Below, one piece after another: positions 1 through 64,000 of a stretch of 64,000 nucleotides of DNA. Each line of letters begins with the position of its first letter. Position 1 is the stretch's first letter. A program made the translations under genes and the position numbers. This DNA comes from Pseudobdellovibrionaceae bacterium. Lineage in GTDB: Bacteria; Bdellovibrionota; Bdellovibrionia; Bdellovibrionales; Bdellovibrionaceae. The notes beneath the pieces are model-generated. The model was not told the origin of the DNA. It searched no databases and was given only the letters and a program-made list of their open reading frames with translations. The stretch is from NCBI GenBank assembly GCA_019637875.1, contig JAHBUW010000005.1:1-64000 (forward strand). Reading direction: 5' to 3'.

Positions 1-1185
1 GTTCGAGTTCACCTTCACGCGAATGTCGAAGCGTCCCTGCGCCACCCGTTGCGTCGCCTGGAAAAGCTGGGTCAGCGCGGCGGTCAGGCTTTTCGAAGCC
101 ACGAGCGAAATGATCACGGTCATACAAATCAGAACCGCGAAGAAGATGATCGATTTGCGGATCAGGATCGTCACCGCTTGCAGCGCCGCTTTCTTCGGAA
201 CCGCCGAGACGACCGCCAGCTGACCGAAGTTGATGCGCGCGAAGGAAACCAGGAAGCTTTCACCCTTCGGATCGACGACCTCTTCGGTCCCCGCGGGCTG
301 GGGCGCTTCCTTCGCGTTCAGAAAACCGACGGCGAAGCGCGTCTCGAGAGCCTTGCCTTCGCTTTCGGACGGCCCGATCAGGATCCGGCCCTGGCTGTCG
401 ATCAAGAAATTTTCCGAAGCTCCGGGTGAACGGAACGCCTGGAAAAGATCCACCGACTTGGCGTAGATCAGAAAAATGTAACGGCGGCCGTTCAGGGGAT
501 CGTCGACGTACTCGCCGATCAGCAAGTTGTCTTCGTTCAGCGGAATCGCGACCAAACGTTTCGCGTGCGGAATCTGTTCGAGCAAATTTCCTTTGGATAA
601 AATCTGTTCCAACTTCAACTGCGAAGCCGTCGGCTGCCCCGCCACTTTCGGCGCCGGCGGGGTCGGCACGGGAGTCGCGGCCACCGCCGGTTCCGTGAAA
701 ATACCCGAACCGGCGACGGCCCCGGATGCCGCCGTCGCCCCCGACCCGGCCTCGACCGGCGAACTCGCCGAAGGGACCGGTGTCGGTACGACGGCCGGAG
801 CGCTCACTGGACTTGCGGCGGGCATATCCCGCGAAACCATCGCGCGCTGGACGAAACGCCCTGTCTCGTCCTGGGCGAAAGCCGCAACCCAAAGAAGCGG
901 ACTCTCAACTTGAAGCAAACTGCGCGAGACCGGACCGAAGACCTGGCGCTCACCGAAGTCCTGGAGAATGGGCCGGGCCGAAGTGAGGATCGAGTTTAGA
1001 TCCGTGGAGGTCTGCTGGCTTAACGTCTTGGAGAAGGCGCTCGTGCCTTCGAAAACGTACGCAATTTTGTCGTTCTGAAAGACTTCGATCGCAATGTAAA
1101 GATATGCCCCGAGCACGCACAGCGGAAGCAGCGTCAAAAGCAGCAAAATTTTAACTCGAATCGAGAGTGATCTGGGCTGCGACAT
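1..1185 (-). CDS. Membrane sensor protein with HAMP domain, 3' end outside the window
   Basis: Partial gene: 395 residues are visible and the frame runs off the left edge without a stop. The ATG at 1185 opens MSQPRSLSIRVK, a basic N-terminus followed by a first membrane segment at about residues 12-32. A long extracytoplasmic region follows, with a Pro/Ala/Val-rich spacer near residues 125-175. A second membrane segment lies at about 345-365, and then a HAMP-like linker (TQLFQATQRVAQGRFDIRV). This is the architecture of a sensor with a periplasmic input domain. The output domain (cyclase, GGDEF, kinase or phosphatase) lies outside the window and cannot be named. It is divergent from the FecR-domain gene that heads the neighbouring signalling genes. 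Confidence 0.8.
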   Translation of the reverse strand, partial: MSQPRSLSIRVKILLLLTLLPLCVLGAYLYIAIEVFQNDKIAYVFEGTSAFSKTLSQQTSTDLNSILTSARPILQDFGERQVFGPVSRSLLQVESPLLWVAAFAQDETGRFVQRAMVSRDMPAASPVSAPAVVPTPVPSASSPVEAGSGATAASGAVAGSGIFTEPAVAATPVPTPPAPKVAGQPTASQLKLEQILSKGNLLEQIPHAKRLVAIPLNEDNLLIGEYVDDPLNGRRYIFLIYAKSVDLFQAFRSPGASENFLIDSQGRILIGPSESEGKALETRFAVGFLNAKEAPQPAGTEEVVDPKGESFLVSFARINFGQLAVVSAVPKKAALQAVTILIRKSIIFFAVLICMTVIISLVASKSLTAALTQLFQATQRVAQGRFDIRVKVNSN

Positions 1186-1287
1186 GGGTGCATCTATTTC
1201 ACGATTTTTTTTCGCGTTTGTCGACTGGTCCAGGACCTCTGTCCCTGAATGTTTTCGACCTAAAACCGAAAAGAATCCAAGAGCTTG

Positions 1288-3258
1288 ATGATGTTACAGC
1301 AGTTTGATTCCAAAGAACGATCGATCCTATTGGGAGCCCTCTTGGCTCTCGTCGGATTGCTTTTTCTTTTGTACGACGATTCGCTGTTGATGGATTCACT
1401 CAGTGAACGTGACATCACTCCCATCGGACAAGTCGTTCCCATCACGAACGACGTTCGTCACAAGCAGAATCAAGATTTCCAATGGCGCAACGTACGACGC
1501 ACGAGAATTCTGGGCTGGGGCGACGGCGTATTCACGGGCGCGAAATCTTCGGCGCGGGTTGAGCTGAACGACGGAAGCGAAATCACGCTGCAGGAAAACT
1601 CGCTCGTGGTCTTCGTGCCGGGACAGAAAGATCTGACCCTGGATCTGAAATTCGGTAGCGTGAAATCGCAGATCGCCGACAACAGCTCCCTCATGATTCA
1701 AGTCGATGGGGAAACGCTGAGCCTGAACGGTCAGAACGCGGTCGTCGAAATCGGCAAGAAGGCCGGTGAAGACGTCGCGATCAAAGTCGTCTCGGGTGAA
1801 CTGAACATCGAAGACAAAAACAAAACCAAACAGCGCGTCTTGGCCGGCGAAACCGCGGGCGTGAAACCGACACCCACGCCCAAGCCGACCCCGAAACCGA
1901 CTCCGGTCGCGACGCCGCCCCCTACGCCCACTCCGACTCCCACACCGGTCCCGACGCCGACACCCACCCCCACACCGGAACTGCCCGCGCAAGTCGGTAT
2001 CGAGTGGACCCAACCGCGCAACCGTTCGCAGTACCAGATCAGCCTCGATGCGGACGGGAATCCCTCGGAAAAAGCGCGCGTGCAATTCAACTGGGTCATC
2101 CCCGCGAACAATCCCGTCAAGGGCGTCGGCTACGACATTCAGGTCGCGAAAGATCCCGCCTTCAAAACACCGATGGTCGATCATGGCATTCGCAAGTCGC
2201 AGGCCCGCTTCGAGTTCACGACCGAAGGAAAATACTACGCGCGCGTCCGGGTGAAACTGGATCCCGAATCCGACGAGGCAAAAACCGTAAAGACACCTTG
2301 GAGTTCACCGCTCGAGGTGCAGGTGAAGTTCCGCGAGGCCCCGACACTCGAGGCCCCCGTGCTCGCCAAACCGCAACAGGTCATCGACGGTGACGCGCAG
2401 AAGTCCGCGGAGCTGCAGTGGTCGCGCGTCAAGGGCGCGAAAAATTACCGCATTGAATTTTCGAAGAGCGCGACCTTCGGTCCCGACGTCGAGAAACAAG
2501 ATCTCGATGACAACAAACTCAACTTCCGCCCGAATCAAGGCGGTCAAGTCTACTACCGCGTGCGCGGCTTGACGAAGGACGGGAAACCCGGTCTGCCGTC
2601 GATGGTGGGCTCGGTCGAAACCAGCATCTCGACACCCGTGCTGAAACCGATCGACAGCGTCAAGACGTTGGGTCAACGCCCGAACGATCCGCCGTCGCAG
2701 GTCGAACTCAAGATGCTGTGGTCGAAAGTCACGATCGCCCAGGGCTACGAAGTGAACATCTCGCCGAACGCGGATTTCCGCGACCCGATCACGTTCAACA
2801 CGAAGGCGACCAAGGGCGCGCTCAAGGTCACCAAACCCGGAACTTACCATGTTCGGGTGCGCGCCCTGAACGGTGTCTCGGAACCGATCAGCCCATACTC
2901 GAACGTCGAGCAGTTCATCTATGAATATAAGATTCCGCTCGGTTCGCCGGTTTTGAAGGAACCGATGAACAATGTGACACTTTTCTTCCAGGACAAAGAC
3001 ACCGTCTATTATATGGGGTGGACGAAAGTCCGCGAAGCCACCCGCTATCAGGTCGAAGTGTCCACGGACGAGGCGTTCAAACGACCGCTCATTTCAGTCC
3101 GGACCGACGATCTCCGATATTTAGTAAGACAAGCGATGCCCGCCGGTAAACTCTATTGGCGCGTCAAAGCGGAAAACGACGAACGCGAATCGCATTGGAG
3201 CGAGGTGCGTTCGCTCACCATTTTCAACGGTCGTAAGGCCGAAGGAAACGGCAACTGA
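1288..3258 (+). CDS. FecR-domain protein with Pro/Thr linker and fibronectin-like repeats
   Basis: About 656 residues. One membrane segment near residues 12-30 anchors the protein. A FecR-like domain follows at about 60-160 (GDGVFTGAKSSARVELNDGS, then LQENSLVVF). A striking linker built of PTP/KPTP units covers about 195-232, and then several fibronectin-type-III-like beta repeats recur roughly every 100 residues (the W-T-K-V / YR-V-R pattern) to the C-terminus. FecR domains sense or transmit signals across the periplasm, and the repeats suggest binding to the cell wall or another protein. The start is TTG-ATG-ATG at 1285/1288/1291; an AAGAG upstream best fits the later ATGs. Its stop overlaps the next start by one base (TGATG), so the two are translationally coupled. 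Confidence 0.85.
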   Translation: MMLQQFDSKERSILLGALLALVGLLFLLYDDSLLMDSLSERDITPIGQVVPITNDVRHKQNQDFQWRNVRRTRILGWGDGVFTGAKSSARVELNDGSEITLQENSLVVFVPGQKDLTLDLKFGSVKSQIADNSSLMIQVDGETLSLNGQNAVVEIGKKAGEDVAIKVVSGELNIEDKNKTKQRVLAGETAGVKPTPTPKPTPKPTPVATPPPTPTPTPTPVPTPTPTPTPELPAQVGIEWTQPRNRSQYQISLDADGNPSEKARVQFNWVIPANNPVKGVGYDIQVAKDPAFKTPMVDHGIRKSQARFEFTTEGKYYARVRVKLDPESDEAKTVKTPWSSPLEVQVKFREAPTLEAPVLAKPQQVIDGDAQKSAELQWSRVKGAKNYRIEFSKSATFGPDVEKQDLDDNKLNFRPNQGGQVYYRVRGLTKDGKPGLPSMVGSVETSISTPVLKPIDSVKTLGQRPNDPPSQVELKMLWSKVTIAQGYEVNISPNADFRDPITFNTKATKGALKVTKPGTYHVRVRALNGVSEPISPYSNVEQFIYEYKIPLGSPVLKEPMNNVTLFFQDKDTVYYMGWTKVREATRYQVEVSTDEAFKRPLISVRTDDLRYLVRQAMPAGKLYWRVKAENDERESHWSEVRSLTIFNGRKAEGNGN

Positions 3259-5171
3259 TGGATCTGAAGATTTTCGATACGCTGCTCGAACCCACGTTCG
3301 TCCTCGATCAAGAGGGCCGGGTTCGCTATTGCAATGAGCCCGCAGCGCTCATTTGCGATCAAAGCGTGCGGAAACTCATGCGCTCCCGTCCTTATATTAA
3401 GGAGCTTTTCCGCTTCACGGAAAACATCGAGGCGCTGAACGACATCACCCAGGTCCAGGACGCCTCGCCCTACCAGGAAACCTCATTCGAAATGGACGGC
3501 GGCAAAACCGGTCGCGTGCAGCTGACATTGCAACCCCTGCCGCCCGATCCCGAAGACGGATCGCCCCGGTGGCTGGTGTTTTTCCGTGACGTGACTCTTG
3601 AAGAAACGCTCCAGCGCAAATACCGCGCGGAACTCGAGAAAAAAGAGCACGTCATCCAAGCGCTCGAAGAGGCGCAGAAAAAACTCGAAGACTACTCTCG
3701 CAACTTGGAAAAGATGGTCGCCGAGCGCACCGCGCAGTTGAGCGCGATCAACTCGCAAATGAAGGCGCTGCTCGACAGTTTGGGTCAGGGTTTCCTGATC
3801 TTCGATCGACAAGGGCGCTGCCTGGAAATCGCCTCCAAAGCCTGCGAACACATTTTTGAAACCGATCCGCGCGGCAAAAGCATCCACGAGGTGCTGCGCC
3901 AATCCGAAAACGAAACGAAAGCCTTCCAGCGTTGGATGGCGACCGCTTTCGCCGAAATGCTCCCGTTCGAAGACCTGGCCCCGCTGGCCCCTCCCAAATA
4001 TGCGCACAGCGGTTACCGGTCGATCGATCTGGGGTATTTCCCGTTGCGCACCGAAGGCGGCGCGATCGAAGGTTTGGTCCTCGTCGGCACCGACGTGACC
4101 GATCTGGTCCGCGCGCAAAAGCAAGCCGAGTTGGACCGCGCGCAATCGAAGATGGTCCTCGAACTCGTGAAAAACCGCCGCCAGGTTCTGGGCTTCATCC
4201 GTGAAGCGGAAGCGATCATCGGCGAAATTCATGAACAACTCGAAGCCCCCGAGCCCGCGTATGACGTCACCTTCCGCGCCCTCCACACGCTGAAGGGCGG
4301 CGCCGCGAGCTTCTCGGTGCAGGATCTGGTCGACCGGATTCACGAAGGCGAAGAGATCTTGGGGCACTGGCACGAAAGCCCCTCGGCCGAAAATCTATCG
4401 CCCTTGCATCGCCAAGTGGGCCTTATCGACGAAAGTTTCCGGCAATTCCTGGCGAATACCGACGCGATCCTGGGTTCGCGCGGCGAGGCCGGCGGCGCGA
4501 CCCGCGAAGTGCGGATCGAAGAGCTGCGTAAATTCTATGACGGGCTCAAAACCCCCGTGATGCGCACCCGCTTCTTCGAAGGCTTTCTGACCGAAAAATC
4601 GGCGCAAGTTTTCGCGCATTTCAACGACACCGTGCAGAGCGCGGCTTCGCAGCTGGGGAAAGTCGTCCTGCCGCTTTCGATCGACACGCCCGACTTCGCT
4701 TTCTGGCCGGAGCCCTACCAACGCTTGATCGCAAGCCTCGTGCACGCGTTCCGCAACGCCGTCGATCACGGCATCGAAACGCCCGACGTGCGCGAGCAAC
4801 GGGGCAAAAACCCGGCGGGACGTATTTCACTCACGCTCGAAAAGAACGGTGAACGTCTGCTCTTGCGCATTCAAGATGACGGTAACGGCATCGATCCGTC
4901 GAAAATCCGCGACCGCTTGGCCAAAAAAGGTTTCGACACCAGCGTCGAATCCGACGCGCAGGTCATCCAACACGTTTTCGATTCCGAGTTTTCGACACGG
5001 GATCAAGTGACGGCCCTTTCGGGACGTGGCGTGGGTATGGATGCGATCAAACACACCGCGAACGAACTGGGCGGTCGGGCGTGGGTTACCTCGGTCCCCG
5101 GACAAGGCACCGCGTGTATGGTCGACGTTCCGTGGCTGACGGACGTTCCCGCTTTCCTTAAAGTCGCATAA
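3258..5171 (+). CDS. CheA-like signalling protein: PAS, HPt and HATPase domains
   Basis: 637 residues with no membrane segment. An N-terminal PAS-like region (about 5-115) is followed by a coiled coil (115-170) and a second PAS-like region (about 175-285). An HPt-type helical domain contains HTLKGGAASF, with the probable phospho-histidine at 343. The C-terminus is a CheA-type ATPase: FRNAVDHGIETPDVREQRGK (N box), DDGNGID (G1) and GRGVGMDAIK (G2). It resembles CheA P1 plus P4 but lacks the CheW-like P5 domain and an obvious P3 dimerisation domain. It probably phosphorylates its own HPt and then a receiver; the CheY-like gene that converges on it is an obvious candidate partner. The start overlaps the FecR gene stop. 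Confidence 0.85.
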   Translation: MDLKIFDTLLEPTFVLDQEGRVRYCNEPAALICDQSVRKLMRSRPYIKELFRFTENIEALNDITQVQDASPYQETSFEMDGGKTGRVQLTLQPLPPDPEDGSPRWLVFFRDVTLEETLQRKYRAELEKKEHVIQALEEAQKKLEDYSRNLEKMVAERTAQLSAINSQMKALLDSLGQGFLIFDRQGRCLEIASKACEHIFETDPRGKSIHEVLRQSENETKAFQRWMATAFAEMLPFEDLAPLAPPKYAHSGYRSIDLGYFPLRTEGGAIEGLVLVGTDVTDLVRAQKQAELDRAQSKMVLELVKNRRQVLGFIREAEAIIGEIHEQLEAPEPAYDVTFRALHTLKGGAASFSVQDLVDRIHEGEEILGHWHESPSAENLSPLHRQVGLIDESFRQFLANTDAILGSRGEAGGATREVRIEELRKFYDGLKTPVMRTRFFEGFLTEKSAQVFAHFNDTVQSAASQLGKVVLPLSIDTPDFAFWPEPYQRLIASLVHAFRNAVDHGIETPDVREQRGKNPAGRISLTLEKNGERLLLRIQDDGNGIDPSKIRDRLAKKGFDTSVESDAQVIQHVFDSEFSTRDQVTALSGRGVGMDAIKHTANELGGRAWVTSVPGQGTACMVDVPWLTDVPAFLKVA

Positions 5172-5174
5172 TTT

Positions 5175-5585
5175 CTATTTTGCGGCGGCAACCTTCGCCC
5201 ACACGGCGCGAAGTTTTTCTTCAAAAGATTTCGCCGCGAACGGCTTCACGATGTACTGGCTGACACCGGCGAGAATCGCTTCGGTGACCTGATCGCGCTC
5301 GGATTCCGAGGTCAGAAGAATGAAAGGGGTTTTGCCAAGAGACTCACTCGCGCGGACTTGGCGCAGAAACTCGAGGCCGGTCATCTTGGGCATATTCCAA
5401 TCCGACACGATGAGCTCGATCGGCAGTCCCACGGACGCGGCGTTCATCACCAGATTCAGCCCCGCTTCCCCGTCCGACGCCTCGACGATATTTTTGAAAC
5501 CCAGCGCTTTGAGCTGGTTTTTCACCAAATCGCGGATGGTGGGCATATCGTCAACGACAAGAACCTTCGTGGTCGGTGGGAACAT
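5175..5585 (-). CDS. CheY-like single-domain response regulator
   Basis: 136 residues consisting only of a receiver domain. The acidic pocket is D12-D13 (VLVVDD), the phospho-acceptor is D62 in VSDWNMPKMTG, the switch residue is T92 (LLTSESE), and the conserved lysine is K114 (YIVKPF). It is fully equipped to be phosphorylated and, with no output domain, should act by binding a partner. The frame is open further upstream, but MFPPTTK at 5585 fits the family length; an ATG three codons earlier (5594) is the alternative. It converges on the CheA-like gene and ends 3 bases from that gene's stop, which makes the two plausible partners. Confidence 0.9.
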   Translation of the reverse strand: MFPPTTKVLVVDDMPTIRDLVKNQLKALGFKNIVEASDGEAGLNLVMNAASVGLPIELIVSDWNMPKMTGLEFLRQVRASESLGKTPFILLTSESERDQVTEAILAGVSQYIVKPFAAKSFEEKLRAVWAKVAAAK

Positions 5586-5664
5586 ATGGATCATTCTCAC
5601 GAAATTTCCCGCCCGACACAAGCGGGTTGATGGGGGATCGTCCCGCCCGGGCTTTGATCCAGGC

Positions 5665-6525
5665 CTAAAAACGCGAGATCCAAAGGAAGTCGGCGCGGGG
5701 ACCGTAGACTCCCGTCGGGCGCGTGGCCTCTTCGATCTCTTCGGCGCTGGCGCCTTCCACATTCAACTGCGAGAGCGTGACCACCGCGTTCGCGCCGCGC
5801 GCACGCAGCCGATCCGGAAGTCCACCGCCGTACTGCACGTGAAACTCGCCCACGATGATGACCAGCACCTGCGCCGGATCGCGACGAAGCGCTTCGAGCG
5901 CCTTCCACGCCATCGTGTCGTCCCACAAGCTTTGCGCCAGAAAGTAGCGCTCCAGGGCATCGCCCTTCGGACCGTGCCCGCCCATGGCGTTTTGGAAGCG
6001 CTCGAAATAGCCGTCATTCCCGCGCGAAAACTGCGGCGGTAAAAGCGCGTACTCTTCCGCACTCAGCGACTCCAGCCCCCCACGCGCGATCTTGGAGGAG
6101 AGAACGCGGGGCGAATTGAGCGCGTAAGTCCATCCCTCACCGCCCAAAGAGAAGCGGATTTGCTCGCGGTAGTAGGCGAAATTCGAACCGCCCCACCCCG
6201 CCTCCTTCAAGAAATCCGCTTCCGCGAGTTCCCCGCGCAGATAGCGGTCGAGCGCGTCTTGCGCCGGGTATTCAAGGAACTCCATCCCGACGCTGACTTT
6301 GAGTCCGCGCCCGCGAAGCTCTTGCAGCAGCGCCACATGCTGCGCGCTGTGAACCGCATTGTCGTGGGCCTCACCCAGAACGAGGATCGTCCCCGGAGCC
6401 ACTCGGTCCGCCACATCTTGAAGGGTCTGCGGCCGCAGGTTTTGACCGTCTTTCAGTTCTTGAGCGTGGGCCACGAAGCCCAAAAGGATGATCAAGATCG
6501 AGGCAATCGCGCGAATGAGGGGCAT
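5665..6525 (-). CDS. ChaN/Tiki-family haem-uptake-like protein
   Basis: 286 residues with a signal peptide ([21 protein letters not shown]). The family signatures are [17 protein letters not shown] near residue 50 and [19 protein letters not shown] near residue 245; these Glu/His-containing motifs are typical of the ChaN lipoprotein/DUF399 family, which binds haem or iron. No lipobox cysteine is evident after the signal peptide, so the protein is probably soluble in the periplasm. The start at 6525 has a good ribosome site (CGGAGGTCCC). It stands alone between the receiver gene and rpmG and is divergent from rpmG. Confidence 0.8.
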
Positions 6526-6651
6526 GGGACCTCCGAGGCTGGGCATAGCCTCTTCCCGAAGAACGGGCAAGCCCCGCGAAATCAGAAGCCTTTTTTGATC
6601 TTGCAGGGGTCCGTAAAGTTTGCTAGACCCACCCTTTCTGTTGAGGAAATT

Positions 6652-6831
6652 ATGGCAAAAAAGAACGCACGTATCATCGTCACTTTGGAATGCACTGAAG
6701 CTCGCGGAGAGGGCAAACCCCCGTCGCGCTACACGACCAAGAAGAACCGTCAAAAGACTCCGGGTCGTCTTGAGAAAAAGAAGTACAATCCGAATCTGAA
6801 GCGTCACACTCTGCACCGCGAAACCAAGTAA
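6652..6831 (+). CDS. rpmG: Large-subunit ribosomal protein L33
   Basis: 59 residues, highly basic. It begins [19 protein letters not shown] and contains the L33 core [20 protein letters not shown] and a C-terminal [12 protein letters not shown]. It belongs to the 50S subunit near the E site. Only one cysteine (C14) is present, so this is the zinc-free (C-minus) form. The frame is open upstream, but the ATG at 6652 preceded by TTGAGGAAATT gives the family length. dcd follows after 12 bases and probably shares the transcript. Confidence 0.95.
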
Positions 6832-6843
6832 GTTCCGGCTTAC

Positions 6844-7395
6844 ATGATTCTCACGGATCAGGAAATTCTGAATTCTATCGAAAAAGGCGAGATCGTGATC
6901 TCGCCTTTTCGTCGTGATTGCCTCGGATCGAACTCCTATGACGTGCATTTGGGCGCGGCCCTGGCCCGTTACGAAAACGAAGTTCTCGACTCCAAATCGC
7001 ACAACACGATCAAACACTTCGAGATCCCTCCCGAGGGTTTCGTGCTGCAACCCCATGAGTTTTACTTGGGCGTGACCGAGGAATACACCGAAACGCTGAA
7101 ACACGTTCCTTTCCTCGAGGGAAAATCCTCGGTGGGCCGCTTGGGGATCGATATCCATGCGACCGCGGGCAAAGGCGACGTCGGTTTCTGCAACTATTGG
7201 ACGCTGGAAATTTCGGTGAAGCAGCCCGTCCGCGTCTACGCGGGGATGCCGATCGGTCAGCTCATCTATTTCGAAATCAAAGGGGAGATCATCAATCCCT
7301 ACAACAAAAAGCCCTCGGCCAAATACAACGAGAAGAAACCCATTCCCGTCGAGAGCATGATGTATCTGAATAACTTGCCGACGGGCTGGCGCTAG
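6844..7395 (+). CDS. dcd: dCTP deaminase
   Basis: 183 residues. It deaminates dCTP to dUTP, feeding dTMP synthesis. The Dcd signature is clear: EGKSSVGRLGIDIHATAGKG at 92-111, NYWTLEISV with the probable catalytic glutamate E122, and YAGMPIGQLIYFEIKG. The length is slightly under the usual 190 or so. It sits 12 bases after rpmG and is closed by the terminator at 7416-7460. A bifunctional dCTP deaminase/dUTPase cannot be excluded from sequence alone. Confidence 0.92.
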   Translation: MILTDQEILNSIEKGEIVISPFRRDCLGSNSYDVHLGAALARYENEVLDSKSHNTIKHFEIPPEGFVLQPHEFYLGVTEEYTETLKHVPFLEGKSSVGRLGIDIHATAGKGDVGFCNYWTLEISVKQPVRVYAGMPIGQLIYFEIKGEIINPYNKKPSAKYNEKKPIPVESMMYLNNLPTGWR

Positions 7396-7415
7396 AAGCG
7401 CTCATCGGCGTGATC

Positions 7416-7460
7416 AAAAACAAAAAACCGGAAAGGCTCCCTTTCCGGTTTTTGTTTTTT
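7416..7460. terminator. Bidirectional intrinsic terminator between dcd and the EF-hand lipoprotein gene
   Basis: A perfect inverted repeat CCGGAAAGG / CCTTTCCGG (7428-7436 and 7440-7448, three-base loop) is flanked by A-tracts on the left and T-tracts on the right, so it can end transcripts from either side. The minus-strand gene's stop codon (7459-7461) lies at its edge. Confidence 0.92.
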
Positions 7461-10449
7461 AGCGCGAGCGTTGATCGCCGCGATCTTCCTGTTGGATTTG
7501 TTTCTTCGCGGCCGCGTTTCCTTTGCGGACGCTGTCGGCGATGAATCCCAGAATGTTCGAGATCCGGTAGCGATCGGCCGAGATCGGCCACTTGTCCTCT
7601 TTGTTCACCCAGTTCGACGCGAAGTCGAACTTCTCCCAGAAGGTTTCCGGCGGTTTGCCGTTAACGAGGATATAGGCGTAGGCCGCCTTGACGTAGCTTT
7701 CGTCATCCAGATTCGAGACCTTCTTCAGCAGGGTTTGGAACATCGGATACGCGCGCATCGCCTCGGTGCGATCCAAGACCGCGTTGCCATCGCGATCCCA
7801 CCGGCGGAAAAGCGATTCGATGTATTGAATCACGTGGGGCACGAGCGAAAGCTCGGTCGACTTCGCGATCCGCTGGGCATTGGGCACCCAACCGGACGCA
7901 CGCAAGACCTCGTCGAGCAAGGCGATATTGCGAGCCTTATCCCCTTGGAAAAGTTGGACCATCCGGGGCATCGCCGCGAAGGCCTTGCCCGAGCGACGGC
8001 GCATCACTTCCAGCGCGCAATCGACACCGTAGTAAGGGGTCTTCGTATTTTTCACGCGGCAGTGCGTGTGGATATCGGCCTTCATCTGACCGTAAACCGT
8101 TTGTCCCGACAGAATGAGGATCGCGAGCGTCCCCGCCTCGTTGTAGTCGAGGAAGTTGTCCCCGTCGGAATAAGGCGTGAAGAGGTTTCCCTCGAGGAAA
8201 CGGCTGGTCGCGAAGGTCGTATTGGTCGGATCGATGAGGCCCATGCTGACGAGTCCCGGCCGGAACTCCATGAAGGCGCGTTGGAACTGCTCTTCGGTCA
8301 GTCCATGCAGTTTGTCCGCCGACGAGGTGCTGCCGTAAGCGCGAATCGCCCAACGTACGCCCGCACGCAGCAGATTGATCCGGTTCAAAGACGACTCGGA
8401 GTACGCGATCTGCGAGCCCGCGCCCAGGAACAGACGCCCCTGGGCGTCGAACGCGAGCGGTACCGGGCCTTGCACCAGACGCATCATCTCGGAATCGCCC
8501 AGGCTGTCGTTCTTCGCGAAGGCGCGCTGAAGGTCGCCGTGGCTCAGGCGGGGGTCCGCCGTCAAAAGCGCGTCCATCTTCTTTTGCACCGAGAAGTAGA
8601 CTTTCAGTTCGTTGTTCACGACCTGCAGCCCCACCGGGCCCAGGCCCGTTTGGTATTTGCCACGCGCGCGATCCGCCGGCGGCGTGAGCGCCCGCTTGAT
8701 CAGAATCGGGATCAAATCATTGGCCGCGTCGGCGGGGAAGACCTCGGGCCAATAGCCGGCGGCATCGAAGGCTTTCACCGCCGATTGCAGCTCGCTGACC
8801 GAGATCCCTTTGGCTTCGCCGCGACCGCGGGCCCGGAAGGTCGCTTCCAAAACGTCGCTGAGTCCCCGCACCCAAATCTCGAACTGGGGAAGGCCCGGCG
8901 AACGGAAGAAAGAAGCGTCTTTCAGGAAATATTCATACTCCAGCAGTCGCAGGTAAGCCTTGCCGAGGACTTCCGTCAAAAACGGCCAGTCCGCCTGCTT
9001 CACGATGCTCCCTTCGGTCGCGAGCACCAAGGCCTTCGCCTTCAGGGCGAGGGGCATCAGCTTCTGGATCCGGGGCGAGAAGGCCTCTTCGGGCTTCTTC
9101 GGCGGGAACGCGAGCTCGAAGGATTCGATCAAGCGACCGAAGTCCCGCAGGTCATAGTCGCTTTCCAGCAGCGGCGAGAGCACCTGCATGAACTCGAGCA
9201 CGCCTTTTTCGGCGCCTTCAAATTCGATACGGGCCTGGGAATTCGGCAGCAGCTCGGGCTTCCACTTCCCTTCCAGGATCAGCGAGTTTTTGAGTAGCAG
9301 GTTCGCGAGCGTGCGGAAGTTTTCGAGTTTCACGCGCGCCCGGCTGAGGTCCGCGGGTGTCAGGGCCGAGATCTCGCCGCCGAAAAGGAGCTTTTTCACC
9401 TTCAAGATTTCGTCGACGAAGGACTCGGGAATTGTGAACTGCGGGAAGACGTCGGCCACCGCACGCAGTACGGAGATGATCTCGTCCCGCTGCAATTGCG
9501 CGCTCGCTTTTTGCGTCAGGATGTCGCCGACCATGCCGAGCAGATCGTCCACCGAACGGAAGACCAAGATCAACTCGGGGTCCTTTTCGCGGTGGGGGTT
9601 GTTCTCGAAGAAATAGTAGTAGCGCAGGTACTGCAGGTAGCTGCGGGCGCCCAGGCCCCCGAACTTCCGCCAGTCCTTCGGTTGGATAACGGCTTCCTGC
9701 GTGCCCGTGAGCGCGCCCTTCAGGCGGGTCAGAAGCGGCAGCATACGTTTCAAATTCTTCGTGAAAGACCAATCGGTCTTAAAAACCTTCTGGAGCTCTT
9801 CCAGAAGCACCACGAAATTCTGGATTTCGTACTTCTGCTGCTGAGGTTCGATCAGCGCGGCGAGTTTTTCGACGCTCGCGGTGCCGACGGCCTTCGCGGT
9901 TTCAAAACGGGCCAGATCGGCTGCGAAGTTTTTGTCGCCGGTCACTTTCCAGTTCATGGACAAAAGCTGCATCTGCGGCAAAAGCTCCAGGCTGAGCGCA
10001 CGCATCTGGCGTGCGAACTCACGCAGCTTCGTCAGCTCTTCGCGGGTCATGAGCTGGTTATCCCCACCGACGAACAGCTGCTTGAAGCGCATGATCTCGA
10101 CCAAAAGGCGGTCGTTGATTTTGACGTCAGGATCCAGGAAGTAGTCCTCGAAGAAACGCGCCACTTCGCGCGCGGTATAGTGCCGCGGATTTTCACCGCG
10201 AACTTTGCGCTCGAAAAGCCCCAGGGCGTCGTCGAAGCAGGTCCACGCCCCCGAGACTTTGTCCGCGGGCGCGCTGCCGTCCATGAAACCCACGATGATC
10301 GGGGTCAAACCCGAAAGGCAACGGGCCTCTTGACCGAGTTTGGTCTCGGGCGCGGCCGGTTTGGCGGGATCCTCTCCCCAAGGCACCGTACACGAGGTCA
10401 GAAGTGAAAGCGAAACAATCGCCGCGCTCAGCTTGAGCTTAGAAGACAT
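7459..10449 (-). CDS. Large lipoprotein with EF-hand-like calcium sites
   Basis: 996 residues. A lipoprotein signal peptide ends in the lipobox LLTSC (Cys about 20). The body is mostly predicted alpha-helical with recurring LEN/LFG segments and no transmembrane helix. Near residue 885, DRDGNAVLDRTE fits the 12-residue EF-hand loop; near residue 760, SDGDNFLDYNE is a second, weaker one. I do not recognise the family. Its start overlaps the end of the upstream outer-membrane protein gene by 11 bases, so the two are co-translated and probably form an envelope complex. It ends inside the terminator at 7416-7460. Confidence 0.85.
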   Translation of the reverse strand: MSSKLKLSAAIVSLSLLTSCTVPWGEDPAKPAAPETKLGQEARCLSGLTPIIVGFMDGSAPADKVSGAWTCFDDALGLFERKVRGENPRHYTAREVARFFEDYFLDPDVKINDRLLVEIMRFKQLFVGGDNQLMTREELTKLREFARQMRALSLELLPQMQLLSMNWKVTGDKNFAADLARFETAKAVGTASVEKLAALIEPQQQKYEIQNFVVLLEELQKVFKTDWSFTKNLKRMLPLLTRLKGALTGTQEAVIQPKDWRKFGGLGARSYLQYLRYYYFFENNPHREKDPELILVFRSVDDLLGMVGDILTQKASAQLQRDEIISVLRAVADVFPQFTIPESFVDEILKVKKLLFGGEISALTPADLSRARVKLENFRTLANLLLKNSLILEGKWKPELLPNSQARIEFEGAEKGVLEFMQVLSPLLESDYDLRDFGRLIESFELAFPPKKPEEAFSPRIQKLMPLALKAKALVLATEGSIVKQADWPFLTEVLGKAYLRLLEYEYFLKDASFFRSPGLPQFEIWVRGLSDVLEATFRARGRGEAKGISVSELQSAVKAFDAAGYWPEVFPADAANDLIPILIKRALTPPADRARGKYQTGLGPVGLQVVNNELKVYFSVQKKMDALLTADPRLSHGDLQRAFAKNDSLGDSEMMRLVQGPVPLAFDAQGRLFLGAGSQIAYSESSLNRINLLRAGVRWAIRAYGSTSSADKLHGLTEEQFQRAFMEFRPGLVSMGLIDPTNTTFATSRFLEGNLFTPYSDGDNFLDYNEAGTLAILILSGQTVYGQMKADIHTHCRVKNTKTPYYGVDCALEVMRRRSGKAFAAMPRMVQLFQGDKARNIALLDEVLRASGWVPNAQRIAKSTELSLVPHVIQYIESLFRRWDRDGNAVLDRTEAMRAYPMFQTLLKKVSNLDDESYVKAAYAYILVNGKPPETFWEKFDFASNWVNKEDKWPISADRYRISNILGFIADSVRKGNAAAKKQIQQEDRGDQRSR

Positions 10450-11944
10450 AGGTAAGCCCTCCGTAGACCCGGTCGTTCTGACGGTAGTAGTTCAGGAAAC
10501 GGGTGTCGCCGTTCGTGACCGAGCTATCGTCCACGCCGAGCGAGTCCCCGCCCACCACCGCGATCCACGATCCGCGATGGTACGAGACTTCCATATTCCA
10601 CTGCGAACCGCGCTGATCGAAATCGCGCAGGTATTTGAGCCCCAGATTCCAACGGGCGCTCAGGCCCGCTTTGCCTTCCACGGTCACCGCGTTCGTGTAG
10701 TTCAAGCGGTGCGGGATCAGGCTCGACTGCTGCTGACCGGCGGCATCGTAATCGAGCGTCGGCTCGGCGTCGGCCTTCAGGTAAGCGAGGCGTCCCTGCA
10801 GCGGCAAGGTCGTGAACGGCACGCGCAGATTGTGTTGATCCCAACGGATCGTCGTCGCGCGCAGCGGGCGCGGCGACTGCTGGATGAAGTCCGTGGCCAG
10901 GCCTTCGCTCGAGCGCGGGTTGTCGATCTTCGCGGGCGTCGGGCGATCTTGGACGTGGCTCAAAACGACTTCGCCGCCGTCGAATTGCAGGCCGAGATCG
11001 AGCCCGGTCACCAAGTGCCGCTGGGCCAGGGGGCGGAGTTCGACCTCGCCGCGCGCCTGCTGATCGGTGGCGGTGCGGAAGTTCGCATCGTATTTGAAGA
11101 AGAGCGTGTTGATCGCTTTGTCCGCGACGGAAAGACGCGCCCAGGGACCGGTGTCGGTACGGCCGACACGGATCTGACCGCCGATCGCGGGCTGGCTGAT
11201 GAGCTCTTGAATCTGCGGGATCTCCAAGCGGTAGTACAAACGTGTGGGACGGCCGATGATCTCGGACTGCGTGGGGATCGAGCGGAACCAACGCGACTCA
11301 GAGGTGATTTCGCCGTTGCGATCCGCGACCTCGGGGGTCATGGTCGGAATGAATGCGGGAGAGAAAAACGCCTGCGCCTGCAGGTAAGTGCCGTTCGCCG
11401 CCAGGAAAAGCCCCATGAGTCCCTGCTGCTGAATGCGCAGAGCATCCATGGCGAACGTCGGATTCCACAGGTTCATATTCCAAACGCGGTCGGCGTCGTT
11501 CCACGCGGTCAAGTGACGACCCAAGCGCAGACTGAATTGGCGCGACGGACTCGTCATCGCGACCGAGGCTTCGTAAACCGAGATGTAGCTGTAGTTCAGA
11601 TTCAGCGAGCGACCGGCGGCCAGATCCATTTGCGCACTGAGGGTGTCGCCCTCGTTCAGCGAGGTCCCCGCTTTAAGCCCCGCCTCCATCATGTTCGACT
11701 GCGAAAGATTCTCTTGGCCTTGCAGCAGCGTCGGATACTGCATGGATTCGAAACGCACGTAAGCATCCGCGCCCGTGGCGTCGCCGGTGACTCCGGCTTT
11801 CTCGAATTGCAAACTGCTGGATGAAGTGAGACCCGCGGGTTCCGCGTGCGCGAAGATCGAGAGCAGACTGAGGCTCAGCAGTGCACCGGCGAAGCGCTGG
11901 GCTTGACCCGTGAAACGGCTGACTTTTAACGACGTCTGGCTCAA
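10439..11944 (-). CDS. Outer-membrane beta-barrel-like protein
   Basis: About 501 residues. A signal peptide (FAGALLSLSLLSIFAHA) is followed by many alternating amphipathic strands (for example AYVRFESMQ, FSLRLGRHL, RLYYRLEI) and a C-terminal aromatic residue (GGLTYVF), as in outer-membrane barrels. The ATG at 12019 has no ribosome site; a TTG at 11944 follows AAGAAGGGGGCCGA and gives a proper signal peptide, so I choose it. It heads a two-gene unit with the overlapping EF-hand lipoprotein. The specific function (porin, exporter) is not readable from the sequence. Confidence 0.75.
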   Translation of the reverse strand: MSQTSLKVSRFTGQAQRFAGALLSLSLLSIFAHAEPAGLTSSSSLQFEKAGVTGDATGADAYVRFESMQYPTLLQGQENLSQSNMMEAGLKAGTSLNEGDTLSAQMDLAAGRSLNLNYSYISVYEASVAMTSPSRQFSLRLGRHLTAWNDADRVWNMNLWNPTFAMDALRIQQQGLMGLFLAANGTYLQAQAFFSPAFIPTMTPEVADRNGEITSESRWFRSIPTQSEIIGRPTRLYYRLEIPQIQELISQPAIGGQIRVGRTDTGPWARLSVADKAINTLFFKYDANFRTATDQQARGEVELRPLAQRHLVTGLDLGLQFDGGEVVLSHVQDRPTPAKIDNPRSSEGLATDFIQQSPRPLRATTIRWDQHNLRVPFTTLPLQGRLAYLKADAEPTLDYDAAGQQQSSLIPHRLNYTNAVTVEGKAGLSARWNLGLKYLRDFDQRGSQWNMEVSYHRGSWIAVVGGDSLGVDDSSVTNGDTRFLNYYRQNDRVYGGLTYVF

Positions 11945-12127
11945 TCGGCCCCCTTCTTGAGCTGGCGCTCTAATGAAGAGAAAAAACAAAGTCGCGTCAA
12001 CACTTTGGCTTCGCAGCATACCCGATGCATCCCGTCGAATCGAGGCGAAAACGGCCCCTGGTGACAGGTCTCAAAATTCGGACTAAGTTCGCCCTAAACC
12101 CTCGATTTGAGTGGATTAGGAGAGCCC

Positions 12128-12937
12128 ATGAGCCAGCCTGAGCTGAAAGAATTACTGTCAAAAATGTGGACGGACTATTGCCAGCTGAACCCGGCGGCAA
12201 AGCGCATTCATGACCTCTTTGTGAGCGAGGGGGAAGTGGTGCTGAATGACCACATCGCGCTTCGCACTTTTAACCACCCCCGCCTGGGAATTCAGCAACT
12301 GGCGCGGCAGTTCAAGGCTTTCGGTTACGTTGAGAGCCCGCAAGACTACGTCTTCACCGATAAAAAACTCTACGCCCGTCACTACGAGCATCCGGATGCG
12401 GAGCTGCCGAAGATCTTCATCAGCGAGCTGGAGCTCGAAAAAATGTCGCCCTTCGTGCGCGACACTTTGAACTCCTTGGCCGAGCAGATTCCCGCGTCGT
12501 TCCTGGAGCGCGCGGACGTTTCGATGGCGGGCCGTCCCTGGAAAGTGACGAAGGCCGTCTACGAACAGCTGGCGAAAGAGAGCGAATATGCGAGCTGGGT
12601 CGCGGCCCACGGCTTCCGTCCGAATCACTTCACCGTGAACGTGAACGCGCTTCGCAAGCTGAACGATCTGCCGACCTTGAACGAGTTTTTGAAAAAGAAC
12701 GGCTTCAAGCTGAACGCTTCGGGCGGCGAGATCAAAGGAACGCCGGCGGTGTTCTTGGAGCAAAGCTCCACGATGGCCTCCGAGATCCCGGTGAAATTCG
12801 ACGATGGCGAGATGATGCTCCCGGGCTGCTACTATGAGTTCGCGAAGCGCTACGCGCTTCCCGACGGCAAGCTGTACCAGGGCTTCGTCGCGGCCTCGGC
12901 CGACAAGATCTTCGAGTCGACGAATAAGATCCGCTAG
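12128..12937 (+). CDS. DUF1338-family protein, 2-oxoadipate dioxygenase/decarboxylase-like
   Basis: 269 residues. It matches the DUF1338 fold, whose characterised member HglS converts 2-oxoadipate to 2-hydroxyglutarate in lysine breakdown with a His-His-Glu-bound iron. The three expected ligands appear in NDHIALRTF (near 41), FRPNHFTVN (near 170) and YYEFAKRY (near 240). It is shorter than HglS (about 450), so the substrate may differ. The ATG at 12128 is chosen over 12107 because of AGGAGAGCCC just upstream. Its stop overlaps the convergent gene's stop (CTAG). The substrate is inferred; the fold call is firmer. Confidence 0.8.
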   Translation: MSQPELKELLSKMWTDYCQLNPAAKRIHDLFVSEGEVVLNDHIALRTFNHPRLGIQQLARQFKAFGYVESPQDYVFTDKKLYARHYEHPDAELPKIFISELELEKMSPFVRDTLNSLAEQIPASFLERADVSMAGRPWKVTKAVYEQLAKESEYASWVAAHGFRPNHFTVNVNALRKLNDLPTLNEFLKKNGFKLNASGGEIKGTPAVFLEQSSTMASEIPVKFDDGEMMLPGCYYEFAKRYALPDGKLYQGFVAASADKIFESTNKIR

Positions 12938-13395
12938 AAGTTGAATCCGTAAACGAGCTGGGCGCCACCGCCCGGCTCGGGCTGAATCCAAAGGCCCTGT
13001 GAGGGGCGACGGGCGCGCTGCGCGGTCGCGTAGGGCGTGTACCAGACGTCCACGGCCTCCCAAATCCGCATCCCGACGAAAGCGGCCCCGAAGATCGCGA
13101 GGCCATTCGGTTCACTCTTCCCGGTGTGCGCGGAATTCGCGAAAAGCGCGGCGGCCCCCAACACCATCAAAGGCGGCTCCGCGACGGAAAAGATCCAACC
13201 GCGCTCCAGCCAACGCCCTTGCACCAGATGCCCCAACCCAAATCCCACGAAGGTGCCGACGACCCCACCCCCCACATACTGAACGGGATGCATCCCCGCC
13301 GTCGTCGCGGGCTGGAGCTCCGAAAGCCCCTTCCGCCCCTGCGCAAACGCCGCCGACCCCAAAACCAAGGCCATCCAAAAAATAAAAGCGCGCAT
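12934..13395 (-). CDS. Small exported or membrane protein of unknown function
   Basis: 153 residues. It has a signal-like N-terminus (MRAFIFWMALVLGSAAFAQG), then a Gly-rich hydrophobic segment (VGGGVVGTFVGFGLGHLVQG), two more hydrophobic stretches (PPLMVLGAAALFA and GLAIFGAAFVGMRIWEAV) and a short polar tail ending in YGFNF. This could be a small inner-membrane protein or a small outer-membrane protein. The start at 13395 follows CGGGAGGGCTC. I do not recognise the family. Confidence 0.7.
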   Translation of the reverse strand: MRAFIFWMALVLGSAAFAQGRKGLSELQPATTAGMHPVQYVGGGVVGTFVGFGLGHLVQGRWLERGWIFSVAEPPLMVLGAAALFANSAHTGKSEPNGLAIFGAAFVGMRIWEAVDVWYTPYATAQRARRPSQGLWIQPEPGGGAQLVYGFNF

Positions 13396-13441
13396 GAGCC
13401 CTCCCGAAAACCTCATTCTCACGAGCGAAAGCCCCCAGGGT

Positions 13442-13471
13442 CAAAAACAAAAACCCCGCCACCGGCAGGGT
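13442..13471 (-). terminator. Intrinsic terminator for the HD-GYP gene
   Basis: On the minus strand an ACCCTGCC / GGCGGGGT stem (one G-T wobble) is followed by TTTTTGTTTTT. It lies about 185 bases beyond the HD-GYP stop, past the tandem repeats, so those repeats would be in that gene's 3' untranslated RNA. Confidence 0.75.
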
Positions 13472-13573
13472 CTTCAAGCAGAACGCAAGGCTTCGATGCA
13501 AATCCCCTCGGCGAAGCCGACGCCCATAAAAACCATGCGGAGCCTCGGGCGTGTCCAGAGGACACAATCCGTC

Positions 13574-13654
13574 GACCGCAAAGCGGTGACGTGGATCCAG
13601 CCCGACCGCAAAGCGGTGACGTGGATCCAGCCCGACCGCAAAGCGGTGACGTGG
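13574..13654. repeat. Three tandem copies of a 30-base hairpin-forming repeat
   Basis: Units start at 13574, 13604 and 13634. The first two are identical over 30 bases and the third is complete for about 21 bases before diverging at the end of the HD-GYP gene. Each carries ACCGC-AAA-GCGGT, a short perfect hairpin. A related mini-hairpin, TCGGC-GAA-GCCGA, lies just upstream at about 13508-13520. The array lies between two minus-strand genes, beside the HD-GYP stop codon. Confidence 0.9.
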
Positions 13655-14332
13655 TTAGGCCGCCTTCAAGTTCGTGACCGACGGGGCCACGCGCGCGAGC
13701 GTCTCGCGGTCGGCGCTTTCGCCCTGCCAGTGCTTGTGGCTTTCGAGGAAGACTTTGACGAGGTTCATGTCGAACTGCGAGCCCGAGCAGCGGATGAGTT
13801 CGCGGTAAACCACGTCGATGGGAAGGCCTTTGCGGTAGGCGCGGTCGTGAGTCATCGCATCGAGGGTGTCGACGACGAGGATCAGGCGCGAAAGAAGCGG
13901 GATTTCGTCGCCGATTTTTTTGTCGGGATAGCCCTCGCCGTCCATTCTCTCGTGGTGGCCGCGCACGGCGGGCAGCACCTGCTGGAAGAACTCGTGGTGC
14001 GCCATGGGGCGGATGATCTCTTCGCTGAGGACCGAGTGGGATTTCATCGCGTCGTATTCGAGTTCGGTGAGTTTGCCGGGCTTGTGGATGATCGCTTGAT
14101 CGACGCCCATTTTACCCACGTCGTGAAGAAGGCCCGAAAACTGCGCCAGGCGCTGCTGATAATCGGGAAGTCCCATGGCGCGCGCCAAGTGACGTGCGTA
14201 TTCGCCGACCCGCAGGCAGTGGTAGAACGTGGTCGGGTCCACCGCGCGCAGGGACGCGAGAATGCTCTCGGTCGATGAGAACGCCCAGTCCGGAATATCC
14301 CCGTGCGACAACAATGTGTTTTTCGGATGCAT
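13655..14332 (-). CDS. HD-GYP domain phosphodiesterase
   Basis: 225 residues. It hydrolyses cyclic di-GMP, or a related dinucleotide, in the cytoplasm. Seen in order: FYHCLRVGEYARHLA, the HD motif LLHDVGKMGVD, the helix KSHSVLSEEII, the HHERMDGEGYP signature (GYP triad) and VVDTLDAMTHDRAYR. All metal-binding histidines/aspartates expected of HD-GYP appear present. There is no receiver or sensor domain, so activity may be set by expression or by a partner. The ATG at 14332 follows GGGGGAAG; a TTG at 14356 is less likely. Confidence 0.9.
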   Translation of the reverse strand: MHPKNTLLSHGDIPDWAFSSTESILASLRAVDPTTFYHCLRVGEYARHLARAMGLPDYQQRLAQFSGLLHDVGKMGVDQAIIHKPGKLTELEYDAMKSHSVLSEEIIRPMAHHEFFQQVLPAVRGHHERMDGEGYPDKKIGDEIPLLSRLILVVDTLDAMTHDRAYRKGLPIDVVYRELIRCSGSQFDMNLVKVFLESHKHWQGESADRETLARVAPSVTNLKAA

Positions 14333-14425
14333 CAGATCTTCCCCCGCTGACTTCAACTTATCGGCGTATCAAGAAGGTCCTGAAGTTATGAATCGTGAAA
14401 TTGCGGGGGTGATTGAGCGTCTCAA

Positions 14426-14444
14426 GACGGGACTCGCGCCCGTC
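14426..14444. terminator. Possible weak terminator hairpin after the ankyrin gene
   Basis: GACGGG (14426-14431) pairs with CCCGTC (14439-14444) across a 7-base loop, just beyond the end of the ankyrin gene on the minus strand. No strong T-tract follows, so intrinsic termination here is uncertain. Confidence 0.3.
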
Positions 14445-14449
14445 CGCGT

Positions 14450-15148
14450 TTATTTCGCGCTCTCGAGAAGTTGGCGGATTTCACCGGCGCGGGAATTCTT
14501 CTTCTGGCGGGCGAGATCCTTCAAGAGCGCCGTTTTCCCCTCGGCCGAGAGCGCGCGGCGGGCGCCAACGTCCTTGGCGAGAAGTAGGGTCGTCTCACTT
14601 TGGGCCGCGGCATTTGCGGCCTCGATGAGTCCCTGTCCCGCCTTGTTTTTGCCCGAGACGAGCTTCGGGTCATGCTTGAGCAGCAACGTGAGGAGTTTCA
14701 CGTCACCCCCGCGCGCCGCTTCGAAAGCGATGTTCTCGCGGGCCTCATCATAGAGTCGGTCGGTTTTCGCGCCCGCCTTCAAAAGCTTCGCCACGAGCGA
14801 CGTCTGTCCGCCCGTGACCGCGTACAGAAGCGCGTCGTTACCGACCTTGTCGAGCGCGGCCAGGTTGGACTTCGGGATCAGCTTTTCGGCGATCTCGATC
14901 TTCTCGTCCACGATGGCTTTGATCAGCAGAGTTTCGCCGTGCTCGTTGACGGCCTCACGAAGGAACTCGGCGGGAAAAGCCAAGAGCGTGTCATTCTGTC
15001 CCTGCTCGAGGAACTGGAAGGGGCTCGCACCGGTCGCCGCCGCGGCAGGCTTCGCCTGAGTACCGACTTTCACTTTCATCGCGCCCGAGCCTTGCGCTTG
15101 CGCGAAAGCTCCCGCGAAAAGTATCGAAATCAGGATCAGGCGTTTCAT
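14450..15148 (-). CDS. Exported ankyrin-repeat protein
   Basis: 232 residues with a clear signal peptide (MKRLILISILFAGAFAQAQG). About four ankyrin-type helical repeats follow, recognisable by NEHGETLLIKAIVDE, DKVGNDALLYAVTGGQTSLVAKLLKAGA and ENIAFEAARGGDVKLLTLLL. Ankyrin repeats bind other proteins; here the signal peptide places the binding in the periplasm. Its start overlaps the stop of the upstream D,D-carboxypeptidase gene (TGATG), so the two are coupled and the ankyrin protein may modulate that enzyme. The partner is inferred from this arrangement. Confidence 0.85.
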   Translation of the reverse strand: MKRLILISILFAGAFAQAQGSGAMKVKVGTQAKPAAAATGASPFQFLEQGQNDTLLAFPAEFLREAVNEHGETLLIKAIVDEKIEIAEKLIPKSNLAALDKVGNDALLYAVTGGQTSLVAKLLKAGAKTDRLYDEARENIAFEAARGGDVKLLTLLLKHDPKLVSGKNKAGQGLIEAANAAAQSETTLLLAKDVGARRALSAEGKTALLKDLARQKKNSRAGEIRQLLESAK

Positions 15149-16425
15149 CAGTTCATCCGATCGACGGCGGTCAATTTCGAGCCCTCATCGAACGCGAGGA
15201 AGGCCTCCGGCACGGAACTTATTGGATCACCGCCGCCGTGTTCTTTCAACATCGCGGTGACCGCGACTTTGATTTTCTGGCGCGCGTTTCGCCAATCGCC
15301 GCCCGAGCCGTTGGTTTTGTAGATGTAACCGAAGTAGAGGTTCCCCTCTTCGGTGACCATCATTCCGGCCAAGGTGATCGCAGGATTCACGGTTCCGGTT
15401 TTGGCGATCAGGGCGCCGTTGGTTTCTTCGTTTTTGTACATGTCGACGGTACTTTTCGTGCCGGCGGCGTTACGTCCCGCAACGGCCAGAACGTGGTGCA
15501 GGCCATGTCCGGTTTTTTTCAGCTCCGCGCGCAGGGCCTGCAAGATCTTGATGACCGAGCGGCAAGTGCCTTCGTTGTAGATCTTCCCGCTTTCAGTCGT
15601 CTTGGAATCGCCCGAGCCGTTAACGAACCGCAGAGAGTCCGTGCCCAGATTCAAGCGTTCTTTCACGAACTCGCGGAATTTTTCCGGCCCGCCCAGATGC
15701 TCGAAAATATTGTTCGCGGCGTAGTTGTTGGAATTGCGATTCATCTCTTTCAAGATATCGAGCAGAACCGTCGAACGGTAAGTGAACGCCGAGTCGTATT
15801 GCGAGGGATTGAAGTCCTCTTTCGAGAGGAACGAGATCGATTCGACCTTCATTTTGATGGACGCGGGCATCGACATCTTCCGCAGCTTCGAAACGCGCGA
15901 TTTCAGGCCGTCGTAACCGCCCGCGATGTTCTCAAAAGCCTTTTTCAGATTCGAGCCGACGCGGTCCGGACCGGGCTCGTGGTTGTCGAAATTGGCGTGG
16001 GCGACGTCGCCTGTGGTGTCGATCAGGAATTTGAAGTTCTCGTCGTAGGTCAAATTGCGGATTTTGGTGACGCCCAAACGGTTCAGCTCGCTGACCATGT
16101 ATTGCAGGGTCCACTTGCCGATGTAGGGATCGCGGCTACCGGTCAAATGCACGTCGGCCAGTTCATTGGTGACGACCCGGATGGACACGCGTGTGGGGAA
16201 GCGTCCTTGGGGTCCCATCTTCGCGACGGCCCAGTAAGCGGTCATAATTTTCGACACCGAGGCGATCGGATAGCGGTCATCCACGTTCACGCCTTCGATC
16301 CGGTCGTTGGCGTTGTCCTCAAGGTGGCAGCTGGCCCGCAGGCTGGCGGCCTGGGCGGGGCTCAGGGCGGACACTGTCAACAAGACGGACAGCGTCCCCA
16401 AAATTGTCGCCATTTTCGAGCCCAC
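15148..16425 (-). CDS. D-alanyl-D-alanine carboxypeptidase/endopeptidase, PBP4 (S13) type
   Basis: 425 residues with a signal peptide (ILGTLSVLLTVSALSPAQA). The penicillin-binding triad is complete: SVSK (56-59), SNN in NRNSNNYAANNIFEHLG (near 235), and KTG in IAKTGTVNP (near 350). The order and spacing, with an inserted region between the first two motifs, and the TGSRDP segment fit the S13 family, which trims or cleaves peptidoglycan peptides in the periplasm. The GTG start at 16425 has an excellent AAGGAGG site; an ATG at 16413 is weaker. It is followed by the overlapping ankyrin gene. Confidence 0.88.
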   Translation of the reverse strand: MGSKMATILGTLSVLLTVSALSPAQAASLRASCHLEDNANDRIEGVNVDDRYPIASVSKIMTAYWAVAKMGPQGRFPTRVSIRVVTNELADVHLTGSRDPYIGKWTLQYMVSELNRLGVTKIRNLTYDENFKFLIDTTGDVAHANFDNHEPGPDRVGSNLKKAFENIAGGYDGLKSRVSKLRKMSMPASIKMKVESISFLSKEDFNPSQYDSAFTYRSTVLLDILKEMNRNSNNYAANNIFEHLGGPEKFREFVKERLNLGTDSLRFVNGSGDSKTTESGKIYNEGTCRSVIKILQALRAELKKTGHGLHHVLAVAGRNAAGTKSTVDMYKNEETNGALIAKTGTVNPAITLAGMMVTEEGNLYFGYIYKTNGSGGDWRNARQKIKVAVTAMLKEHGGGDPISSVPEAFLAFDEGSKLTAVDRMN

Positions 16426-16501
16426 GTGGGCCTCCTTCGTGCGTTAACCGCGATGAAAATTCAGTCGAAGGGAGCTTTGCGAGAGCGGTGCCAGAGGGGA
16501 C

Positions 16502-18511
16502 CTAGAACTGATAGCCCAAACCCATCGTGTAGTAGATGGAGGTGAATTGGAAACGCAGGCGGCGCACGAGGGCCGAATCGACGTCCTGGTTCTGATCCAG
16601 GTTACGGATACCGAAGCCGGCCTCGCCGAAGAAACTCTTCGTCCACATGACCTTCCCATGGAAGTTGAGCGCCCAGTTGCCGCCTCCCGACGGGATTTGG
16701 TTGAGCGAGGCCCCTTGCGAACCCGAGAGCGTCGGGTAATAGACGAAATCCATGTCGACCCATTTCGGGTAACGCATGATCGGCACCTTGTTCAAGAGGT
16801 CGTCGAAAAGACGCGGCATCGAGCGCGCCCAGAAGAAACCCGCGCCCAGCATCTTGGGTTTGAACATGTCGTAAACGTTTTCGTTATACCCCATCATCAG
16901 ACCCCAGCTCTCGTCCCGGCCCCAAAGGCCCGGGCGCAAACGATACTTCAGGTCGATCGTGGTGTTGCGCATGAGCGCCGTCGTGTTGGAAATTTTAAGC
17001 GGCGTCAGGGATTGGTAGTACTTCGTCGCCAAGCCCCAACGTTGACGGGACCAGGTGGCGTTCGACCAACCGAAGAGGTCCTCGAACCAATAGTTGAAGG
17101 CGCCTTCGGCATTGATCAGCAAATTTCCACCCGAGCCCAAGATCGCCGAAGAGCGGAAGCTGAGTTCGCGTGGATAGCCCTTGTACATTTCGTAGTAGGC
17201 CTTGAACGTCTCTTCCCCGTCTTGAACTTCGACGTGCGCACGTTTCATCTGCCCGCGCTCTTCATGTTTGAAGCGCCACAAAAATTCGTCCGCCGAATCG
17301 CCGTCCATCTCGAGTGAGTTCTCTTTGGAACTGACTTTCGTTTTGTCCGCGCGGATCCCGTAAACCTTCGCGTCGTTCACGTAAGTGGAATCGGGGGTGC
17401 GGTAGTCGATGAAAGGACGGCTCGTCTCGCGCGGCAGACGCGTGATCTTAAACACCTGTTTGAAAAGGCCTCCGGAGGGACCGGGGAAGTACAAGGTCGT
17501 CAGACCTTTCGGCGCATCCACTTCCCAGAAGCGGCGGAAGTCCCCGATGGTTTCCTGCCAGCGGAAGGTCCGCATGATGAAACTCTCTTCGAGAGGATTC
17601 AAAATCCGGTGCGCCATCGAGGGAGCCTGCCCGAAACCGACGATTTTGATGTTCTCTTTGTCGCCGTGAACGAGCTCGACGATTTCGATCTTCGGCGGAC
17701 GGGTCACGAACTCGTAGATGAATCCGTTATTCAGCTCGGCCAGAAACTGCACCGGCCCCCGTCCCTTCAGGCGACGACGCGATTTCAGCGGTGACTGCTT
17801 CTGGAAACTGATGATCCGGGCGGGTTTCTTGGGCTCGGGAACATCTTCCAAATGCCACTTCCGATTGCGGTTCTTCAGCCCCATATACGCCGAACATAAA
17901 CGGGTCTGTCCTTGATCCGTTTGCCGCGAGATACACACGCGGAAGTTCTCTTGGCTCTCGGCCAGCTCCGGCGCGTTCGTCAGGAAATCACGAAAGATCC
18001 ACGAGGACGCCAGAAGCGGATTGGCATCGAGGTCTTCCTTTTTGACGTTCGCCTGCATCCGCGTGCGCAGCTCCGCCGTGGTGGCGATCCAGTTTTGCAC
18101 TTCGGATTGGGGAATCGCCGACTGCCAAAGCACACGCCCCGATTGGCCGATCGCCTCCAGGTAGCCGTCGGGGATCAGGGGCAAAGGCCAAGACAGAAGA
18201 AGATTCACGCCCCGGCGCAGATCCTCGCCGGCGTAGGGAGCGGCGACCGGGCTGATTTCGTCCAGGGTCCCTACGCGCATCTGAAAGCTCTGCGCGCTGA
18301 TGACGGTGTCCCCGATCCTCAATTCGCTTTCGCTGGTCAAATCGTAATCAAGCTCAAGTGGCAGTTGAGTCACGCCGTCGCCAATGACGTCGAAACGCAG
18401 CGGGACCGTGTAATCCTCGGCTCCCTGCGCCAATGCGGTTGCGGGGGCCCCCATAAGCGCACCGCAAGCCAGCACCATCATTGTGAAAAATGAAGAAAAA
18501 AACTTCGCCAT
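16502..18511 (-). CDS. Exported protein with C-terminal beta-barrel-like region
   Basis: 669 residues. A signal peptide (FFTMMVLACGALMGAPATALAQG) is followed by a mixed, beta-rich region of about 400 residues and a C-terminal half rich in amphipathic strands (WGLATKYYQSL, TTIDLKYRLRPGLWG, WALNFHGKVMWTKSFFGEAG). It ends in YTMGLGYQF, a terminal-Phe outer-membrane signal. I do not recognise the family; an outer-membrane protein with a periplasmic N-terminal domain is the most economical reading. It is divergent from the ferredoxin-reductase-like gene. Confidence 0.75.
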   Translation of the reverse strand: MAKFFSSFFTMMVLACGALMGAPATALAQGAEDYTVPLRFDVIGDGVTQLPLELDYDLTSESELRIGDTVISAQSFQMRVGTLDEISPVAAPYAGEDLRRGVNLLLSWPLPLIPDGYLEAIGQSGRVLWQSAIPQSEVQNWIATTAELRTRMQANVKKEDLDANPLLASSWIFRDFLTNAPELAESQENFRVCISRQTDQGQTRLCSAYMGLKNRNRKWHLEDVPEPKKPARIISFQKQSPLKSRRRLKGRGPVQFLAELNNGFIYEFVTRPPKIEIVELVHGDKENIKIVGFGQAPSMAHRILNPLEESFIMRTFRWQETIGDFRRFWEVDAPKGLTTLYFPGPSGGLFKQVFKITRLPRETSRPFIDYRTPDSTYVNDAKVYGIRADKTKVSSKENSLEMDGDSADEFLWRFKHEERGQMKRAHVEVQDGEETFKAYYEMYKGYPRELSFRSSAILGSGGNLLINAEGAFNYWFEDLFGWSNATWSRQRWGLATKYYQSLTPLKISNTTALMRNTTIDLKYRLRPGLWGRDESWGLMMGYNENVYDMFKPKMLGAGFFWARSMPRLFDDLLNKVPIMRYPKWVDMDFVYYPTLSGSQGASLNQIPSGGGNWALNFHGKVMWTKSFFGEAGFGIRNLDQNQDVDSALVRRLRFQFTSIYYTMGLGYQF

Positions 18512-18569
18512 CAGCTTCCCTAAAGTGTATGAAAAATTCCATCTTCCAGGAACTTAAAAAGGTGAACTT

Positions 18570-19292
18570 ATGGCCGTCAGTCCTCGCGTCCAGTACCGCG
18601 CCCGCGTGCAGCAGATTATCGATCACACCCCGACCGTTCGTGAATTGGTGCTCACGCTGACCGAGCCGCAGGAATTCACGTTCAAAGCGGGTCAATTCAT
18701 CACGCTGCACGTGCCGAACGAGCCCAAACCGGCCCTTCGTGCCTACTCGATCGCCTCGACCGACGCGCAGAAGGACGGCTTTCGTCTGCTTTTCAAATTC
18801 ATCGAGAACGGCATCGCTTCGACCTATGTCTGGAAGTTAAAAGGTGATGAAGAGCTGCTGTTCACCGGACCTTTCGGCCGGGTTTTCTTCCAAGAACCGC
18901 CGACCGAGCAGATCGTTTTCTTAAATACGGGCACCGGGCTCTCTCAGCACTACAGCTACGTGATGTCGCGCAAAGAGAAATACCCGAACCTCCGCTACCG
19001 CTTGCTGTTCGGCGTGCGCACCGAAAAGGATATGTACTACCAGCCCGAACTCGAAGCGCTGAAAAAGGAACTTCCCGATTTCCAATACGAGTTCGTCCTC
19101 TCGCGCCCGTCCGAATCGTGGACCGGCAAGAAGGGCTACGTTCAGGATTTCATCTCGGAGTACGACTACCAAAACAAACCGACGACGTTCTACCTTTGCG
19201 GCAACTCCGCGATGATCAAGGACGTGAAACAGCGCCTGATCGTGAACGAAGGTTTCGACAAAACGAAAATCCATGTTGAAGCCTTTGATTGA
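18570..19292 (+). CDS. Ferredoxin/flavodoxin-NADP+ reductase-like oxidoreductase
   Basis: 240 residues. FAD-binding barrel with RAYSIAS (near 51-57); NAD(P)-binding half with LNTGTGLSQHYSYV (near 117) and FYLCGNSAMIKDVKQ near the C-terminus. It transfers electrons between NAD(P)H and a partner via FAD. There is no fused [2Fe-2S] domain, so the partner protein is separate and unknown. A strong AAGGTGAACTT site precedes the ATG. It overlaps the transporter gene by 20 bases. Confidence 0.88.
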   Translation: MAVSPRVQYRARVQQIIDHTPTVRELVLTLTEPQEFTFKAGQFITLHVPNEPKPALRAYSIASTDAQKDGFRLLFKFIENGIASTYVWKLKGDEELLFTGPFGRVFFQEPPTEQIVFLNTGTGLSQHYSYVMSRKEKYPNLRYRLLFGVRTEKDMYYQPELEALKKELPDFQYEFVLSRPSESWTGKKGYVQDFISEYDYQNKPTTFYLCGNSAMIKDVKQRLIVNEGFDKTKIHVEAFD

Positions 19293-20184
19293 GCTGACGG
19301 TCGCCGGCGCGCTGTGGGGCTTCGCCTTCACCGCGACGATGTGGACACTCGCGGGCCTGGATGCGCCCGGAATTCTGATCTACCGCTTTCTGGGCGCGGC
19401 CTTCTTCGGCCTCGTGCCGCTTTTTCTTTTCGCGCGCACGCGCGAGGGGCTCTGGCAAAAAATCAAGGACGAGGGCCGCATCGCCTGGATTCCCGGGATC
19501 ATGCTGTTCGCGACCCTCGCGCTGCAAACCTTCGGTCTGCTGTGGACGACAGCGACGAAGTCCGCCTTCATCACCACGATGTACGTCATCATCGTCCCCA
19601 TCGTTTCGCACTTCACCCGTCAGGACCGCACCCGCCCCCGGCACGCGCTGTGGGTCTTCCTGGCGCTGGTGGGTCTCGCTTTGTTTCAAGATCTGCACTG
19701 GGAGAACTGGAACTTCGGCGACACGCTGACGGTGGGAGCGGCCTTCGCGGCCATGGCCCACATTCTGGTTCTGGCGAAGTACGCCCCGCTTTCGAAGTCG
19801 CCCTATATTTTGAATCTGTGGCAGCTCTTCTGGACGGGAGCCCTCGCGATTTTCTTGATCCCGTTGGGACCCCGCATGGATCTGGGCGCGCTCAACTCAC
19901 TAGGGATCTTCGGGATGGTGACGCTGATCTTCGGCTCGGGCCTGCTCGCCTTCTATTTGCAGATCCGCGCGCAGGAAAAACTTCCGCCGAACCTCGTGAG
20001 TTTGATTTTCCTGCTGGAGTCCCCCTTTTCGGCGCTCTTCGCCTTCCTCCTTTTGGGTGAGCGCTTCAGCGGAATGCAGTGGGCCGGGGGGTTTTTGATC
20101 CTCGCGGCCTGCGCGGCGGCGGTCATCTCGCGCGAGTCGATCAAGCCCGAACACGCCACGCCATTTGTGGCGAAAGCCGACTGA
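19273..20184 (+). CDS. EamA-family (drug/metabolite) transporter
   Basis: 303 residues with about ten membrane segments in two similar halves, as in EamA/DMT carriers. The first half starts with GALWGFAFTATMWTLAGL and the second has SLIFLLESPFSALFAFLLLGERF, the usual E-P-F/LLGE signature. It should export or import a small metabolite; the substrate is not readable. The 20-base overlap with the reductase gene indicates co-translation, but no functional link is evident. Confidence 0.85.
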   Translation: MLKPLIELTVAGALWGFAFTATMWTLAGLDAPGILIYRFLGAAFFGLVPLFLFARTREGLWQKIKDEGRIAWIPGIMLFATLALQTFGLLWTTATKSAFITTMYVIIVPIVSHFTRQDRTRPRHALWVFLALVGLALFQDLHWENWNFGDTLTVGAAFAAMAHILVLAKYAPLSKSPYILNLWQLFWTGALAIFLIPLGPRMDLGALNSLGIFGMVTLIFGSGLLAFYLQIRAQEKLPPNLVSLIFLLESPFSALFAFLLLGERFSGMQWAGGFLILAACAAAVISRESIKPEHATPFVAKAD

Positions 20185-20272
20185 GGCCTTGTACGACTCG
20201 CAGCCTCCTCCTTAAGCTGGGGACCAGCATAGGGCGACCGGCCATCGCCCCCGCCCCCGCTAAGGAGTCCCC

Positions 20273-21646
20273 ATGGAAAAGAACTTTTGGGAAGAGATCG
20301 GCAACAAAATCAAAACCGCCTTCGAGGACGCCGAGAAGAAGGGCAAAATCGAACTCAGCATCTTGAAAAATGCGCCGGCGGTGATGGCCTACTTGAAAGA
20401 TCTGAACGGCGAAGAGCTTCTGCTCATGCTCGATCAAGTTCGTAAGATCAAAAAACGCAAGAACCCGAAGTTCCCACCCATCAACGGGGACTTTTACAAT
20501 ACCGCCGAGTTCCTGCCGCCCCATGAGCGGCTGATTCTCGAGAAGGTCAAAAACTTCGCGAAGACCGAAGTCGAGCCCCTCGCCACCGAATACTGGATGC
20601 GCGGCGAATTTCCGTTTCAGCTCATCGAAAAGATGAAAAGTTTAAACATCGTGGGACTCACCTACGACAAAGCCAACGGCGGTCAGGAACTGAGCCATCT
20701 GCTGGAAGGCATGATCGGCCAAGAGCTCGCCCGAGTGGACGTGTCGACCTGCACCTTCTTCGGCGTGCATAGCGGTCTCGCGATGAACTCGATTTACTAT
20801 TGTGGTTCCGACGAGCAGAAACGCGAGTTCCTGCCCGCGATGATCAAGATGGACAAGATCGGCGCTTTTGCGCTGACCGAACCCGAGGTGGGATCCGCCG
20901 CCTCGATGGGCTTGAAAACGACCTGCAAACGCAGTGGCGACACCTGGACGATTCGCGGCGAAAAGAAATGGATCGGGAACGCGACCTTCGCGGATCACAT
21001 CATCGTGTGGGCGAAGGACGATGACGATCATCAGGTCAAGGGCTTCATCGTCGACCGCGAAACCGCGGGCGTCGAGACCGAAAAGATCGAGGACAAGATG
21101 TCGCTCCGGATCGTGCAGAACGCGATCATCCGCTTGAAAGACGTGAAAGTCCCCGAATCCCGGCGCCTGCAAAATGCCAATAGCTTCAAAGATACCGCGC
21201 GCGTTTTGAAAACGACACGGGCCGGAGTCGCCTGGCAAGCCGTGGGCTGCGCCCGCGGCGCCTACGAACACACCCTCGAGTATACGTTGAATCGCCGTCA
21301 GTTCGGCCGCCCCATCGCGGGTTTCCAGATCACGCAGGATCTGCTCGCGCAGATGCTTTCGCAGCTGACCGCCATGCAAACCATGGTCGCCCAACTGAGC
21401 CGGCTGCAGGACCAAGGCGCGATGACCGACGAGCAGGCCTCGCTGGCGAAGGTCTTCTGCACGGTCACCTGCCGCTCGATCACGAGCCTCTCGCGCGAAC
21501 TTCTCGGCGCGAACGGGATCCTGATTTCGAACAAGGTCGCGCGCTTCCTCGGCGACGCGGAAGCTTTGTATTCTTACGAGGGCACGAAGCAGATCAACAG
21601 TCTGGTGGTGGGACGCGCGATCACGGGTCAGAGCGCGTTCACTTAA
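20273..21646 (+). CDS. Acyl-CoA dehydrogenase, glutaryl-CoA dehydrogenase-like
   Basis: 457 residues. It oxidises an acyl-CoA with FAD. The signatures are FALTEPEVGSAASM, GEKKWIGNATFADHIIVWA, RRQFGRPIAGFQ and a C-terminal YSYEGTKQINSLVVGRAITG with the probable catalytic base E436. The YEGT...GRAITG ending resembles glutaryl-CoA dehydrogenase, although other short-chain enzymes share parts of it. The first 70 or so residues, rich in Lys and Glu, extend beyond the usual 380-395-residue enzyme. A YciI-like gene follows after 10 bases. Confidence 0.88.
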   Translation: MEKNFWEEIGNKIKTAFEDAEKKGKIELSILKNAPAVMAYLKDLNGEELLLMLDQVRKIKKRKNPKFPPINGDFYNTAEFLPPHERLILEKVKNFAKTEVEPLATEYWMRGEFPFQLIEKMKSLNIVGLTYDKANGGQELSHLLEGMIGQELARVDVSTCTFFGVHSGLAMNSIYYCGSDEQKREFLPAMIKMDKIGAFALTEPEVGSAASMGLKTTCKRSGDTWTIRGEKKWIGNATFADHIIVWAKDDDDHQVKGFIVDRETAGVETEKIEDKMSLRIVQNAIIRLKDVKVPESRRLQNANSFKDTARVLKTTRAGVAWQAVGCARGAYEHTLEYTLNRRQFGRPIAGFQITQDLLAQMLSQLTAMQTMVAQLSRLQDQGAMTDEQASLAKVFCTVTCRSITSLSRELLGANGILISNKVARFLGDAEALYSYEGTKQINSLVVGRAITGQSAFT

Positions 21647-21656
21647 GGAGGACGAC

Positions 21657-22019
21657 ATGAAAAGAAAATTTCTGGCGGTTTACATCGGGACCGATGAAGC
21701 CTTCGATCGCAAGTGGAGTTCCTTGAGCGCGGCGGAACAAACCGAACGCCAAACGAAAGGCATGGCCGCGTGGGGCGCCTGGGCGCAAAAACATGCGGAC
21801 AAAATCGTCGACCAAGGGGGACCGCTCGGCAAAACGAAACGTGTGGGTGATGAGGGCATCACGGACATCAAAAATCCGCTGACCGGTTACGTGATCGTCG
21901 AGGCGAACTCGCACGAAGAGGCCGCGAAGATGTTCGAAGGTCACCCGCACTATACGGTCTTCGGCGGCGACTCGATCGAAATCGTCGCGTGCCTCAACTT
22001 GGACGAAATGAAGGCCTAG
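21657..22019 (+). CDS. YciI/DGPF-family small protein
   Basis: 120 residues forming a ferredoxin-like alpha/beta fold of the YciI type: KFLAVYIGTDEAFDRKW at the start, the WAQKHADKIVDQGGPLG region, and YVIVEANSHEEAAKMFEGHP with the terminal DSIEIVACL strand. YciI proteins are small dimers with poorly known enzymatic roles. An AAGGAGGACGAC site precedes the ATG, and the gene follows the acyl-CoA dehydrogenase closely, so it is probably in the same operon. Confidence 0.82.
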   Translation: MKRKFLAVYIGTDEAFDRKWSSLSAAEQTERQTKGMAAWGAWAQKHADKIVDQGGPLGKTKRVGDEGITDIKNPLTGYVIVEANSHEEAAKMFEGHPHYTVFGGDSIEIVACLNLDEMKA

Positions 22020-22034
22020 GCGCGCGCGACGCGC

Positions 22035-24641
22035 TTACTTAAAATAATGCTTCAAAAACTTCCCCGTCTCGGAGGCCGCAACCTTGGCCACCGAGGCAGG
22101 AGTGCCCGCCGCGACGATCAGGCCGCCCTTCGAGCCGCCATCGGGGCCGAGGTCGATCACGTGGTCGGCCGTTTTCACGACCTCCATATTGTGTTCGATG
22201 ACCAGCACCGTGTTGCCCTGATTCGCGAGGTCGTGCAGGAGCTCCACGAGCTTACGCACATCTTCGAAGTGCAGACCCGTGGTGGGCTCATCCAAAATAT
22301 AGAGCGTGGAACCGGTGCCGCGTTTGGAAAGCTCTTTCGAGAGCTTCACCCGCTGCGCTTCGCCGCCCGACAGTGTCGTCGAAGGCTGTCCCAGCGTCAT
22401 GTAGTCAAGACCCACGCGGTTTAAGGTTTCCAACTTACGCGCGATCTGCGGGATGTTTTTGAAAAACTCCAAAGCTTCGCCCACGTTCATATCGAGGACG
22501 TCCGCGATGGATTTGCCGTTGTATTTCACGTTCAGAGTTTCGCGGTTGTAACGACGGCCTTGGCAGGTCTCGCACATCACGAAGACGTCCGCCAGAAAGT
22601 GCATCGCCAGACGGATCTGGCCGTGCCCCTGACAGGTTTCACAACGCCCACCCTTCACGTTGAAGCTGAAACGACCGGGTTCGTAACCGCGCAGGCGCGC
22701 CTCGGGAAGTCCCGCGAACATGTCGCGGATCAAAGGGAACAGCCCCGTGTAGGTCGCGGGGGTTGAGCGCGGCGTGCGGCCGATGGGGCGTTGGTTGATT
22801 TCGATGACCTTGTCGAGGTGCTCCAGCCCGTGGACCTCTTTGAAGGGCGCGGGGTTGATGCTCGACTTGTTGAACTTCTGTCCGAGCACCCGGTACAGCG
22901 TATCGATGATGAGCGTGGACTTGCCGCTTCCCGAAACGCCGGTGACCGCGGTCAACGTGCCGAGGGGAAGTTTCATGTCGACGTTTTTCAGATTGTTACC
23001 CGAAGCTCCCTTCACCTCGAGAAACTTGCCGTTTCCAGGACGCAGCTTCGCAGGCAAAGGGATCGACAACACGCCCGATAGGTATTTTCCAGTCATGGAA
23101 CGCGGATTTTTCGCGATCTCTTCGGGGGTGCCTTCGGCCATGAGCTCACCGCCCAGTTTCCCCGCGCGCGGTCCGAAGTCGATCACGTAATCGGCCGAGC
23201 GGATCGTATCCTCGTCGTGTTCGACCAGAAGGATCGTATTGCCGCGCTCTTTCAGCTCTTTCAAAATATCGAGCAGCCGGTGGTGATCCCGGGGATGCAG
23301 ACCGATGGAGGGCTCATCCATGACGTACAAAACGCCGATGAGCGACGAGCCCACCTGGGTCGCCAGACGGATCCGCTGCCCTTCACCGCCCGAAAGCGTC
23401 CGCGCCGTCCGCGAAAGCGACAGGTAACCGCAGCCCACGCGAATCAGATACTGAAGTCGTGACGAGATCTGCGCGACGATTTTATCCGCGATGAATTTAT
23501 CTTTGTCTTTGACGGGAATGCGCTCGACCCAGGCTTTCAGGTCCACGCAGCTCATCTCGGACAAGGTCGCGATGTTGGTGCCGTCGATACGAATGCTGAG
23601 CGACTCGGGACGTAGCCGCGAGCCCAGGCAGCTGGGACAGGTCGCGAAGTCCGTGATCTCTTCTTCTTCCTCGTCGTCGCCGAGCTTCTTGCCCTCATTG
23701 CGGAGTTTGTAGCGCACGCCCTCGAGAACCCGCGAGTCCCCGTCGCCGCCGTAGACTTCCTCTTCCACGAGATCCAAAGTGCCGAGCCCCAAACAGGTGG
23801 GGCAATAGCCGCGCGGATTGTTGAACGAGAAGATCCGCGGCTCGAGATCCGGAAAGCTGAAGCCGCACTCGGGGCAAGATGAGTGAAGAGAGTACGAGAA
23901 GCGCTGCCCCTTCGTGTCCTCGACGACCACGCGCCCGCCCGCCATGGACAAAGCGGTGTTCACGCTTTCGCTCAGACGGTGTTTGAAGTTGTCCTTCAAA
24001 GCCAGTTGATCGATCACGAGGTCGATGTCGTGGGTCTTCGTCTTTTGCAGTTTCGTCGCGGTTTCGAGATCGATGAACTTGCCGTCGACCTTCGCTTTCA
24101 GAAAGCCGCGTTTCGCCCATTTCTGGAAGTCGCCGAGGAACTCACCCTTCTTCCCCTGCACGATGGGCGCAAGGACGTAGAACTTCGTGCCTTCGGGCAG
24201 TTTGCGGATCTCGTCGATGATCTGCTGGGGCGTTTGCGACGCCACCGGAATTTTGTGCGTCGGGCACTCGGGCACGCCGATCTTTGCAAAGAGCAGGCGC
24301 AGATAATCGTAGACCTCGGTCACGGTCCCGACGGTGGAGCGCGGATTCGTCCCCACGGATTTCTGATCGATGGCGATCGCGGGGGAAAGCCCCGTGATGG
24401 AATCGACGTCGGGTTTTTTCAGCTGTTCAAGGAACTGGCGCGCGTAGGCCGAAAGGCTTTCGACGTAACGACGTTGGCCTTCGGCGTAGACGGTGTCGAA
24501 GGCGAAGGAACTCTTCCCACTTCCCGAGAGACCGGTAATGACGGTGATGTGATTTCGGGGAAGGCGAAGATCAAGGCCCTTGAGGTTATGCTCGCGGGCG
24601 TTCTTGATCACAATGGCATCTTCAAAAATATTGCGGCCCAT
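22035..24641 (-). CDS. uvrA: Excinuclease ABC subunit A
   Basis: 868 residues. UvrA is the damage-scanning ATPase of nucleotide excision repair. Two ABC modules are complete: Walker A GLSGSGKS (37-44) and GVSGSGKST (near 560), signatures LSGGEGQRIRLATQ and LSGGEAQRVKLSKE, and Walker B YVMDEPSIGLH and YILDEPTTGLH. Zinc clusters are present (CPECGFSFPDLEP...CPTC and CETCQGHGQ...CETC). The protein is about 70 residues shorter than the usual 940; the loss lies between the first zinc cluster and CPSCLGSRLR, where an acidic run (GDDEEEEE) occurs. fur lies 15 bases upstream. Confidence 0.96.
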   Translation of the reverse strand: MGRNIFEDAIVIKNAREHNLKGLDLRLPRNHITVITGLSGSGKSSFAFDTVYAEGQRRYVESLSAYARQFLEQLKKPDVDSITGLSPAIAIDQKSVGTNPRSTVGTVTEVYDYLRLLFAKIGVPECPTHKIPVASQTPQQIIDEIRKLPEGTKFYVLAPIVQGKKGEFLGDFQKWAKRGFLKAKVDGKFIDLETATKLQKTKTHDIDLVIDQLALKDNFKHRLSESVNTALSMAGGRVVVEDTKGQRFSYSLHSSCPECGFSFPDLEPRIFSFNNPRGYCPTCLGLGTLDLVEEEVYGGDGDSRVLEGVRYKLRNEGKKLGDDEEEEEITDFATCPSCLGSRLRPESLSIRIDGTNIATLSEMSCVDLKAWVERIPVKDKDKFIADKIVAQISSRLQYLIRVGCGYLSLSRTARTLSGGEGQRIRLATQVGSSLIGVLYVMDEPSIGLHPRDHHRLLDILKELKERGNTILLVEHDEDTIRSADYVIDFGPRAGKLGGELMAEGTPEEIAKNPRSMTGKYLSGVLSIPLPAKLRPGNGKFLEVKGASGNNLKNVDMKLPLGTLTAVTGVSGSGKSTLIIDTLYRVLGQKFNKSSINPAPFKEVHGLEHLDKVIEINQRPIGRTPRSTPATYTGLFPLIRDMFAGLPEARLRGYEPGRFSFNVKGGRCETCQGHGQIRLAMHFLADVFVMCETCQGRRYNRETLNVKYNGKSIADVLDMNVGEALEFFKNIPQIARKLETLNRVGLDYMTLGQPSTTLSGGEAQRVKLSKELSKRGTGSTLYILDEPTTGLHFEDVRKLVELLHDLANQGNTVLVIEHNMEVVKTADHVIDLGPDGGSKGGLIVAAGTPASVAKVAASETGKFLKHYFK

Positions 24642-24656
24642 AAGGCCGCCACTATC

Positions 24657-25196
24657 TCAGGCGCGTTTGCGTCCGGCAATCGTCGATTCACGGCGCTGGC
24701 AGTCGGGACAAACTCCGTACAATTCCAGGACGTGATGCGTGAGCTGGAATCCCAGGCTTTCCGCCACACGGTTCTGGAGCACTTCGATCTCGTCGTTCTC
24801 GAACTCGCAGATCTTCCCGCAATGCGTGCAGGTCATGTGGTCGTGGTGCTGACGCGGAGTCAGCTCGTAACGCGCCGGCAAGCCGCCCATACGGACCTCG
24901 GTCACGTAGCTGCTCTCGGTGAGCTTGCGCAGGAAGCGGTAAACGGTGGCGAAACCGACGGTATTGTCTTTCGACAGAACGATCTCGAAGACCTCTTGGG
25001 CGGTCACGTGCGTGCGGCCGCTCTGGAGCGCTTCCAGGATCAAAAGGCGCTGGTCGGTGACCTTCAAGTTCAGGTCGCGTATCATTTTTTTCAGATTTTC
25101 TTGCGGAACGGACTCGCGGCGCTGAAGGCGATCGGTGATCGTTTCTTGCCGGGGAAGGATCGACTCATTCGAAACTTCGGGTGTGCTCAGATTCAT
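24657..25196 (-). CDS. fur: Fur-family metal-responsive repressor
   Basis: 179 residues. A winged helix (KVTDQRLLILEAL; recognition region VGFATVYRFLRKL) is followed by a dimerisation/metal domain with HHDHMTC and two CxxC pairs (C123/C126 and C163/C166), the structural zinc site of Fur. An unusual polar N-terminal extension of about 35 residues precedes the DNA-binding domain. LTHHVLELYGVCPDC is closest to Fur itself; Zur or PerR activity is possible and the gene symbol is provisional. Two Fur-like boxes lie 38-70 bases upstream of the start, suggesting autoregulation. It lies between folE2 and uvrA on the same strand. Confidence 0.88.
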   Translation of the reverse strand: MNLSTPEVSNESILPRQETITDRLQRRESVPQENLKKMIRDLNLKVTDQRLLILEALQSGRTHVTAQEVFEIVLSKDNTVGFATVYRFLRKLTESSYVTEVRMGGLPARYELTPRQHHDHMTCTHCGKICEFENDEIEVLQNRVAESLGFQLTHHVLELYGVCPDCQRRESTIAGRKRA

Positions 25197-25233
25197 GGAA
25201 CCCCCACGTGGTTTCCTTGGGTTCTATTAAGAA

Positions 25234-25266
25234 TGATTCTCAAGATCAAGGTGAAAATGAATATCA
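25234..25266 (-). promoter_or_regulatory. Two Fur-box-like operators upstream of fur
   Basis: Compared with the 7-1-7 Fur consensus (TGATAAT-n-ATTATCA), TGAAAATGAATATCA (25252-25266) matches 12 of 14 defined positions and TGATTCTCAAGATCA (25234-25248) matches 10 of 14. The pair sits between folE2 and fur, just before the fur start at 25196, in an AT-rich patch of an otherwise GC-rich region. Binding is inferred from sequence only. Confidence 0.65.
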
Positions 25267-25328
25267 ATTGCCGCCGCGAAACAATTTTAACGCAGCTGCG
25301 ACACCCACAGGAAGAAGGTCCCTCCGGG

Positions 25329-26300
25329 CTAGCTTTTGGCGAAGGTCGCGACGGCGTCGTGGGGGTGCAGGCTTTCGAAATGGGCGACTTCGCCTTCGAA
25401 GCTCAGGAATTCGGGGCTCGCTTCGAGGGCCTGCATCAGCCGGCGAGCGGCGTCCTCACAGAACATGAGGTTTTCGGCGTTCCGGCGCGCGAACTCTTGT
25501 TCGTCCTCGCGTTTGACGAGGGTTTGGACGGGAGTGCCGAGCGCGTCTTCCAGACGGTTCACCAGGGACGCCAGAAGTTCCGCCAGATCGCGGCCCCATT
25601 CACTGGGCGCCAGCTCCACCCGTACGGTAGCGCGCGAGCGCTGGGCGTGCGGGGTCGCCGCCAAAGACGCGGGCGAGTGCAGCCACTGCTTCAGTTCGTC
25701 CCGGCGGATCTCGTCGCCGGTGAAGTGATTCAGGCTGGCCTCTTCATTGAGTTGGCGCGACAGCGCCGCCGAAGCGGGGCAGGTACTCGAGTAAAGAACG
25801 TCCACTTCGAGCAATGCTTTTTCCAGCGAGGCCTCGGCATTCACGCGCTTTTCGAAACGGATCAGGACGGGGTAATTCCGCCAGCCCAAACCTTGCGACT
25901 TCAGCGCCTCGCGCGCGAGCGGCAGATTGAATTTCAAAGCGAGTTTCACGCTGGTCGAAAGCTCCGCATGGGTCTCGAGCGAACGCGTGGCCAGGTCCGA
26001 CAGCAGCGATAAAGTGAGTTCATTTTGCGGCAGGCTTTCCATGGCCAGACGGAACAGGCGGCTCATATGAATGCCGCGCGCCTCTTTGCGGTCGAGCGAA
26101 ACGCCCAGATCCAGGCGGCCCGCAATCAGCATTGCGCCCTGGGGGAGTTTCACTTTCACGGGGACTTCGATCTCGCGCATGCCCACCCAAGGAAGCTGCG
26201 CGCCCCAGTTCAGGCTGGGTTCGGGGACGGAAACGTCCGGCAGGTTCACTTTGTCGCGCTGTTCGCGCAAGTTCGCTTTGTCGCGCTCGGTCTCGATCAT
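25329..26300 (-). CDS. folE2: GTP cyclohydrolase FolE2 (type IB)
   Basis: 323 residues. It converts GTP to 7,8-dihydroneopterin triphosphate, the first step towards folate and queuosine. Family landmarks: KEARGIHMSRLFRL (near 73), LYSSTCPASAALS with the metal/active-site cysteine (near 175), TPHAQRSRATV (near 218), ENLMFCEDAARRL (near 282) and HFESLHPHDAVA at the end. FolE2 works without zinc and is often placed under metal-responsive regulators; here a Fur-family gene follows it. The N-terminus carries a small internal repeat (RDKANL, RDKVNL). The ribosome site is weak. Confidence 0.93.
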   Translation of the reverse strand: MIETERDKANLREQRDKVNLPDVSVPEPSLNWGAQLPWVGMREIEVPVKVKLPQGAMLIAGRLDLGVSLDRKEARGIHMSRLFRLAMESLPQNELTLSLLSDLATRSLETHAELSTSVKLALKFNLPLAREALKSQGLGWRNYPVLIRFEKRVNAEASLEKALLEVDVLYSSTCPASAALSRQLNEEASLNHFTGDEIRRDELKQWLHSPASLAATPHAQRSRATVRVELAPSEWGRDLAELLASLVNRLEDALGTPVQTLVKREDEQEFARRNAENLMFCEDAARRLMQALEASPEFLSFEGEVAHFESLHPHDAVATFAKS

Positions 26301-26412
26301 GGCGGGGTCTTAACATAGAATACGGCGTTGCACCTCTAGAATCTCCGGGGGTAAACCTCGAGCTGGAACGCAGGCCCCGCCCGAGAAATTTTGTGAATGG
26401 GATGAAACCTAA

Positions 26413-27015
26413 ATGATTAACATCGTGACCACCCCGCCCCTGATCCTGGCCTCCACGAGCCCCTACCGCAAAGCCCTGCTGGAGCGGCTCGGCTTCGACT
26501 TCGCGACCCGTAAGCCCCCCTATGATGAAGAGAAGCTCAAAGGCCTTGGCCTTGCCCCCCGGGAACTCGCCCGCCAGCTCGCCGCCGGCAAGGCCGAAAG
26601 CGCGCGCCACAGCCCGGACGAGGTCCTCATCGGCTCGGACCAACTGGGCGCCCTCGAAACCGCCCCCGGCCAATTCGAAATCCTGGGAAAACCCGGCGAC
26701 CGCGAAAAAAACATCGCTCAGCTGATGCGTCTGGGGGGCCGAAGCCATTCGCTTTTCACCGCCGTCTGCGTGCTTTACCGTGACCAGCGCTTTGAGTTCA
26801 TGGACGAAACCCGCATCACCTTCCGCCCGCTCACCGAAGCCGAGGTCACCGCGGTCGTCGACCGCGATCATCCCTGGGACTGCGCGGGCGGTTATAAATT
26901 CGAGAAGGCCGGCATCACGCTCATCGAAAAACTCGAGTGCGCCGACCCCACCGCCATCGAGGGACTTCCGCTCATTCAACTCTCGACAGTGCTTCGCGGG
27001 CTGGGATACCTTTAA
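26413..27015 (+). CDS. Maf/YceF-type nucleotide pyrophosphatase
   Basis: 200 residues. Maf proteins hydrolyse non-canonical or modified nucleoside triphosphates. The N-terminus LILASTSPYRKALLERLGFDF is the Maf signature, followed by RKPPYDEE, VLIGSDQLG and the C-terminal DCAGGYKFEKAG and DPTAIEGLPLIQL. SPYRKALLERLG and DPTAIEGLPL are closest to the YceF branch (m7GTP pyrophosphatase), but substrate assignment is inference. cdd starts 3 bases after its stop, so the two nucleotide-housekeeping genes form an operon. Confidence 0.9.
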   Translation: MINIVTTPPLILASTSPYRKALLERLGFDFATRKPPYDEEKLKGLGLAPRELARQLAAGKAESARHSPDEVLIGSDQLGALETAPGQFEILGKPGDREKNIAQLMRLGGRSHSLFTAVCVLYRDQRFEFMDETRITFRPLTEAEVTAVVDRDHPWDCAGGYKFEKAGITLIEKLECADPTAIEGLPLIQLSTVLRGLGYL

Positions 27016-27018
27016 GCC

Positions 27019-27417
27019 ATGTCCGACAAGCTTTTGAAAATCGCCGAAAAATACCTGTCCCACTCGCACTCGCCCTACTCGAAAGCGCAGGTCGCGTCCG
27101 CCGTGGAGCTTGAGAACGGCGAGATCTTCGGTGGCTGCAACATCGAGAACGCGAGTTACGGCGGCACCGTCTGTGCCGAGCGCGTGGCGATCTGGAAAGC
27201 GCTTTCGGAATATCCGGGACAAAAGCTGAAGCGGGTTTTGGTGATGACCGACACCGCGAATCCGTGGCCGCCCTGCGGTTTCTGCCGTCAGGTCATCGCG
27301 GAGTTCGCCAAACCCAGCACCGAAATCCTGCTCGCCAACAAAAGCGGCGTGAAATCGACCCACGCCTTCCAGGACATCCTGCCCCTCGCCTTCGGGGCGG
27401 AAGACCTGAAGAAATAG
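27019..27417 (+). CDS. cdd: Cytidine deaminase
   Basis: 132 residues, the typical length of the small tetrameric form. It converts cytidine/deoxycytidine to uridine/deoxyuridine. The zinc site is complete: C52-A-E54-R in GGTVCAERVAIWKA and C86/C89 in PPCGFCRQVIAEF. NIENASYGGT is the substrate loop. It follows the maf-like gene by 3 bases. Just after its stop, the bases coding for its last residues appear again in altered form (see findings). Confidence 0.95.
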   Translation: MSDKLLKIAEKYLSHSHSPYSKAQVASAVELENGEIFGGCNIENASYGGTVCAERVAIWKALSEYPGQKLKRVLVMTDTANPWPPCGFCRQVIAEFAKPSTEILLANKSGVKSTHAFQDILPLAFGAEDLKK

Positions 27418-27444
27418 AGCGACCGAGGACCTGAAAAAGTAAAG

Positions 27445-28017
27445 CTAAACGAGTTCCAGCCGCAATTCGCGGTGGCTTTTGCGTTCGCGAAAACCGACGG
27501 CGTAAACGCCCGCGGGCCATTTCACATCCGCGAGGAAAACCAAATCCAAACGCGGGAGCGTCGCCAGCTGCCGAAGCGCCCGGCGGGCCTCGGCGCGTGA
27601 TTCGGCATCGACAAAAATGCGGCCACTGAGACCTGTCGCCGGGTTCACCGCGAAACGGCCCAAACGCCATTGGAACCGGCGCTCCCCGTCCCGCATGAAC
27701 AGCCGTGCCTCGCCGAAGCGGCCCTTCAGGCCGACAGCCTCGGCACGCAACTCCAAGCGTTCGGCGATCTGAATCCAGCGGTCGCGTAAAAAAACGAAGG
27801 CCTCTTCCGCGCCGGTGAACTCGGTGCGCTCGAAGTCGGCCAGCAGCCGCCGCGCCGCTTGGTCGATTTCAACCAAGTTGACGACCATGCCGGTCAGCGG
27901 ACTCACGGGACCTTGCAGGCTCAGCTCCACCCGCACCGGTAAAATACGAACGCCGCCAACAGAGTGAGTGTGGGCGGCGCGAACATCGACGGGATAAGTG
28001 CGATGAAAGGAGATCAA
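27445..28017 (-). CDS. Degenerate 6-pyruvoyl-tetrahydropterin synthase-like protein
   Basis: 190 residues. The segment VRVELSLQGPVSPLTGMVVN followed by LVEIDQAARRLL resembles the T-fold core of PTPS/QueD, with the TGMV motif. The zinc-binding HGH motif and an obvious catalytic Cys-Asp-His set are missing, so it is probably not an active QueD. The second half (GLSGRIFVDAESRAEARRAL) is unfamiliar. The TTG start lies 4 bases after the foldase gene stop, implying coupling. FolE2, which makes the QueD substrate, is encoded 7 kb away or less; a link is speculative. Confidence 0.45.
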   Translation of the reverse strand: MISFHRTYPVDVRAAHTHSVGGVRILPVRVELSLQGPVSPLTGMVVNLVEIDQAARRLLADFERTEFTGAEEAFVFLRDRWIQIAERLELRAEAVGLKGRFGEARLFMRDGERRFQWRLGRFAVNPATGLSGRIFVDAESRAEARRALRQLATLPRLDLVFLADVKWPAGVYAVGFRERKSHRELRLELV

Positions 28018-28021
28018 AAAA

Positions 28022-29554
28022 TCAAAGACCCAAGCTCATGGGATCGTTCGCACCCACCGAGGGGTTGCGCAGGATCTTCGCCTCTTTTTGCAGGCCTTCG
28101 AGCCACTGGTTCAAACGCTCCGAGCTGCGCTCGCGCGCCAGCATCTCGTACGAAACGGGCTCGGCCGCGGGTTTCGAACTTTGTCCCTTATATTGGAGGA
28201 CGAACTTCTGGCCACTGCCGTCGGACTCACGCACGATGCCCGAAAGCGGATTCGCGGCGCTGAGTTTGAACGCCGCTTGAGTGGCCTCGCGGCTGCCCAT
28301 GGAGGGAATGAAGTCGGTGCCGATCTCGACCAAACCGGTCTCTTGCCACTTCACGCCCATCTTCGCGAGCTGCGCGTTCACCGCCGCCAGGTCTTTCGCG
28401 GCGAGTTTCTCTTCCAGGTTTTTCACTTCCGCTTCGTAGCGCTCTTCGTTGATCAAACGTTTCGCGATCTGGCGCTCGACGTCTTTCAACTCGGCCTTCT
28501 TCGCTTCTTTCTTCTCGGTCACTTTGATCAAGTGATAGCCGAAGGGCGATTTGACGGGCTGGCTGACTTCGCCGACTTTCGCGGCAAAGGCGACCGTTTC
28601 GAACTCGGGAACCATCTTGCCGCGACCGAAGAAGCCGAGGTCACCCTTTGCGGCTTTCGAGCCCATGTCTTCGGAATTCTGCGCCGCCAAAGTCCCAAAG
28701 TCCTGAGTCGCCGTCTTGGCGCGGATCTCGTCGATCTTTTTGCGTGCGGCCGCGTCGGATTCGGGCTTTTCCGCATCCACCTTGATCAGGATGTGCTGAG
28801 CGCGGACTTCCTCTTGGGTGTCATAACGCAGGGGTTCTTTCGCGAAGTCGGCCTCGACCCGGCTTTTGAAGGAGGCGTCGGCGAGTTTCGCGTCGACATC
28901 GGCATCGGTGACCGCCATGCCTTCCACCGCGACGTTTTTGTCCAGGCGCGCAAAAGCAAAGCTCATTTGGGTTTCCGAAAGTTGCTTCTTCTTCTCGAGC
29001 TCCATTTTCAGGGGCGAGCTCGACGCTTCCATCAGCTGGCGGACGCGCATGGTTTTGCGGTCCTTGCGGAGTTTTTCCTCAAACTCGTTGGGCGTCAGGC
29101 GGTTCGCCTCGAGGATCTGCTCGTAACGGTCGCGGCGGAAGCGGCCGTCCTCTTGGAAATACGGCAGTTCTTTAACGATCACTTCTTTGACTTCATGGTC
29201 TGTGGCGAAAATCCGGGCTTTCTCGGCGTACTGATTGATCAGCTCCCCTTGAATCAGGGAGTTCAACGCCTGGCTGGTCATGAACGAACGCTGCGCCCCG
29301 CCAAGCTGCCCAAACATCTGCCCAAAACTCCGCTCGACCCGGGAGGTTTCGGCGTCCAGATCCTTCAGCGAGATGTAGGCGTTGTTCACTTGAGCCGCAT
29401 AGCCCACGCCGGTCATCTGGTGATTGTTCCCCGACATGAGGACGAAAACCAGAATGATCATTCCGAAGATCACCATCGCGGTGATCGACTTGAACGACAG
29501 ATTCCGTTCTGCCAATTGACGTTTCAAATTCTCGTTGAACGACGGCTTCGCCAT
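28022..29554 (-). CDS. PpiD/SurA-like periplasmic peptidyl-prolyl isomerase, membrane-anchored
   Basis: 510 residues. An N-terminal cytoplasmic tail and one membrane helix (ITAMVIFGMIILVFVLM) are followed by a SurA-N-like helical domain (about 55-200), a parvulin domain (about 255-350: AQHILIKVDAEKP, DLGFFGRGKMVPEFE, PFGYHLIKV) and a helical C-terminus. This matches PpiD, a chaperone for newly exported proteins at the inner membrane. The ATG at 29554 has AAGGAAATTTGCAA upstream; TTG at 29560 is an alternative. It is divergent from mreC. Confidence 0.88.
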   Translation of the reverse strand: MAKPSFNENLKRQLAERNLSFKSITAMVIFGMIILVFVLMSGNNHQMTGVGYAAQVNNAYISLKDLDAETSRVERSFGQMFGQLGGAQRSFMTSQALNSLIQGELINQYAEKARIFATDHEVKEVIVKELPYFQEDGRFRRDRYEQILEANRLTPNEFEEKLRKDRKTMRVRQLMEASSSPLKMELEKKKQLSETQMSFAFARLDKNVAVEGMAVTDADVDAKLADASFKSRVEADFAKEPLRYDTQEEVRAQHILIKVDAEKPESDAAARKKIDEIRAKTATQDFGTLAAQNSEDMGSKAAKGDLGFFGRGKMVPEFETVAFAAKVGEVSQPVKSPFGYHLIKVTEKKEAKKAELKDVERQIAKRLINEERYEAEVKNLEEKLAAKDLAAVNAQLAKMGVKWQETGLVEIGTDFIPSMGSREATQAAFKLSAANPLSGIVRESDGSGQKFVLQYKGQSSKPAAEPVSYEMLARERSSERLNQWLEGLQKEAKILRNPSVGANDPMSLGL

Positions 29555-29614
29555 TTGCAAATTTCCTTTCGAAATCAGCTTGATTTATCGTGCTCAAGAT
29601 TGTCCTCAAAGGTC

Positions 29615-29626
29615 CTTGAATTCAAG
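29615..29626. promoter_or_regulatory. Palindrome between the foldase gene and mreC
   Basis: CTTGAATTCAAG is a perfect 12-base palindrome in the 114-base divergent gap. It could be an operator or chance; nothing else supports a role. Confidence 0.25.
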
Positions 29627-29668
29627 AGGAAATCTCATCAGACTATGACCTATTGATCGAGGTGAAGT

Positions 29669-30643
29669 TTGAATTGGTTCCAGCTCAATTTGCGCAAGCT
29701 GATGTGGTTCGGCCTCGCGCTGATGCTGCCGCTGCTCTCGTTGAATATGCAGCGCAAGCCCTTTGAATCCGCTTGGTACGACCAACCTTTCCACTTGCTG
29801 GTGGGGGGCGTACAGAATCTGTTTTTCATTTTCTCTGACGGCGTGCGCGGCACGACCGGGGAATACCTGAATCTGCTCGATATCAAGGCGGAGAACGCCC
29901 GCCTGAAAAGCGCGAACGCCGAGCTGCTGACGCGCCTGACCCAGTATGACGAGCTCGTGAAAGAGAACTCGCGCCTGGCCGGACTTTTAGACTTCCGCGA
30001 AAAATCCAAGATGGAGCTCGTCGCGGCCGAAGTCGTCAGCCGCGATATTTTGGCGGACCACTCCACCGTGCGGATCAACAAAGGCACCCACCACGGTCTG
30101 CGCTCGGGCCAGGCGGTCATGACCGTCGACGGCGTCGCGGGCTACATTTACCGTCCGGAAAACTTCTCGTCGCTCGTGCTGCTTGTCACCGATCGTTACG
30201 CCGTCGTCGACGGGATCGTCAGCCGCAGCCGCGCCCGCGGGATCGTCGAAGGAAAATCGCGCAATATGTCCGCGCTCCGTTACGTCGAACGCTTCGAGGA
30301 CGTGAAGGTCGGCGACATGGTCGTCACCAGCGGCTTGGACAACATCTTCCCCAAAGGTCTGCCGATCGCGGTCGTCGAAAGCGTCGACATGCCGAGCTCT
30401 TCGGTCAGCTTGAAGGTCGATCTGCGCCCCGTCGTCGACCCCGACAAAATTGAAGAGGTCTTCGTCGTCTTGAACGCCGCCAATCAAGACCTGACCGAAC
30501 GTTACCAGGTCGCCGCGAACACGACCGCCCCCGAGGCCGCGCTGCTCGCGCCCCTTCCCGGAGCCGGCGCCACCGCGCCGACAAGCTCGAAGACCGAAAC
30601 GAAACCCGCACCGGCCGCGCTCGCCCCCTCCGGAGCGCAATGA
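29669..30643 (+). CDS. mreC: Rod-shape-determining protein MreC
   Basis: 324 residues. MreC spans the inner membrane and links MreB filaments to the wall-building PBP2/RodA complex. Seen: a membrane segment (MWFGLALMLPLLSLNM), a coiled coil at about 70-110 (DIKAENARLKSANAELLTRL), then the beta-barrel core with INKGTHHGLRSGQAVM, GVAGYIYR, ITDRYAV-like LVTDRYAVVDG, and VGDMVVTSGLDNIFPKGLPI. A Pro/Ala/Thr-rich tail follows. The TTG start at 29669 is supported by GAGGTGAAG. It overlaps mreD by 4 bases (ATGA). Confidence 0.95.
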   Translation: MNWFQLNLRKLMWFGLALMLPLLSLNMQRKPFESAWYDQPFHLLVGGVQNLFFIFSDGVRGTTGEYLNLLDIKAENARLKSANAELLTRLTQYDELVKENSRLAGLLDFREKSKMELVAAEVVSRDILADHSTVRINKGTHHGLRSGQAVMTVDGVAGYIYRPENFSSLVLLVTDRYAVVDGIVSRSRARGIVEGKSRNMSALRYVERFEDVKVGDMVVTSGLDNIFPKGLPIAVVESVDMPSSSVSLKVDLRPVVDPDKIEEVFVVLNAANQDLTERYQVAANTTAPEAALLAPLPGAGATAPTSSKTETKPAPAALAPSGAQ

Positions 30644-31167
30644 AGGCGATCTCTTTGCGTATGGCCTTCGTGCATTTGGTGGTGGCTCTCTTCCTGAGTG
30701 GCCTACAAACCAGCATGTGGCCCGGACTTCTGGGCAACATCCCGGCGCCGCAGTTCTGGCTGTGCTGGGTCCTTTACCTGGGACTTTACCGCGGCTTTCT
30801 GGAAGCCGTGTTCATGTCCTACGTTTTCGGACTTATGATGACCTCGATGACGAGCCTTCACTTGAAGGTGATTTGGTTCAGCCTGTTCACGCTGGTCGCG
30901 TTGACGTCGTTTGCGCGCAACAAAGTCTTCTGGCCGGGCCTGCGTTACTTCATGATCGCGAGTTTTCTGATGGCGGTCGGCTGGAACGTCTGCACGCTCT
31001 TCTACACCACGCTGCTGGAACCGCAGCCCGCGGCCTTCGAGCTGCTCGCACGCGGTTTTGAGATCGCGCTCACCACGATGGTTTCGCCGCTCGTTTATGT
31101 GATCATGACTTGGCTTGAAAAATTCCGGCCGGACGATACCGCCACGGCCGCGGGGACGCCGCTATGA
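30640..31167 (+). CDS. mreD: Rod-shape-determining protein MreD
   Basis: 175 residues, hydrophobic, with about five membrane segments (for example FVHLVVALFLSGLQTSMWPG, VLYLGLYRGFLEAVFMSYVFG). MreD has little conserved sequence; the assignment rests on size, topology and position between mreC and the PBP2 gene, with 4-base overlaps at both ends. It is part of the elongasome in the inner membrane. Confidence 0.88.
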   Translation: MKAISLRMAFVHLVVALFLSGLQTSMWPGLLGNIPAPQFWLCWVLYLGLYRGFLEAVFMSYVFGLMMTSMTSLHLKVIWFSLFTLVALTSFARNKVFWPGLRYFMIASFLMAVGWNVCTLFYTTLLEPQPAAFELLARGFEIALTTMVSPLVYVIMTWLEKFRPDDTATAAGTPL

Positions 31168-33161
31168 GCGATTACGTCAGTAACCCCGAAGAAACCAAAG
31201 AGCTGCTTCCGCGTTATCGTTTGTTCTACGCGATGCTGATCTTCACGGTCCTCTTGTTCTCGGGGCGTTTGTGGTATCTGCAAATCGTCAACGGGACCGA
31301 GCTGCGCGAATTCTCGGAAAAAAACCGGATCAAAGAATCAAAGACCATGGCCCCGCGCGGGAAGATGCTCGACCGCGAAGGCCGCATCCTGGTCGAAAAC
31401 AATCTGGGCTTCGAAGCGGTCCTGACCCCGCAGTACATCGACAACCTGGAAGAGGTCGCGAAGAAAATCGCCCCCATCCTGGGACTGGAAACCGAGAAGA
31501 TCGTCCAGAAGGTGCAGCGCAACCGCCGCCAGAACGGTCCCTTCGCGCCCGTCAAAGTCAAAGAGAACCTCTCGCGCGACGAGGTCTTCCGCCTGAAGCG
31601 CGTGCGTTTGGATACGCCCGGTCTCGAGATCCGCGAAGCCGTCGTCCGCTACTATCCGCTGAAAGAAAACGGCGCGCAGATCCTGGGCTTCGTATCCGAG
31701 ATCTCGAAACGCCAGCTTCCGGACTACAACAAACGTTTCCCCAATCAAAAATTCGAACAGGGCGACATCATCGGCAAGTCGGGCCTGGAAGAGGTCCTCG
31801 AAGCGAACATCCGCGGCGTCGACGGTCGCGCGTTCCTGCAGGTCGATGCCCTGGGCCGCGAGGCGCTCACGCAGAACTCCGAAATCTACGGCCAAGAGAT
31901 CAAAGACGTCGATCCGCTTCCCGGCTCGAACGTGGTTTTGACCGTCGACAAAGACATTCAAGAGGCCGCCTACAAAGCGATGACCGATCTGGGCCGCATC
32001 GGGGGCCTCATCGCGATGAAATCGAACGGCGAGATCCTGGCGTGGGTCAGTCTGCCGTCTTTTGACCCGAACAATTTCTCGCACGGGATTTCGTCGGCCA
32101 CCTGGAACAAGCTGATCAACGATCCCTTCAAACCCATGCGGAACAAAGTCATCCAGGACTTCTTCGCGCCGGGTTCGACCTTCAAACCCTTCGTGGCGCT
32201 CGCCGCGCTGGAAGAGAAAGTCATCACGCCCCAGTCGATCATTTACTGCCCGGGCTCCTTGCGTTTCGGTCGCCGCGATTACCACGATCACTTGAAGGGC
32301 GGTCACGGCAACATCAACGTGTACGACGCGCTCGAGCGCTCTTCGAACGTCTTCTTTTACAAGATGGGCATCTCGCTCGGCATCGATCGTATGCACAAAT
32401 ACATCCAGCCTTTGGGCGTCGGCGTGAAGTCCGGCATCGAGATCCCCCGCGAAGCGCAGGGGCGCATGCCGAACTCGCAGTGGAAAGTCCAAGCCATGCG
32501 TGAAGAGTGGCAGCCGGGGGAAAACCTGTCGAACGCCATCGGCCAAGGTTTCGTCGAGATGACCCCGATCCAACTCGCGGTTGCGTACAACACCCTCGCC
32601 CGCGAAGGCAAAGTCGTGAAGCCCTTCATCGTGCAGAAGGTTCTCGACAACGACGGCAACATTCTTAAACAGAACCAACCCGAAATCGTCCGCGACCTGC
32701 TCGAGCCGACCGAGGGGCTTCCCACCTACCACCAAGCGAACTTCAAAGTCGTGAAGGAAGGGATGCGCCGGGTCGTCATGGGCGATCGCGGAACCGCGCG
32801 TTCGGTCCGTATTCCCGGCGTCGAGATCGCGGGCAAAACCGGCACCGCGCAGGTCATGAACTTTTCGGCGGCCGAGATTTACCAAAAGTGCGACAATCGC
32901 CCCGTGCACCAACGTCACCACGGCTGGTTCGCCGGCTGGGCTCCCGCGGACAATCCCGAAATCGTCGTCGTCGCGCTGGCCGAACACAGCTGCTCGGGCT
33001 CGAAAGGCGCGGGCCCGCTGGTGAAAGACGTGCTGAGCGCTTACTTCAATAAATATCACCCCGAAATGATCGCCGAAGGTCTCAAGAACGATAAGACCGC
33101 GAAGCGCACGGCGGCCCCCGCCGTCGAAGCGCCCACGAATCCGGCCGCGGTCGAAGAGTAA
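31164..33161 (+). CDS. mrdA: Penicillin-binding protein 2, elongasome transpeptidase
   Basis: 665 residues. It cross-links peptidoglycan during side-wall growth. One membrane segment (FYAMLIFTVLLFSGRLWYLQ), the PBP2 pedestal region with APRGKMLDREGRILVEN and GKSGLEEVLEANIRGVDGR, then the transpeptidase domain: STFK with S338, SSN in LERSSNVFFYKMGI (near 396) and KTGTAQ (near 557). The order and spacing are those of class B PBP2. The C-terminal 30 residues are a Lys/Ala/Pro tail. It overlaps mreD by ATGA and is followed by rodA after 14 bases. Confidence 0.95.
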   Translation: MSDYVSNPEETKELLPRYRLFYAMLIFTVLLFSGRLWYLQIVNGTELREFSEKNRIKESKTMAPRGKMLDREGRILVENNLGFEAVLTPQYIDNLEEVAKKIAPILGLETEKIVQKVQRNRRQNGPFAPVKVKENLSRDEVFRLKRVRLDTPGLEIREAVVRYYPLKENGAQILGFVSEISKRQLPDYNKRFPNQKFEQGDIIGKSGLEEVLEANIRGVDGRAFLQVDALGREALTQNSEIYGQEIKDVDPLPGSNVVLTVDKDIQEAAYKAMTDLGRIGGLIAMKSNGEILAWVSLPSFDPNNFSHGISSATWNKLINDPFKPMRNKVIQDFFAPGSTFKPFVALAALEEKVITPQSIIYCPGSLRFGRRDYHDHLKGGHGNINVYDALERSSNVFFYKMGISLGIDRMHKYIQPLGVGVKSGIEIPREAQGRMPNSQWKVQAMREEWQPGENLSNAIGQGFVEMTPIQLAVAYNTLAREGKVVKPFIVQKVLDNDGNILKQNQPEIVRDLLEPTEGLPTYHQANFKVVKEGMRRVVMGDRGTARSVRIPGVEIAGKTGTAQVMNFSAAEIYQKCDNRPVHQRHHGWFAGWAPADNPEIVVVALAEHSCSGSKGAGPLVKDVLSAYFNKYHPEMIAEGLKNDKTAKRTAAPAVEAPTNPAAVEE

Positions 33162-33175
33162 GCCGAGGAATAAGC

Positions 33176-34300
33176 ATGGATCTGTCGCTACAGATGGAAG
33201 AAAAAACGCTCTTTAAGCGCATCGATTGGAACTTCGTGTTCGTGATCTTCGCGCTGAACCTCATCGGCCTCATGAATCTGTACAGCGCGACCCACGGCCC
33301 CCACAGCCAGGAAGTCGCCTCGCTTTTCATCAATCAGATTCTGTGGCTGACCATCGGTTGGTCGGTGTTTTTCATCATGACGCTGCTCGATTACTCGATC
33401 GTCAGCCGCGTCGCCTACATCGTCTACGCTTTGAACCTCGGCGCCATTCTTTACGTCACGTTCTTCGGGCAGGTCGCGCTCGGCGCCCAGCGCTGGGTCG
33501 ATCTGGGCTTCTTCCGTTACCAACCCTCCGAGACGATGAAGCTCGCGATGATCATGGTCCTTTCCAAAACGCTCGCGCACCGCTCGGCCGACGGTCGCGG
33601 CATGGGCCTGAAAGAGCTGATCGCGCCCGTCGTTTTGATGCTGATCCCGTTCGGCCTCGTCGTCGAGCAGCCCGATCTCGGAACCGCGATGATGATCCTC
33701 GCGATCTCGGGCTCGATGATGATCTTCATGAAGATCCGGCGCTGGATCCTGGCGCTGCTCATCATGTGCGGGATCGTCGCGGTCCCCGTCGCGTGGACCT
33801 ACGTTCTGCACGACTATCAGAAAAACCGGGTCATCAACTTCATCAACCCCTCGAACGATCCGCGCGGCACCGGTTACAACTCGATTCAGTCCAAAATCGC
33901 GGTGGGCTCCGGCAAAATCGTCGGCAAGGGTTTCCGCAAAGGAACCCAGTCGCAGCTCGAGTTCCTGCCCGAGCGCCACACGGATTTCATCTTCTCGGTT
34001 TTGAGCGAAGAGCACGGCTTCATCGGCTCGCTCGGCACCATCGGTCTGTTCATCGTGCTGTTCGTGGTGGGGATACGCATCAGCTCCACCGCGCGGGATA
34101 AGTTCGGGGCCCTTCTCTGCGTCGGGGTCCTCACCTACCTCTTCTGGCATATGTTCGTGAACATCGGAATGGTGATCGGGCTACTGCCCATCGTCGGGGT
34201 CCCGCTGCCGCTTCTCAGCTACGGCGGCTCGTCCATGCTCACGACCATGCTGGGCCTGGGCATCATCTCGAGCGTCGCTTACCGGCGCTATCTGTTCTAA
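33176..34300 (+). CDS. rodA: RodA SEDS-family peptidoglycan glycosyltransferase
   Basis: 374 residues with about ten membrane segments. RodA polymerises glycan strands together with PBP2. SEDS landmarks: GAQRWVDLGFFRYQPSETMKL, LVVEQPDLGTAMMI, DPRGTGYNSIQSKIAVGSG, LPERHTDFIFSVLSEEHGF (with the catalytic-region Asp) and PLPLLSYGGSSMLTTM. GTQSQLEFLPERHTDF favours RodA over FtsW, as does its place after mrdA. Ribosome site GAGGAATAAGC. Confidence 0.95.
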   Translation: MDLSLQMEEKTLFKRIDWNFVFVIFALNLIGLMNLYSATHGPHSQEVASLFINQILWLTIGWSVFFIMTLLDYSIVSRVAYIVYALNLGAILYVTFFGQVALGAQRWVDLGFFRYQPSETMKLAMIMVLSKTLAHRSADGRGMGLKELIAPVVLMLIPFGLVVEQPDLGTAMMILAISGSMMIFMKIRRWILALLIMCGIVAVPVAWTYVLHDYQKNRVINFINPSNDPRGTGYNSIQSKIAVGSGKIVGKGFRKGTQSQLEFLPERHTDFIFSVLSEEHGFIGSLGTIGLFIVLFVVGIRISSTARDKFGALLCVGVLTYLFWHMFVNIGMVIGLLPIVGVPLPLLSYGGSSMLTTMLGLGIISSVAYRRYLF

Positions 34301-34336
34301 GATAGCGCCCCCCTAAAAGGACGTCGAGGGCGAGCG

Positions 34337-34633
34337 TTATTTCACGCAGCTGATGTTCGACCCGCCGGCCCCGTTGCCCATGATGAAGCAGGTGATCCCA
34401 TTGTCTTCCGAGGTATAATAGACGGGGGACGCGTACGCGTTTCTCGGCTCGGCGGAAGGTTTACGGCCGGATTTTTCAGCGGCCAAGATGTCCGTCGGCA
34501 ACTCGCCCGCCTTCTGTCCGTCTTTGAACAAAGGATATCGTTTCCCTTGATAGATCACGCCGGACTCGCCCGCGATGGCCAGGCCACCCCACATCAAAAA
34601 AGCCGCACCCAAGAACCATCCGAACTTTGCCAT
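34337..34633 (-). CDS. Small exported protein of unknown function
   Basis: 98 residues with a signal peptide (FGWFLGAAFLMWGGLAIAGE). The mature part is about 77 residues and ends in GITCFIMGNGAGGSNISCVK, with two cysteines that could form a disulphide. A strong AAGGGGGG site precedes the start at 34633. It is convergent with rodA. No family recognised. Confidence 0.7.
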   Translation of the reverse strand: MAKFGWFLGAAFLMWGGLAIAGESGVIYQGKRYPLFKDGQKAGELPTDILAAEKSGRKPSAEPRNAYASPVYYTSEDNGITCFIMGNGAGGSNISCVK

Positions 34634-34653
34634 GAGACCCCCCTTCTTCGTGA

Positions 34654-34681
34654 GAAAGCGGTTCGACAGCGAACCGCTTTC
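34654..34681. terminator. Perfect 12-base-pair hairpin between two unknown genes
   Basis: GAAAGCGGTTCG (34654-34665) and CGAACCGCTTTC (34670-34681) with a 4-base loop lie downstream of the 35631-34735 gene. There is no T-tract on either strand, so this may be a terminator that needs other factors, an RNA stabiliser, or a protein site. Confidence 0.55.
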
Positions 34682-34734
34682 CGAAAAGGCTAACGACCGA
34701 GCGCGGGACTGTCAGCAAGAAATCCGGGCCCTTC

Positions 34735-35631
34735 TTACTTCGCCTTGGGTTGGAACTTCATCATGCCGTGATCGTTTTGCACGTCGACCAGCCGTTCGAT
34801 GCGCGCGAACTCGGCCGCTTGAACGGACGCGTCTCCTGCGCGCTCCAGTGGATAGAACGTCACCAGCCGCCCCTCGACGAACACGCCGTAGACTTCGCGG
34901 ACACCGAGAATCTTCGCCAAATCGGCGTGCAACTGGACCGCGCGCAAACGAGCGTCCGAACGCCCCCATAATTTCGAGATCCGTTCTTTGAGATGCCACT
35001 CTTTCTCGAACATTTCGAAAACAACTTGAGTCAGGATCCCGAGCAAGAGCGCGGTCCCGAGATTCAGACCGAACCAAAACGTCGAAAGTTCGTTCCTTCC
35101 GCCAATGCCGAAAATCAAACTGACCAACGGATAATAAATGACGGTCGAGATCATGCCGATCATTCCGAACACGAAGTTATCTTTGCTGGAGACGTAACCG
35201 GAAAAGTAATGTTGCCGGTAAGGCTCCCACCGGATGTAAATCCCTTGCCGCGTATCGAGCTTTCGCTTGATGTTGAAGAGGACGTATCCGTAAGACCGGC
35301 CCTCATACGTCGAGCTCGACGCCACTTCGAGCGTTCCCCATTCCGTCAGACTTCCCTGACCGGGAAGCCCCGAACCTCGCTCCAGAAGCGAATCCGACGC
35401 GAGGTATTGGATCGCCTCGTGATGGGCTTTCGGGGGATCCGACGGATCGGGAAAAGAGATGTGTTCGAAGCGCAGAAGTTGATCGAACCCCCGCATGGCC
35501 AGAATGACGGGAAGATAGAGCATGACCTCGAGGACCTCGCCCTCGACATCCAATCTGAGCGCAAAAATGGCGAAGATCGACCCCAATCCCAAAACGATCT
35601 GCAACAGCGCCTTGAAACGTTCCGTGAACAT
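34735..35631 (-). CDS. Membrane protein with WEP-motif domain, larger paralogue
   Basis: 298 residues. Two N-terminal membrane segments (LLQIVLGLGSIFAIFALRL and VMLYLPVILAMRG) are followed by a soluble domain (about 60-150) with GRSYGYVLFNIKRKLDTRQG and IYIRWEP. Two more membrane segments lie at about 155-210, followed by a cytoplasmic C-terminus of about 85 residues. It shares its architecture and the GR-YG-V...RWEP core with the product of 35693-36319, the next gene upstream; the two look like an old duplication. Function unknown. Ribosome site AGAGGG. Confidence 0.75.
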   Translation of the reverse strand: MFTERFKALLQIVLGLGSIFAIFALRLDVEGEVLEVMLYLPVILAMRGFDQLLRFEHISFPDPSDPPKAHHEAIQYLASDSLLERGSGLPGQGSLTEWGTLEVASSSTYEGRSYGYVLFNIKRKLDTRQGIYIRWEPYRQHYFSGYVSSKDNFVFGMIGMISTVIYYPLVSLIFGIGGRNELSTFWFGLNLGTALLLGILTQVVFEMFEKEWHLKERISKLWGRSDARLRAVQLHADLAKILGVREVYGVFVEGRLVTFYPLERAGDASVQAAEFARIERLVDVQNDHGMMKFQPKAK

Positions 35632-35692
35632 CGAAACCCTCTTCTATGGCCGACCACGCCCGGTGAGGAGCGCCTCGAGACGTGAGAACTCT

Positions 35693-36319
35693 TCAAGATT
35701 CGACGAGGTTGAATTCCGTGACGGCGAAATCGGATATCCACTCCGTCATCCGATGAGACGAACCGACCGATTGCTCAAAGACGCGATCCAAGATGAAATA
35801 GGCGAGGATCGAGGTGACGACCCCCCACGCCGCGCCGACCTTCGCTTGGCCCATTTCGTAAACGCCGTCCAGGCGCGGTTTCGGACCCGGTTCCCACATC
35901 ACGAAGAGCCCACGCTCCGTGCTCTCGTCCTCCGGAAGACCGTAGGTGACCGTGCCGTAAACACGGCCCGGCTTCACGCGACTTTCCGCCCAGATCTCGA
36001 TCCGCCAGAAGTCCGTTCCCTCCGGAGGAATCAGCGGAAGAGATGCGACATCCCGCACGGGCGTCAGGATCGGCGACGCCCGCAGATAACTCTCGATCCA
36101 ATTTTCGTCGCGCAGAAGCGGTCCGTCTGCGGGAGAGCGTCGCCGGTAACGACGGATGAAACCGAACGCCCGCGAAGTCAGCAGGAACGGCAACGTCGCG
36201 ACGAGGAGCGCCCAGTATCCCATCCCCTCTTGCAGGCCAAAATAGACGGCGACCGCGACGAGAACCGGGATCGCCCTCTCGCTCCAGGTCCGACGATTCT
36301 CTTTGTCGAACAAAGACAC
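35693..36319 (-). CDS. Membrane protein with WEP-motif domain, shorter paralogue
   Basis: 208 residues from a GTG start. Two N-terminal membrane segments (AIPVLVAVAVYFGLQ and WALLVATLPFLLTSRAFGFI), a soluble domain with GRVYGTVTYGLPEDESTERG and LFVMWEP, then one more hydrophobic segment (GAAWGVVTSILAYFIL) and a short tail. The same layout occurs in the next gene downstream (34735-35631), which has an additional C-terminal domain. Function unknown. The start is provisional; GGGGGG lies about 7 bases upstream. Confidence 0.72.
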   Translation of the reverse strand: MSLFDKENRRTWSERAIPVLVAVAVYFGLQEGMGYWALLVATLPFLLTSRAFGFIRRYRRRSPADGPLLRDENWIESYLRASPILTPVRDVASLPLIPPEGTDFWRIEIWAESRVKPGRVYGTVTYGLPEDESTERGLFVMWEPGPKPRLDGVYEMGQAKVGAAWGVVTSILAYFILDRVFEQSVGSSHRMTEWISDFAVTEFNLVES

Positions 36320-36338
36320 CGCGAACGCCCCCCGGGGT

Positions 36339-36878
36339 TTAGAAGCTCGAATCCGGCCCCTTCAAGAACTCGAGCTCTTCCGGTGTCGTATCCCGCCCCA
36401 GAAAAACGTTGCGGTGCGGGTAACGACCGAAGCGATCAATGATCGCTTTGTGCTTCAGCTCGAAGTTCAATTGCGTTTCAAAACCGGGTCCGCTGAACAG
36501 CTCGACCGCGCGCACGTGCTCGGCCGGATCTTCGCTATGCATGAACGGCATGTACAAGAACGTCCGCTGCTCGACGGGAAGATCGCGGTCCTGACCGGTC
36601 GCGATCGCCGCTTTCGCCAGATCCAACGCGAGCGCGTCCTGCGCGAAAGCCTTCGCCGTATCCCGGTGGATATTGCGCGAGAATTGGTCCAGCAGCAGAA
36701 CTTCCGCAAGGCGGTTTTGCATCGTATCCCGCCAGTGGGTCAGCTCGCCGCGGGCCGCAGCCTCGTGAATTTCGCCGAAACGATCGCGCATTTGGTCGTC
36801 CAGCCAACGGCTTTTCACAAACCATTGCTCGGGAGCGAGCTCCTTGAACCAATATTGAAAGATGCTTTGCGCGTTCAT
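36339..36878 (-). CDS. DUF924-family protein
   Basis: 179 residues, all helical. DUF924 landmarks: the starting FQYWFKELAPEQWFVKSRWLD, then LLLDQFSRNIHRDTAKAFAQD, FLYMPFMHSEDPAEH and a terminal RFGRYPHRNVFLGRDTTPEE. The family is a TPR-like helical protein of unknown biochemical role. The frame is open upstream to 36962, but the ATG at 36878 follows AGGAGTATTT, and the upstream part overlaps the thioredoxin terminator. Confidence 0.88.
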   Translation of the reverse strand: MNAQSIFQYWFKELAPEQWFVKSRWLDDQMRDRFGEIHEAAARGELTHWRDTMQNRLAEVLLLDQFSRNIHRDTAKAFAQDALALDLAKAAIATGQDRDLPVEQRTFLYMPFMHSEDPAEHVRAVELFSGPGFETQLNFELKHKAIIDRFGRYPHRNVFLGRDTTPEELEFLKGPDSSF

Positions 36879-36922
36879 AAATACTCCTGACTTTAAATAC
36901 TGTGCCCGACGCATGTGCCGGG

Positions 36923-36960
36923 TACAAAATAGAAAAAGGGACCGGTCCGGTCCCTTTTTC
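36923..36960 (-). terminator. Intrinsic terminator after trxA
   Basis: A perfect inverted repeat GAAAAAGGGACC / GGTCCCTTTTTC (36932-36943 and 36949-36960) with a 5-base loop. On the minus strand the stem ends in a T-run followed by TATTTTG, about 28 bases beyond the trxA stop. Confidence 0.9.
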
Positions 36961-36987
36961 AAATCTTCGAATTTGAAACGAGATCGC

Positions 36988-37314
36988 TTAGACGTGTTCT
37001 TTGATGAACTCGAGCAGACGATCCTTGGGCAAGTTCCCCATGACCTGATCCACCGGCTGTCCGCCCTTGAACAGAATCAGCGTGGGGATCGAACGCACCG
37101 AGTATTTCGCCGCGACCTCGGGGCTCGAATCGACGTCGAGTTTCATGACGCGAACTTGAGTTCCCATTTCTTCCGCGACCTCTTCCAGCTTCGGCGCCAG
37201 CGCCTTGCACGGAGGACACCACTCTGCCCAGAAATCGACGAGAACGGGAACATTGGATCCCAGAACCTCGCGTTCAAAGCTCGTGTCGTTAACCGGTGTG
37301 GTGAATTGTCCCAT
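36988..37314 (-). CDS. trxA: Thioredoxin with CPPC active site
   Basis: 108 residues, the standard thioredoxin length, with no signal peptide. It reduces protein disulphides in the cytoplasm. The fold is typical: VLVDFWAEWCPPCKALAPKL, VRVMKLDVDSSPEVAAKYSV, RSIPTLILFKGGQPVDQVMG with the cis-proline. The active site is C33-PP-C36 rather than the classic CGPC, a change known to alter redox behaviour. The start at 37314 has AAGGAGCTTAGC upstream and lies one base after the stop of the degenerate receiver gene, so translation is coupled. Confidence 0.93.
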   Translation of the reverse strand: MGQFTTPVNDTSFEREVLGSNVPVLVDFWAEWCPPCKALAPKLEEVAEEMGTQVRVMKLDVDSSPEVAAKYSVRSIPTLILFKGGQPVDQVMGNLPKDRLLEFIKEHV

Positions 37315-37315
37315 G

Positions 37316-38059
37316 CTAAGCTCCTTCGTCATCAGTTCCCGAGGGCTCATCAAAAAGCGCCTCGGCGAATTTCTTTTTCAGTTCTTTTTGGTCGTCCAAC
37401 TTTTGGAGGTCCCAATCTTTCTTAACGTCCGCCCATTTGTCACGGGCTGACGCTCTTTTCAAGGTGGTGTCGGACGCATTGATGTCAAGACCACCCACCG
37501 CCTTTTCGAAGCGCTTTCGACGCTCCTCGGGGGTCATTCGGCTTTTAATTCGATCTGAGGGGACCGGCGCCTCATTTTGACTGACTTCCGGCAAAGTTGA
37601 AGCGGTCTCGACGCCCGCTCCGCGGACCATTTGGGCTTCGCCGCCACTTTCCGACCACTGGGCCTTGCGCAGCTTTTCCAAGCAGGCCTCGGCGTCCAGT
37701 GCCAGAATTTCGCACATATTGCGCACGAGTTTTTCCGCATCGAACGGGACTTCCAGCATCCGATCCATACGAACCTTCAAGAGGTCCATGGGATTCATTT
37801 TTGCGCCCCGATCGATCCCCAACATGACGGCCCCACTGAAGCCGCGCATCTCTTTGAGTTTCGCGCCGACGCCGAGCGCGGACACCTTCGCCGAGTTCCC
37901 CGACGCGACCACGAGATCCGGTCGGAAGCTCAGCACCTTGTCCGCCAGCCCCACGTCGGTGCCGATCGCCATGACGTCGAAACCCACCTTTTTCAGGAGC
38001 GTTTCCGTGCGGCTGTTTTCGACATAATCATCGCTGATCAACAAAACACGACGGGACAT
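37316..38059 (-). CDS. Degenerate receiver (pseudo-receiver) protein with charged tail
   Basis: 247 residues. The first 115 or so follow a response-regulator fold: VLLISDDYVENSRTETLLKK, then FRPDLVVASGNSAKV and DRMLEVPFDAEKLVRNM. The usual phospho-aspartate (after PDLVVA) is S53, and the conserved lysine of the K-P-F motif is replaced (EVPFD), so it cannot work as a normal phospho-switch. The tail (about 120-247) is polar, with RMTPEERRKRFEKAVGG and a helical DKWADVKKDWDLQKLDDQKE segment. It is tightly coupled to trxA. The role is unknown; binding to a partner independently of phosphate is the natural inference. Confidence 0.75.
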   Translation of the reverse strand: MSRRVLLISDDYVENSRTETLLKKVGFDVMAIGTDVGLADKVLSFRPDLVVASGNSAKVSALGVGAKLKEMRGFSGAVMLGIDRGAKMNPMDLLKVRMDRMLEVPFDAEKLVRNMCEILALDAEACLEKLRKAQWSESGGEAQMVRGAGVETASTLPEVSQNEAPVPSDRIKSRMTPEERRKRFEKAVGGLDINASDTTLKRASARDKWADVKKDWDLQKLDDQKELKKKFAEALFDEPSGTDDEGA

Positions 38060-38103
38060 AATTCAATGTTAGCACTCCGGTTTTCTCGTGTTAACTTCGA
38101 AAA

Positions 38104-39207
38104 ATGAGACTCGGCCTCGGGCGCAGGGCAACAAACTACCTCTTCTTCGAAATGTGGCCCAGCCTCGTCCTCGGCGTCCTCATCTTCGTTTTCATTCTGT
38201 TGATGGCCCAGGCTTTGCGTCTCACCGAAATGGTGCTCGCCCAAGGCATCTCATTTACGGTCGTTTTGGAAATCATGGGTTATTTGTCGATTAGTTTTCT
38301 ACCCGTGATTTTGCCGATGAGCCTGCTTTTCGCCGTGCTTTTGACTTACGGCCGCTTGAGCCAAGAGTCGGAAATGGTCGCGCTGAAAGCGATCGGCTAC
38401 TCGCAATTCGCGTTGACCGTCCCCGCGGTCCTGCTTTCGGTCCTCGTCGCGTTTCTTTCCGCGCAGACCTTCTTCCAACTGGCACCTTGGGGGAACCGTC
38501 AGTTCGAAGTGCTCGTGACGAAGATCGCGTCGACCAAAGCGCAAGCGACTTTGAAAGAGGGCACGTTCTCGGAAGGTTATTTCGACCTCGTCGTCTACGC
38601 GAACAAGGTCGACCAGAAAACCGGCCGCATCGAGAAGGTTTTCATCTACGATGAGCGCTCGGCCGACGTACCGCTCACGATCATTTCGAAGTCGGGTCAG
38701 ATCATTCAAGATCCGAATGCGCCCGGGCATTCAATCTTACTGCAACTTCAAGACGGCAGCATCCACCGCCGGGGCGAAGCGCACACCAAAGTGAACTTCG
38801 GCACCTTCGAGGTCCGCCTGAGCGATCCGGTCACCGAAGAGATCCGCGCGAAATCGCCCCCGTCCCTCACCATGGACGAAATCCGCGAACGCCTGACCCA
38901 AGAAACCCTCAGCGAAGAGGATCGCCGCAACGCTTTGATCGAATACCACAAACGCATCGCCATCAGCGTCGTGTGCGTGATCTTCGGTCTTTTGGGCGTG
39001 GGCCTTGGCACGCAGACCAATCGCCGCGACTCGAAGGGCGGCGGATTCATCACGAGCCTGGGTGTCGTGATTTTATATTGGATCTTGTACATCGGCTTTG
39101 AAGGCGCAGCCAGAAACGCGCAACTTCCCGTCGCGCTCGCGATCTGGAGCCCGAACATCCTTTTCGGCGCCTACGCCGTGAAGCGACTGAAAGACATCTG
39201 GCACTAG
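38104..39207 (+). CDS. lptF: LptF/LptG-family lipopolysaccharide transport permease
   Basis: 367 residues. With LptB and a partner permease it would extract lipopolysaccharide from the inner membrane. Three N-terminal membrane segments (for example LVLGVLIFVFILLMAQALRL), a periplasmic beta domain at about 130-260 (FSEGYFDLVVYANKVDQKTG), and three C-terminal segments (ISVVCVIFGLLGVGLGTQTN) form the YjgP/YjgQ layout. LPISLLF-like VILPMSLLFAVLLTYGRLSQ and ESEMVALKAIGYS are family signatures. F versus G is not decided by sequence here; the partner permease is not in the window. Confidence 0.85.
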   Translation: MRLGLGRRATNYLFFEMWPSLVLGVLIFVFILLMAQALRLTEMVLAQGISFTVVLEIMGYLSISFLPVILPMSLLFAVLLTYGRLSQESEMVALKAIGYSQFALTVPAVLLSVLVAFLSAQTFFQLAPWGNRQFEVLVTKIASTKAQATLKEGTFSEGYFDLVVYANKVDQKTGRIEKVFIYDERSADVPLTIISKSGQIIQDPNAPGHSILLQLQDGSIHRRGEAHTKVNFGTFEVRLSDPVTEEIRAKSPPSLTMDEIRERLTQETLSEEDRRNALIEYHKRIAISVVCVIFGLLGVGLGTQTNRRDSKGGGFITSLGVVILYWILYIGFEGAARNAQLPVALAIWSPNILFGAYAVKRLKDIWH

Positions 39208-39229
39208 GAAGCGAAGAAACGAGGACCTC

Positions 39230-39865
39230 GTGGATCCGAAATTCTGGCACCAACGCTGGCAAGACCGCCAAATCGGCTTTCACCGTGCCGACGTCAACCC
39301 CCTGCTCGCGGACCACGTCGAACGCCTTTCACTCAAACCCGGCCAGCGGATCTTCGTTCCGCTCTGCGGGAAATCCGTCGACCTCGGGTGGCTTCGGGGC
39401 CGGAGATACTCGGTCGTCGGCGCCGAACTCCATGAGCCCGCCGTCCAAGAGCTCTTTCAAGAGCTCGGGGTCACGCCGGAGGTCGCCACCGTGGGGAACC
39501 TGAAACGTTACCGCGCCCCGGGGCTTGAGGTGTTCGCGGGTGATCTCTTCGATCTTGCACCGAATGCGCTCGGCCCGGTGGAAGCCGTTTACGACCGCGC
39601 CGCCTTGGTCGCACTCCCCGAGCCGATCCGCCGCCGGTACGCCAGCCACCTGCTCACCTTAACCGATGGCGCGCCCCAACTGTTGATCACCTACACTTAC
39701 GATCAAACCCGGGCCGACGGTCCGCCTTTTTCGGTGACGCCCGAGTTCGTCACCGACGTTTATGCCGCGAAGTTCACGCTCCACAACATCCACCGCGAAG
39801 ACGTCGATGGCGGCCTCAAAGGCCTCCCCGCCACCGAAACCGTCTGGTTGCTCACCCAAAAATAG
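39230..39865 (+). CDS. tpm: Thiopurine S-methyltransferase-family protein
   Basis: 211 residues. An S-adenosylmethionine-dependent methyltransferase of the bacterial TPMT type, which methylates sulphur, selenium or tellurium compounds. Landmarks: FWHQRWQDRQIGFHRADVNP at the start, RIFVPLCGKSVDLGWL (SAM pocket), VVGAELHEPAV, and AVYDRAALVALPEPIRRRYA. The GTG start at 39230 follows GAGGACCTC. It follows the LptF gene by 22 bases. The physiological substrate is not evident. Confidence 0.9.
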   Translation: MDPKFWHQRWQDRQIGFHRADVNPLLADHVERLSLKPGQRIFVPLCGKSVDLGWLRGRRYSVVGAELHEPAVQELFQELGVTPEVATVGNLKRYRAPGLEVFAGDLFDLAPNALGPVEAVYDRAALVALPEPIRRRYASHLLTLTDGAPQLLITYTYDQTRADGPPFSVTPEFVTDVYAAKFTLHNIHREDVDGGLKGLPATETVWLLTQK

Positions 39866-39892
39866 AAACGCGCCTCTTCTCGCGCGCGTTTC
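39859..39892 (-). terminator. Hairpin with T-tract on the minus strand, at the tpm stop
   Basis: GAAACGCGC (39865-39873) pairs with GCGCGTTTC (39884-39892). On the minus strand it is followed by TATTTTTGGG, a terminator tail, so it would stop transcripts coming leftward from dprA or from the intergenic region. On the plus strand only A's follow. Confidence 0.6.
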
Positions 39893-40178
39893 AAAAAATA
39901 AGGGAGAAGGCCCGTCGTCCTTTTCGTGCAGTTTCCATCGCACGAGAACGATCCGGGCTTCCCTTGATATTCAGTTTTGGATTTTTAAATTAAGTATTGA
40001 GGGAGTTTTTAGAAAATGAGCGATGCAGCAGCATCCCTACTACTACGGTCATCCGTGACCACATCGCCCCTCCCTGAAAATGAGTGTAGAAGGAAGAGCG
40101 AAAGAAAGACAAAAGAATTTTTTAGTATTTTTCAGATTTTCGAGAGGGAAAACATGCGTCGAGAACCTCGATCTAGAT
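39866..40178. other. AT-rich intergenic region with a structured element
   Basis: 313 bases between the convergent tpm and dprA genes with no credible gene. At 39900-39965 a long imperfect inverted repeat could fold as nested stems: AAGGGA with TCCCTT, GCCCG with CGGGC, TCGT with ACGA, and TCGTGC/GCACGA closing a 10-base loop. An AT-rich stretch follows (TTTTTAAATTAAG and further T-runs up to about 40140). A 13-codon open frame at 40154 (start ATGCGTCGAG, preceded by GAGAGGG) is too short to call. The base composition differs sharply from the flanking GC-rich genes. Confidence 0.5.
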
Positions 40179-41153
40179 CTAGTGATCGACACTGATGACG
40201 CCCCTATCTGTAGATGAAGATTTAAGAGCGTGATAAGAATTCCTGATTTCTACATGAAAAAAAACTGACAATTCTTGAGCATCCCGCACCATCGTGGCGC
40301 CTTCATTGATCAAATCCAGTGAGCCCGCGAACTGCGAATCGTAGGGTGCACCGGGAACAACGAACACCGCGCGCGACTGATCTGCGGCGGCTTTCGCGGT
40401 GAGCAGCGTGCCGCTGCGGCGACGGGCTTCGACAATCAAAACTCCGTCTGAAAACGCCGAGATCAGCCGATTTCTTTCTCCAAAATAGGGCTTACGCATC
40501 GTCGCTCCCGGCGCGTACTCGCTGACGAAGCAGCCCCCACTGCGCAAAATGTCTTCGCGCCAACGCTCGAGTTCTCGAGGGTAGATTTGATCGAAACCCG
40601 ACGGCAGAAACACGACCGTCGGACGTCCCTTACGCAGGGCCGTGCGGTGCGCGCACTGATCCACGCCACGCGCGCCGCCACTCAGCAGATTCACGTCCAC
40701 TTCGCGACGTAAAAATTCGCCCAGCTCCGTCTCCAACCACTCGAGCGAAGGCCGCGAAACTTCACGGCTGCCGACGACCGCAAGCAATGGCGTCTCGAGA
40801 AGTTGCGCCGCCCCTAAGACGAAGAGTCCCCGTGGCGGATCGGTGAGTCCACGCAACTTCGTCCGCGGCCAAAGGGGACTCGAGGGCAGAAGCAAGGCGT
40901 AGCCCTTCGCACTCCAGGTTCGCACGGCGTCCTTCGCCACTTCCAGCTCCGCCTCGGTGAGTGGTGGAAGCCCGGCCAGCATCAACGAACGGCTTTCCAT
41001 CTTGGGGATGACCTCAAGGATCGCATCACCGTCTTGATCTAAGTCCAGCGTGAGGCTACGAAATTCACAATAGATGTCGAAGTAAAATTCCGCCGGCGCG
41101 ACTCGCGTCGCGTAGCGGTTCCAGAAAATGTAATCGAAAAGTCGGACGCTCAT
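40179..41153 (-). CDS. dprA: DNA-processing protein A (DprA/Smf)
   Basis: 324 residues. DprA loads RecA onto incoming single-stranded DNA during transformation. The Rossmann core is clear: LLAVVGSREVSRPS, NLLSGGARGVDQCAHRTALR, VFLPSGFDQIYPRELERW, GERNRLISAFSDGVLIVEAR, RSGTLLTAKAAADQ and VVPGAPYDSQFAGSLDLINE. A non-conserved N-terminal 90 residues precede it, and there is little room for the C-terminal winged helix found in many homologues. A ComEC-like gene lies about 3.3 kb away, hinting at DNA uptake. Confidence 0.92.
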   Translation of the reverse strand: MSVRLFDYIFWNRYATRVAPAEFYFDIYCEFRSLTLDLDQDGDAILEVIPKMESRSLMLAGLPPLTEAELEVAKDAVRTWSAKGYALLLPSSPLWPRTKLRGLTDPPRGLFVLGAAQLLETPLLAVVGSREVSRPSLEWLETELGEFLRREVDVNLLSGGARGVDQCAHRTALRKGRPTVVFLPSGFDQIYPRELERWREDILRSGGCFVSEYAPGATMRKPYFGERNRLISAFSDGVLIVEARRRSGTLLTAKAAADQSRAVFVVPGAPYDSQFAGSLDLINEGATMVRDAQELSVFFHVEIRNSYHALKSSSTDRGVISVDH

Positions 41154-41191
41154 GGCCCAGTGTCATCGCAAGGGCTAAGCCAAGCTCAGAT

Positions 41192-42466
41192 CTATTCCGT
41201 GAGCATCGCGGGGGTCGTCGTGTCCCCCACCCGGATATCTTCGAGGGATTTGACCACGATCGCCGTCGAAACCCGACCGCCGACGCGGACCACTTGAAGC
41301 TCACCAATTTCGGCCGGATTTTCGCGGATCAAAAGATCCGCGTTGCGCAGCGAAGGATTGCGGTAAACGGGAACGTGCGTCCCGACCGCGAGCCCCTGGT
41401 TCGAGCCGGCGTTCAGATAGACGATGTTGTACATCCCGAAAAGCCGGCGCTCGGCCGAGAACTCTCCGCCGATGATCTTCCCGTTCACCGGACTCATGGA
41501 GCCGCCCCCGGCGGGCACCATCGACGGAAGCTCTTCACTGACCAAGATATCGCCGCGCGAAACGTGCGAAACCGACTTCACGACGCGCGCACGGTAAACA
41601 CCCTCGGCCGAGTTCACGGGGGCCTCCACCTCGAGCATCCCACCGATCCCGTAAGCGAGCGCTTCCGGGGCGCCACGCACCGGCCCCTGACGGCGGACCG
41701 ACATCAGTCGCATCCCTTGGCTGAGCCCCGATCCCTTGATCAGGATCGTCTGCCCTTCACCCGCCGTCGAAAAACCGAGCTCCGAGCCGAGGACCTCGCC
41801 CGCGCCTTGAACTTCCGTGTCCGAGACAAAATGATTCACGGACAACGGCACGTTGTCGGTGGGCGCGCGCGTCACGGTCGAAAGCTCCAAGAGCGCCGAC
41901 TTCTTCGGATCGCGGTGATAGACGTAACCGGGAATCGAGCGCGGAAAGCTCCGCGGAGGGGCTTGCGAACGTGACGGCGGCGGGATCTTCAACTGCCCGA
42001 GGTCGATATCGATATACTGACCGATGACGGGCTTCGCCGGAGCGGCGGGCGCCGCATTCGGATCGACCGGCGGATCCGCTTGGGGCGTCGCGGGGGCATT
42101 GCCGACCGCGAGCGAAGGGGGTTCCGCGGCGGTTCCCAATTGGAAACTTACGACCCCCGAGGGTGCGATTTCGTGCGGGTTATAGATGTCGGTGTTGAGG
42201 GACCAAATTTTCGGCCAGAAATTCGGATCACCGAAGAAGGTTTCCGAAATACCCCAGAGCGTGTCGCCCTTCTGGATGGTGTAGGTCTGATCTTTCGCGC
42301 GGCCCAGGGCCTCGCTCCATTTTTCCGGAGACGTCGGATTCGCGTAATAGTTGCGGTAGATTTGGTGCAGACGCTGCTCTTTACGGGCGTCCGCGCCTTC
42401 CTGTGCGAAAGCCGAAGGCCCCGTTCCTACGAGCACCACGATCACGGGCGCGAATTTCATCCACAT
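41192..42466 (-). CDS. Exported LysM-domain protein
   Basis: 424 residues with a signal peptide (FAPVIVVLVGTGPSAFAQEG). One LysM domain (about 60-105: YTIQKGDTLWGISETFFGDP, then FWPKIWSLNTDIYNPHEI) should bind peptidoglycan. A Pro/Ala-rich linker (about 115-150) leads to a long beta-rich C-terminal region (GYVYHRDPKKSALLEL, GQTILIKGSGLSQGM, VGTHVPVYRNP) without a recognised name. Similar LysM proteins with a long C-terminal half occur in predatory and gliding delta-proteobacteria, but that is background, not proof. Ribosome site AAGGA. Confidence 0.82.
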   Translation of the reverse strand: MWMKFAPVIVVLVGTGPSAFAQEGADARKEQRLHQIYRNYYANPTSPEKWSEALGRAKDQTYTIQKGDTLWGISETFFGDPNFWPKIWSLNTDIYNPHEIAPSGVVSFQLGTAAEPPSLAVGNAPATPQADPPVDPNAAPAAPAKPVIGQYIDIDLGQLKIPPPSRSQAPPRSFPRSIPGYVYHRDPKKSALLELSTVTRAPTDNVPLSVNHFVSDTEVQGAGEVLGSELGFSTAGEGQTILIKGSGLSQGMRLMSVRRQGPVRGAPEALAYGIGGMLEVEAPVNSAEGVYRARVVKSVSHVSRGDILVSEELPSMVPAGGGSMSPVNGKIIGGEFSAERRLFGMYNIVYLNAGSNQGLAVGTHVPVYRNPSLRNADLLIRENPAEIGELQVVRVGGRVSTAIVVKSLEDIRVGDTTTPAMLTE

Positions 42467-42497
42467 GCAGACAATCCTTGTCGACTGGGGCTAGGGC

Positions 42498-43067
42498 TTA
42501 ACGAATCACCTTCAAGTCCACGTCCGCACGCGCGGCCTCGGGACTTCCCGGATACTGTTTCTTCACCTGTTCAAAGACGGTCACGGCTTGCGGACGCAAA
42601 TTCATTTTGCGGTAAGCGGCGGCCTTCGCGTACAACGCCGCGCGAGCGCGGTTCGAACGCGGATACTCTTTCAGGATTTGGTCGAAGTGACGAAGCGCAC
42701 GGCCGTAGAGTTTGTTCGAGAACGCGAGCGATCCCGCCAGATACAGCGACTCGTCGGCGTAAACGCCCTTCGGATAGTCGATCATCATGCGCTGAAAACG
42801 GGATTGAAAACTGAGCTCATCGTTGCGCTCAAAAGCCTGAACCATCTCTTCATAAATACGTTTTTCAGTATCTGTCGGCAGTGCCTGAGTTGTACGCCCT
42901 TCCAACTCATTTTTCTTACGCAAAACCATCTCGCGATCGCGCTGAAAGTTTCTGTCACTTTCCACTTTGCCGCGCGCGCTTTGTGACTTTTGCGAAACAG
43001 CGTGAGCTGTCGGCAGGACAGCGTTAACACCCCAAAACAACAGCAATAATGCGGTGGTCTTTTTCAT
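42498..43067 (-). CDS. Exported TPR protein, CpoB/YbgF-like
   Basis: 189 residues with a signal peptide (TTALLLLFWGVNAVLPTAHA). After a charged linker there are about three tetratricopeptide-type repeats (YPKGVYADESLYLAGSLAFS, LYGRALRHFDQILKEYPRSN, MNLRPQAVTVFEQVKKQYPG), as in CpoB/YbgF of the Tol-Pal system. The typical YbgF N-terminal coiled coil is not obvious and no tol genes lie nearby, so the function is open. The start at 43067 is chosen for the signal peptide and GGAG; 43100 is the longest frame. It is transcribed towards the LysM gene, 31 bases apart. Confidence 0.75.
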   Translation of the reverse strand: MKKTTALLLLFWGVNAVLPTAHAVSQKSQSARGKVESDRNFQRDREMVLRKKNELEGRTTQALPTDTEKRIYEEMVQAFERNDELSFQSRFQRMMIDYPKGVYADESLYLAGSLAFSNKLYGRALRHFDQILKEYPRSNRARAALYAKAAAYRKMNLRPQAVTVFEQVKKQYPGSPEAARADVDLKVIR

Positions 43068-43531
43068 GGACTCCAGTATGGCACGCTGATTCAAGATCAT
43101 TCAACCGGCAAAACCCAGGAGTTATCCACAGAATTTGAGGAAAAGAGGACCTCCTAGACCTTGGACTATTGATGGGACAAGGCTTTGAGCTATCTGATGA
43201 GAATTAGCTCAGCGACTAAGTCGATGATTTGTGACGTGAAAACTGAAAATCTTAGGAAGTCCTTAAAAATTAATTTCAGAATCTTACAGGATGCATGACA
43301 GATCCGCAGGAAATTCTCCCAGCCGCGAACGGATTCTGGAATTCGAACTCTAAAATTCTGTCACAGAGGCGCGAAGCCTCTGCTTATCTGGCGGGCGAGC
43401 ACGAACTCCATTTGTGCGTTCCCCCCCCTTCCCTCTTCGGCCGGAACCACTGCCCGAAAATTGAAATTCTCTTGATTCAAATTTCCCCTTAAGGGCGCGT
43501 AGGATTTCAGAGTCACACCAAGGAGGGTGTT
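43068..43531. other. Intergenic region with DnaA box and hairpins
   Basis: 464 bases, AT-richer than the flanks, between divergent genes. Contents: a single perfect DnaA box TTATCCACA (43122-43130); an inverted repeat GAGCTA / TAGCTC (43187-43192 and 43205-43210); a perfect hairpin CAGAGGC-GCGAA-GCCTCTG (43364-43382); TTGAA / TTCAA arms (43461-43465 and 43476-43480); and a CCCTTAAGGG palindrome (43486-43495) about 36 bases before the 43532 start. The last two could be regulatory for that gene. I see no gene, tRNA or origin cluster here. Confidence 0.55.
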
Positions 43532-44356
43532 ATGAAAGCTCAGCTGAGTTGGCTGTCGATTGTCCTATTTTGCTTCACACTTCAGGCCTTCGCTCAAGAC
43601 GAAGGGGAAACCACGACGGAATCGACCGTGAGCGAAGAGGCCACGACCGAAGAAACGGCGGCGGAACCCGCCGAGAAGACAGAAAACTGGATCTCGTGCG
43701 GCACAAGTTACCTGCAGCACGTCCGCCAGCTTCCGGCCGCGAAACAGAAGGCCGAGCTCGAAAACTGGTGGGAGCTTTCGGACCGCGAATTCGGTCAAAT
43801 CAAACGCGATGAATTTCAGTGGAAAGAGCGTCAGCCGCAAAAGCTAAAAGAGTTCCAGGAGCTGCTCGCCGCAAAACCCGTCACCGAGTCCATCCTCTTG
43901 AAAGTGAAGTTCGGTGCCTACGACTTCAAACAAAAAGGATTCCCCGTCGACATCGCGACCGAAAAATCCGACCGCGCTCTGAAATCCCACTACAAGAGCT
44001 CCGGCGGCTTCAGCATGGGCGGCATCGGTGGCCCTCCGGAAGAAAACCTGGGCGCCTGCACCATGATGATTTCGGACTTCAACAAAGCCCAGATCCTGCC
44101 CGGCACCGTCAAACTTCGCGGAACCAACGTCGCGAAAATGAAGTTCATCCCCGTTCCGGAAGCGACCGCCAAAGAGCTGACGTCCACCCTCGGTTCGGAC
44201 CGCATCGTCACCGTCGTCCTGCGCTACCTTCCCGGAAAAACCGAGCTGAAACGCCAGAAGCTCGGCAGCAACTACTTCAATACACTGTACGTCGACGCCC
44301 AACTGCAAGAGCTCGAGTTCGGCGCGGGTGACGGCCGCGTCACCGCGAAGTTCTAG
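43532..44356 (+). CDS. Exported protein of unknown function
   Basis: 274 residues. A signal peptide (LSIVLFCFTLQAFAQD) is followed by a very acidic Thr/Glu-rich linker (GETTTESTVSEEATTEETAA) and then a folded domain of about 220 residues with two cysteines (ISCGTSYL and GACTMMISDF), a glycine-rich loop (GGFSMGGIGGPPEENLG) and a beta-rich end (VVLRYLPGKTELKRQKLGSN). Family not recognised. An excellent AAGGAGG site lies 6 bases before the ATG, suggesting good expression. Likely periplasmic. Confidence 0.75.
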   Translation: MKAQLSWLSIVLFCFTLQAFAQDEGETTTESTVSEEATTEETAAEPAEKTENWISCGTSYLQHVRQLPAAKQKAELENWWELSDREFGQIKRDEFQWKERQPQKLKEFQELLAAKPVTESILLKVKFGAYDFKQKGFPVDIATEKSDRALKSHYKSSGGFSMGGIGGPPEENLGACTMMISDFNKAQILPGTVKLRGTNVAKMKFIPVPEATAKELTSTLGSDRIVTVVLRYLPGKTELKRQKLGSNYFNTLYVDAQLQELEFGAGDGRVTAKF

Positions 44357-44458
44357 CTTCGTCAATGCACTCCCCGTCCGGTCGCCGACCGGGCGGGAAC
44401 GCCTCGCTTCACTCTTTCGCTCCTCCGTCCCGCGGCCCGATTTGCAGCTTCAGCCGTC

Positions 44459-45316
44459 ATGCCGTTCGCGCTCTTCTTCTCGGCCCTCACCTTCATCTTC
44501 ACGGGCTGGAGCCTCGGCCACGCCGGCACATTCTACTTTCGCCCTTTGCAAGACCTCTGCACGGAAACTTGGTCCATCGAACCGCTCACGACCGTGGGCT
44601 CGGCGATGATTTGCGGACGGGAACTTCCCCCAGGCAAAATCAAAGAGCTTTTCCTGCGCGCAGGGCTTTACCACGTCCTTGTCGTTTCGGGCGCGCATCT
44701 GGTTTGGCTCGCCGAGCTCGCGCGTCGGCTTTTCCCGCGTCGCCCTTTATGGACGGCCGCACTTTTGCTGCTGTTCGCCGGCATGACGGGATTCGGCGCG
44801 CCGCTCGTGCGCGCGGGTTTACAGATGATCCTGCAAAGCACCCGTCGCCGCCCTTGGCTGGCAAATATCGTCTGGTCCTATCTGGCGACGCTCGTTTTCC
44901 ATCCCGGATGGTGGAACTCGGTCAGCCTGCATCTGTCAGCGCTCGCGGCCCTGGCGCTGCGACTTCCGCTCAAGCGACGCCACCGCGGCCTGGCGGTGAT
45001 CGTGATGACCTTGCCGATCGTTCTTCCCTTCGGCAGCTTCACGCCGCTCGGCGCGCTGACGGGACTTCTGCTTTCCCCCGTGGTGGAGCTCGTGCTTTTC
45101 CCCGTTTGCGTGATCGCGTGGATACTTCCGGGCCTACAGTCCGTGGCGAATTTCATCGTCCACGCAGGGCTCGCGTTCTTGGAATCCGCGCAAGCTCACT
45201 TCGCCCCACCTTTCCAGGTCGCGCCACTTGTCCCCAGGCCGGCGTTGATTTTCTATTTTTTCGCGCTCGTCACACTGATCGGCGCTTTCGCCGCCCGGGG
45301 ACGACTTGCGCGTTAG
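44459..45316 (+). CDS. Minimal ComEC/Rec2-like membrane protein
   Basis: 285 residues. The central competence domain of ComEC, which forms the inner-membrane channel for incoming DNA, is recognisable: ICGRELPPGKIKELFLRAGL then YHVLVVSGAHLVWLAELARR (matching the H-L-x-x-S-G-x-H signature), MTGFGAPLVRAGLQMILQST, and later membrane segments with GSFTPLGALTGLLLSPVVEL. Standard ComEC has 700 or more residues with an N-terminal OB-fold and a C-terminal beta-lactamase-like domain; both are absent here. No ribosome site is visible at the ATG. It overlaps the next gene by 11 bases. Confidence 0.75.
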   Translation: MPFALFFSALTFIFTGWSLGHAGTFYFRPLQDLCTETWSIEPLTTVGSAMICGRELPPGKIKELFLRAGLYHVLVVSGAHLVWLAELARRLFPRRPLWTAALLLLFAGMTGFGAPLVRAGLQMILQSTRRRPWLANIVWSYLATLVFHPGWWNSVSLHLSALAALALRLPLKRRHRGLAVIVMTLPIVLPFGSFTPLGALTGLLLSPVVELVLFPVCVIAWILPGLQSVANFIVHAGLAFLESAQAHFAPPFQVAPLVPRPALIFYFFALVTLIGAFAARGRLAR

Positions 45317-45770
45317 ATGGTGTTTGGCGCTGCTCCTGCTCGCTGAGCCCCTCGCGGAACATCCGACATATTTCGATTTGCAGCTTCAAAGGAATTCGGT
45401 GCGGATCCGGTCCGGAGACTTCAAAGCGCGCTGGTTTCGCGACCGAATCATAGCCACCACCGCAACGCCGGTCCGCGTGGAGCGGCTCACTTCCGGACGC
45501 AAGGTCTACTGGTTGCCGCGATTTCAAATCGCGGACATCGGCGCGGCCCCGCGCCGGGACGCGCGCGAGATCTCACACTTCGCACGTCGCGAAAAGATTC
45601 GCATCTTGATTTGGCGTCAACGCGAAATCCGGGACTGCACGTCCTGGGACCGCGAGCTTCCCCCGGCGGTGAAATCCGTGATCGCCACCGGCGAAGGGGA
45701 GTGCTTCACCCAACGGCCCCGACACCGCCACTGGCTGCGGGCCCGCGGACCGCTGCGTTTTCGCTACTGA
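45306..45770 (+). CDS. Small basic, probably exported protein coupled to the ComEC-like gene
   Basis: 154 residues from a TTG start overlapping the ComEC-like gene. A short hydrophobic N-terminus (WCLALLLLAEPLAEH) may be a signal peptide. The rest is strongly basic (about 30 Arg) and beta-rich, with two cysteines in the second half (RDCTSWDRELPPAVK and GEGECFTQRP). No metallo-beta-lactamase motif (HxHxDH) is present, although this is where the ComEC C-terminal domain would be. A basic exported partner for DNA binding is possible but speculative. Its 3' end overlaps ald by 7 bases. Confidence 0.6.
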   Translation: MRVRWCLALLLLAEPLAEHPTYFDLQLQRNSVRIRSGDFKARWFRDRIIATTATPVRVERLTSGRKVYWLPRFQIADIGAAPRRDAREISHFARREKIRILIWRQREIRDCTSWDRELPPAVKSVIATGEGECFTQRPRHRHWLRARGPLRFRY

Positions 45771-46870
45771 CGGAAAGGCCGGTACTCCAACCCCAAATCG
45801 CGGGCGACGGGCTCGTAACAAACGGCGCCGTCGTAGACGTTCAGGCCCTGGAAAAGCGCGGCGTCCTTGGCGATCGCGTCCTCGACGCCCATCGCGGCGA
45901 GCATCGACGCGTACTTCAGCGTCACGTTGGTCAGCGCGTAGGTCGAAGTGCGTGAAACCACCCCCGGTATGTTCGGGACGCAGTAATGAATCACGCCGTC
46001 GACTTCGTACGTGGGATTGGCGTGCGAGGTCGGACGACAGGTCTCGATGCAACCGCCTTGATCGACCGCGACGTCCACGACCACGCTGCCCTTCTGCATC
46101 GCGGAGACCATCTGCCGACTGACCAGCGTCGGCGCCTTGTGGCCCGTGATCAAAACCCCGCCGATCAAAAGATCGGACTCCAAAACGCTTTGTTCGATGC
46201 TTTGCGCGTTCGAGTGCAGCGTCACCACGCGCCCCTGAAAGATATCGTCCAGGTATTCCAAGCGGGAGAGGTTCACATCCAAAATGGTCACCCGCGCGCC
46301 CAAACCCACCGCCATTTTCGCGGCGTTCGTGCCGACGACCCCGCCCCCGATGATCGTGACGTTTCCCGGTTTCACGCCGGTCACGCCCCCCAGCAGGATG
46401 CCCTTGCCGCCGTGATCTCGCTGCAAGTAAAACGCGCCGATCTGGGTCGCCATCCGTCCGGCGACCTCGCTCATCGGCGTGAGGAGCGGCAGGCTCCCAT
46501 CCGCCAACTGAATCGTTTCGTAGGCGACGGCTTTGACTTTACGTTCGCATAAAACGCGCGTGAGCTTCGGTTCGGCCGCGAGGTGAAGGTAGGTGTAAAG
46601 AATCTGGTTTTCTTTGAGCAGCTCGAACTCGTCCGGCAGCGGCTCTTTCACCTTCACGATCATGTCGGCCTTGGCGTAGACTTCGGCCTTCGTGTCGAGA
46701 AGGGTCGCGCCCGCTTTTTCGTACTGCGAATTGGAAATACCCGAGCCCACGCCCGCGTCCTTTTCGACGTAAAGCGCGTGGCCCTCTTTGACCAGCTGGC
46801 GGACGCCCGCTTCGGTCATCCCCACCCGGTTTTCGCTGATTTTGATTTCTTTCGGAACACCAATAAGCAT
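45764..46870 (-). CDS. ald: Alanine dehydrogenase
   Basis: 368 residues, the usual length. It interconverts L-alanine and pyruvate plus ammonia with NAD. Landmarks: [36 protein letters not shown] (pyruvate-binding lysine region), YLHLAAEP with the catalytic-site His, [20 protein letters not shown] (NAD loop), [15 protein letters not shown], and [19 protein letters not shown]. The AAGGTGGG site is 7 bases before the ATG. lpxC lies just upstream on the same strand, with a small hairpin between. Confidence 0.96.
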
Positions 46871-46885
46871 GGTTCACCCACCTTA

Positions 46886-46907
46886 ACTGGCGCCCGAGGC
46901 CGCCAGT
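46886..46907. terminator. Short hairpin between lpxC and ald
   Basis: ACTGGCG (46886-46892) and CGCCAGT (46901-46907) can pair across an 8-base loop in the 41-base gap between lpxC and ald. There is no T-tract; it could be an attenuator or RNA-processing site. Confidence 0.35.
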
Positions 46908-46911
46908 GGAA

Positions 46912-47814
46912 TTAAGACCAGTTCGAGTTGCGGTACCGTTCCTGTTCCGAAAGGTCCGCGCCGAGTTCGATACGTTTGTACGCCTCGGTCGTCTCGAGAA
47001 GTTTTTTGACGAGCTTGTTCATCATATCGTGACCGGCTTTGTACAGAACGACGTGCCCCATGAGCGGCATCCCCAGCGTCACCAGATCACCGAGCGCATC
47101 GAGTGCCTTATGGCGCACGAACTCATCGGGGAAGCGCAGGCCGTCGGGATTGATGACTTTCGTGTCATCCATCACCACCGCGTTGTCGAGGGACCCACCG
47201 CGCGCCAGGCCCTTGGCCTGCAGCGTTTCGACGTCCTTCAAAAAACCGAATGTCCGCGCACGCGCGAGCTCACGGGTGAAGGTCTCTTCGTTGATGTCGA
47301 GATCGATTTTTTGTTTCCCGATCGCCGGATGCGGGAACTCGATCGTCACCGTCAGGCGCAGCCCGTTGTACGGCACCACGTAGGCCTGCTTGTCGTCTTC
47401 GGAGTAGTAGACCGGCTGGGTCAGGTAGCAGTACTTGCGCGGTTGATCTTGCTCGATCAAACCGACCTTTTGGATCGCCTCCAAAAAAGAAATCGCGCTG
47501 CCGTCCGTGATCGGAATCTCGGGGCCGGTCATTTCGATGATCAAATTGTCCACCCGCAGCGCCGCCAGTGCCGACAGGCAGTGCTCCACCGTCGCGACGC
47601 TGAAAAGCCCCCCACCCAGCACTGTCTGGTAGCCCGTGGCGGTCACGTTCGACACATGGACCTTCAGCGAGGGCTGGTCCGGCAGGTCGGCCCGAACGAA
47701 ATGGACGCCGGTATTCGGCGGCGCGGGCACGAAGTTCAGGGCACAGGCTTCGCCGGAATGGAGCCCGACACCCTGGACCTGGACACGACTGCGGATGGTC
47801 TTTTGGAGAAACAT
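46912..47814 (-). CDS. lpxC: UDP-3-O-acyl-N-acetylglucosamine deacetylase
   Basis: 300 residues. First committed step of lipid A synthesis, zinc-dependent. Landmarks: GVGLHSGEACALNFVPAPPN, FSVATVEHCLSALAALRVDN (zinc His), ITDGSAISFLEAI, ARTFGFLKDVETLQAKGLARG, DEFVRHKALDALGDLVTLG (zinc His and Asp) and the terminal GHDMMNKLVKKLL. The frame is open far upstream, but the ATG at 47814 gives the standard N-terminus. A TATACA element lies about 10 bases before it, so any leader would be very short. Confidence 0.95.
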   Translation of the reverse strand: MFLQKTIRSRVQVQGVGLHSGEACALNFVPAPPNTGVHFVRADLPDQPSLKVHVSNVTATGYQTVLGGGLFSVATVEHCLSALAALRVDNLIIEMTGPEIPITDGSAISFLEAIQKVGLIEQDQPRKYCYLTQPVYYSEDDKQAYVVPYNGLRLTVTIEFPHPAIGKQKIDLDINEETFTRELARARTFGFLKDVETLQAKGLARGGSLDNAVVMDDTKVINPDGLRFPDEFVRHKALDALGDLVTLGMPLMGHVVLYKAGHDMMNKLVKKLLETTEAYKRIELGADLSEQERYRNSNWS

Positions 47815-47839
47815 GGCTGGATTGTATACTGAAAGCGTG
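47801..47839. promoter_or_regulatory. Possible bidirectional promoter between lpxC and a lipoprotein gene
   Basis: A palindromic GTATAC (47824-47829) gives -10-like TATACT on the plus strand and TATACA on the minus strand. A plus-strand TTGGAG lies 16 bases before TATACT; a minus-strand GTGACC lies at similar distance. The ATGs for the two divergent frames would overlap within CATG at 47812-47815, so at least one real start is probably elsewhere. Confidence 0.4.
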
Positions 47840-48145
47840 AAACCGGTCACGGGATTGAGCCCCTTCCTGAAGCTTTTTTTCAGCGCCATCGCGTTTCTCA
47901 TCTCCGTTGCCGTCATGGGGCTGACGGGATGTGCATCGAAACCCAGCGCCCAAGAGGTGATGGACGCCCGCACGGCGAACGCCCGCCCCTCGAAAGACAC
48001 GGTGTGGACGGACCGCTTCTATTGGGGACAACCCAGCGGACCCTCGCGCGACGTTCAAAACTGGGACTTCTTCTATAAGGACTGCGAACTTGCGCGCAAA
48101 TCCCGCCGCCCCACCCGCTCAGAATGGGAATGTAAAGCGCCTTGA
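47837..48145 (+). CDS. Small lipoprotein of unknown function
   Basis: 102 residues from GTG 47837. A lipoprotein signal (FLKLFFSAIAFLISVAVMG) ends in the lipobox LTGC, so it is lipid-anchored. The mature part is about 75 residues, basic and polar (VWTDRFYWGQPSGPSRDVQN, CELARKSRRPTRSEWECKA) with two cysteines. An ATG at 47813 with GGAG upstream would add 8 residues, and a TTG at 47855 would remove 6; the start is uncertain. Gene 48190 follows on the same strand. Confidence 0.65.
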   Translation: MKPVTGLSPFLKLFFSAIAFLISVAVMGLTGCASKPSAQEVMDARTANARPSKDTVWTDRFYWGQPSGPSRDVQNWDFFYKDCELARKSRRPTRSEWECKAP

Positions 48146-48189
48146 ATTCTGAGCCTTTAGGCCTATCAACGGGACTCCGATAGACCTTT

Positions 48190-48891
48190 ATGGGTATGCT
48201 CGATCGTTACCGGAAAACCGGCGGATTTTTGCAACTGGCGGTGCTACTTGAAACTTCGCCCGCTTCGAAACAAGAGAAATTCCTAAGCCTGATTCGCGAG
48301 GAATCCCCGAAGTGGGAGAGCGAACTCAAAAAGCGCCTGCTGAGTTTCGAGCGCGTTTTGAATTGGAATCCCGAACATCTTGGCGACATCTGGCCACGCC
48401 TGCCGGACAAGGTCGTCGCGACCGCCGTCTGGAACCTGCCCCCGCCCTTGAAAGAGAAATTCATGGCGAGCATTTCGGTCGCGCTCAAACGCCGACTGGA
48501 TGAGGCCGCCACAATGAACGCGCCGACCGACGGCGAAATTCTGGGCTGCCGCTTGAAGATCCTGCAAGAGATCCGCACCATGACGACCAACGGCATGATG
48601 CGTATGGATAAACTCGATCCCGAACTGGTGATCCCCGACGGCATCGAAGGTGAACTGAATGACAATCCCTTCAGCGCCCCCAGCGCGCTCGAGAAGCAGG
48701 TCCTCGCGACGCCCGAGCCCTCGGCGGCGGCCGGCGCGAGTCCCGGAACCAGCCCCGCGGCGATTCAACTGGTGGAAGAGATGAAAGAACTCCGCCGCAA
48801 ACTTTTGTCTGCGGCGGCGGAAATTCAGACTTTGAAATCGGAAAATCAATCGATGAAGGAACGGCTCGAGCAGATCAAAAAGATCGCTTAG
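48190..48891 (+). CDS. FliG C-terminal-domain-like protein with coiled coil
   Basis: 233 residues. Residues about 40-145 follow the helical pattern of the FliG middle/C-terminal domains: WESELKKRLLSFERVLNWNP, then LPPPLKEKFMASISVALKRR and EILGCRLKILQEIRTMTTNG, matching the ikk-mfxFexi / ekflsnms / aqxxivxxirxlexxG pattern of FliG. FliG is the rotor protein that contacts MotA. Here the N-terminal FliF-binding domain is absent, and after a Pro/Ala/Ser linker (about 165-192) the protein ends in a coiled coil (VEEMKELRRKLLSAAAEIQT onward). No flagellar gene is nearby. It is probably a cytoplasmic adaptor; the homology needs profile confirmation. Confidence 0.6.
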   Translation: MGMLDRYRKTGGFLQLAVLLETSPASKQEKFLSLIREESPKWESELKKRLLSFERVLNWNPEHLGDIWPRLPDKVVATAVWNLPPPLKEKFMASISVALKRRLDEAATMNAPTDGEILGCRLKILQEIRTMTTNGMMRMDKLDPELVIPDGIEGELNDNPFSAPSALEKQVLATPEPSAAAGASPGTSPAAIQLVEEMKELRRKLLSAAAEIQTLKSENQSMKERLEQIKKIA

Positions 48892-48898
48892 GGCCCGC

Positions 48899-51112
48899 TT
48901 ACAGGGCCTTTCCGTCGAACGTCACCGACTGCACTTTTTGCGTCGGATTGTTCTTCTTGATCTCTTTCGAGTAGGCTTCGCACTTCGCCTTCGTTTCCAC
49001 TTTCGATGAAACCGAAGCTCCCGACTTGAAGGTGACTTTGCAGACCTTCTTGTTGTCGACGGGCTTCTGTTCGTAGATCACGGTCCCGGCGAAAGTCACT
49101 TTCGTGATGGTTTGACCCGGGTTGTTCTTTTTGATCTCGGCGTGGTTTTTATCGCAAGCCGCGCGATCTTTCACGTCGGTCGCCACCGAGGCGCCGCTCG
49201 CGAAGAAGATCTTGCAGGTCTTTTTGTCCTCGGCCTTTTTCTCGTAGATCACTTTTCCGTCGAACGTGACTTTCGAGATCTCGTTCTGCGGATTGTTCTT
49301 TTTGATTTCTGCGTGGTACTTTTCGCAACCCGCTTTGTCCTTCACGTCCGTGGCCGCCGACCCGCCGCCCGCGAAGAAGACCTTACAGACTTTTTTGCTG
49401 TCGGGGACTTCTTCTTTGACCTGTTTGATGATCTTGCCGTTGAATTCACATGTCACGGCCGCGCCCGGATTGTCTTTGATCGCGCTGTCGCAACGTTTTT
49501 TCGCCGCGTCGAGCGTGATGTCCGCGATGCCTAAGCCGTTCGAGACCGAACCTTTGGTGATCGTGATCTTCAGGATTCCCATATCCGAGGTATCCAGGAA
49601 CACCATCTGACCATCGAAGGTCACCGAGCGGATTTTTTGCTTCGGATTGTTCTTTTTGATTTCGGCGAAGTAAGCCTCGCACGCTTTACGGTCCGCGACT
49701 TTCGAAGCCGACGATGCGCCCGAGTGGAACGTGACTTTACATTCCTTCTTCTCGGCCTTGACCGCCGTGTAAAGAACCTTGGTTCCGAACGTCACTTTCG
49801 CGATCTCGTTCTGCGGATTGTTCTTTTTCACTTCCGCCCAGTACGCCTTACATTTGTCTTCCGACTTCTGTTGGCTGGCGATCGAACCGCCGCCCTGGAA
49901 CGCGATCTTACACTCTTTCGCCTTCGGCTCCTCAACGCGCTCGAACATCAAACCGTTGAAGGTACACTCGTAGCCAACGCCAGCGTCTTTCACGACCTGC
50001 GCGCGGCAGGCGATGCGGGCTTGCGCCAACGTGATGTCTTTCTTGCTTTCCAGTTTCGTCTTTTTGCCGCCGACGACTTTGTAAGCGACGTAGTCGCCCT
50101 TCACGCCCTCTTTCGGGATCGCGATTTCTTTTTTATCGAGGGTCAACTTCACGATTTCGCTTTTCGGATTGTTGGCTTTGATCTGCGCGTAGTAGCTCAA
50201 GCACTGATCTTTGTTTTTCACTTTGGTCGCCGCCGAAGCGCCACCTTTGAAGTGAACCTTACACTCGAGCTCTTTCGCGGTCTCTTTCGGCTTACAAGCT
50301 TTGTTGGTGAACGAACCCGAAAGGACGCCATCGGCACAAGCGCGGACCTCTTTATTTTCGCCTTCGCACGCCGCGCCGTCTTTCGCCTCGGCGTTTTTGT
50401 ACGCGCTCACGGTTTTACCGTGCGCCAGGGCGCCGCCCCAGGGAAGTTCGCAGGACTTTTGATCCGGGCACTCGAGGTTTTTCTTTTCCGAAGTCAGCAC
50501 CGCATCGGTACAGGTGTACTCGACGTAATCGCCGCAATCGGTGTCCGCGAAAGGCGTGTTGTCGAGCTTCAACTTTTGGATCATGCCGTTCGCGAGATCT
50601 TGTCCGTCGGGCAGTTTACAGCTGCCGGCCGAAACCACGGGGCACGAAGCCAGGCTGAAGGAACCCGAAAGTTCACTGTTATTACAGGTGCGCACTTCCT
50701 CGTCGCAAGTGCCGTCGCCCAAATCTTTGAAGGCGGCCACGGACTTACCGTGCTCCACGACCAGGCCATCCGCCCAAGGCACCGCGCAGTTTTGCGCTTG
50801 CGCAGGTTGCACTTGGCAACCCGCAAACTGAAACGAACCGCTCAGGGTTCCGTCCGTACACAGGCGATCTTCCTGTTGGCAACTTTCGCCTTCCGCCACC
50901 GTTTCGGATTGGAACGCGACGACGCTTTTACCGTTGATGACCAAAAGGCCATCTTGCCAAGGCACCGGGCAATTCAAGGCCTCGGTGTTGTTCTTTTGAT
51001 TGTCCGTACCCGCGATGTCCTGCGAAGTATTGGACTCGCAGTTCTGGAAACTGACGGTGAAGAACGCGATCCCACAAATAATCAGTGCGCGTTGAAAAAA
51101 GCTACGTTGCAT
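48899..51112 (-). CDS. Cysteine-rich modular repeat lipoprotein
   Basis: 737 residues. A lipobox (VSFQNC) makes it a lipoprotein. The mature protein is built of three repeat types. Four N-terminal units follow a C-x-PW-DG...GKSV-A...C...LSGSF...C pattern. Six C-terminal units of about 45-50 residues follow CKV-F-SGAS-AT-V-D...C..Y-AEIKKNNP....VTFDGKVIY. Two further units with ITLxxAxxxC...C-FNG are interleaved. Almost every unit has paired cysteines, suggesting a disulphide-stapled extracytoplasmic rod. No family recognised. The start at 51112 is chosen for the signal peptide. Confidence 0.8.
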   Translation of the reverse strand: MQRSFFQRALIICGIAFFTVSFQNCESNTSQDIAGTDNQKNNTEALNCPVPWQDGLLVINGKSVVAFQSETVAEGESCQQEDRLCTDGTLSGSFQFAGCQVQPAQAQNCAVPWADGLVVEHGKSVAAFKDLGDGTCDEEVRTCNNSELSGSFSLASCPVVSAGSCKLPDGQDLANGMIQKLKLDNTPFADTDCGDYVEYTCTDAVLTSEKKNLECPDQKSCELPWGGALAHGKTVSAYKNAEAKDGAACEGENKEVRACADGVLSGSFTNKACKPKETAKELECKVHFKGGASAATKVKNKDQCLSYYAQIKANNPKSEIVKLTLDKKEIAIPKEGVKGDYVAYKVVGGKKTKLESKKDITLAQARIACRAQVVKDAGVGYECTFNGLMFERVEEPKAKECKIAFQGGGSIASQQKSEDKCKAYWAEVKKNNPQNEIAKVTFGTKVLYTAVKAEKKECKVTFHSGASSASKVADRKACEAYFAEIKKNNPKQKIRSVTFDGQMVFLDTSDMGILKITITKGSVSNGLGIADITLDAAKKRCDSAIKDNPGAAVTCEFNGKIIKQVKEEVPDSKKVCKVFFAGGGSAATDVKDKAGCEKYHAEIKKNNPQNEISKVTFDGKVIYEKKAEDKKTCKIFFASGASVATDVKDRAACDKNHAEIKKNNPGQTITKVTFAGTVIYEQKPVDNKKVCKVTFKSGASVSSKVETKAKCEAYSKEIKKNNPTQKVQSVTFDGKAL

Positions 51113-51307
51113 TTGTGATCCCCCGGCAACAACGTCCCCCACGGACGCCGACGGAGTTGTGAAAAGCAAACGAAAGGCCAATCATGAAAAACCCGTGGAA
51201 AGGGGCTATAGTTGTCGGCGAGGCCCGTTGTCGCATTTCGAGGCGTGCAATCTTAAGAACACGATCATTCGATTGACGGCGATCACACTTCGAAGGAATT
51301 AATCCAA

Positions 51308-52594
51308 ATGGCGTCTTTCACAGGTCTTAAGATTTTGTATGGACTCTTCGAACTCCCGCTGGCGGCGATCGAAATTTTCTTGCGCCTCTATCTCTTTATT
51401 CATTTCACCGAGGTCGTGAAGCTTCCGCCGTGGATGACGGGCTTAGCGCTGCTTGTGAGTTTGGCGAGCGATGCCGCCCTCGCCCCCTGGATCGGCGCGA
51501 AGAGCGACGCGTGGTTCGGCTACGGACGCGGCCGCTGGCCATGGGCGCTCGGCGGCGCGCTCGTCGCGGGCCTCGCGCTGCTCGCGATGTTTCAAATCCC
51601 CGCCGGCACCGAGCCGCATTCGGCCTTCGCGCTGCTCGTGCTGCTGATGTTGGTGCTGAACACGGGCCTCGTCTTCGCGAACGTCCCCTACGCGGCGCTG
51701 ATCGGTGACGTGGCGGAAGGTGAACCCGAGTCTTATCTGGGCTGGCGCGTGGCTTTCGGAGGGCTCGGACAATTGGCGGGCCTCGCGATCCCCGGCTTTT
51801 TCATCGCGCTGAAAGATCCGCTCGCGTTCAAACAAAGCGCGTGGATCTTGACGATCCTGCTTTTTCTTTTGGGCTTCGTTTCGTCGATGAGCCGTCCGGC
51901 CTTCCGCCCCCGTCGGGTGACGCCGATCGATCCCGACTTCGCCGTCCTGACGACAGGCGACTTCTTGCGCGCGCGACCTTTCCCCGCGTTCTTTCACGGC
52001 GCGACGCTTTGGCTTTTCGCGATCGCAGTCTTGAACGTGGCCGTCACGTTCGCGCTGTCCGTTTCGCTTCCCTATTACAAGCTGAGCCTGCGTTTGGAAG
52101 AGAACATCACCCAAGGCGTCCTTTTGACCTCGGCCCTTTTCGCGATCGCCGCGATTCCACTGTGGCTCTTGCTTTATCGTCGCTGGGGTCCCCGACGCGC
52201 TTTTCTGGCGAGCGGCCTTCCCTGGGCGGCCTTGACCGCGCTGTCGCCGCTCATCCTAGGGCTGGGCGAAAAGGCGCTCCTTTATCTTTACGGCGGGGTG
52301 CTGCTCGGGATTTTCACGGCGTCGACGGTGATCTGGGAGTGGTGGTTCGTCGCGAACGCGCGCCGAGTGGGCGCGGGACTCGGGGCCGCTTACGGCCTGT
52401 GGCGAATGATGTCGCGACTCGCGCGCGCGTTCGGAACGGCGCTCGCGGGACTCGCGCTCAGCTGGGCCGGGATTCAGGGATTCGATCCGCGCATCGACGA
52501 CCGTTTGGCCTTAATTTACGGCCCGGTCGTCGGCATCGGCATTTTGCTCGCGCTCTGGCTCGCTTACGGAAACCTGAAACGCAGCGAAACCTAA
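51308..52594 (+). CDS. Major-facilitator transporter, GPH/MelB-like
   Basis: 428 residues with about twelve membrane segments. The loop SDAALAPWIGAKSDAWFGYG followed by RGRWPWALGGAL resembles the glycoside-pentoside-hexuronide (MelB-type) branch of the MFS, where a D-P-x-x-G-x-x-S-D motif is typical. The first Asp of that motif is replaced by Ala (ALAPWIG). The substrate is unknown. The ATG follows GAAGGAATTAATCCAA. It is divergent from the repeat lipoprotein and convergent with the phospholipase-D-like gene. Confidence 0.8.
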   Translation: MASFTGLKILYGLFELPLAAIEIFLRLYLFIHFTEVVKLPPWMTGLALLVSLASDAALAPWIGAKSDAWFGYGRGRWPWALGGALVAGLALLAMFQIPAGTEPHSAFALLVLLMLVLNTGLVFANVPYAALIGDVAEGEPESYLGWRVAFGGLGQLAGLAIPGFFIALKDPLAFKQSAWILTILLFLLGFVSSMSRPAFRPRRVTPIDPDFAVLTTGDFLRARPFPAFFHGATLWLFAIAVLNVAVTFALSVSLPYYKLSLRLEENITQGVLLTSALFAIAAIPLWLLLYRRWGPRRAFLASGLPWAALTALSPLILGLGEKALLYLYGGVLLGIFTASTVIWEWWFVANARRVGAGLGAAYGLWRMMSRLARAFGTALAGLALSWAGIQGFDPRIDDRLALIYGPVVGIGILLALWLAYGNLKRSET

Positions 52595-52603
52595 ATTGGA
52601 CGC

Positions 52604-54004
52604 CTAACCGGCTTTTTGGACACGGCAACTGACGGGCGGCGCCGGGCGCTCTTCGCCCTTCTTCGGCGGCGACCGACGTTCGTCATCGATCGCGTTCGAG
52701 CAGAAGACATCCGGGCACTTCGCGCAGGCGATGCCACGCAATTCATCCATTTCGGGATAACTCAAAGAGACCGGCGTGTAATGGAACGGCAATTCGTCCT
52801 TGGCGTCGCGGAACTCACGCAGAAGACGCGGGATCTCGGCGGCGCCATACTCGCGCACCATTTCGAAGTTACGGAGGAAGTCGCGCACGACCGAAGCCTC
52901 GCGCAGAACCCAGACGTTTTCGACCGATTCGAATTCGGCGTTGTAAGACCAGTTGTAGCTTCCGGTATAAAGCGTCTTGCCGTCGATGATCATGTACTTG
53001 TGATGCATTTGCGGCGCTTTCATGAAGTCCCAGCGAAGGGCGTAGGACTTGATACGAACGTCGACGCCGCCCTCGTAGGCATGGCGCGAAAAGTAGTATC
53101 CGCGCTTGCGGCACTCGGCTTCGGCTTTGCCTCCGGCCACGCACTCGGCGAGCTCTTGCGCCTCAGCCGCACGTTTGAAAGTCGAGACGTACTCTTGGCT
53201 GTCGAGCACGAGTTCCACCTTCACGCCGCGTTTCACCGCTTCGGTCAAGGCGTTCATCAGATTCCAGCTACGGAAGTGTCCCGTGGCGATCTGCACGCGG
53301 GACTTCGCTCCGCCGATGGCTTGGATCAACCGCGTCTCGACGTTGCCGGGCTGGCTTTCGTCGATGCTTTCCAGACGTTTCGTCTGACGGCGGCGATCGA
53401 CGGCGGGCTGAAAGTTGCGGCTCGTAAAGTAAGCGGCGGGAGTTTTCGCCTCGGCCGGACGGCGGGCGAGCGTCAACTCTTCCGGCGACGTTTCACCGGG
53501 GATCAGCGGATTGGCGTTCGTGAACAGGAAGTCGAACTCTTCGCGGAAGGCTTTGGTCGCCTTCACGCAGTCGCCGCAGACCACGAGATTTTCGTCGTAA
53601 GAGCGCTGCAGCGCCGTTTCGCTGAAGTTGCCGCTCGAGCTCAACAACCGCGCGCCGTCCACGATCAAGAACTTGTGGTGGTTGATCTTGTTGATCCAAC
53701 GGATTTCGGCGCCGGCCTTTTGCAACTCCGCCAAAAATCCCGGCTGTCCCGACTCGATGGACTTGCGCACGATCAGGCGGACCTGGACGCCGCGTTTTTG
53801 CGCTTCTTCCAGCTCTTTCATCACCAGGGGCGACGAGAAAGTGTAGATGGCGAGGTCGATCGATTTCTTCGCGCCGTTCAGCTCCTGCGCGATGCGGGCG
53901 ACCAGATCCGTTTCGGGCGAAAAGAACGCCTCCGGCGAGGCGGCCGCGAAACGTCCCATGAAAAGCGTCAAAACCACGACCACGAAGGCGTTCAAGGAAT
54001 TCAT
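52604..54004 (-). CDS. Exported phospholipase-D-family protein with two HKD motifs
   Basis: 466 residues. A signal peptide (AFVVVVLTLFMGRFAAA) is followed by two PLD domains: HHKFLIVDGARLLSSSGNFS near residue 120 and HHKYMIIDGKTLYTGSYNWS near residue 340, each with a complete H-x-K-x4-D. Family members hydrolyse phosphodiesters in phospholipids or nucleic acids; this one acts outside the cytoplasm. A cysteine cluster occurs at the end (CAKCPDVFC), possibly metal-binding or disulphide-bonded. The ATG at 54004 is used for the signal peptide; 54040 is the longest frame. Confidence 0.85.
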   Translation of the reverse strand: MNSLNAFVVVVLTLFMGRFAAASPEAFFSPETDLVARIAQELNGAKKSIDLAIYTFSSPLVMKELEEAQKRGVQVRLIVRKSIESGQPGFLAELQKAGAEIRWINKINHHKFLIVDGARLLSSSGNFSETALQRSYDENLVVCGDCVKATKAFREEFDFLFTNANPLIPGETSPEELTLARRPAEAKTPAAYFTSRNFQPAVDRRRQTKRLESIDESQPGNVETRLIQAIGGAKSRVQIATGHFRSWNLMNALTEAVKRGVKVELVLDSQEYVSTFKRAAEAQELAECVAGGKAEAECRKRGYYFSRHAYEGGVDVRIKSYALRWDFMKAPQMHHKYMIIDGKTLYTGSYNWSYNAEFESVENVWVLREASVVRDFLRNFEMVREYGAAEIPRLLREFRDAKDELPFHYTPVSLSYPEMDELRGIACAKCPDVFCSNAIDDERRSPPKKGEERPAPPVSCRVQKAG

Positions 54005-54212
54005 GGCGCCGTTCTGAAGGGGCCCCCGGGGCTTGTCCATCTTTGCCGCGCCGTCGCAATCACGCGACCAGAAGTTCGACGGGGTCAGGACTCCCCTATT
54101 GCCCCAGAGACCGGTTTTTCACAGCTCTTTCATCAAATTCCGGTGAAAACCGCGAGAACGTCGCCTGCCGGAGTGGCATCTTTCTTGAGAGAGGGAGTGG
54201 GTGGAGGCCCCT

Positions 54213-54611
54213 ATGTTCAAGCTCGCGATCGTCACCCTGATTTCGTTTTTGGTTCCCGTGCTTTGGGTCTTCGGGGCGCGCGCGCAGACGGCGCCGAAAA
54301 TTCAACCGCCGGCCGGTTACCACGCCCGCGCTTGGGCTTCGACCTACGACGCCAACGGCCTGACCCCGTCGCAACGTCAGGCGATGAAAGCCCGCGAAGA
54401 GATCAACGAACGTATCTCGCAAATGTACGACGGCTTTCGGATGGTGAACTCGAACGGAGTCCACTATGAAACCGCGCGCGGTTTGACCGTCGCCGCCGAG
54501 AATATCCAAAGCTACTCGAACGAAACCGGCGACTACTATACTTTGGAAAGCTACCTGCAGCAGATCCGCGATCTGCAGACCGCACTGCAAGTGCTGGTGC
54601 GTTTGCGCTAG
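54213..54611 (+). CDS. Small exported helical protein of unknown function
   Basis: 132 residues. A signal peptide (LAIVTLISFLVPVLWVFGARAQ) is followed by about 105 mostly helical residues (LTPSQRQAMKAREEINERIS, then YTLESYLQQIRDLQTALQVL). No cysteines. GTGGAGG lies 5 bases before the ATG at 54213. Its stop overlaps the stop of the convergent gene by 4 bases. Family not recognised. Confidence 0.7.
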   Translation: MFKLAIVTLISFLVPVLWVFGARAQTAPKIQPPAGYHARAWASTYDANGLTPSQRQAMKAREEINERISQMYDGFRMVNSNGVHYETARGLTVAAENIQSYSNETGDYYTLESYLQQIRDLQTALQVLVRLR

Positions 54612-55228
54612 TCTTCCCGCCACCATGAGGCCGTCTCGGGCATCGGACTCGAGGCAAAACACGACGCCGTCGCCTTTTTGAGCCGCGGGGTCTCTCCTCG
54701 CACATCCCCCGGCACGTCCCACATCACGTCCTCCCGAACGATGCGAACGCCTTCAGGAGAGTTTGCATCCACCGCCAAAATCCGACTGCGATTTTCGCGC
54801 GGCACTTCGACCAAAAGAATGTCCCGGTCCCTCCATTCGCGCTCCGCGCAGTTTCCCGTATCGACAAGCCAGTAGCTCCGCCCATCGCGCGCACGGTATT
54901 CGGCGAACCCCGTGCGAATCAGGCGACCGGTGCGCCACCCGCCCGTCCAGTCGAACTCCAGCTCCATCGGTCCGCGCCGGACTTCGAAGGTTTCGCCGCC
55001 GATGTCCGTTCTTAAAACGCGCCGGAACTGACTGTAGATCGGCGAATCCGGCTCGGGCCACTGGGGCACGAAGCCCGCCCGCGCGATCGAGGCCCGCGTC
55101 GCGACCTGACGTTCACGCGATGCGCGGAACCCCTCGAGAATCCAGTCTTGGGAAAGGTCCTCAAAATCCGCGAGCAGACCGAGTCCGCACCCCAAAATCA
55201 AAAGCGCGCCTTTTTTGACTAAAGACAT
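54608..55228 (-). CDS. Unknown protein, third gene of a three-gene unit
   Basis: 206 residues. A single N-terminal hydrophobic segment (MSLVKKGALLILGCGLGLLA) could be a signal anchor. The rest is soluble and beta-rich, with RRGPMELEFDWTGGWRTGRL and GRSYWLVDTGNCAEREWRDR, and a tail with ATASCF. GGAGGACAT supports the start at 55228, which overlaps the upstream gene by 10 bases. Its membrane-anchored beta domain, with YWLVDTGNC, vaguely recalls YYAVELGRC in the first gene of the unit (55882-57198). No family recognised. Confidence 0.65.
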   Translation of the reverse strand: MSLVKKGALLILGCGLGLLADFEDLSQDWILEGFRASRERQVATRASIARAGFVPQWPEPDSPIYSQFRRVLRTDIGGETFEVRRGPMELEFDWTGGWRTGRLIRTGFAEYRARDGRSYWLVDTGNCAEREWRDRDILLVEVPRENRSRILAVDANSPEGVRIVREDVMWDVPGDVRGETPRLKKATASCFASSPMPETASWWRED

Positions 55229-55866
55229 ATGTCCTCCGCCGGACGACGGGTCAATCCGTCGCGGTAGCGCCGATCCTCGCTGGCCACGGTCGTCGTGCCG
55301 ATCTCTCGCCACGACCTTTCCGTGCGGTCCCAACCCCAAAGCTTCGATGAGCCCCGAAGATCCTCGGGAATCCATGCCAAATACAAAGAGATGTCGCGGC
55401 CGGTAGCGTGCGGGCAGCGCCAGGTCGGAAAGGATTCGAAATGCCCGCCCTTCCGCGACGCCACGAAGGGGACGGTTTGCGCGTACACGATGTTGCGTTC
55501 ATGACCGTCCGACATTTCGATCGTCGTGCGCGCGAGGTCCCCGTTCTTATCGACGTGAAGCCGCGTGCGGATCGCGCCGGACTCCACGTCGTAACCTACG
55601 GCCGTCACCCCTTGATCTTCGAGCTGACGGGACATGTTGGCGCGGCGTTTTTGCGATTGCGCAAATTCGCGCGCGAAGTCCTCGTTCTCTTGCAACGCCG
55701 GGAAACCGTAACGCCGACTCACTTCCGCGATCGCGAGACGGTCTTTATGGATACTGAGATATTCGTAGTTGCCGTGCACGAGGTACCGGTCGAACGCTTG
55801 GTACGCCCGCCAACTCATCCCGGCGCAAAGCCCTAGCCCAAGAACCGCCCAATCCCTGAAGCGCAT
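55219..55866 (-). CDS. Unknown protein, second gene of a three-gene unit
   Basis: 215 residues. An N-terminal hydrophobic segment (WAVLGLGLCAGMSWRAYQAF) suggests a membrane-anchored, outward-facing protein. The soluble part holds a helical stretch (FAREFAQSQKRRANMSRQLE), then beta strands (TRLHVDKNGDLARTTIEMSD) and HATGRDISLYLAWIPEDLRG. No family recognised. It starts 15 bases after the upstream gene and overlaps the next by 10 bases, so the three genes are surely co-expressed. Confidence 0.65.
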   Translation of the reverse strand: MRFRDWAVLGLGLCAGMSWRAYQAFDRYLVHGNYEYLSIHKDRLAIAEVSRRYGFPALQENEDFAREFAQSQKRRANMSRQLEDQGVTAVGYDVESGAIRTRLHVDKNGDLARTTIEMSDGHERNIVYAQTVPFVASRKGGHFESFPTWRCPHATGRDISLYLAWIPEDLRGSSKLWGWDRTERSWREIGTTTVASEDRRYRDGLTRRPAEDICL

Positions 55867-55881
55867 CGTCCCCCTCCTGAT

Positions 55882-57198
55882 TTATCTCTCCGCGTAGAGC
55901 TCGCATGATTCGAAACTGGCCGACGCGTCGGCGGTGGCCGGAATCCGGTAGCCTTGACTGACCGGACCGGCGAAGGCCCATCGGTAAGAACTGACCGCCC
56001 CCTCGTTATAAACGGGCTCATTCCACCAAGAGGCCCCCGAGACCGCGCCGACCCCCGGAAGCGAAACCATCAGCGTATTCAACCGACGCCCCAACTCTGA
56101 ATCGCATCGGCCAAGTTCCACCGCATAGTAGATTCCCGAAGCGTGCGCAAAAGCCGACGTCTGGTAGCTGCGTACCAAAAGTATTCGGTCACCGACCTGC
56201 ACCTCGAGCCGAATCATGGCCCCGGGATAACGAACCCGGCGGAACTGTTCCACTTCGACCTCGACTTTCACGCGCGTGAAGAATCCCATCGTCGCCGATT
56301 GGGTATGATGTTCGAGGTACATGAAATCGGCGTCCGTTTGAAAACGTCGCGCGAGTTCGCGATTCAAATGGATTTCCGCGAGCTCAAAGGCGTCGCTGAC
56401 TTCGAGGGGTTGCTTCGTCAGCTCGATGTCGGAGGATAAGCGACGAAACCCCTGCTCGGCGTACCAGCTCTCACGCGCGACATGGGCCGCGCGGGCCTCC
56501 TGATGCCAATTCGTCACCTTTTGTAGAACCGGAAAGAAAGGGGACGAACTGATCGATTCGATGTCGCGATCCCATTCTTCGCTCATGGATTCCGGCTCGA
56601 AGTCACGGGCCTGATTCCAGTACTCGCTTTCGGCGAACGGCGACCACATCGCCGAGGCCGTATCCAGAATGTAGGCCTCGACCGGTTCGCCGATCCGTCG
56701 CGGTTCACGGAGGAGCACGTACGGAAAACGCTGGTAAGTCAGATCTTGCAAACTCCACGTCGAAACCAGACGGTAGACCGCGCCCGAGCGAGGATCGACC
56801 CAATCGGTAGTGTCGCCCGTGAAATCAAGATGACCCGTGCCCGGGAAGCCGACCAGCAAAGTGTTATCGTCTTCCGGCCGGCCGTCACGCATCCTCTGGA
56901 TACGTTTCATGGAACCGACGATCGCCGTCCCATGACTCGTCGTTTGGAACGCCAATTCCCGAATATCCGTCGCGCGCAGATCGGCAACGAGTGGTGATCG
57001 AGGACGAAAATGTTCCGGAACGGCCGGATCGAATCGAAATCCGAGCTGGCGTTGGGCGAGGGTGATCGCCAAGTGGTCGCCTTCTTCCAGAATCTTTTCG
57101 AAGGGGGTCGCGGCCCGGATCAACTTCGAATGCCGTGGCGCCAAGGCGACCGCGAAGATGGTACCGATCGCGACCATGCCGATGAGCCAACGCAACAT
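55882..57198 (-). CDS. Unknown membrane-anchored protein, first gene of a three-gene unit
   Basis: 438 residues. An N-terminal hydrophobic segment (WLIGMVAIGTIFAVALAP) precedes a long soluble region, beta-rich at first (DNTLLVGFPGTGHLDFTGDT, VYRLVSTWSLQDLTYQRFPY), helical in the middle (NWHQEARAAHVARESWYAEQ, DAFELAEIHLNRELARRF) and beta again at the end (VKVEVEVEQFRRVRYPGAMI, GIYYAVELGRCDSELGRRLN). No family recognised. It heads the unit with the next two genes. A Cys pair occurs in the C-terminal part. Confidence 0.68.
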   Translation of the reverse strand: MLRWLIGMVAIGTIFAVALAPRHSKLIRAATPFEKILEEGDHLAITLAQRQLGFRFDPAVPEHFRPRSPLVADLRATDIRELAFQTTSHGTAIVGSMKRIQRMRDGRPEDDNTLLVGFPGTGHLDFTGDTTDWVDPRSGAVYRLVSTWSLQDLTYQRFPYVLLREPRRIGEPVEAYILDTASAMWSPFAESEYWNQARDFEPESMSEEWDRDIESISSSPFFPVLQKVTNWHQEARAAHVARESWYAEQGFRRLSSDIELTKQPLEVSDAFELAEIHLNRELARRFQTDADFMYLEHHTQSATMGFFTRVKVEVEVEQFRRVRYPGAMIRLEVQVGDRILLVRSYQTSAFAHASGIYYAVELGRCDSELGRRLNTLMVSLPGVGAVSGASWWNEPVYNEGAVSSYRWAFAGPVSQGYRIPATADASASFESCELYAER

Positions 57199-57263
57199 CC
57201 ACCCCTCCCTATGGAGGATCAGCTTAACGCCGGATGAGACGTTTCATTCAGAGGCAAATGGAG

Positions 57264-57284
57264 AGCGTCTCAAGTCGAGACGCT
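57264..57284. terminator. Perfect hairpin at the end of ruvB
   Basis: AGCGTCTC (57264-57271) pairs with GAGACGCT (57277-57284) around a 5-base loop, touching the ruvB stop codon. It has no T-tract but is well placed to end the ruv transcript and separate it from the unknown unit downstream. Confidence 0.5.
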
Positions 57285-58362
57285 AAGGTGAAACTTCCGG
57301 GAGGTCTTTGTTCTCGAGATGCTGACGACCGAGTTCGGTGATCACGCGCCCGCGCGGGGTTTTCTGCAGCAGCCCCTCTTGGATGAGGTAAGGCTCGTAG
57401 ACCTCTTCGAGAGTTTCGCGCTCTTCGCTGAGGGCGGCCGAGATGGTTTCGATGCCGACGGGCCCGCCGCCGAACTTGCCGGCAAGCAGATCCAGGATCA
57501 TGCGGTCCATTTCATCCAGACCCAAGCGGTCTACGCCCAGCTGGTCAAGCGCGCTGGTCGCCAGTTTTCCGGAAATCACGCCGCCACTTTGAACTTCCGC
57601 GTAGTCACGCACGCGTTTCAAAAGGCGGTTCGCGATCCGGGGGGTGCCGCGCGCGCGGCGGGCGATCTCGCTGATGCCGGCGGCTTCGGACTTCACACCC
57701 AGAATCGACGCCGAACGTTCGATGATCTTTTCCAGCGCCGGGCGGCTGTAGAACTGCAAACGCTCGGCGATGCCGAAGCGATCGCGGAAGGGCGCGTTCA
57801 GCATTCCCGAGCGCGTGGTCGCGCCGATCAGCGTGAACGGGACGAGGTTGAATTTCATCGAACGCGCGCCCAGGCCTTCGCCGGTCACGAGGTCGATGTA
57901 GAAGTCCTCCATCGCCGTGTACAGATACTCTTCCACCGTACGGCTCAGGCGGTGGATCTCGTCGATGAACAAAACTGAAAAGGGCTTCAGGCTGGTGAGT
58001 AGCGCCGCGACGTCGCCCTTCTTATCCAGGGCGGGAGCCGAAGTCACCTTGATGTCCGCGCCCATGGCCTCCGCGATGATGCGGGCGAGGGTGGTCTTCC
58101 CCAAACCGGGAGGGCCGCTCAAAAGCACGTGGTCCAAGGGTTCGTTGCGCGACTTCGCCGCCTGCACGAAAATTTTGAGTTTGTCCTTCACGACCTCTTG
58201 GCCGGGAAAGTCCTCGAAGCGGTGCGGACGCAGTTGGTTTTCCCAGCTGACTTCCCCGCCCACCAGATCCGCCGACAAAAATTCGCGCGCCTCGCCCACG
58301 ATGTGCGTGTGCACGGTGGTGGTTTCGGTGATGGTGGTGTCCGCGTCGATGATGCGTGCCAT
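57283..58362 (-). CDS. ruvB: Holliday junction branch-migration helicase RuvB
   Basis: 359 residues. The hexameric AAA+ motor that drives branch migration. Walker A GPPGLGKT (83-90), Walker [11 protein letters not shown], sensor 1 [11 protein letters not shown], arginine finger region RDRFGI, and the winged-helix end [18 protein letters not shown]. The N-terminus has about 20 additional Thr-rich residues compared with usual RuvB. It is the last gene of ruvC-ruvA-ruvB, 9 bases after ruvA. Confidence 0.97.
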
Positions 58363-58374
58363 GGGGTCTTCTCC

Positions 58375-58965
58375 TTAAACCGAGGTCAGCGCCGCGAGTC
58401 CCTGGCGCACGCCTTCTTCGAACGAGATGTCTTTCGGGAGTTTCGCGACGACCTTGTCGACGTCGACCGGGCGGAATCCCAAGTTCACCAGTGCCGACGC
58501 GACTTCGCGCGCGGCGAGCCCCGTGATCGCGGGACCTTCCCCGCCTTTCAGCGACTCTTGCGAAACGAGTTTGCCCTTCAGCGTAAGGATCATCTGCTCG
58601 GCGGTTTTTTTACCGACCTTGGGAAGTTTCGTCAGCGCCTTCACGTCTTCGTTTTCGATCAGACGCGCGATTTCTTCCGCGGTCGCGCCCGAAAGCGCGT
58701 TCAACGCGAGCTTCGGTCCCACGCCGTTCACTTTCAGAAGCGTCAGGAAAAAGTTCTTCTCGTCGCGGGACTCGAAACCGAAAAGGTTGAAAGCGTCTTC
58801 ACGCACATGGGTCGAAACCCAAAGCTCGGCCAGGTCGCCCATCCGTCCCAGCGAGTGATCCAGCAGGCGCTGCGTGCAAAACACTTCGTAACCGACGCCT
58901 TGAACGTCAAGGATCATGCTTTCGTCGGTGATGTCACGGATGCGACCGCGCAGATAGCCGATCAT
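58375..58965 (-). CDS. ruvA: Holliday junction-binding protein RuvA
   Basis: 196 residues. It binds the four-way junction and recruits RuvB. It opens MIGYLRGRIRDITDESMILD with an OB-fold (GVGYEVFCTQRLLD, STHVREDAFNLFGFESRDEK), followed by the helix-hairpin-helix motifs (LKVNGVGPKLALNALSG, LTKLPKVGKKTAEQMILTLK) and the small C-terminal domain for RuvB (AREVASALVNLGF). AGGAGGGCGC precedes the ATG at 58965, which overlaps ruvC by 4 bases. Confidence 0.97.
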   Translation of the reverse strand: MIGYLRGRIRDITDESMILDVQGVGYEVFCTQRLLDHSLGRMGDLAELWVSTHVREDAFNLFGFESRDEKNFFLTLLKVNGVGPKLALNALSGATAEEIARLIENEDVKALTKLPKVGKKTAEQMILTLKGKLVSQESLKGGEGPAITGLAAREVASALVNLGFRPVDVDKVVAKLPKDISFEEGVRQGLAALTSV

Positions 58966-59510
58966 GCGCCCTCCTGATTCAGACGTGCCAGGCGTGCGCG
59001 CGCGCGCCATTCATGAGCGTGATGCACGGCCATCGCCAACGCGTCGCTCGCGTCCAGATTGGTGATCTGATTCAAACGCAGGATCGTTTTCAGCGAGATC
59101 AGAACCTGCTCTTTGGTGGCGGCGCCGCTACCGGCGACGCCCTTTTTCACTTCGCGCGTGGTGTATTCGAAAAGCTGCGCGCCGGCGCGAACCGCCTCAC
59201 TGAGGGCGATCCCGCGCGCGTGCCCGAGTTTAAAGGCCGAGTCCGCGTTTTTTCCCATGAAGATCTTCTCGACGATGACCTGGTTCGCTTCGTACTTTTT
59301 GAAGATCATCTGCAGGCTGTCCGCCAGCGCGAGGAGCCGTTCAGGAAAACCCGCCTCGTCCGCGAGGAGGATCACCCCGTGATTCACGTGGCGAAACTGG
59401 TCGCCTTGGACCTCGATGACGCCGAAGCCGGTCTTCAGCGAGCCGGGGTCAATGCCCACAAAGATCTGTCTGTCCTGGTTTTCCCGAAGCGGAGTCATGC
59501 TAGAAGGCAT
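58962..59510 (-). CDS. ruvC: Holliday junction resolvase RuvC
   Basis: 182 residues. The endonuclease that resolves junctions. Catalytic acidic residues are all visible: FVGIDPGSLKTGFGV (Asp), NQVIVEKIFMGKNADSAFKL (Glu) and NLDASDALAMAVHHAHE (two Asp). GVAGSGAATKEQV is the usual flexible segment. The frame is open upstream to 59921, but the protein should start at MPSSMTPLREN (59510) or at 59498; neither has a good ribosome site. It is divergent from the TPR gene. Confidence 0.95.
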   Translation of the reverse strand: MPSSMTPLRENQDRQIFVGIDPGSLKTGFGVIEVQGDQFRHVNHGVILLADEAGFPERLLALADSLQMIFKKYEANQVIVEKIFMGKNADSAFKLGHARGIALSEAVRAGAQLFEYTTREVKKGVAGSGAATKEQVLISLKTILRLNQITNLDASDALAMAVHHAHEWRARARLARLNQEGA

Positions 59511-59582
59511 TTGAATGTCGATGCGAAGGCAGGTCAATTCTTTTGGCTTGAGCTGACGTGCGGGATTCGGCATCCTGAGAGC

Positions 59583-60413
59583 GTGAGCAAAATCTCGGCA
59601 GAGACACTTCAGCAATACGAACGGACTCTTCAGAAAGATCCGAACTCGAAAGTCTTCGCGGCCCTGGCGGATGCCTACCGTGAGATGAGTCGCTGGCAAG
59701 AGGCCGAGATCCTGGCGCGTGACGGCATCGCGCGTCACCCCGAGTACGTCGGCGGTTTTCTGGTTCTCGCGCGCATCCTGATTTTGACCCGCCGGGCCGA
59801 AGATGCCGAAGCCCTTCTCAAGAAAGCGGTGGAGCTCTCGCCCGAAAATCTGCTCGCTTACCAGCTTTTGGGTCAGACCTACGTTCTTCTCCGCCGTCCC
59901 GCCGAAGCCCTGAAGGCGCACAAGATGGTCCTCTTTCTAAACCCGATGAGCGAAAAGTCCCGCCAGGCGGTCGAAAAGCTCGAGACCCTGAGCGCCATGG
60001 ACTATGACGACGAGGTCTTCGAGATGCGCCAACTGGGCAAATCCGAGGACGCTGCGCAGGAACTTCCCGCGGAAAAACCCAAGGCCCTCGACGCTTTAGT
60101 CGCGCGCTCGCGGGAGCGCCTGCGCGGCGGGGATCTCGAGCGCCGCCTGTCTTTGGTGGATGCCTTGATCGTCCGCAACGATCTGGGCCGCGCACGCGAA
60201 CAGCTCAAAGAACTGGGGGAAAGCTTCCCCGATTCCAGCGAGGTGCAAAAACGCTGGGCTTTCTTTGAGGAGGAGGCGCAGGTCGAAGAGATCGAAACCC
60301 TGCGCCCGGTGCTGTCCCGCGAACGCCGGATGCTCGATCGCAAGAAGCGCCTGCTCGAGGCTCTTCTGCAAAAAGTCGAAGAGTTGCGCGCCCGTCCGCT
60401 GCCACGCCTTTAA
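59583..60413 (+). CDS. TPR-repeat protein
   Basis: 276 residues from a GTG start. Three to four tetratricopeptide repeats occupy the first 130 residues (NSKVFAALADAYREMSRWQE, YVGGFLVLARILILTRRAED, LLAYQLLGQTYVLLRRPAEA). A charged linker and a helical C-terminus (FEEEAQVEEIETLRPVLSRE onward, rich in Glu/Arg) follow. It has no signal peptide, so it is likely a cytoplasmic protein-binding scaffold. The longer upstream frame overlaps ruvC and is not used. The gene may share control with efp downstream. Confidence 0.75.
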   Translation: MSKISAETLQQYERTLQKDPNSKVFAALADAYREMSRWQEAEILARDGIARHPEYVGGFLVLARILILTRRAEDAEALLKKAVELSPENLLAYQLLGQTYVLLRRPAEALKAHKMVLFLNPMSEKSRQAVEKLETLSAMDYDDEVFEMRQLGKSEDAAQELPAEKPKALDALVARSRERLRGGDLERRLSLVDALIVRNDLGRAREQLKELGESFPDSSEVQKRWAFFEEEAQVEEIETLRPVLSRERRMLDRKKRLLEALLQKVEELRARPLPRL

Positions 60414-60437
60414 TTTTTCCGTAATGAAATGCGGCAG

Positions 60438-60463
60438 TTGACACGATTGGGCCCCATCGTGTC
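60438..60463. promoter_or_regulatory. Inverted repeat with TTGACA upstream of efp
   Basis: GACACGAT (60440-60447) and ATCGTGTC (60456-60463) form a perfect 8-base inverted repeat around TGGGCCCC. Its left arm overlaps a consensus -35 hexamer TTGACA (60438-60443). It lies 40 bases before the efp start and 27 after the TPR gene stop. It could be an operator, or a terminator since pyrimidine-rich sequence follows. Confidence 0.45.
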
Positions 60464-60502
60464 TTCTCACTATCTCTCAAATTCATTCGCTCGGAGTGTC
60501 GT

Positions 60503-61066
60503 ATGTACGAAAATGCGGATTTTAAAAAAGGCCTGAAGATCATGGTTGAGGGTTCGCCCTACACCATCCTGGATTTCCAACACGTGAAACCGGGCAAAGG
60601 GAACCAGTTTACCCGCACGAAGATGCGGAACCTGCTGACCGGACAGCAACTCGAGCGCACCTTCAAATCGGGTGAGCGCTTCGAAGTGCCGAACGTCATG
60701 ACCCGCGATATGTCGTACCTCTACAAAGACGACAACGGTTACACCTTCATGGACAAAGAGTCCTACGATCAGATCGTGATGACCGAGAACGAAATCGGCG
60801 AAGCGAAGGACTACCTGATCGAAAATCTCGAAGTCACTTTGCTCTTCTACAACGACCGTCCCGTGTCGGTGGACGTGCCCAAAGCCGTCAACCTGCGCGT
60901 GACCCAGACCGACCCCGGCATGCGCGGTGACACCGTGACCGGTGCGCAAAAACCCGCGACCCTCGAGACCGGTCTGGTCGTGAAGGTCCCGCTCCACATC
61001 AGCGAAGGCGATCTTCTGCGCGTCGATACGACGACCGGAGATTATGTCTCGCGCGTGAACGAATAA
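60503..61066 (+). CDS. efp: Translation elongation factor P
   Basis: 187 residues. EF-P relieves ribosome stalling at polyproline stretches, of which this window's FecR protein has a notable example. The N-terminal KOW-like domain carries the modification loop KPGKGNQF, with the target lysine K32; the middle and C-terminal OB folds follow (YTFMDKESYDQIVM, TLLFYNDRPVSVDVPKAVNL, KVPLHISEGDLLRVDTTTGD). The modifying enzymes are not in the window. Confidence 0.97.
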   Translation: MYENADFKKGLKIMVEGSPYTILDFQHVKPGKGNQFTRTKMRNLLTGQQLERTFKSGERFEVPNVMTRDMSYLYKDDNGYTFMDKESYDQIVMTENEIGEAKDYLIENLEVTLLFYNDRPVSVDVPKAVNLRVTQTDPGMRGDTVTGAQKPATLETGLVVKVPLHISEGDLLRVDTTTGDYVSRVNE

Positions 61067-61087
61067 CCAGCCCAACGTCCAGTCAAA

Positions 61088-61106
61088 AGGCCCACGCTGT
61101 GGGCCT
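61088..61106. terminator. Hairpin after efp
   Basis: AGGCCCAC (61088-61095) and GTGGGCCT (61099-61106) form a perfect 8-base-pair stem with a 3-base loop, 22 bases beyond the efp stop. The tail on the plus strand is not T-rich, so this is a likely but not ideal terminator. Confidence 0.5.
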
Positions 61107-61196
61107 GAGAAATGGGTCTAAATTGCACCGATTTTGACAGTCTAGATGTTCGCGTTAAACCTGCAATTCGACTCATCTTTCGGGCAAAATTAAAGC

Positions 61197-62270
61197 GTGC
61201 AAAAAGAACTGAATTCGCGCGCGCTCGAAATGGATATTCGTGAGCACTTCACGATGTTTTCCGACGTCGACATCGCGTGCGAACATCTTCTCAAAAAATA
61301 CGAGTCCGCGGGGTTGACCTCGGTGGAGCTCGATACGCTCGGCGCGTTTTGCCTGAAGCTCGGCAATTCGCCGGCCTACATCCGTTTCTCTTTGCAGCGC
61401 TTGAGTTTGGATCTCGATATCTCTTGGGCGCATCTGACCGCTTCGCTTTACCAGTGCACACACAACGTCCCGCGCGCCTTGACCGAAGCCCTCGTGAAGG
61501 GCGCGACCGAAGCGGAGCGTTTGGACGATCTGGCGCGCGCGCACGACATGGACTTCGAGGCTCCGGAAAATCAAGATCGGCGCAATGAGCGTCGCGCCCG
61601 CTTTGAGGCCGAGTTCCGCGAGCGCGTCGAAGATCTGCAAGCGCAGGTCGAGATGTTGCACATTCAAGAGCTGGAAGAAGACGAAGAGCGCGTGCTCTTG
61701 GAGCTTTTGCGCCTGTGCCCGCTCGACGAGAACATCATCTCGCAGTACGACCTGCTGAAAGAACGCAAGGCCGTGCAGATGCTGGAAGCAAAGCTGCAAA
61801 GCCACCAAACGCCCTGGGACCAAAGTGAACAGGTCGCTCTTGAAGAGGCCGAACGCCAAGCGCTCGATATCATCCTGAACTCGATGCACTTGCAGTGGGC
61901 GGGTTCGGGTTTCGACGAGCAATTGGGACTCGATTTCACCATCGCGCTTTTCATGTGGGACTATCCCGAAGCGGCCCTCGATTTCCTTCCCGAACAGAAC
62001 AACTCCGAGCGCGTCCGTTGGACCCGGATGGAGGCTCTGCTGCTCGCGCGTCACTTCGTCGCACTGTTGAATGAGCTTGAACGCGCCGAAAGCCAGGCCG
62101 CCGCGGATCCCGATCAGGTGTTCGCGATCATGTACCTGAAGGCCCTCGCGCTCTGGGGCCTGGGCCACCGCTTCGCGGCCGTCGAGATCATCGAGTCCAT
62201 CGCGACCCACCGTCCGCACTACCGCTCGGCCATGACGCTCCTCAACCTCTGGAAGGGCGGCGGCACGTGA
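61197..62270 (+). CDS. Helical, TPR-like protein of unknown function
   Basis: 357 residues from a GTG start, all predicted helix with no signal peptide or membrane segment. A strongly acidic/charged coiled region lies near 140-170 (RARFEAEFRERVEDLQAQVE, ELEEDEERVLLELL). The C-terminal half has helical-pair repeats (FDEQLGLDFTIALFMWDYPE, AIMYLKALALWGLGHRFAAV) of TPR character. No family recognised. Its stop overlaps the next gene's GTG start by 4 bases, so the two are co-translated. Confidence 0.7.
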   Translation: MQKELNSRALEMDIREHFTMFSDVDIACEHLLKKYESAGLTSVELDTLGAFCLKLGNSPAYIRFSLQRLSLDLDISWAHLTASLYQCTHNVPRALTEALVKGATEAERLDDLARAHDMDFEAPENQDRRNERRARFEAEFRERVEDLQAQVEMLHIQELEEDEERVLLELLRLCPLDENIISQYDLLKERKAVQMLEAKLQSHQTPWDQSEQVALEEAERQALDIILNSMHLQWAGSGFDEQLGLDFTIALFMWDYPEAALDFLPEQNNSERVRWTRMEALLLARHFVALLNELERAESQAAADPDQVFAIMYLKALALWGLGHRFAAVEIIESIATHRPHYRSAMTLLNLWKGGGT

Positions 62271-64000
62271 AGAAGCGCTGGCTTTTGTGGGGGCTCCCGA
62301 TCCTGGCCGCCGTCTCCATCGCGGTGACGCTGAAGTTCGTCGTACAAGAGGGGCTCGAGATCTGGGGACTGGCGCAAATCCAGCAGGCCGTGTCCGAGCA
62401 CTCGCCCGTCGAGATGGCCAGCGGCGGACTCGACATCAGCTGGATTCCGCTGAAGGCCTCGCTGAAAAACGTGCGCCTGCGGGCGAAAACGCCCGACGAG
62501 CTGGGTTTCAACATGGCGCGCGTGAATCTGCTGGAAGCCCGCGTGGACGCACTTCAACTTTTGACGGGCCGCTTGGCGCTTTCGGTGCTGCTGCTCGAGG
62601 ACGTCGCGGCGGAAGTGAATTTGGATCCCCACCTGAAGGGCTCGGGCCCCACTCCCGAAATCCCCTGGGATCAGATTTTCAAGATCACCGAGCAAATCCC
62701 CGTGCGCAGCTTGGCCGTCCGTAACGTGAATCTCAGTCTGCACTCCAAAAAAACCGATTTCGAAATCGGCATCAAGGATCTGGCCGCGCGGCTGACGTTG
62801 CGCTCGAATCGCATCAACCTGGAGTTGCAAAGCGCGGAATCGAGCGCGCGTTTTCGCGATCTATCCTCGCCGTGGCAGTTGGGCGCGCAAGCGCTCATCA
62901 CGCCCACGGAAATCGAAATCACGCAGTTCCGCCTGACCGCCGGCCGCCAAGGGCTCGACGCCTCGGGGATGCTGACGGACACGCGCGAGCTTCTGCGCGC
63001 GCCGCGCGGGCAAATGCAAATCGACACGAAGCTGAGCCTTCCCGAAATCCGCGCTGCGCTCCCCCCCGCGTGGGGCGTGCCCGACCTTCTGGGCGAAGTG
63101 GATCTGGGCGCGAGCCTCGAACTGCGCGGAAAGAAACTGCCCATCGGCAACTTCAAGCTCGCCACCCGCGGCGTCTTCATCCATGAATCCGAAGTCGGTA
63201 ACGTCGAGGCCCAGGGAAAATTCGACGGTCGCTCGCTGGATCTGCCGACCCTCTCCGTCACGCAGACCGCCGGGCGCGCGGATCTGACCGGGGGCCGCGC
63301 GGAGTTTTCCGAGCCCAACCCGTTCGACAACGTGGTGGTCAAAGGCAAAGTCTCAACCAAAAACTTGAGCCTGCACGCGCTGCTCAAAGGCATCGGCGTG
63401 GGCGATCTGCCGCTCGAGGTTTTGATCAGCGGCGAAGTCGACTGCGGCGGGCCCGCCTTGCCGAAGCCCCTGGTCGTTTGCGTCGGCCAAGCGAGCGGTC
63501 GCGATCTGCGCGTCGACATCGAGGAAAAAGGCAAACTGCAACCGCTCGTGGCGCTGAAGGAGTTTTCGGCGGACGGCGGCGTGCAGATCACCCACGAATC
63601 GGTCACCTACCAAGCCAAAGCGAAGGTCGGTCAAGACACCGGCACGAGTTCGGGGTTGATCTCGTACGAAAAAGGTTTCGTGATCCAGTACGACACCGCG
63701 GCCGTGCGTTTGGATCACGTGGGTTCGATCGCGGGGCTGAAGGTCGAAGGGCTGGCGGCGATTTCGGGATCCACGCGGGGCGATTCGGATGCCGCGACCT
63801 TCGAGATGAAAACCAAGGGCCGCGACATCTATTTCGAAGACTTCTTTCTGGGCGACGCCGAAACGCAAATCAAATACGCCAAGGGGAAGCTCAGCTTCTT
63901 GGACCTCACCGGCCGGATCATCGAGTCCCCCTACCGCGCCGACGTCGAGGCCGATCTGATGAAATCGCGGATCAAAGTGACCGGGAATTCGCCGCAACTT
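62267..64000 (+). CDS. AsmA/TamB-like envelope protein, 3' end outside the window
   Basis: 578 residues are visible; the frame runs off the right edge. A GTG start at 62267 gives one N-terminal membrane anchor (WLLWGLPILAAVSIAVTLKF), then a long repetitive beta-rich region with AsmA-like features: MASGGLDISWIPLKASLKNV and VRSLAVRNVNLSLHSKK, followed by many strands of about 8-10 residues. AsmA-like proteins form bridges for lipid transport between inner and outer membranes. Assignment to AsmA, TamB or YhdP cannot be made without the C-terminus. Confidence 0.7.
   Translation, partial: MKKRWLLWGLPILAAVSIAVTLKFVVQEGLEIWGLAQIQQAVSEHSPVEMASGGLDISWIPLKASLKNVRLRAKTPDELGFNMARVNLLEARVDALQLLTGRLALSVLLLEDVAAEVNLDPHLKGSGPTPEIPWDQIFKITEQIPVRSLAVRNVNLSLHSKKTDFEIGIKDLAARLTLRSNRINLELQSAESSARFRDLSSPWQLGAQALITPTEIEITQFRLTAGRQGLDASGMLTDTRELLRAPRGQMQIDTKLSLPEIRAALPPAWGVPDLLGEVDLGASLELRGKKLPIGNFKLATRGVFIHESEVGNVEAQGKFDGRSLDLPTLSVTQTAGRADLTGGRAEFSEPNPFDNVVVKGKVSTKNLSLHALLKGIGVGDLPLEVLISGEVDCGGPALPKPLVVCVGQASGRDLRVDIEEKGKLQPLVALKEFSADGGVQITHESVTYQAKAKVGQDTGTSSGLISYEKGFVIQYDTAAVRLDHVGSIAGLKVEGLAAISGSTRGDSDAATFEMKTKGRDIYFEDFFLGDAETQIKYAKGKLSFLDLTGRIIESPYRADVEADLMKSRIKVTGNSPQL

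Follow-up and report, generated by a model that had tools for sequence, protein, structure and literature searches.

What does a 737-aa protein made of twelve small cysteine-containing units do, and how old are its repeats? These questions are raised by a gene on the (-) strand of the 64,000-nucleotide stretch of DNA that we analysed (the window). We did not find a homologue of known function for this protein. The ORF list and the translation place its ATG at 51112 and its stop at 48899, as in the original prediction, and segmenting the protein gives the four, six, and two units that were counted there (which we call A, B, and C). Their order is A1-A2-A3-A4-B1-C1-B2-B3-C2-B4-B5-B6. The features of the locus are:

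48190..48891, (+) strand: left flank, a conserved FliG_C-like gene (Pfam FliG_C, E 5.7e-9)
48899..51112, (-) strand: the lipoprotein gene, 737 aa (ORF and translation)
51038..51112, (-) strand: signal peptide (aa 1-24) and lipobox Cys25 (sequence reading)
50816..50971, (-) strand: A1, four-cysteine beta module (profile, leave-one-out, model pLDDT 94.8)
50642..50788, (-) strand: A2, four-cysteine beta module (profile, leave-one-out, A1-A2 model)
50468..50620, (-) strand: A3, degenerate four-cysteine module (cysteine spacing kept; score not above shuffles)
50294..50452, (-) strand: A4, four-cysteine module (profile, leave-one-out)
50120..50263, (-) strand: B1, two-cysteine unit (segmentation, profile, leave-one-out)
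49928..50092, (-) strand: C1, two-cysteine unit, cysteines expected in the helix and the third strand (fold inferred from the C2 model)
49766..49912, (-) strand: B2, two-cysteine unit (segmentation, profile, leave-one-out)
49598..49741, (-) strand: B3, two-cysteine unit (segmentation, profile, leave-one-out)
49403..49576, (-) strand: C2, predicted beta-beta-alpha-beta-beta unit (structure model)
49241..49387, (-) strand: B4, predicted beta-beta-alpha-beta-beta unit (model, profile, leave-one-out)
49067..49216, (-) strand: B5, predicted beta-beta-alpha-beta-beta unit (model, profile, leave-one-out)
48902..49042, (-) strand: B6, whose end is the end of the protein (model, profile, leave-one-out)
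51308..52594, (+) strand: right flank, an MFS transporter (Pfam; adjacency in the relative G011)

The protein contains 34 cysteines. All but two of these (32/34) lie within the twelve units, and the others are Cys13 in the signal peptide and Cys25 in the lipobox. Cysteines occur in even numbers in each unit: four per A unit and two per B or C unit. The lipobox is SFQNC and the +2 residue is Glu, so there is no Asp retention signal; by sequence reading alone, aa 8-25 (RALIICGIAFFTVSFQNC) have the character of a signal peptide that ends at a lipobox Cys. The description of the protein as modular and cysteine-rich, with a lipobox, is supported. The two parts of the protein differ in charge: the A part has a net charge of -16 at pH 7 and a pI of 4.5, while the B/C part has a net charge of +34 and a pI of 9.5. 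All eight B/C units are positive (+2.7 to +5.8 each), and the B/C part is 17.6% Lys and 1.5% Arg. Around the gene, no promoter or terminator stood out above shuffles.

Age of the repeats

The original prediction described the six B units as highly similar and proposed that they had expanded recently, so that copy number may vary between strains, as in adhesins. At the DNA level, the similarity did not hold up: pairs of B units are just 52-74% identical in nucleotides and 38-67% identical in amino acids. For residues that two B units have in common, the codon is also identical at a frequency of 0.52-0.77 (around 0.6 for most pairs, with a maximum of 0.77 for B2/B4), as compared to an expectation of 0.49-0.53 from the codon usage of nearby genes. 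In other words, synonymous codons are almost randomised between the units. TRF did not find any unit-length tandem array in the DNA of the gene (the sole array is a 30-base one), and the interleaved order B-C-B-B-C-B-B-B is unlike a fresh tandem run. Because the unit DNA is diverged and codon agreement is near the background, recent expansion is not supported. The closest pair of B units are neighbours (B4 and B5, 67% amino acid identity), and the number of A units does vary between orthologues of other species (15/12 and 8/6, with orthologues recognised by their tails), but we consider a recently expanded, copy-variable repeat adhesin to be very improbable. Judging from the sequence, the repeats of this protein are old, without a fresh expansion, and the similarity of the B units is best explained by selection at the protein level rather than by youth. 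The identities also suggest a super-repeat history (C1-B2-B3 versus C2-B4-B6, with B5 copied from B4), but we did not accept it, as support values in the tree range from just 28 to 76%.

The A unit and its spread

In leave-one-out profile tests, A1, A2, and A4 scored 43-51 bits, versus 10-13 bits for the best of 1000 shuffles. With a profile built from other genomes only, A1, A4, and A2 scored 55.9, 42.7, and 35.2 bits (best shuffle, 6.1). The score of A3 was not above shuffles with either profile, and A3 lacks both the PW and the LSGSF motifs. Its status as an A unit rests on its position, its four cysteines, and the C3-x13-C4 spacing, which is constant in all four A units (cysteines at 48/78/85/99 in A1, 109/136/143/157 in A2, 165/193/201/215 in A3, and 221/249/259/273 in A4).

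Searching with the A-unit profile, we found A units in 68 of 291 genomes of the phylum. A narrow pattern scan, which was our only probe of their spread outside the phylum, gave matches whose names were Bdellovibrio, Pseudobdellovibrio, or their families, except for one MAG titled 'bacterium'. Across the roughly 22 proteins that we examined, A arrays have 1-15 copies and mostly lie shortly after an FQNC-type lipobox; a minority sit C-terminally (for example, L090 and L093). The domains that follow the A arrays vary and include beta-helix-like, DUF5648, and F5/8C discoidin domains, among others. One such protein (L070, at 1285-3327 (+) on G000 C7) is a lipoprotein in which a likely right-handed beta-helix comes after five A units; the Pfam Beta_helix score is just under the cut-off. 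Another case is L081 and L088, orthologues whose A arrays have 15 and 12 units and whose tail is rich in Cys, His, and Lys.

The A-repeat proteins of Bdellovibrio and Pseudobdellovibrio (for example, from Bdellovibrio sp. qaytius, CP025734.1) have the consensus CLFNGQTIAHGQSVTAYQNSSVAYGQSCVSETRTCNNGVLSGSYQYASC. They share with our protein the four-cysteine unit (by profile match), an N-terminal array, and, in many of them, the FQNC-type lipobox. However, our protein has only four, diverged A units, while several of theirs have 5-15 regular units of 56 aa, and its B/C head was not found outside its own genome. A units had no accepted match in Pfam, NCBIfam, PHROG, or the sequences of the PDB; with E values of up to 1 allowed, none of 12 A units was assigned a Pfam family, and we did not find a description of the repeat in the literature. 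The A unit is a common yet unnamed repeat of envelope proteins in this predatory lineage, with no Pfam model and no solved relative. Naming it would aid the annotation of many 'hypothetical' lipoproteins, and it points to a repertoire of stalks with heads.

A units are predicted to be small all-beta modules with four cysteines: the AlphaFold model of A1-A2 has a pLDDT of 94.8, although two of the five models reached only 73-75. In structural comparisons, this model came closest to fibronectin type I and CCP/sushi modules (9a3z, Z 4.9; 1tpm, Z 4.8; factor H CCP, Z 3.0-3.9), which are modules of animal extracellular proteins. Like them, the modelled A unit looks like a small, all-beta bead with four cysteines, arranged as beads on a string. 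The likeness is weak (Z < 5, Foldseek E of 0.6 or worse) and there is no sequence match, and it is likely to be convergence or a common arrangement.

The B and C units

Each B unit scored 65-102 bits in leave-one-out profile tests, versus 9-14 bits for the best of 1000 shuffles. Beyond this gene, we found just two B units, at the C-terminus of one lipoprotein, encoded elsewhere in the same genome on contig C3 (L068, 2031-5294 (-), G000 C3). They were found with a profile built from the window's units only (E 2.4e-15, versus 6e-4 for the best of 500 shuffles). L068 is an 1088-aa lipoprotein with Ig-like repeats: it has repeated CPxGQ..G..NGQ..C units and Big_13-like domains ahead of the two terminal B units, one of which has a charge of only +0.7. 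In both proteins, B units form the extreme C-terminus. Directly downstream of the gene for L068 is a transposase-like ORF (257 aa, with an HFHMLVRFHH motif).

No B units were found in other genomes of the phylum among 369 searched. Scans with patterns from the B region gave no matches in species genomes, viral contigs, or plasmids (these patterns reach only close relatives, and the organism's own genome may have been excluded), nor did a scan of phages with the whole protein, whose pattern reaches close relatives only. Weak matches of the B profile in relatives were read as TPR-like, aminoacyl-tRNA-synthetase-like, or other unrelated frames. We also rejected Pfam matches of the B region to FttA KH (E 3.5e-5), DUF6970, and RA-like families as repeat-driven chance, because they cover under 40 residues of a segment that is itself repeated, and no stretch on its own passes.

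The original prediction proposed structure prediction as a check, and we modelled C2-B4-B5-B6 from an input of seven rows, every one of them from the 737-aa protein. The units were confident, with a pLDDT of 86.8, and the pTM was 0.34, which suggests that the B/C units are folded but have no fixed mutual arrangement. The same order (strand-strand-helix-strand-strand) is predicted in C2, B4, B5, and B6, with B6 cut short at the last strand. Mapping residues onto the model puts the cysteines of the B units in strand 1 and in the helix, at its first turn, and those of C2 in mid-helix and strand 3. Since the order is the same and the cysteine sites are different, B and C look like a single fold that is stapled in two different ways, and we predict that all eight units are variants of one beta-beta-alpha-beta-beta fold. 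By sequence profile, the hhalign probability for C versus B was only 2.5%, so it is the model that links them. With B and C joined, the three repeat types that were originally described come down to two predicted folds. In the B/C head, we have a test case of a domain family that is, so far, from a single genome and has two alternative positions for its cysteine pair within one predicted fold.

Structure searches with the B/C model gave common arrangements only, and no relative of known function. One C unit resembles the phage T4 antitoxin Dmd (5hy3) in its arrangement of strands and helix (VIA Z 7.4, rmsd 1.9, 56 residues), but Dmd is a lone phage antitoxin domain with 12% identity and a Foldseek E of 0.15, and the match lies within the range of common arrangements. 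Viral fold matches (such as a protein of Achromobacter phage Motura, E 4e-5) were set aside, with TM values below 0.25.

Proposed function and locus

An acidic stalk, built from a repeat that is found across the lineage, is joined here to strongly basic beads with paired cysteines, so the protein may be a sticky adhesin. We propose that it is built from a lipid anchor, a stalk (A), and a head (B/C). It would be exported, oxidised in the periplasm to form up to 16 disulphides, and anchored by lipid in the outer membrane via the lipobox Cys. The acidic A stalk would then carry a flexible chain of eight Lys-rich B/C domains, displayed outward, which could bind an anionic surface or polymer through many weak electrostatic contacts. 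Extracellular DNA and, on other cells, LPS or capsule are candidate partners. Both adhesion and display at the cell surface are plausible, and we would put the chances that this is a lipoprotein of the outer membrane, whose stalk is rich in disulphides and whose multivalent, cationic head serves in adhesion, at about even. Against this reading, some A arrays are not N-terminal stalks but lie at the C-terminus (L090 and L093), and one B unit of L068 is barely positive. It is possible, but only as a tentative proposal, that A arrays are lineage-wide, interchangeable stalks for varied heads and that B/C is a new family of cationic heads, with one fold and two alternative disulphides.

The main rival to the adhesin is a lipoprotein that faces the periplasm, whose basic repeats would act as a tether by binding the cell's own peptidoglycan or the inner surface of the envelope, with no role in adhesion. 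The positive charge could also serve to bind peptidoglycan or lipid inside the envelope, and a lipobox with a basic multi-domain array suits either side of the membrane equally well; the sequence does not decide the leaflet. However, no known peptidoglycan-binding domain was found in the protein, and the discoidin- and beta-helix-type domains of other A-array proteins mildly favour outward display; we consider a periplasmic tether to be somewhat unlikely. Alternatively, the B/C units might capture a polymer or a small ligand (such as DNA for nutrition) instead of acting as an adhesin. This would fit with the high Lys content and with a small alpha/beta fold that has no relative of known function, but the two cysteines are the sole invariant residues in the alignment of the B units, which gives no hint of a site for a specific ligand, and we think that this role is quite unlikely.

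The protein can be compared to the mosaic adhesive trimer (MAT) fibres of Bdellovibrio bacteriovorus, one member of which is reported to bind glycan (PMC10769870). In both cases, a predatory lineage would place C-terminal tips that can be exchanged on a common stalk. MAT fibres consist of intertwined trimers with a beta-prism fold, though, and are not lipoproteins made of cysteine beads, and Pfam did not identify any fibre domain in our protein.

The lipoprotein gene and the FliG_C-like gene on its left converge, and the latter was kept in 38 of the 40 genomes searched. In G011, the FliG-like and MFS genes are adjacent, about 150 bases apart, with no lipoprotein between them. In five other relatives, we did not find an A or B protein adjoining the FliG-like gene; the order AlaDH-LpxC-FliG-like is retained in four. 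In all six relatives, then, the gene is absent next to this conserved neighbour, and we think it best to regard it as cargo specific to the lineage, at a locus that is conserved in other respects. Loss of the gene in all other relatives would be a less simple explanation. Elsewhere in the window, three ORFs on the (-) strand (7459-10449, 10439-12019, and 16502-18511) encode products of 996, 526, and 669 aa, with no Pfam match at E 1e-5. The FliG_C-like product has 233 aa, which is too short for a full FliG, and it adjoins LpxC in several relatives.
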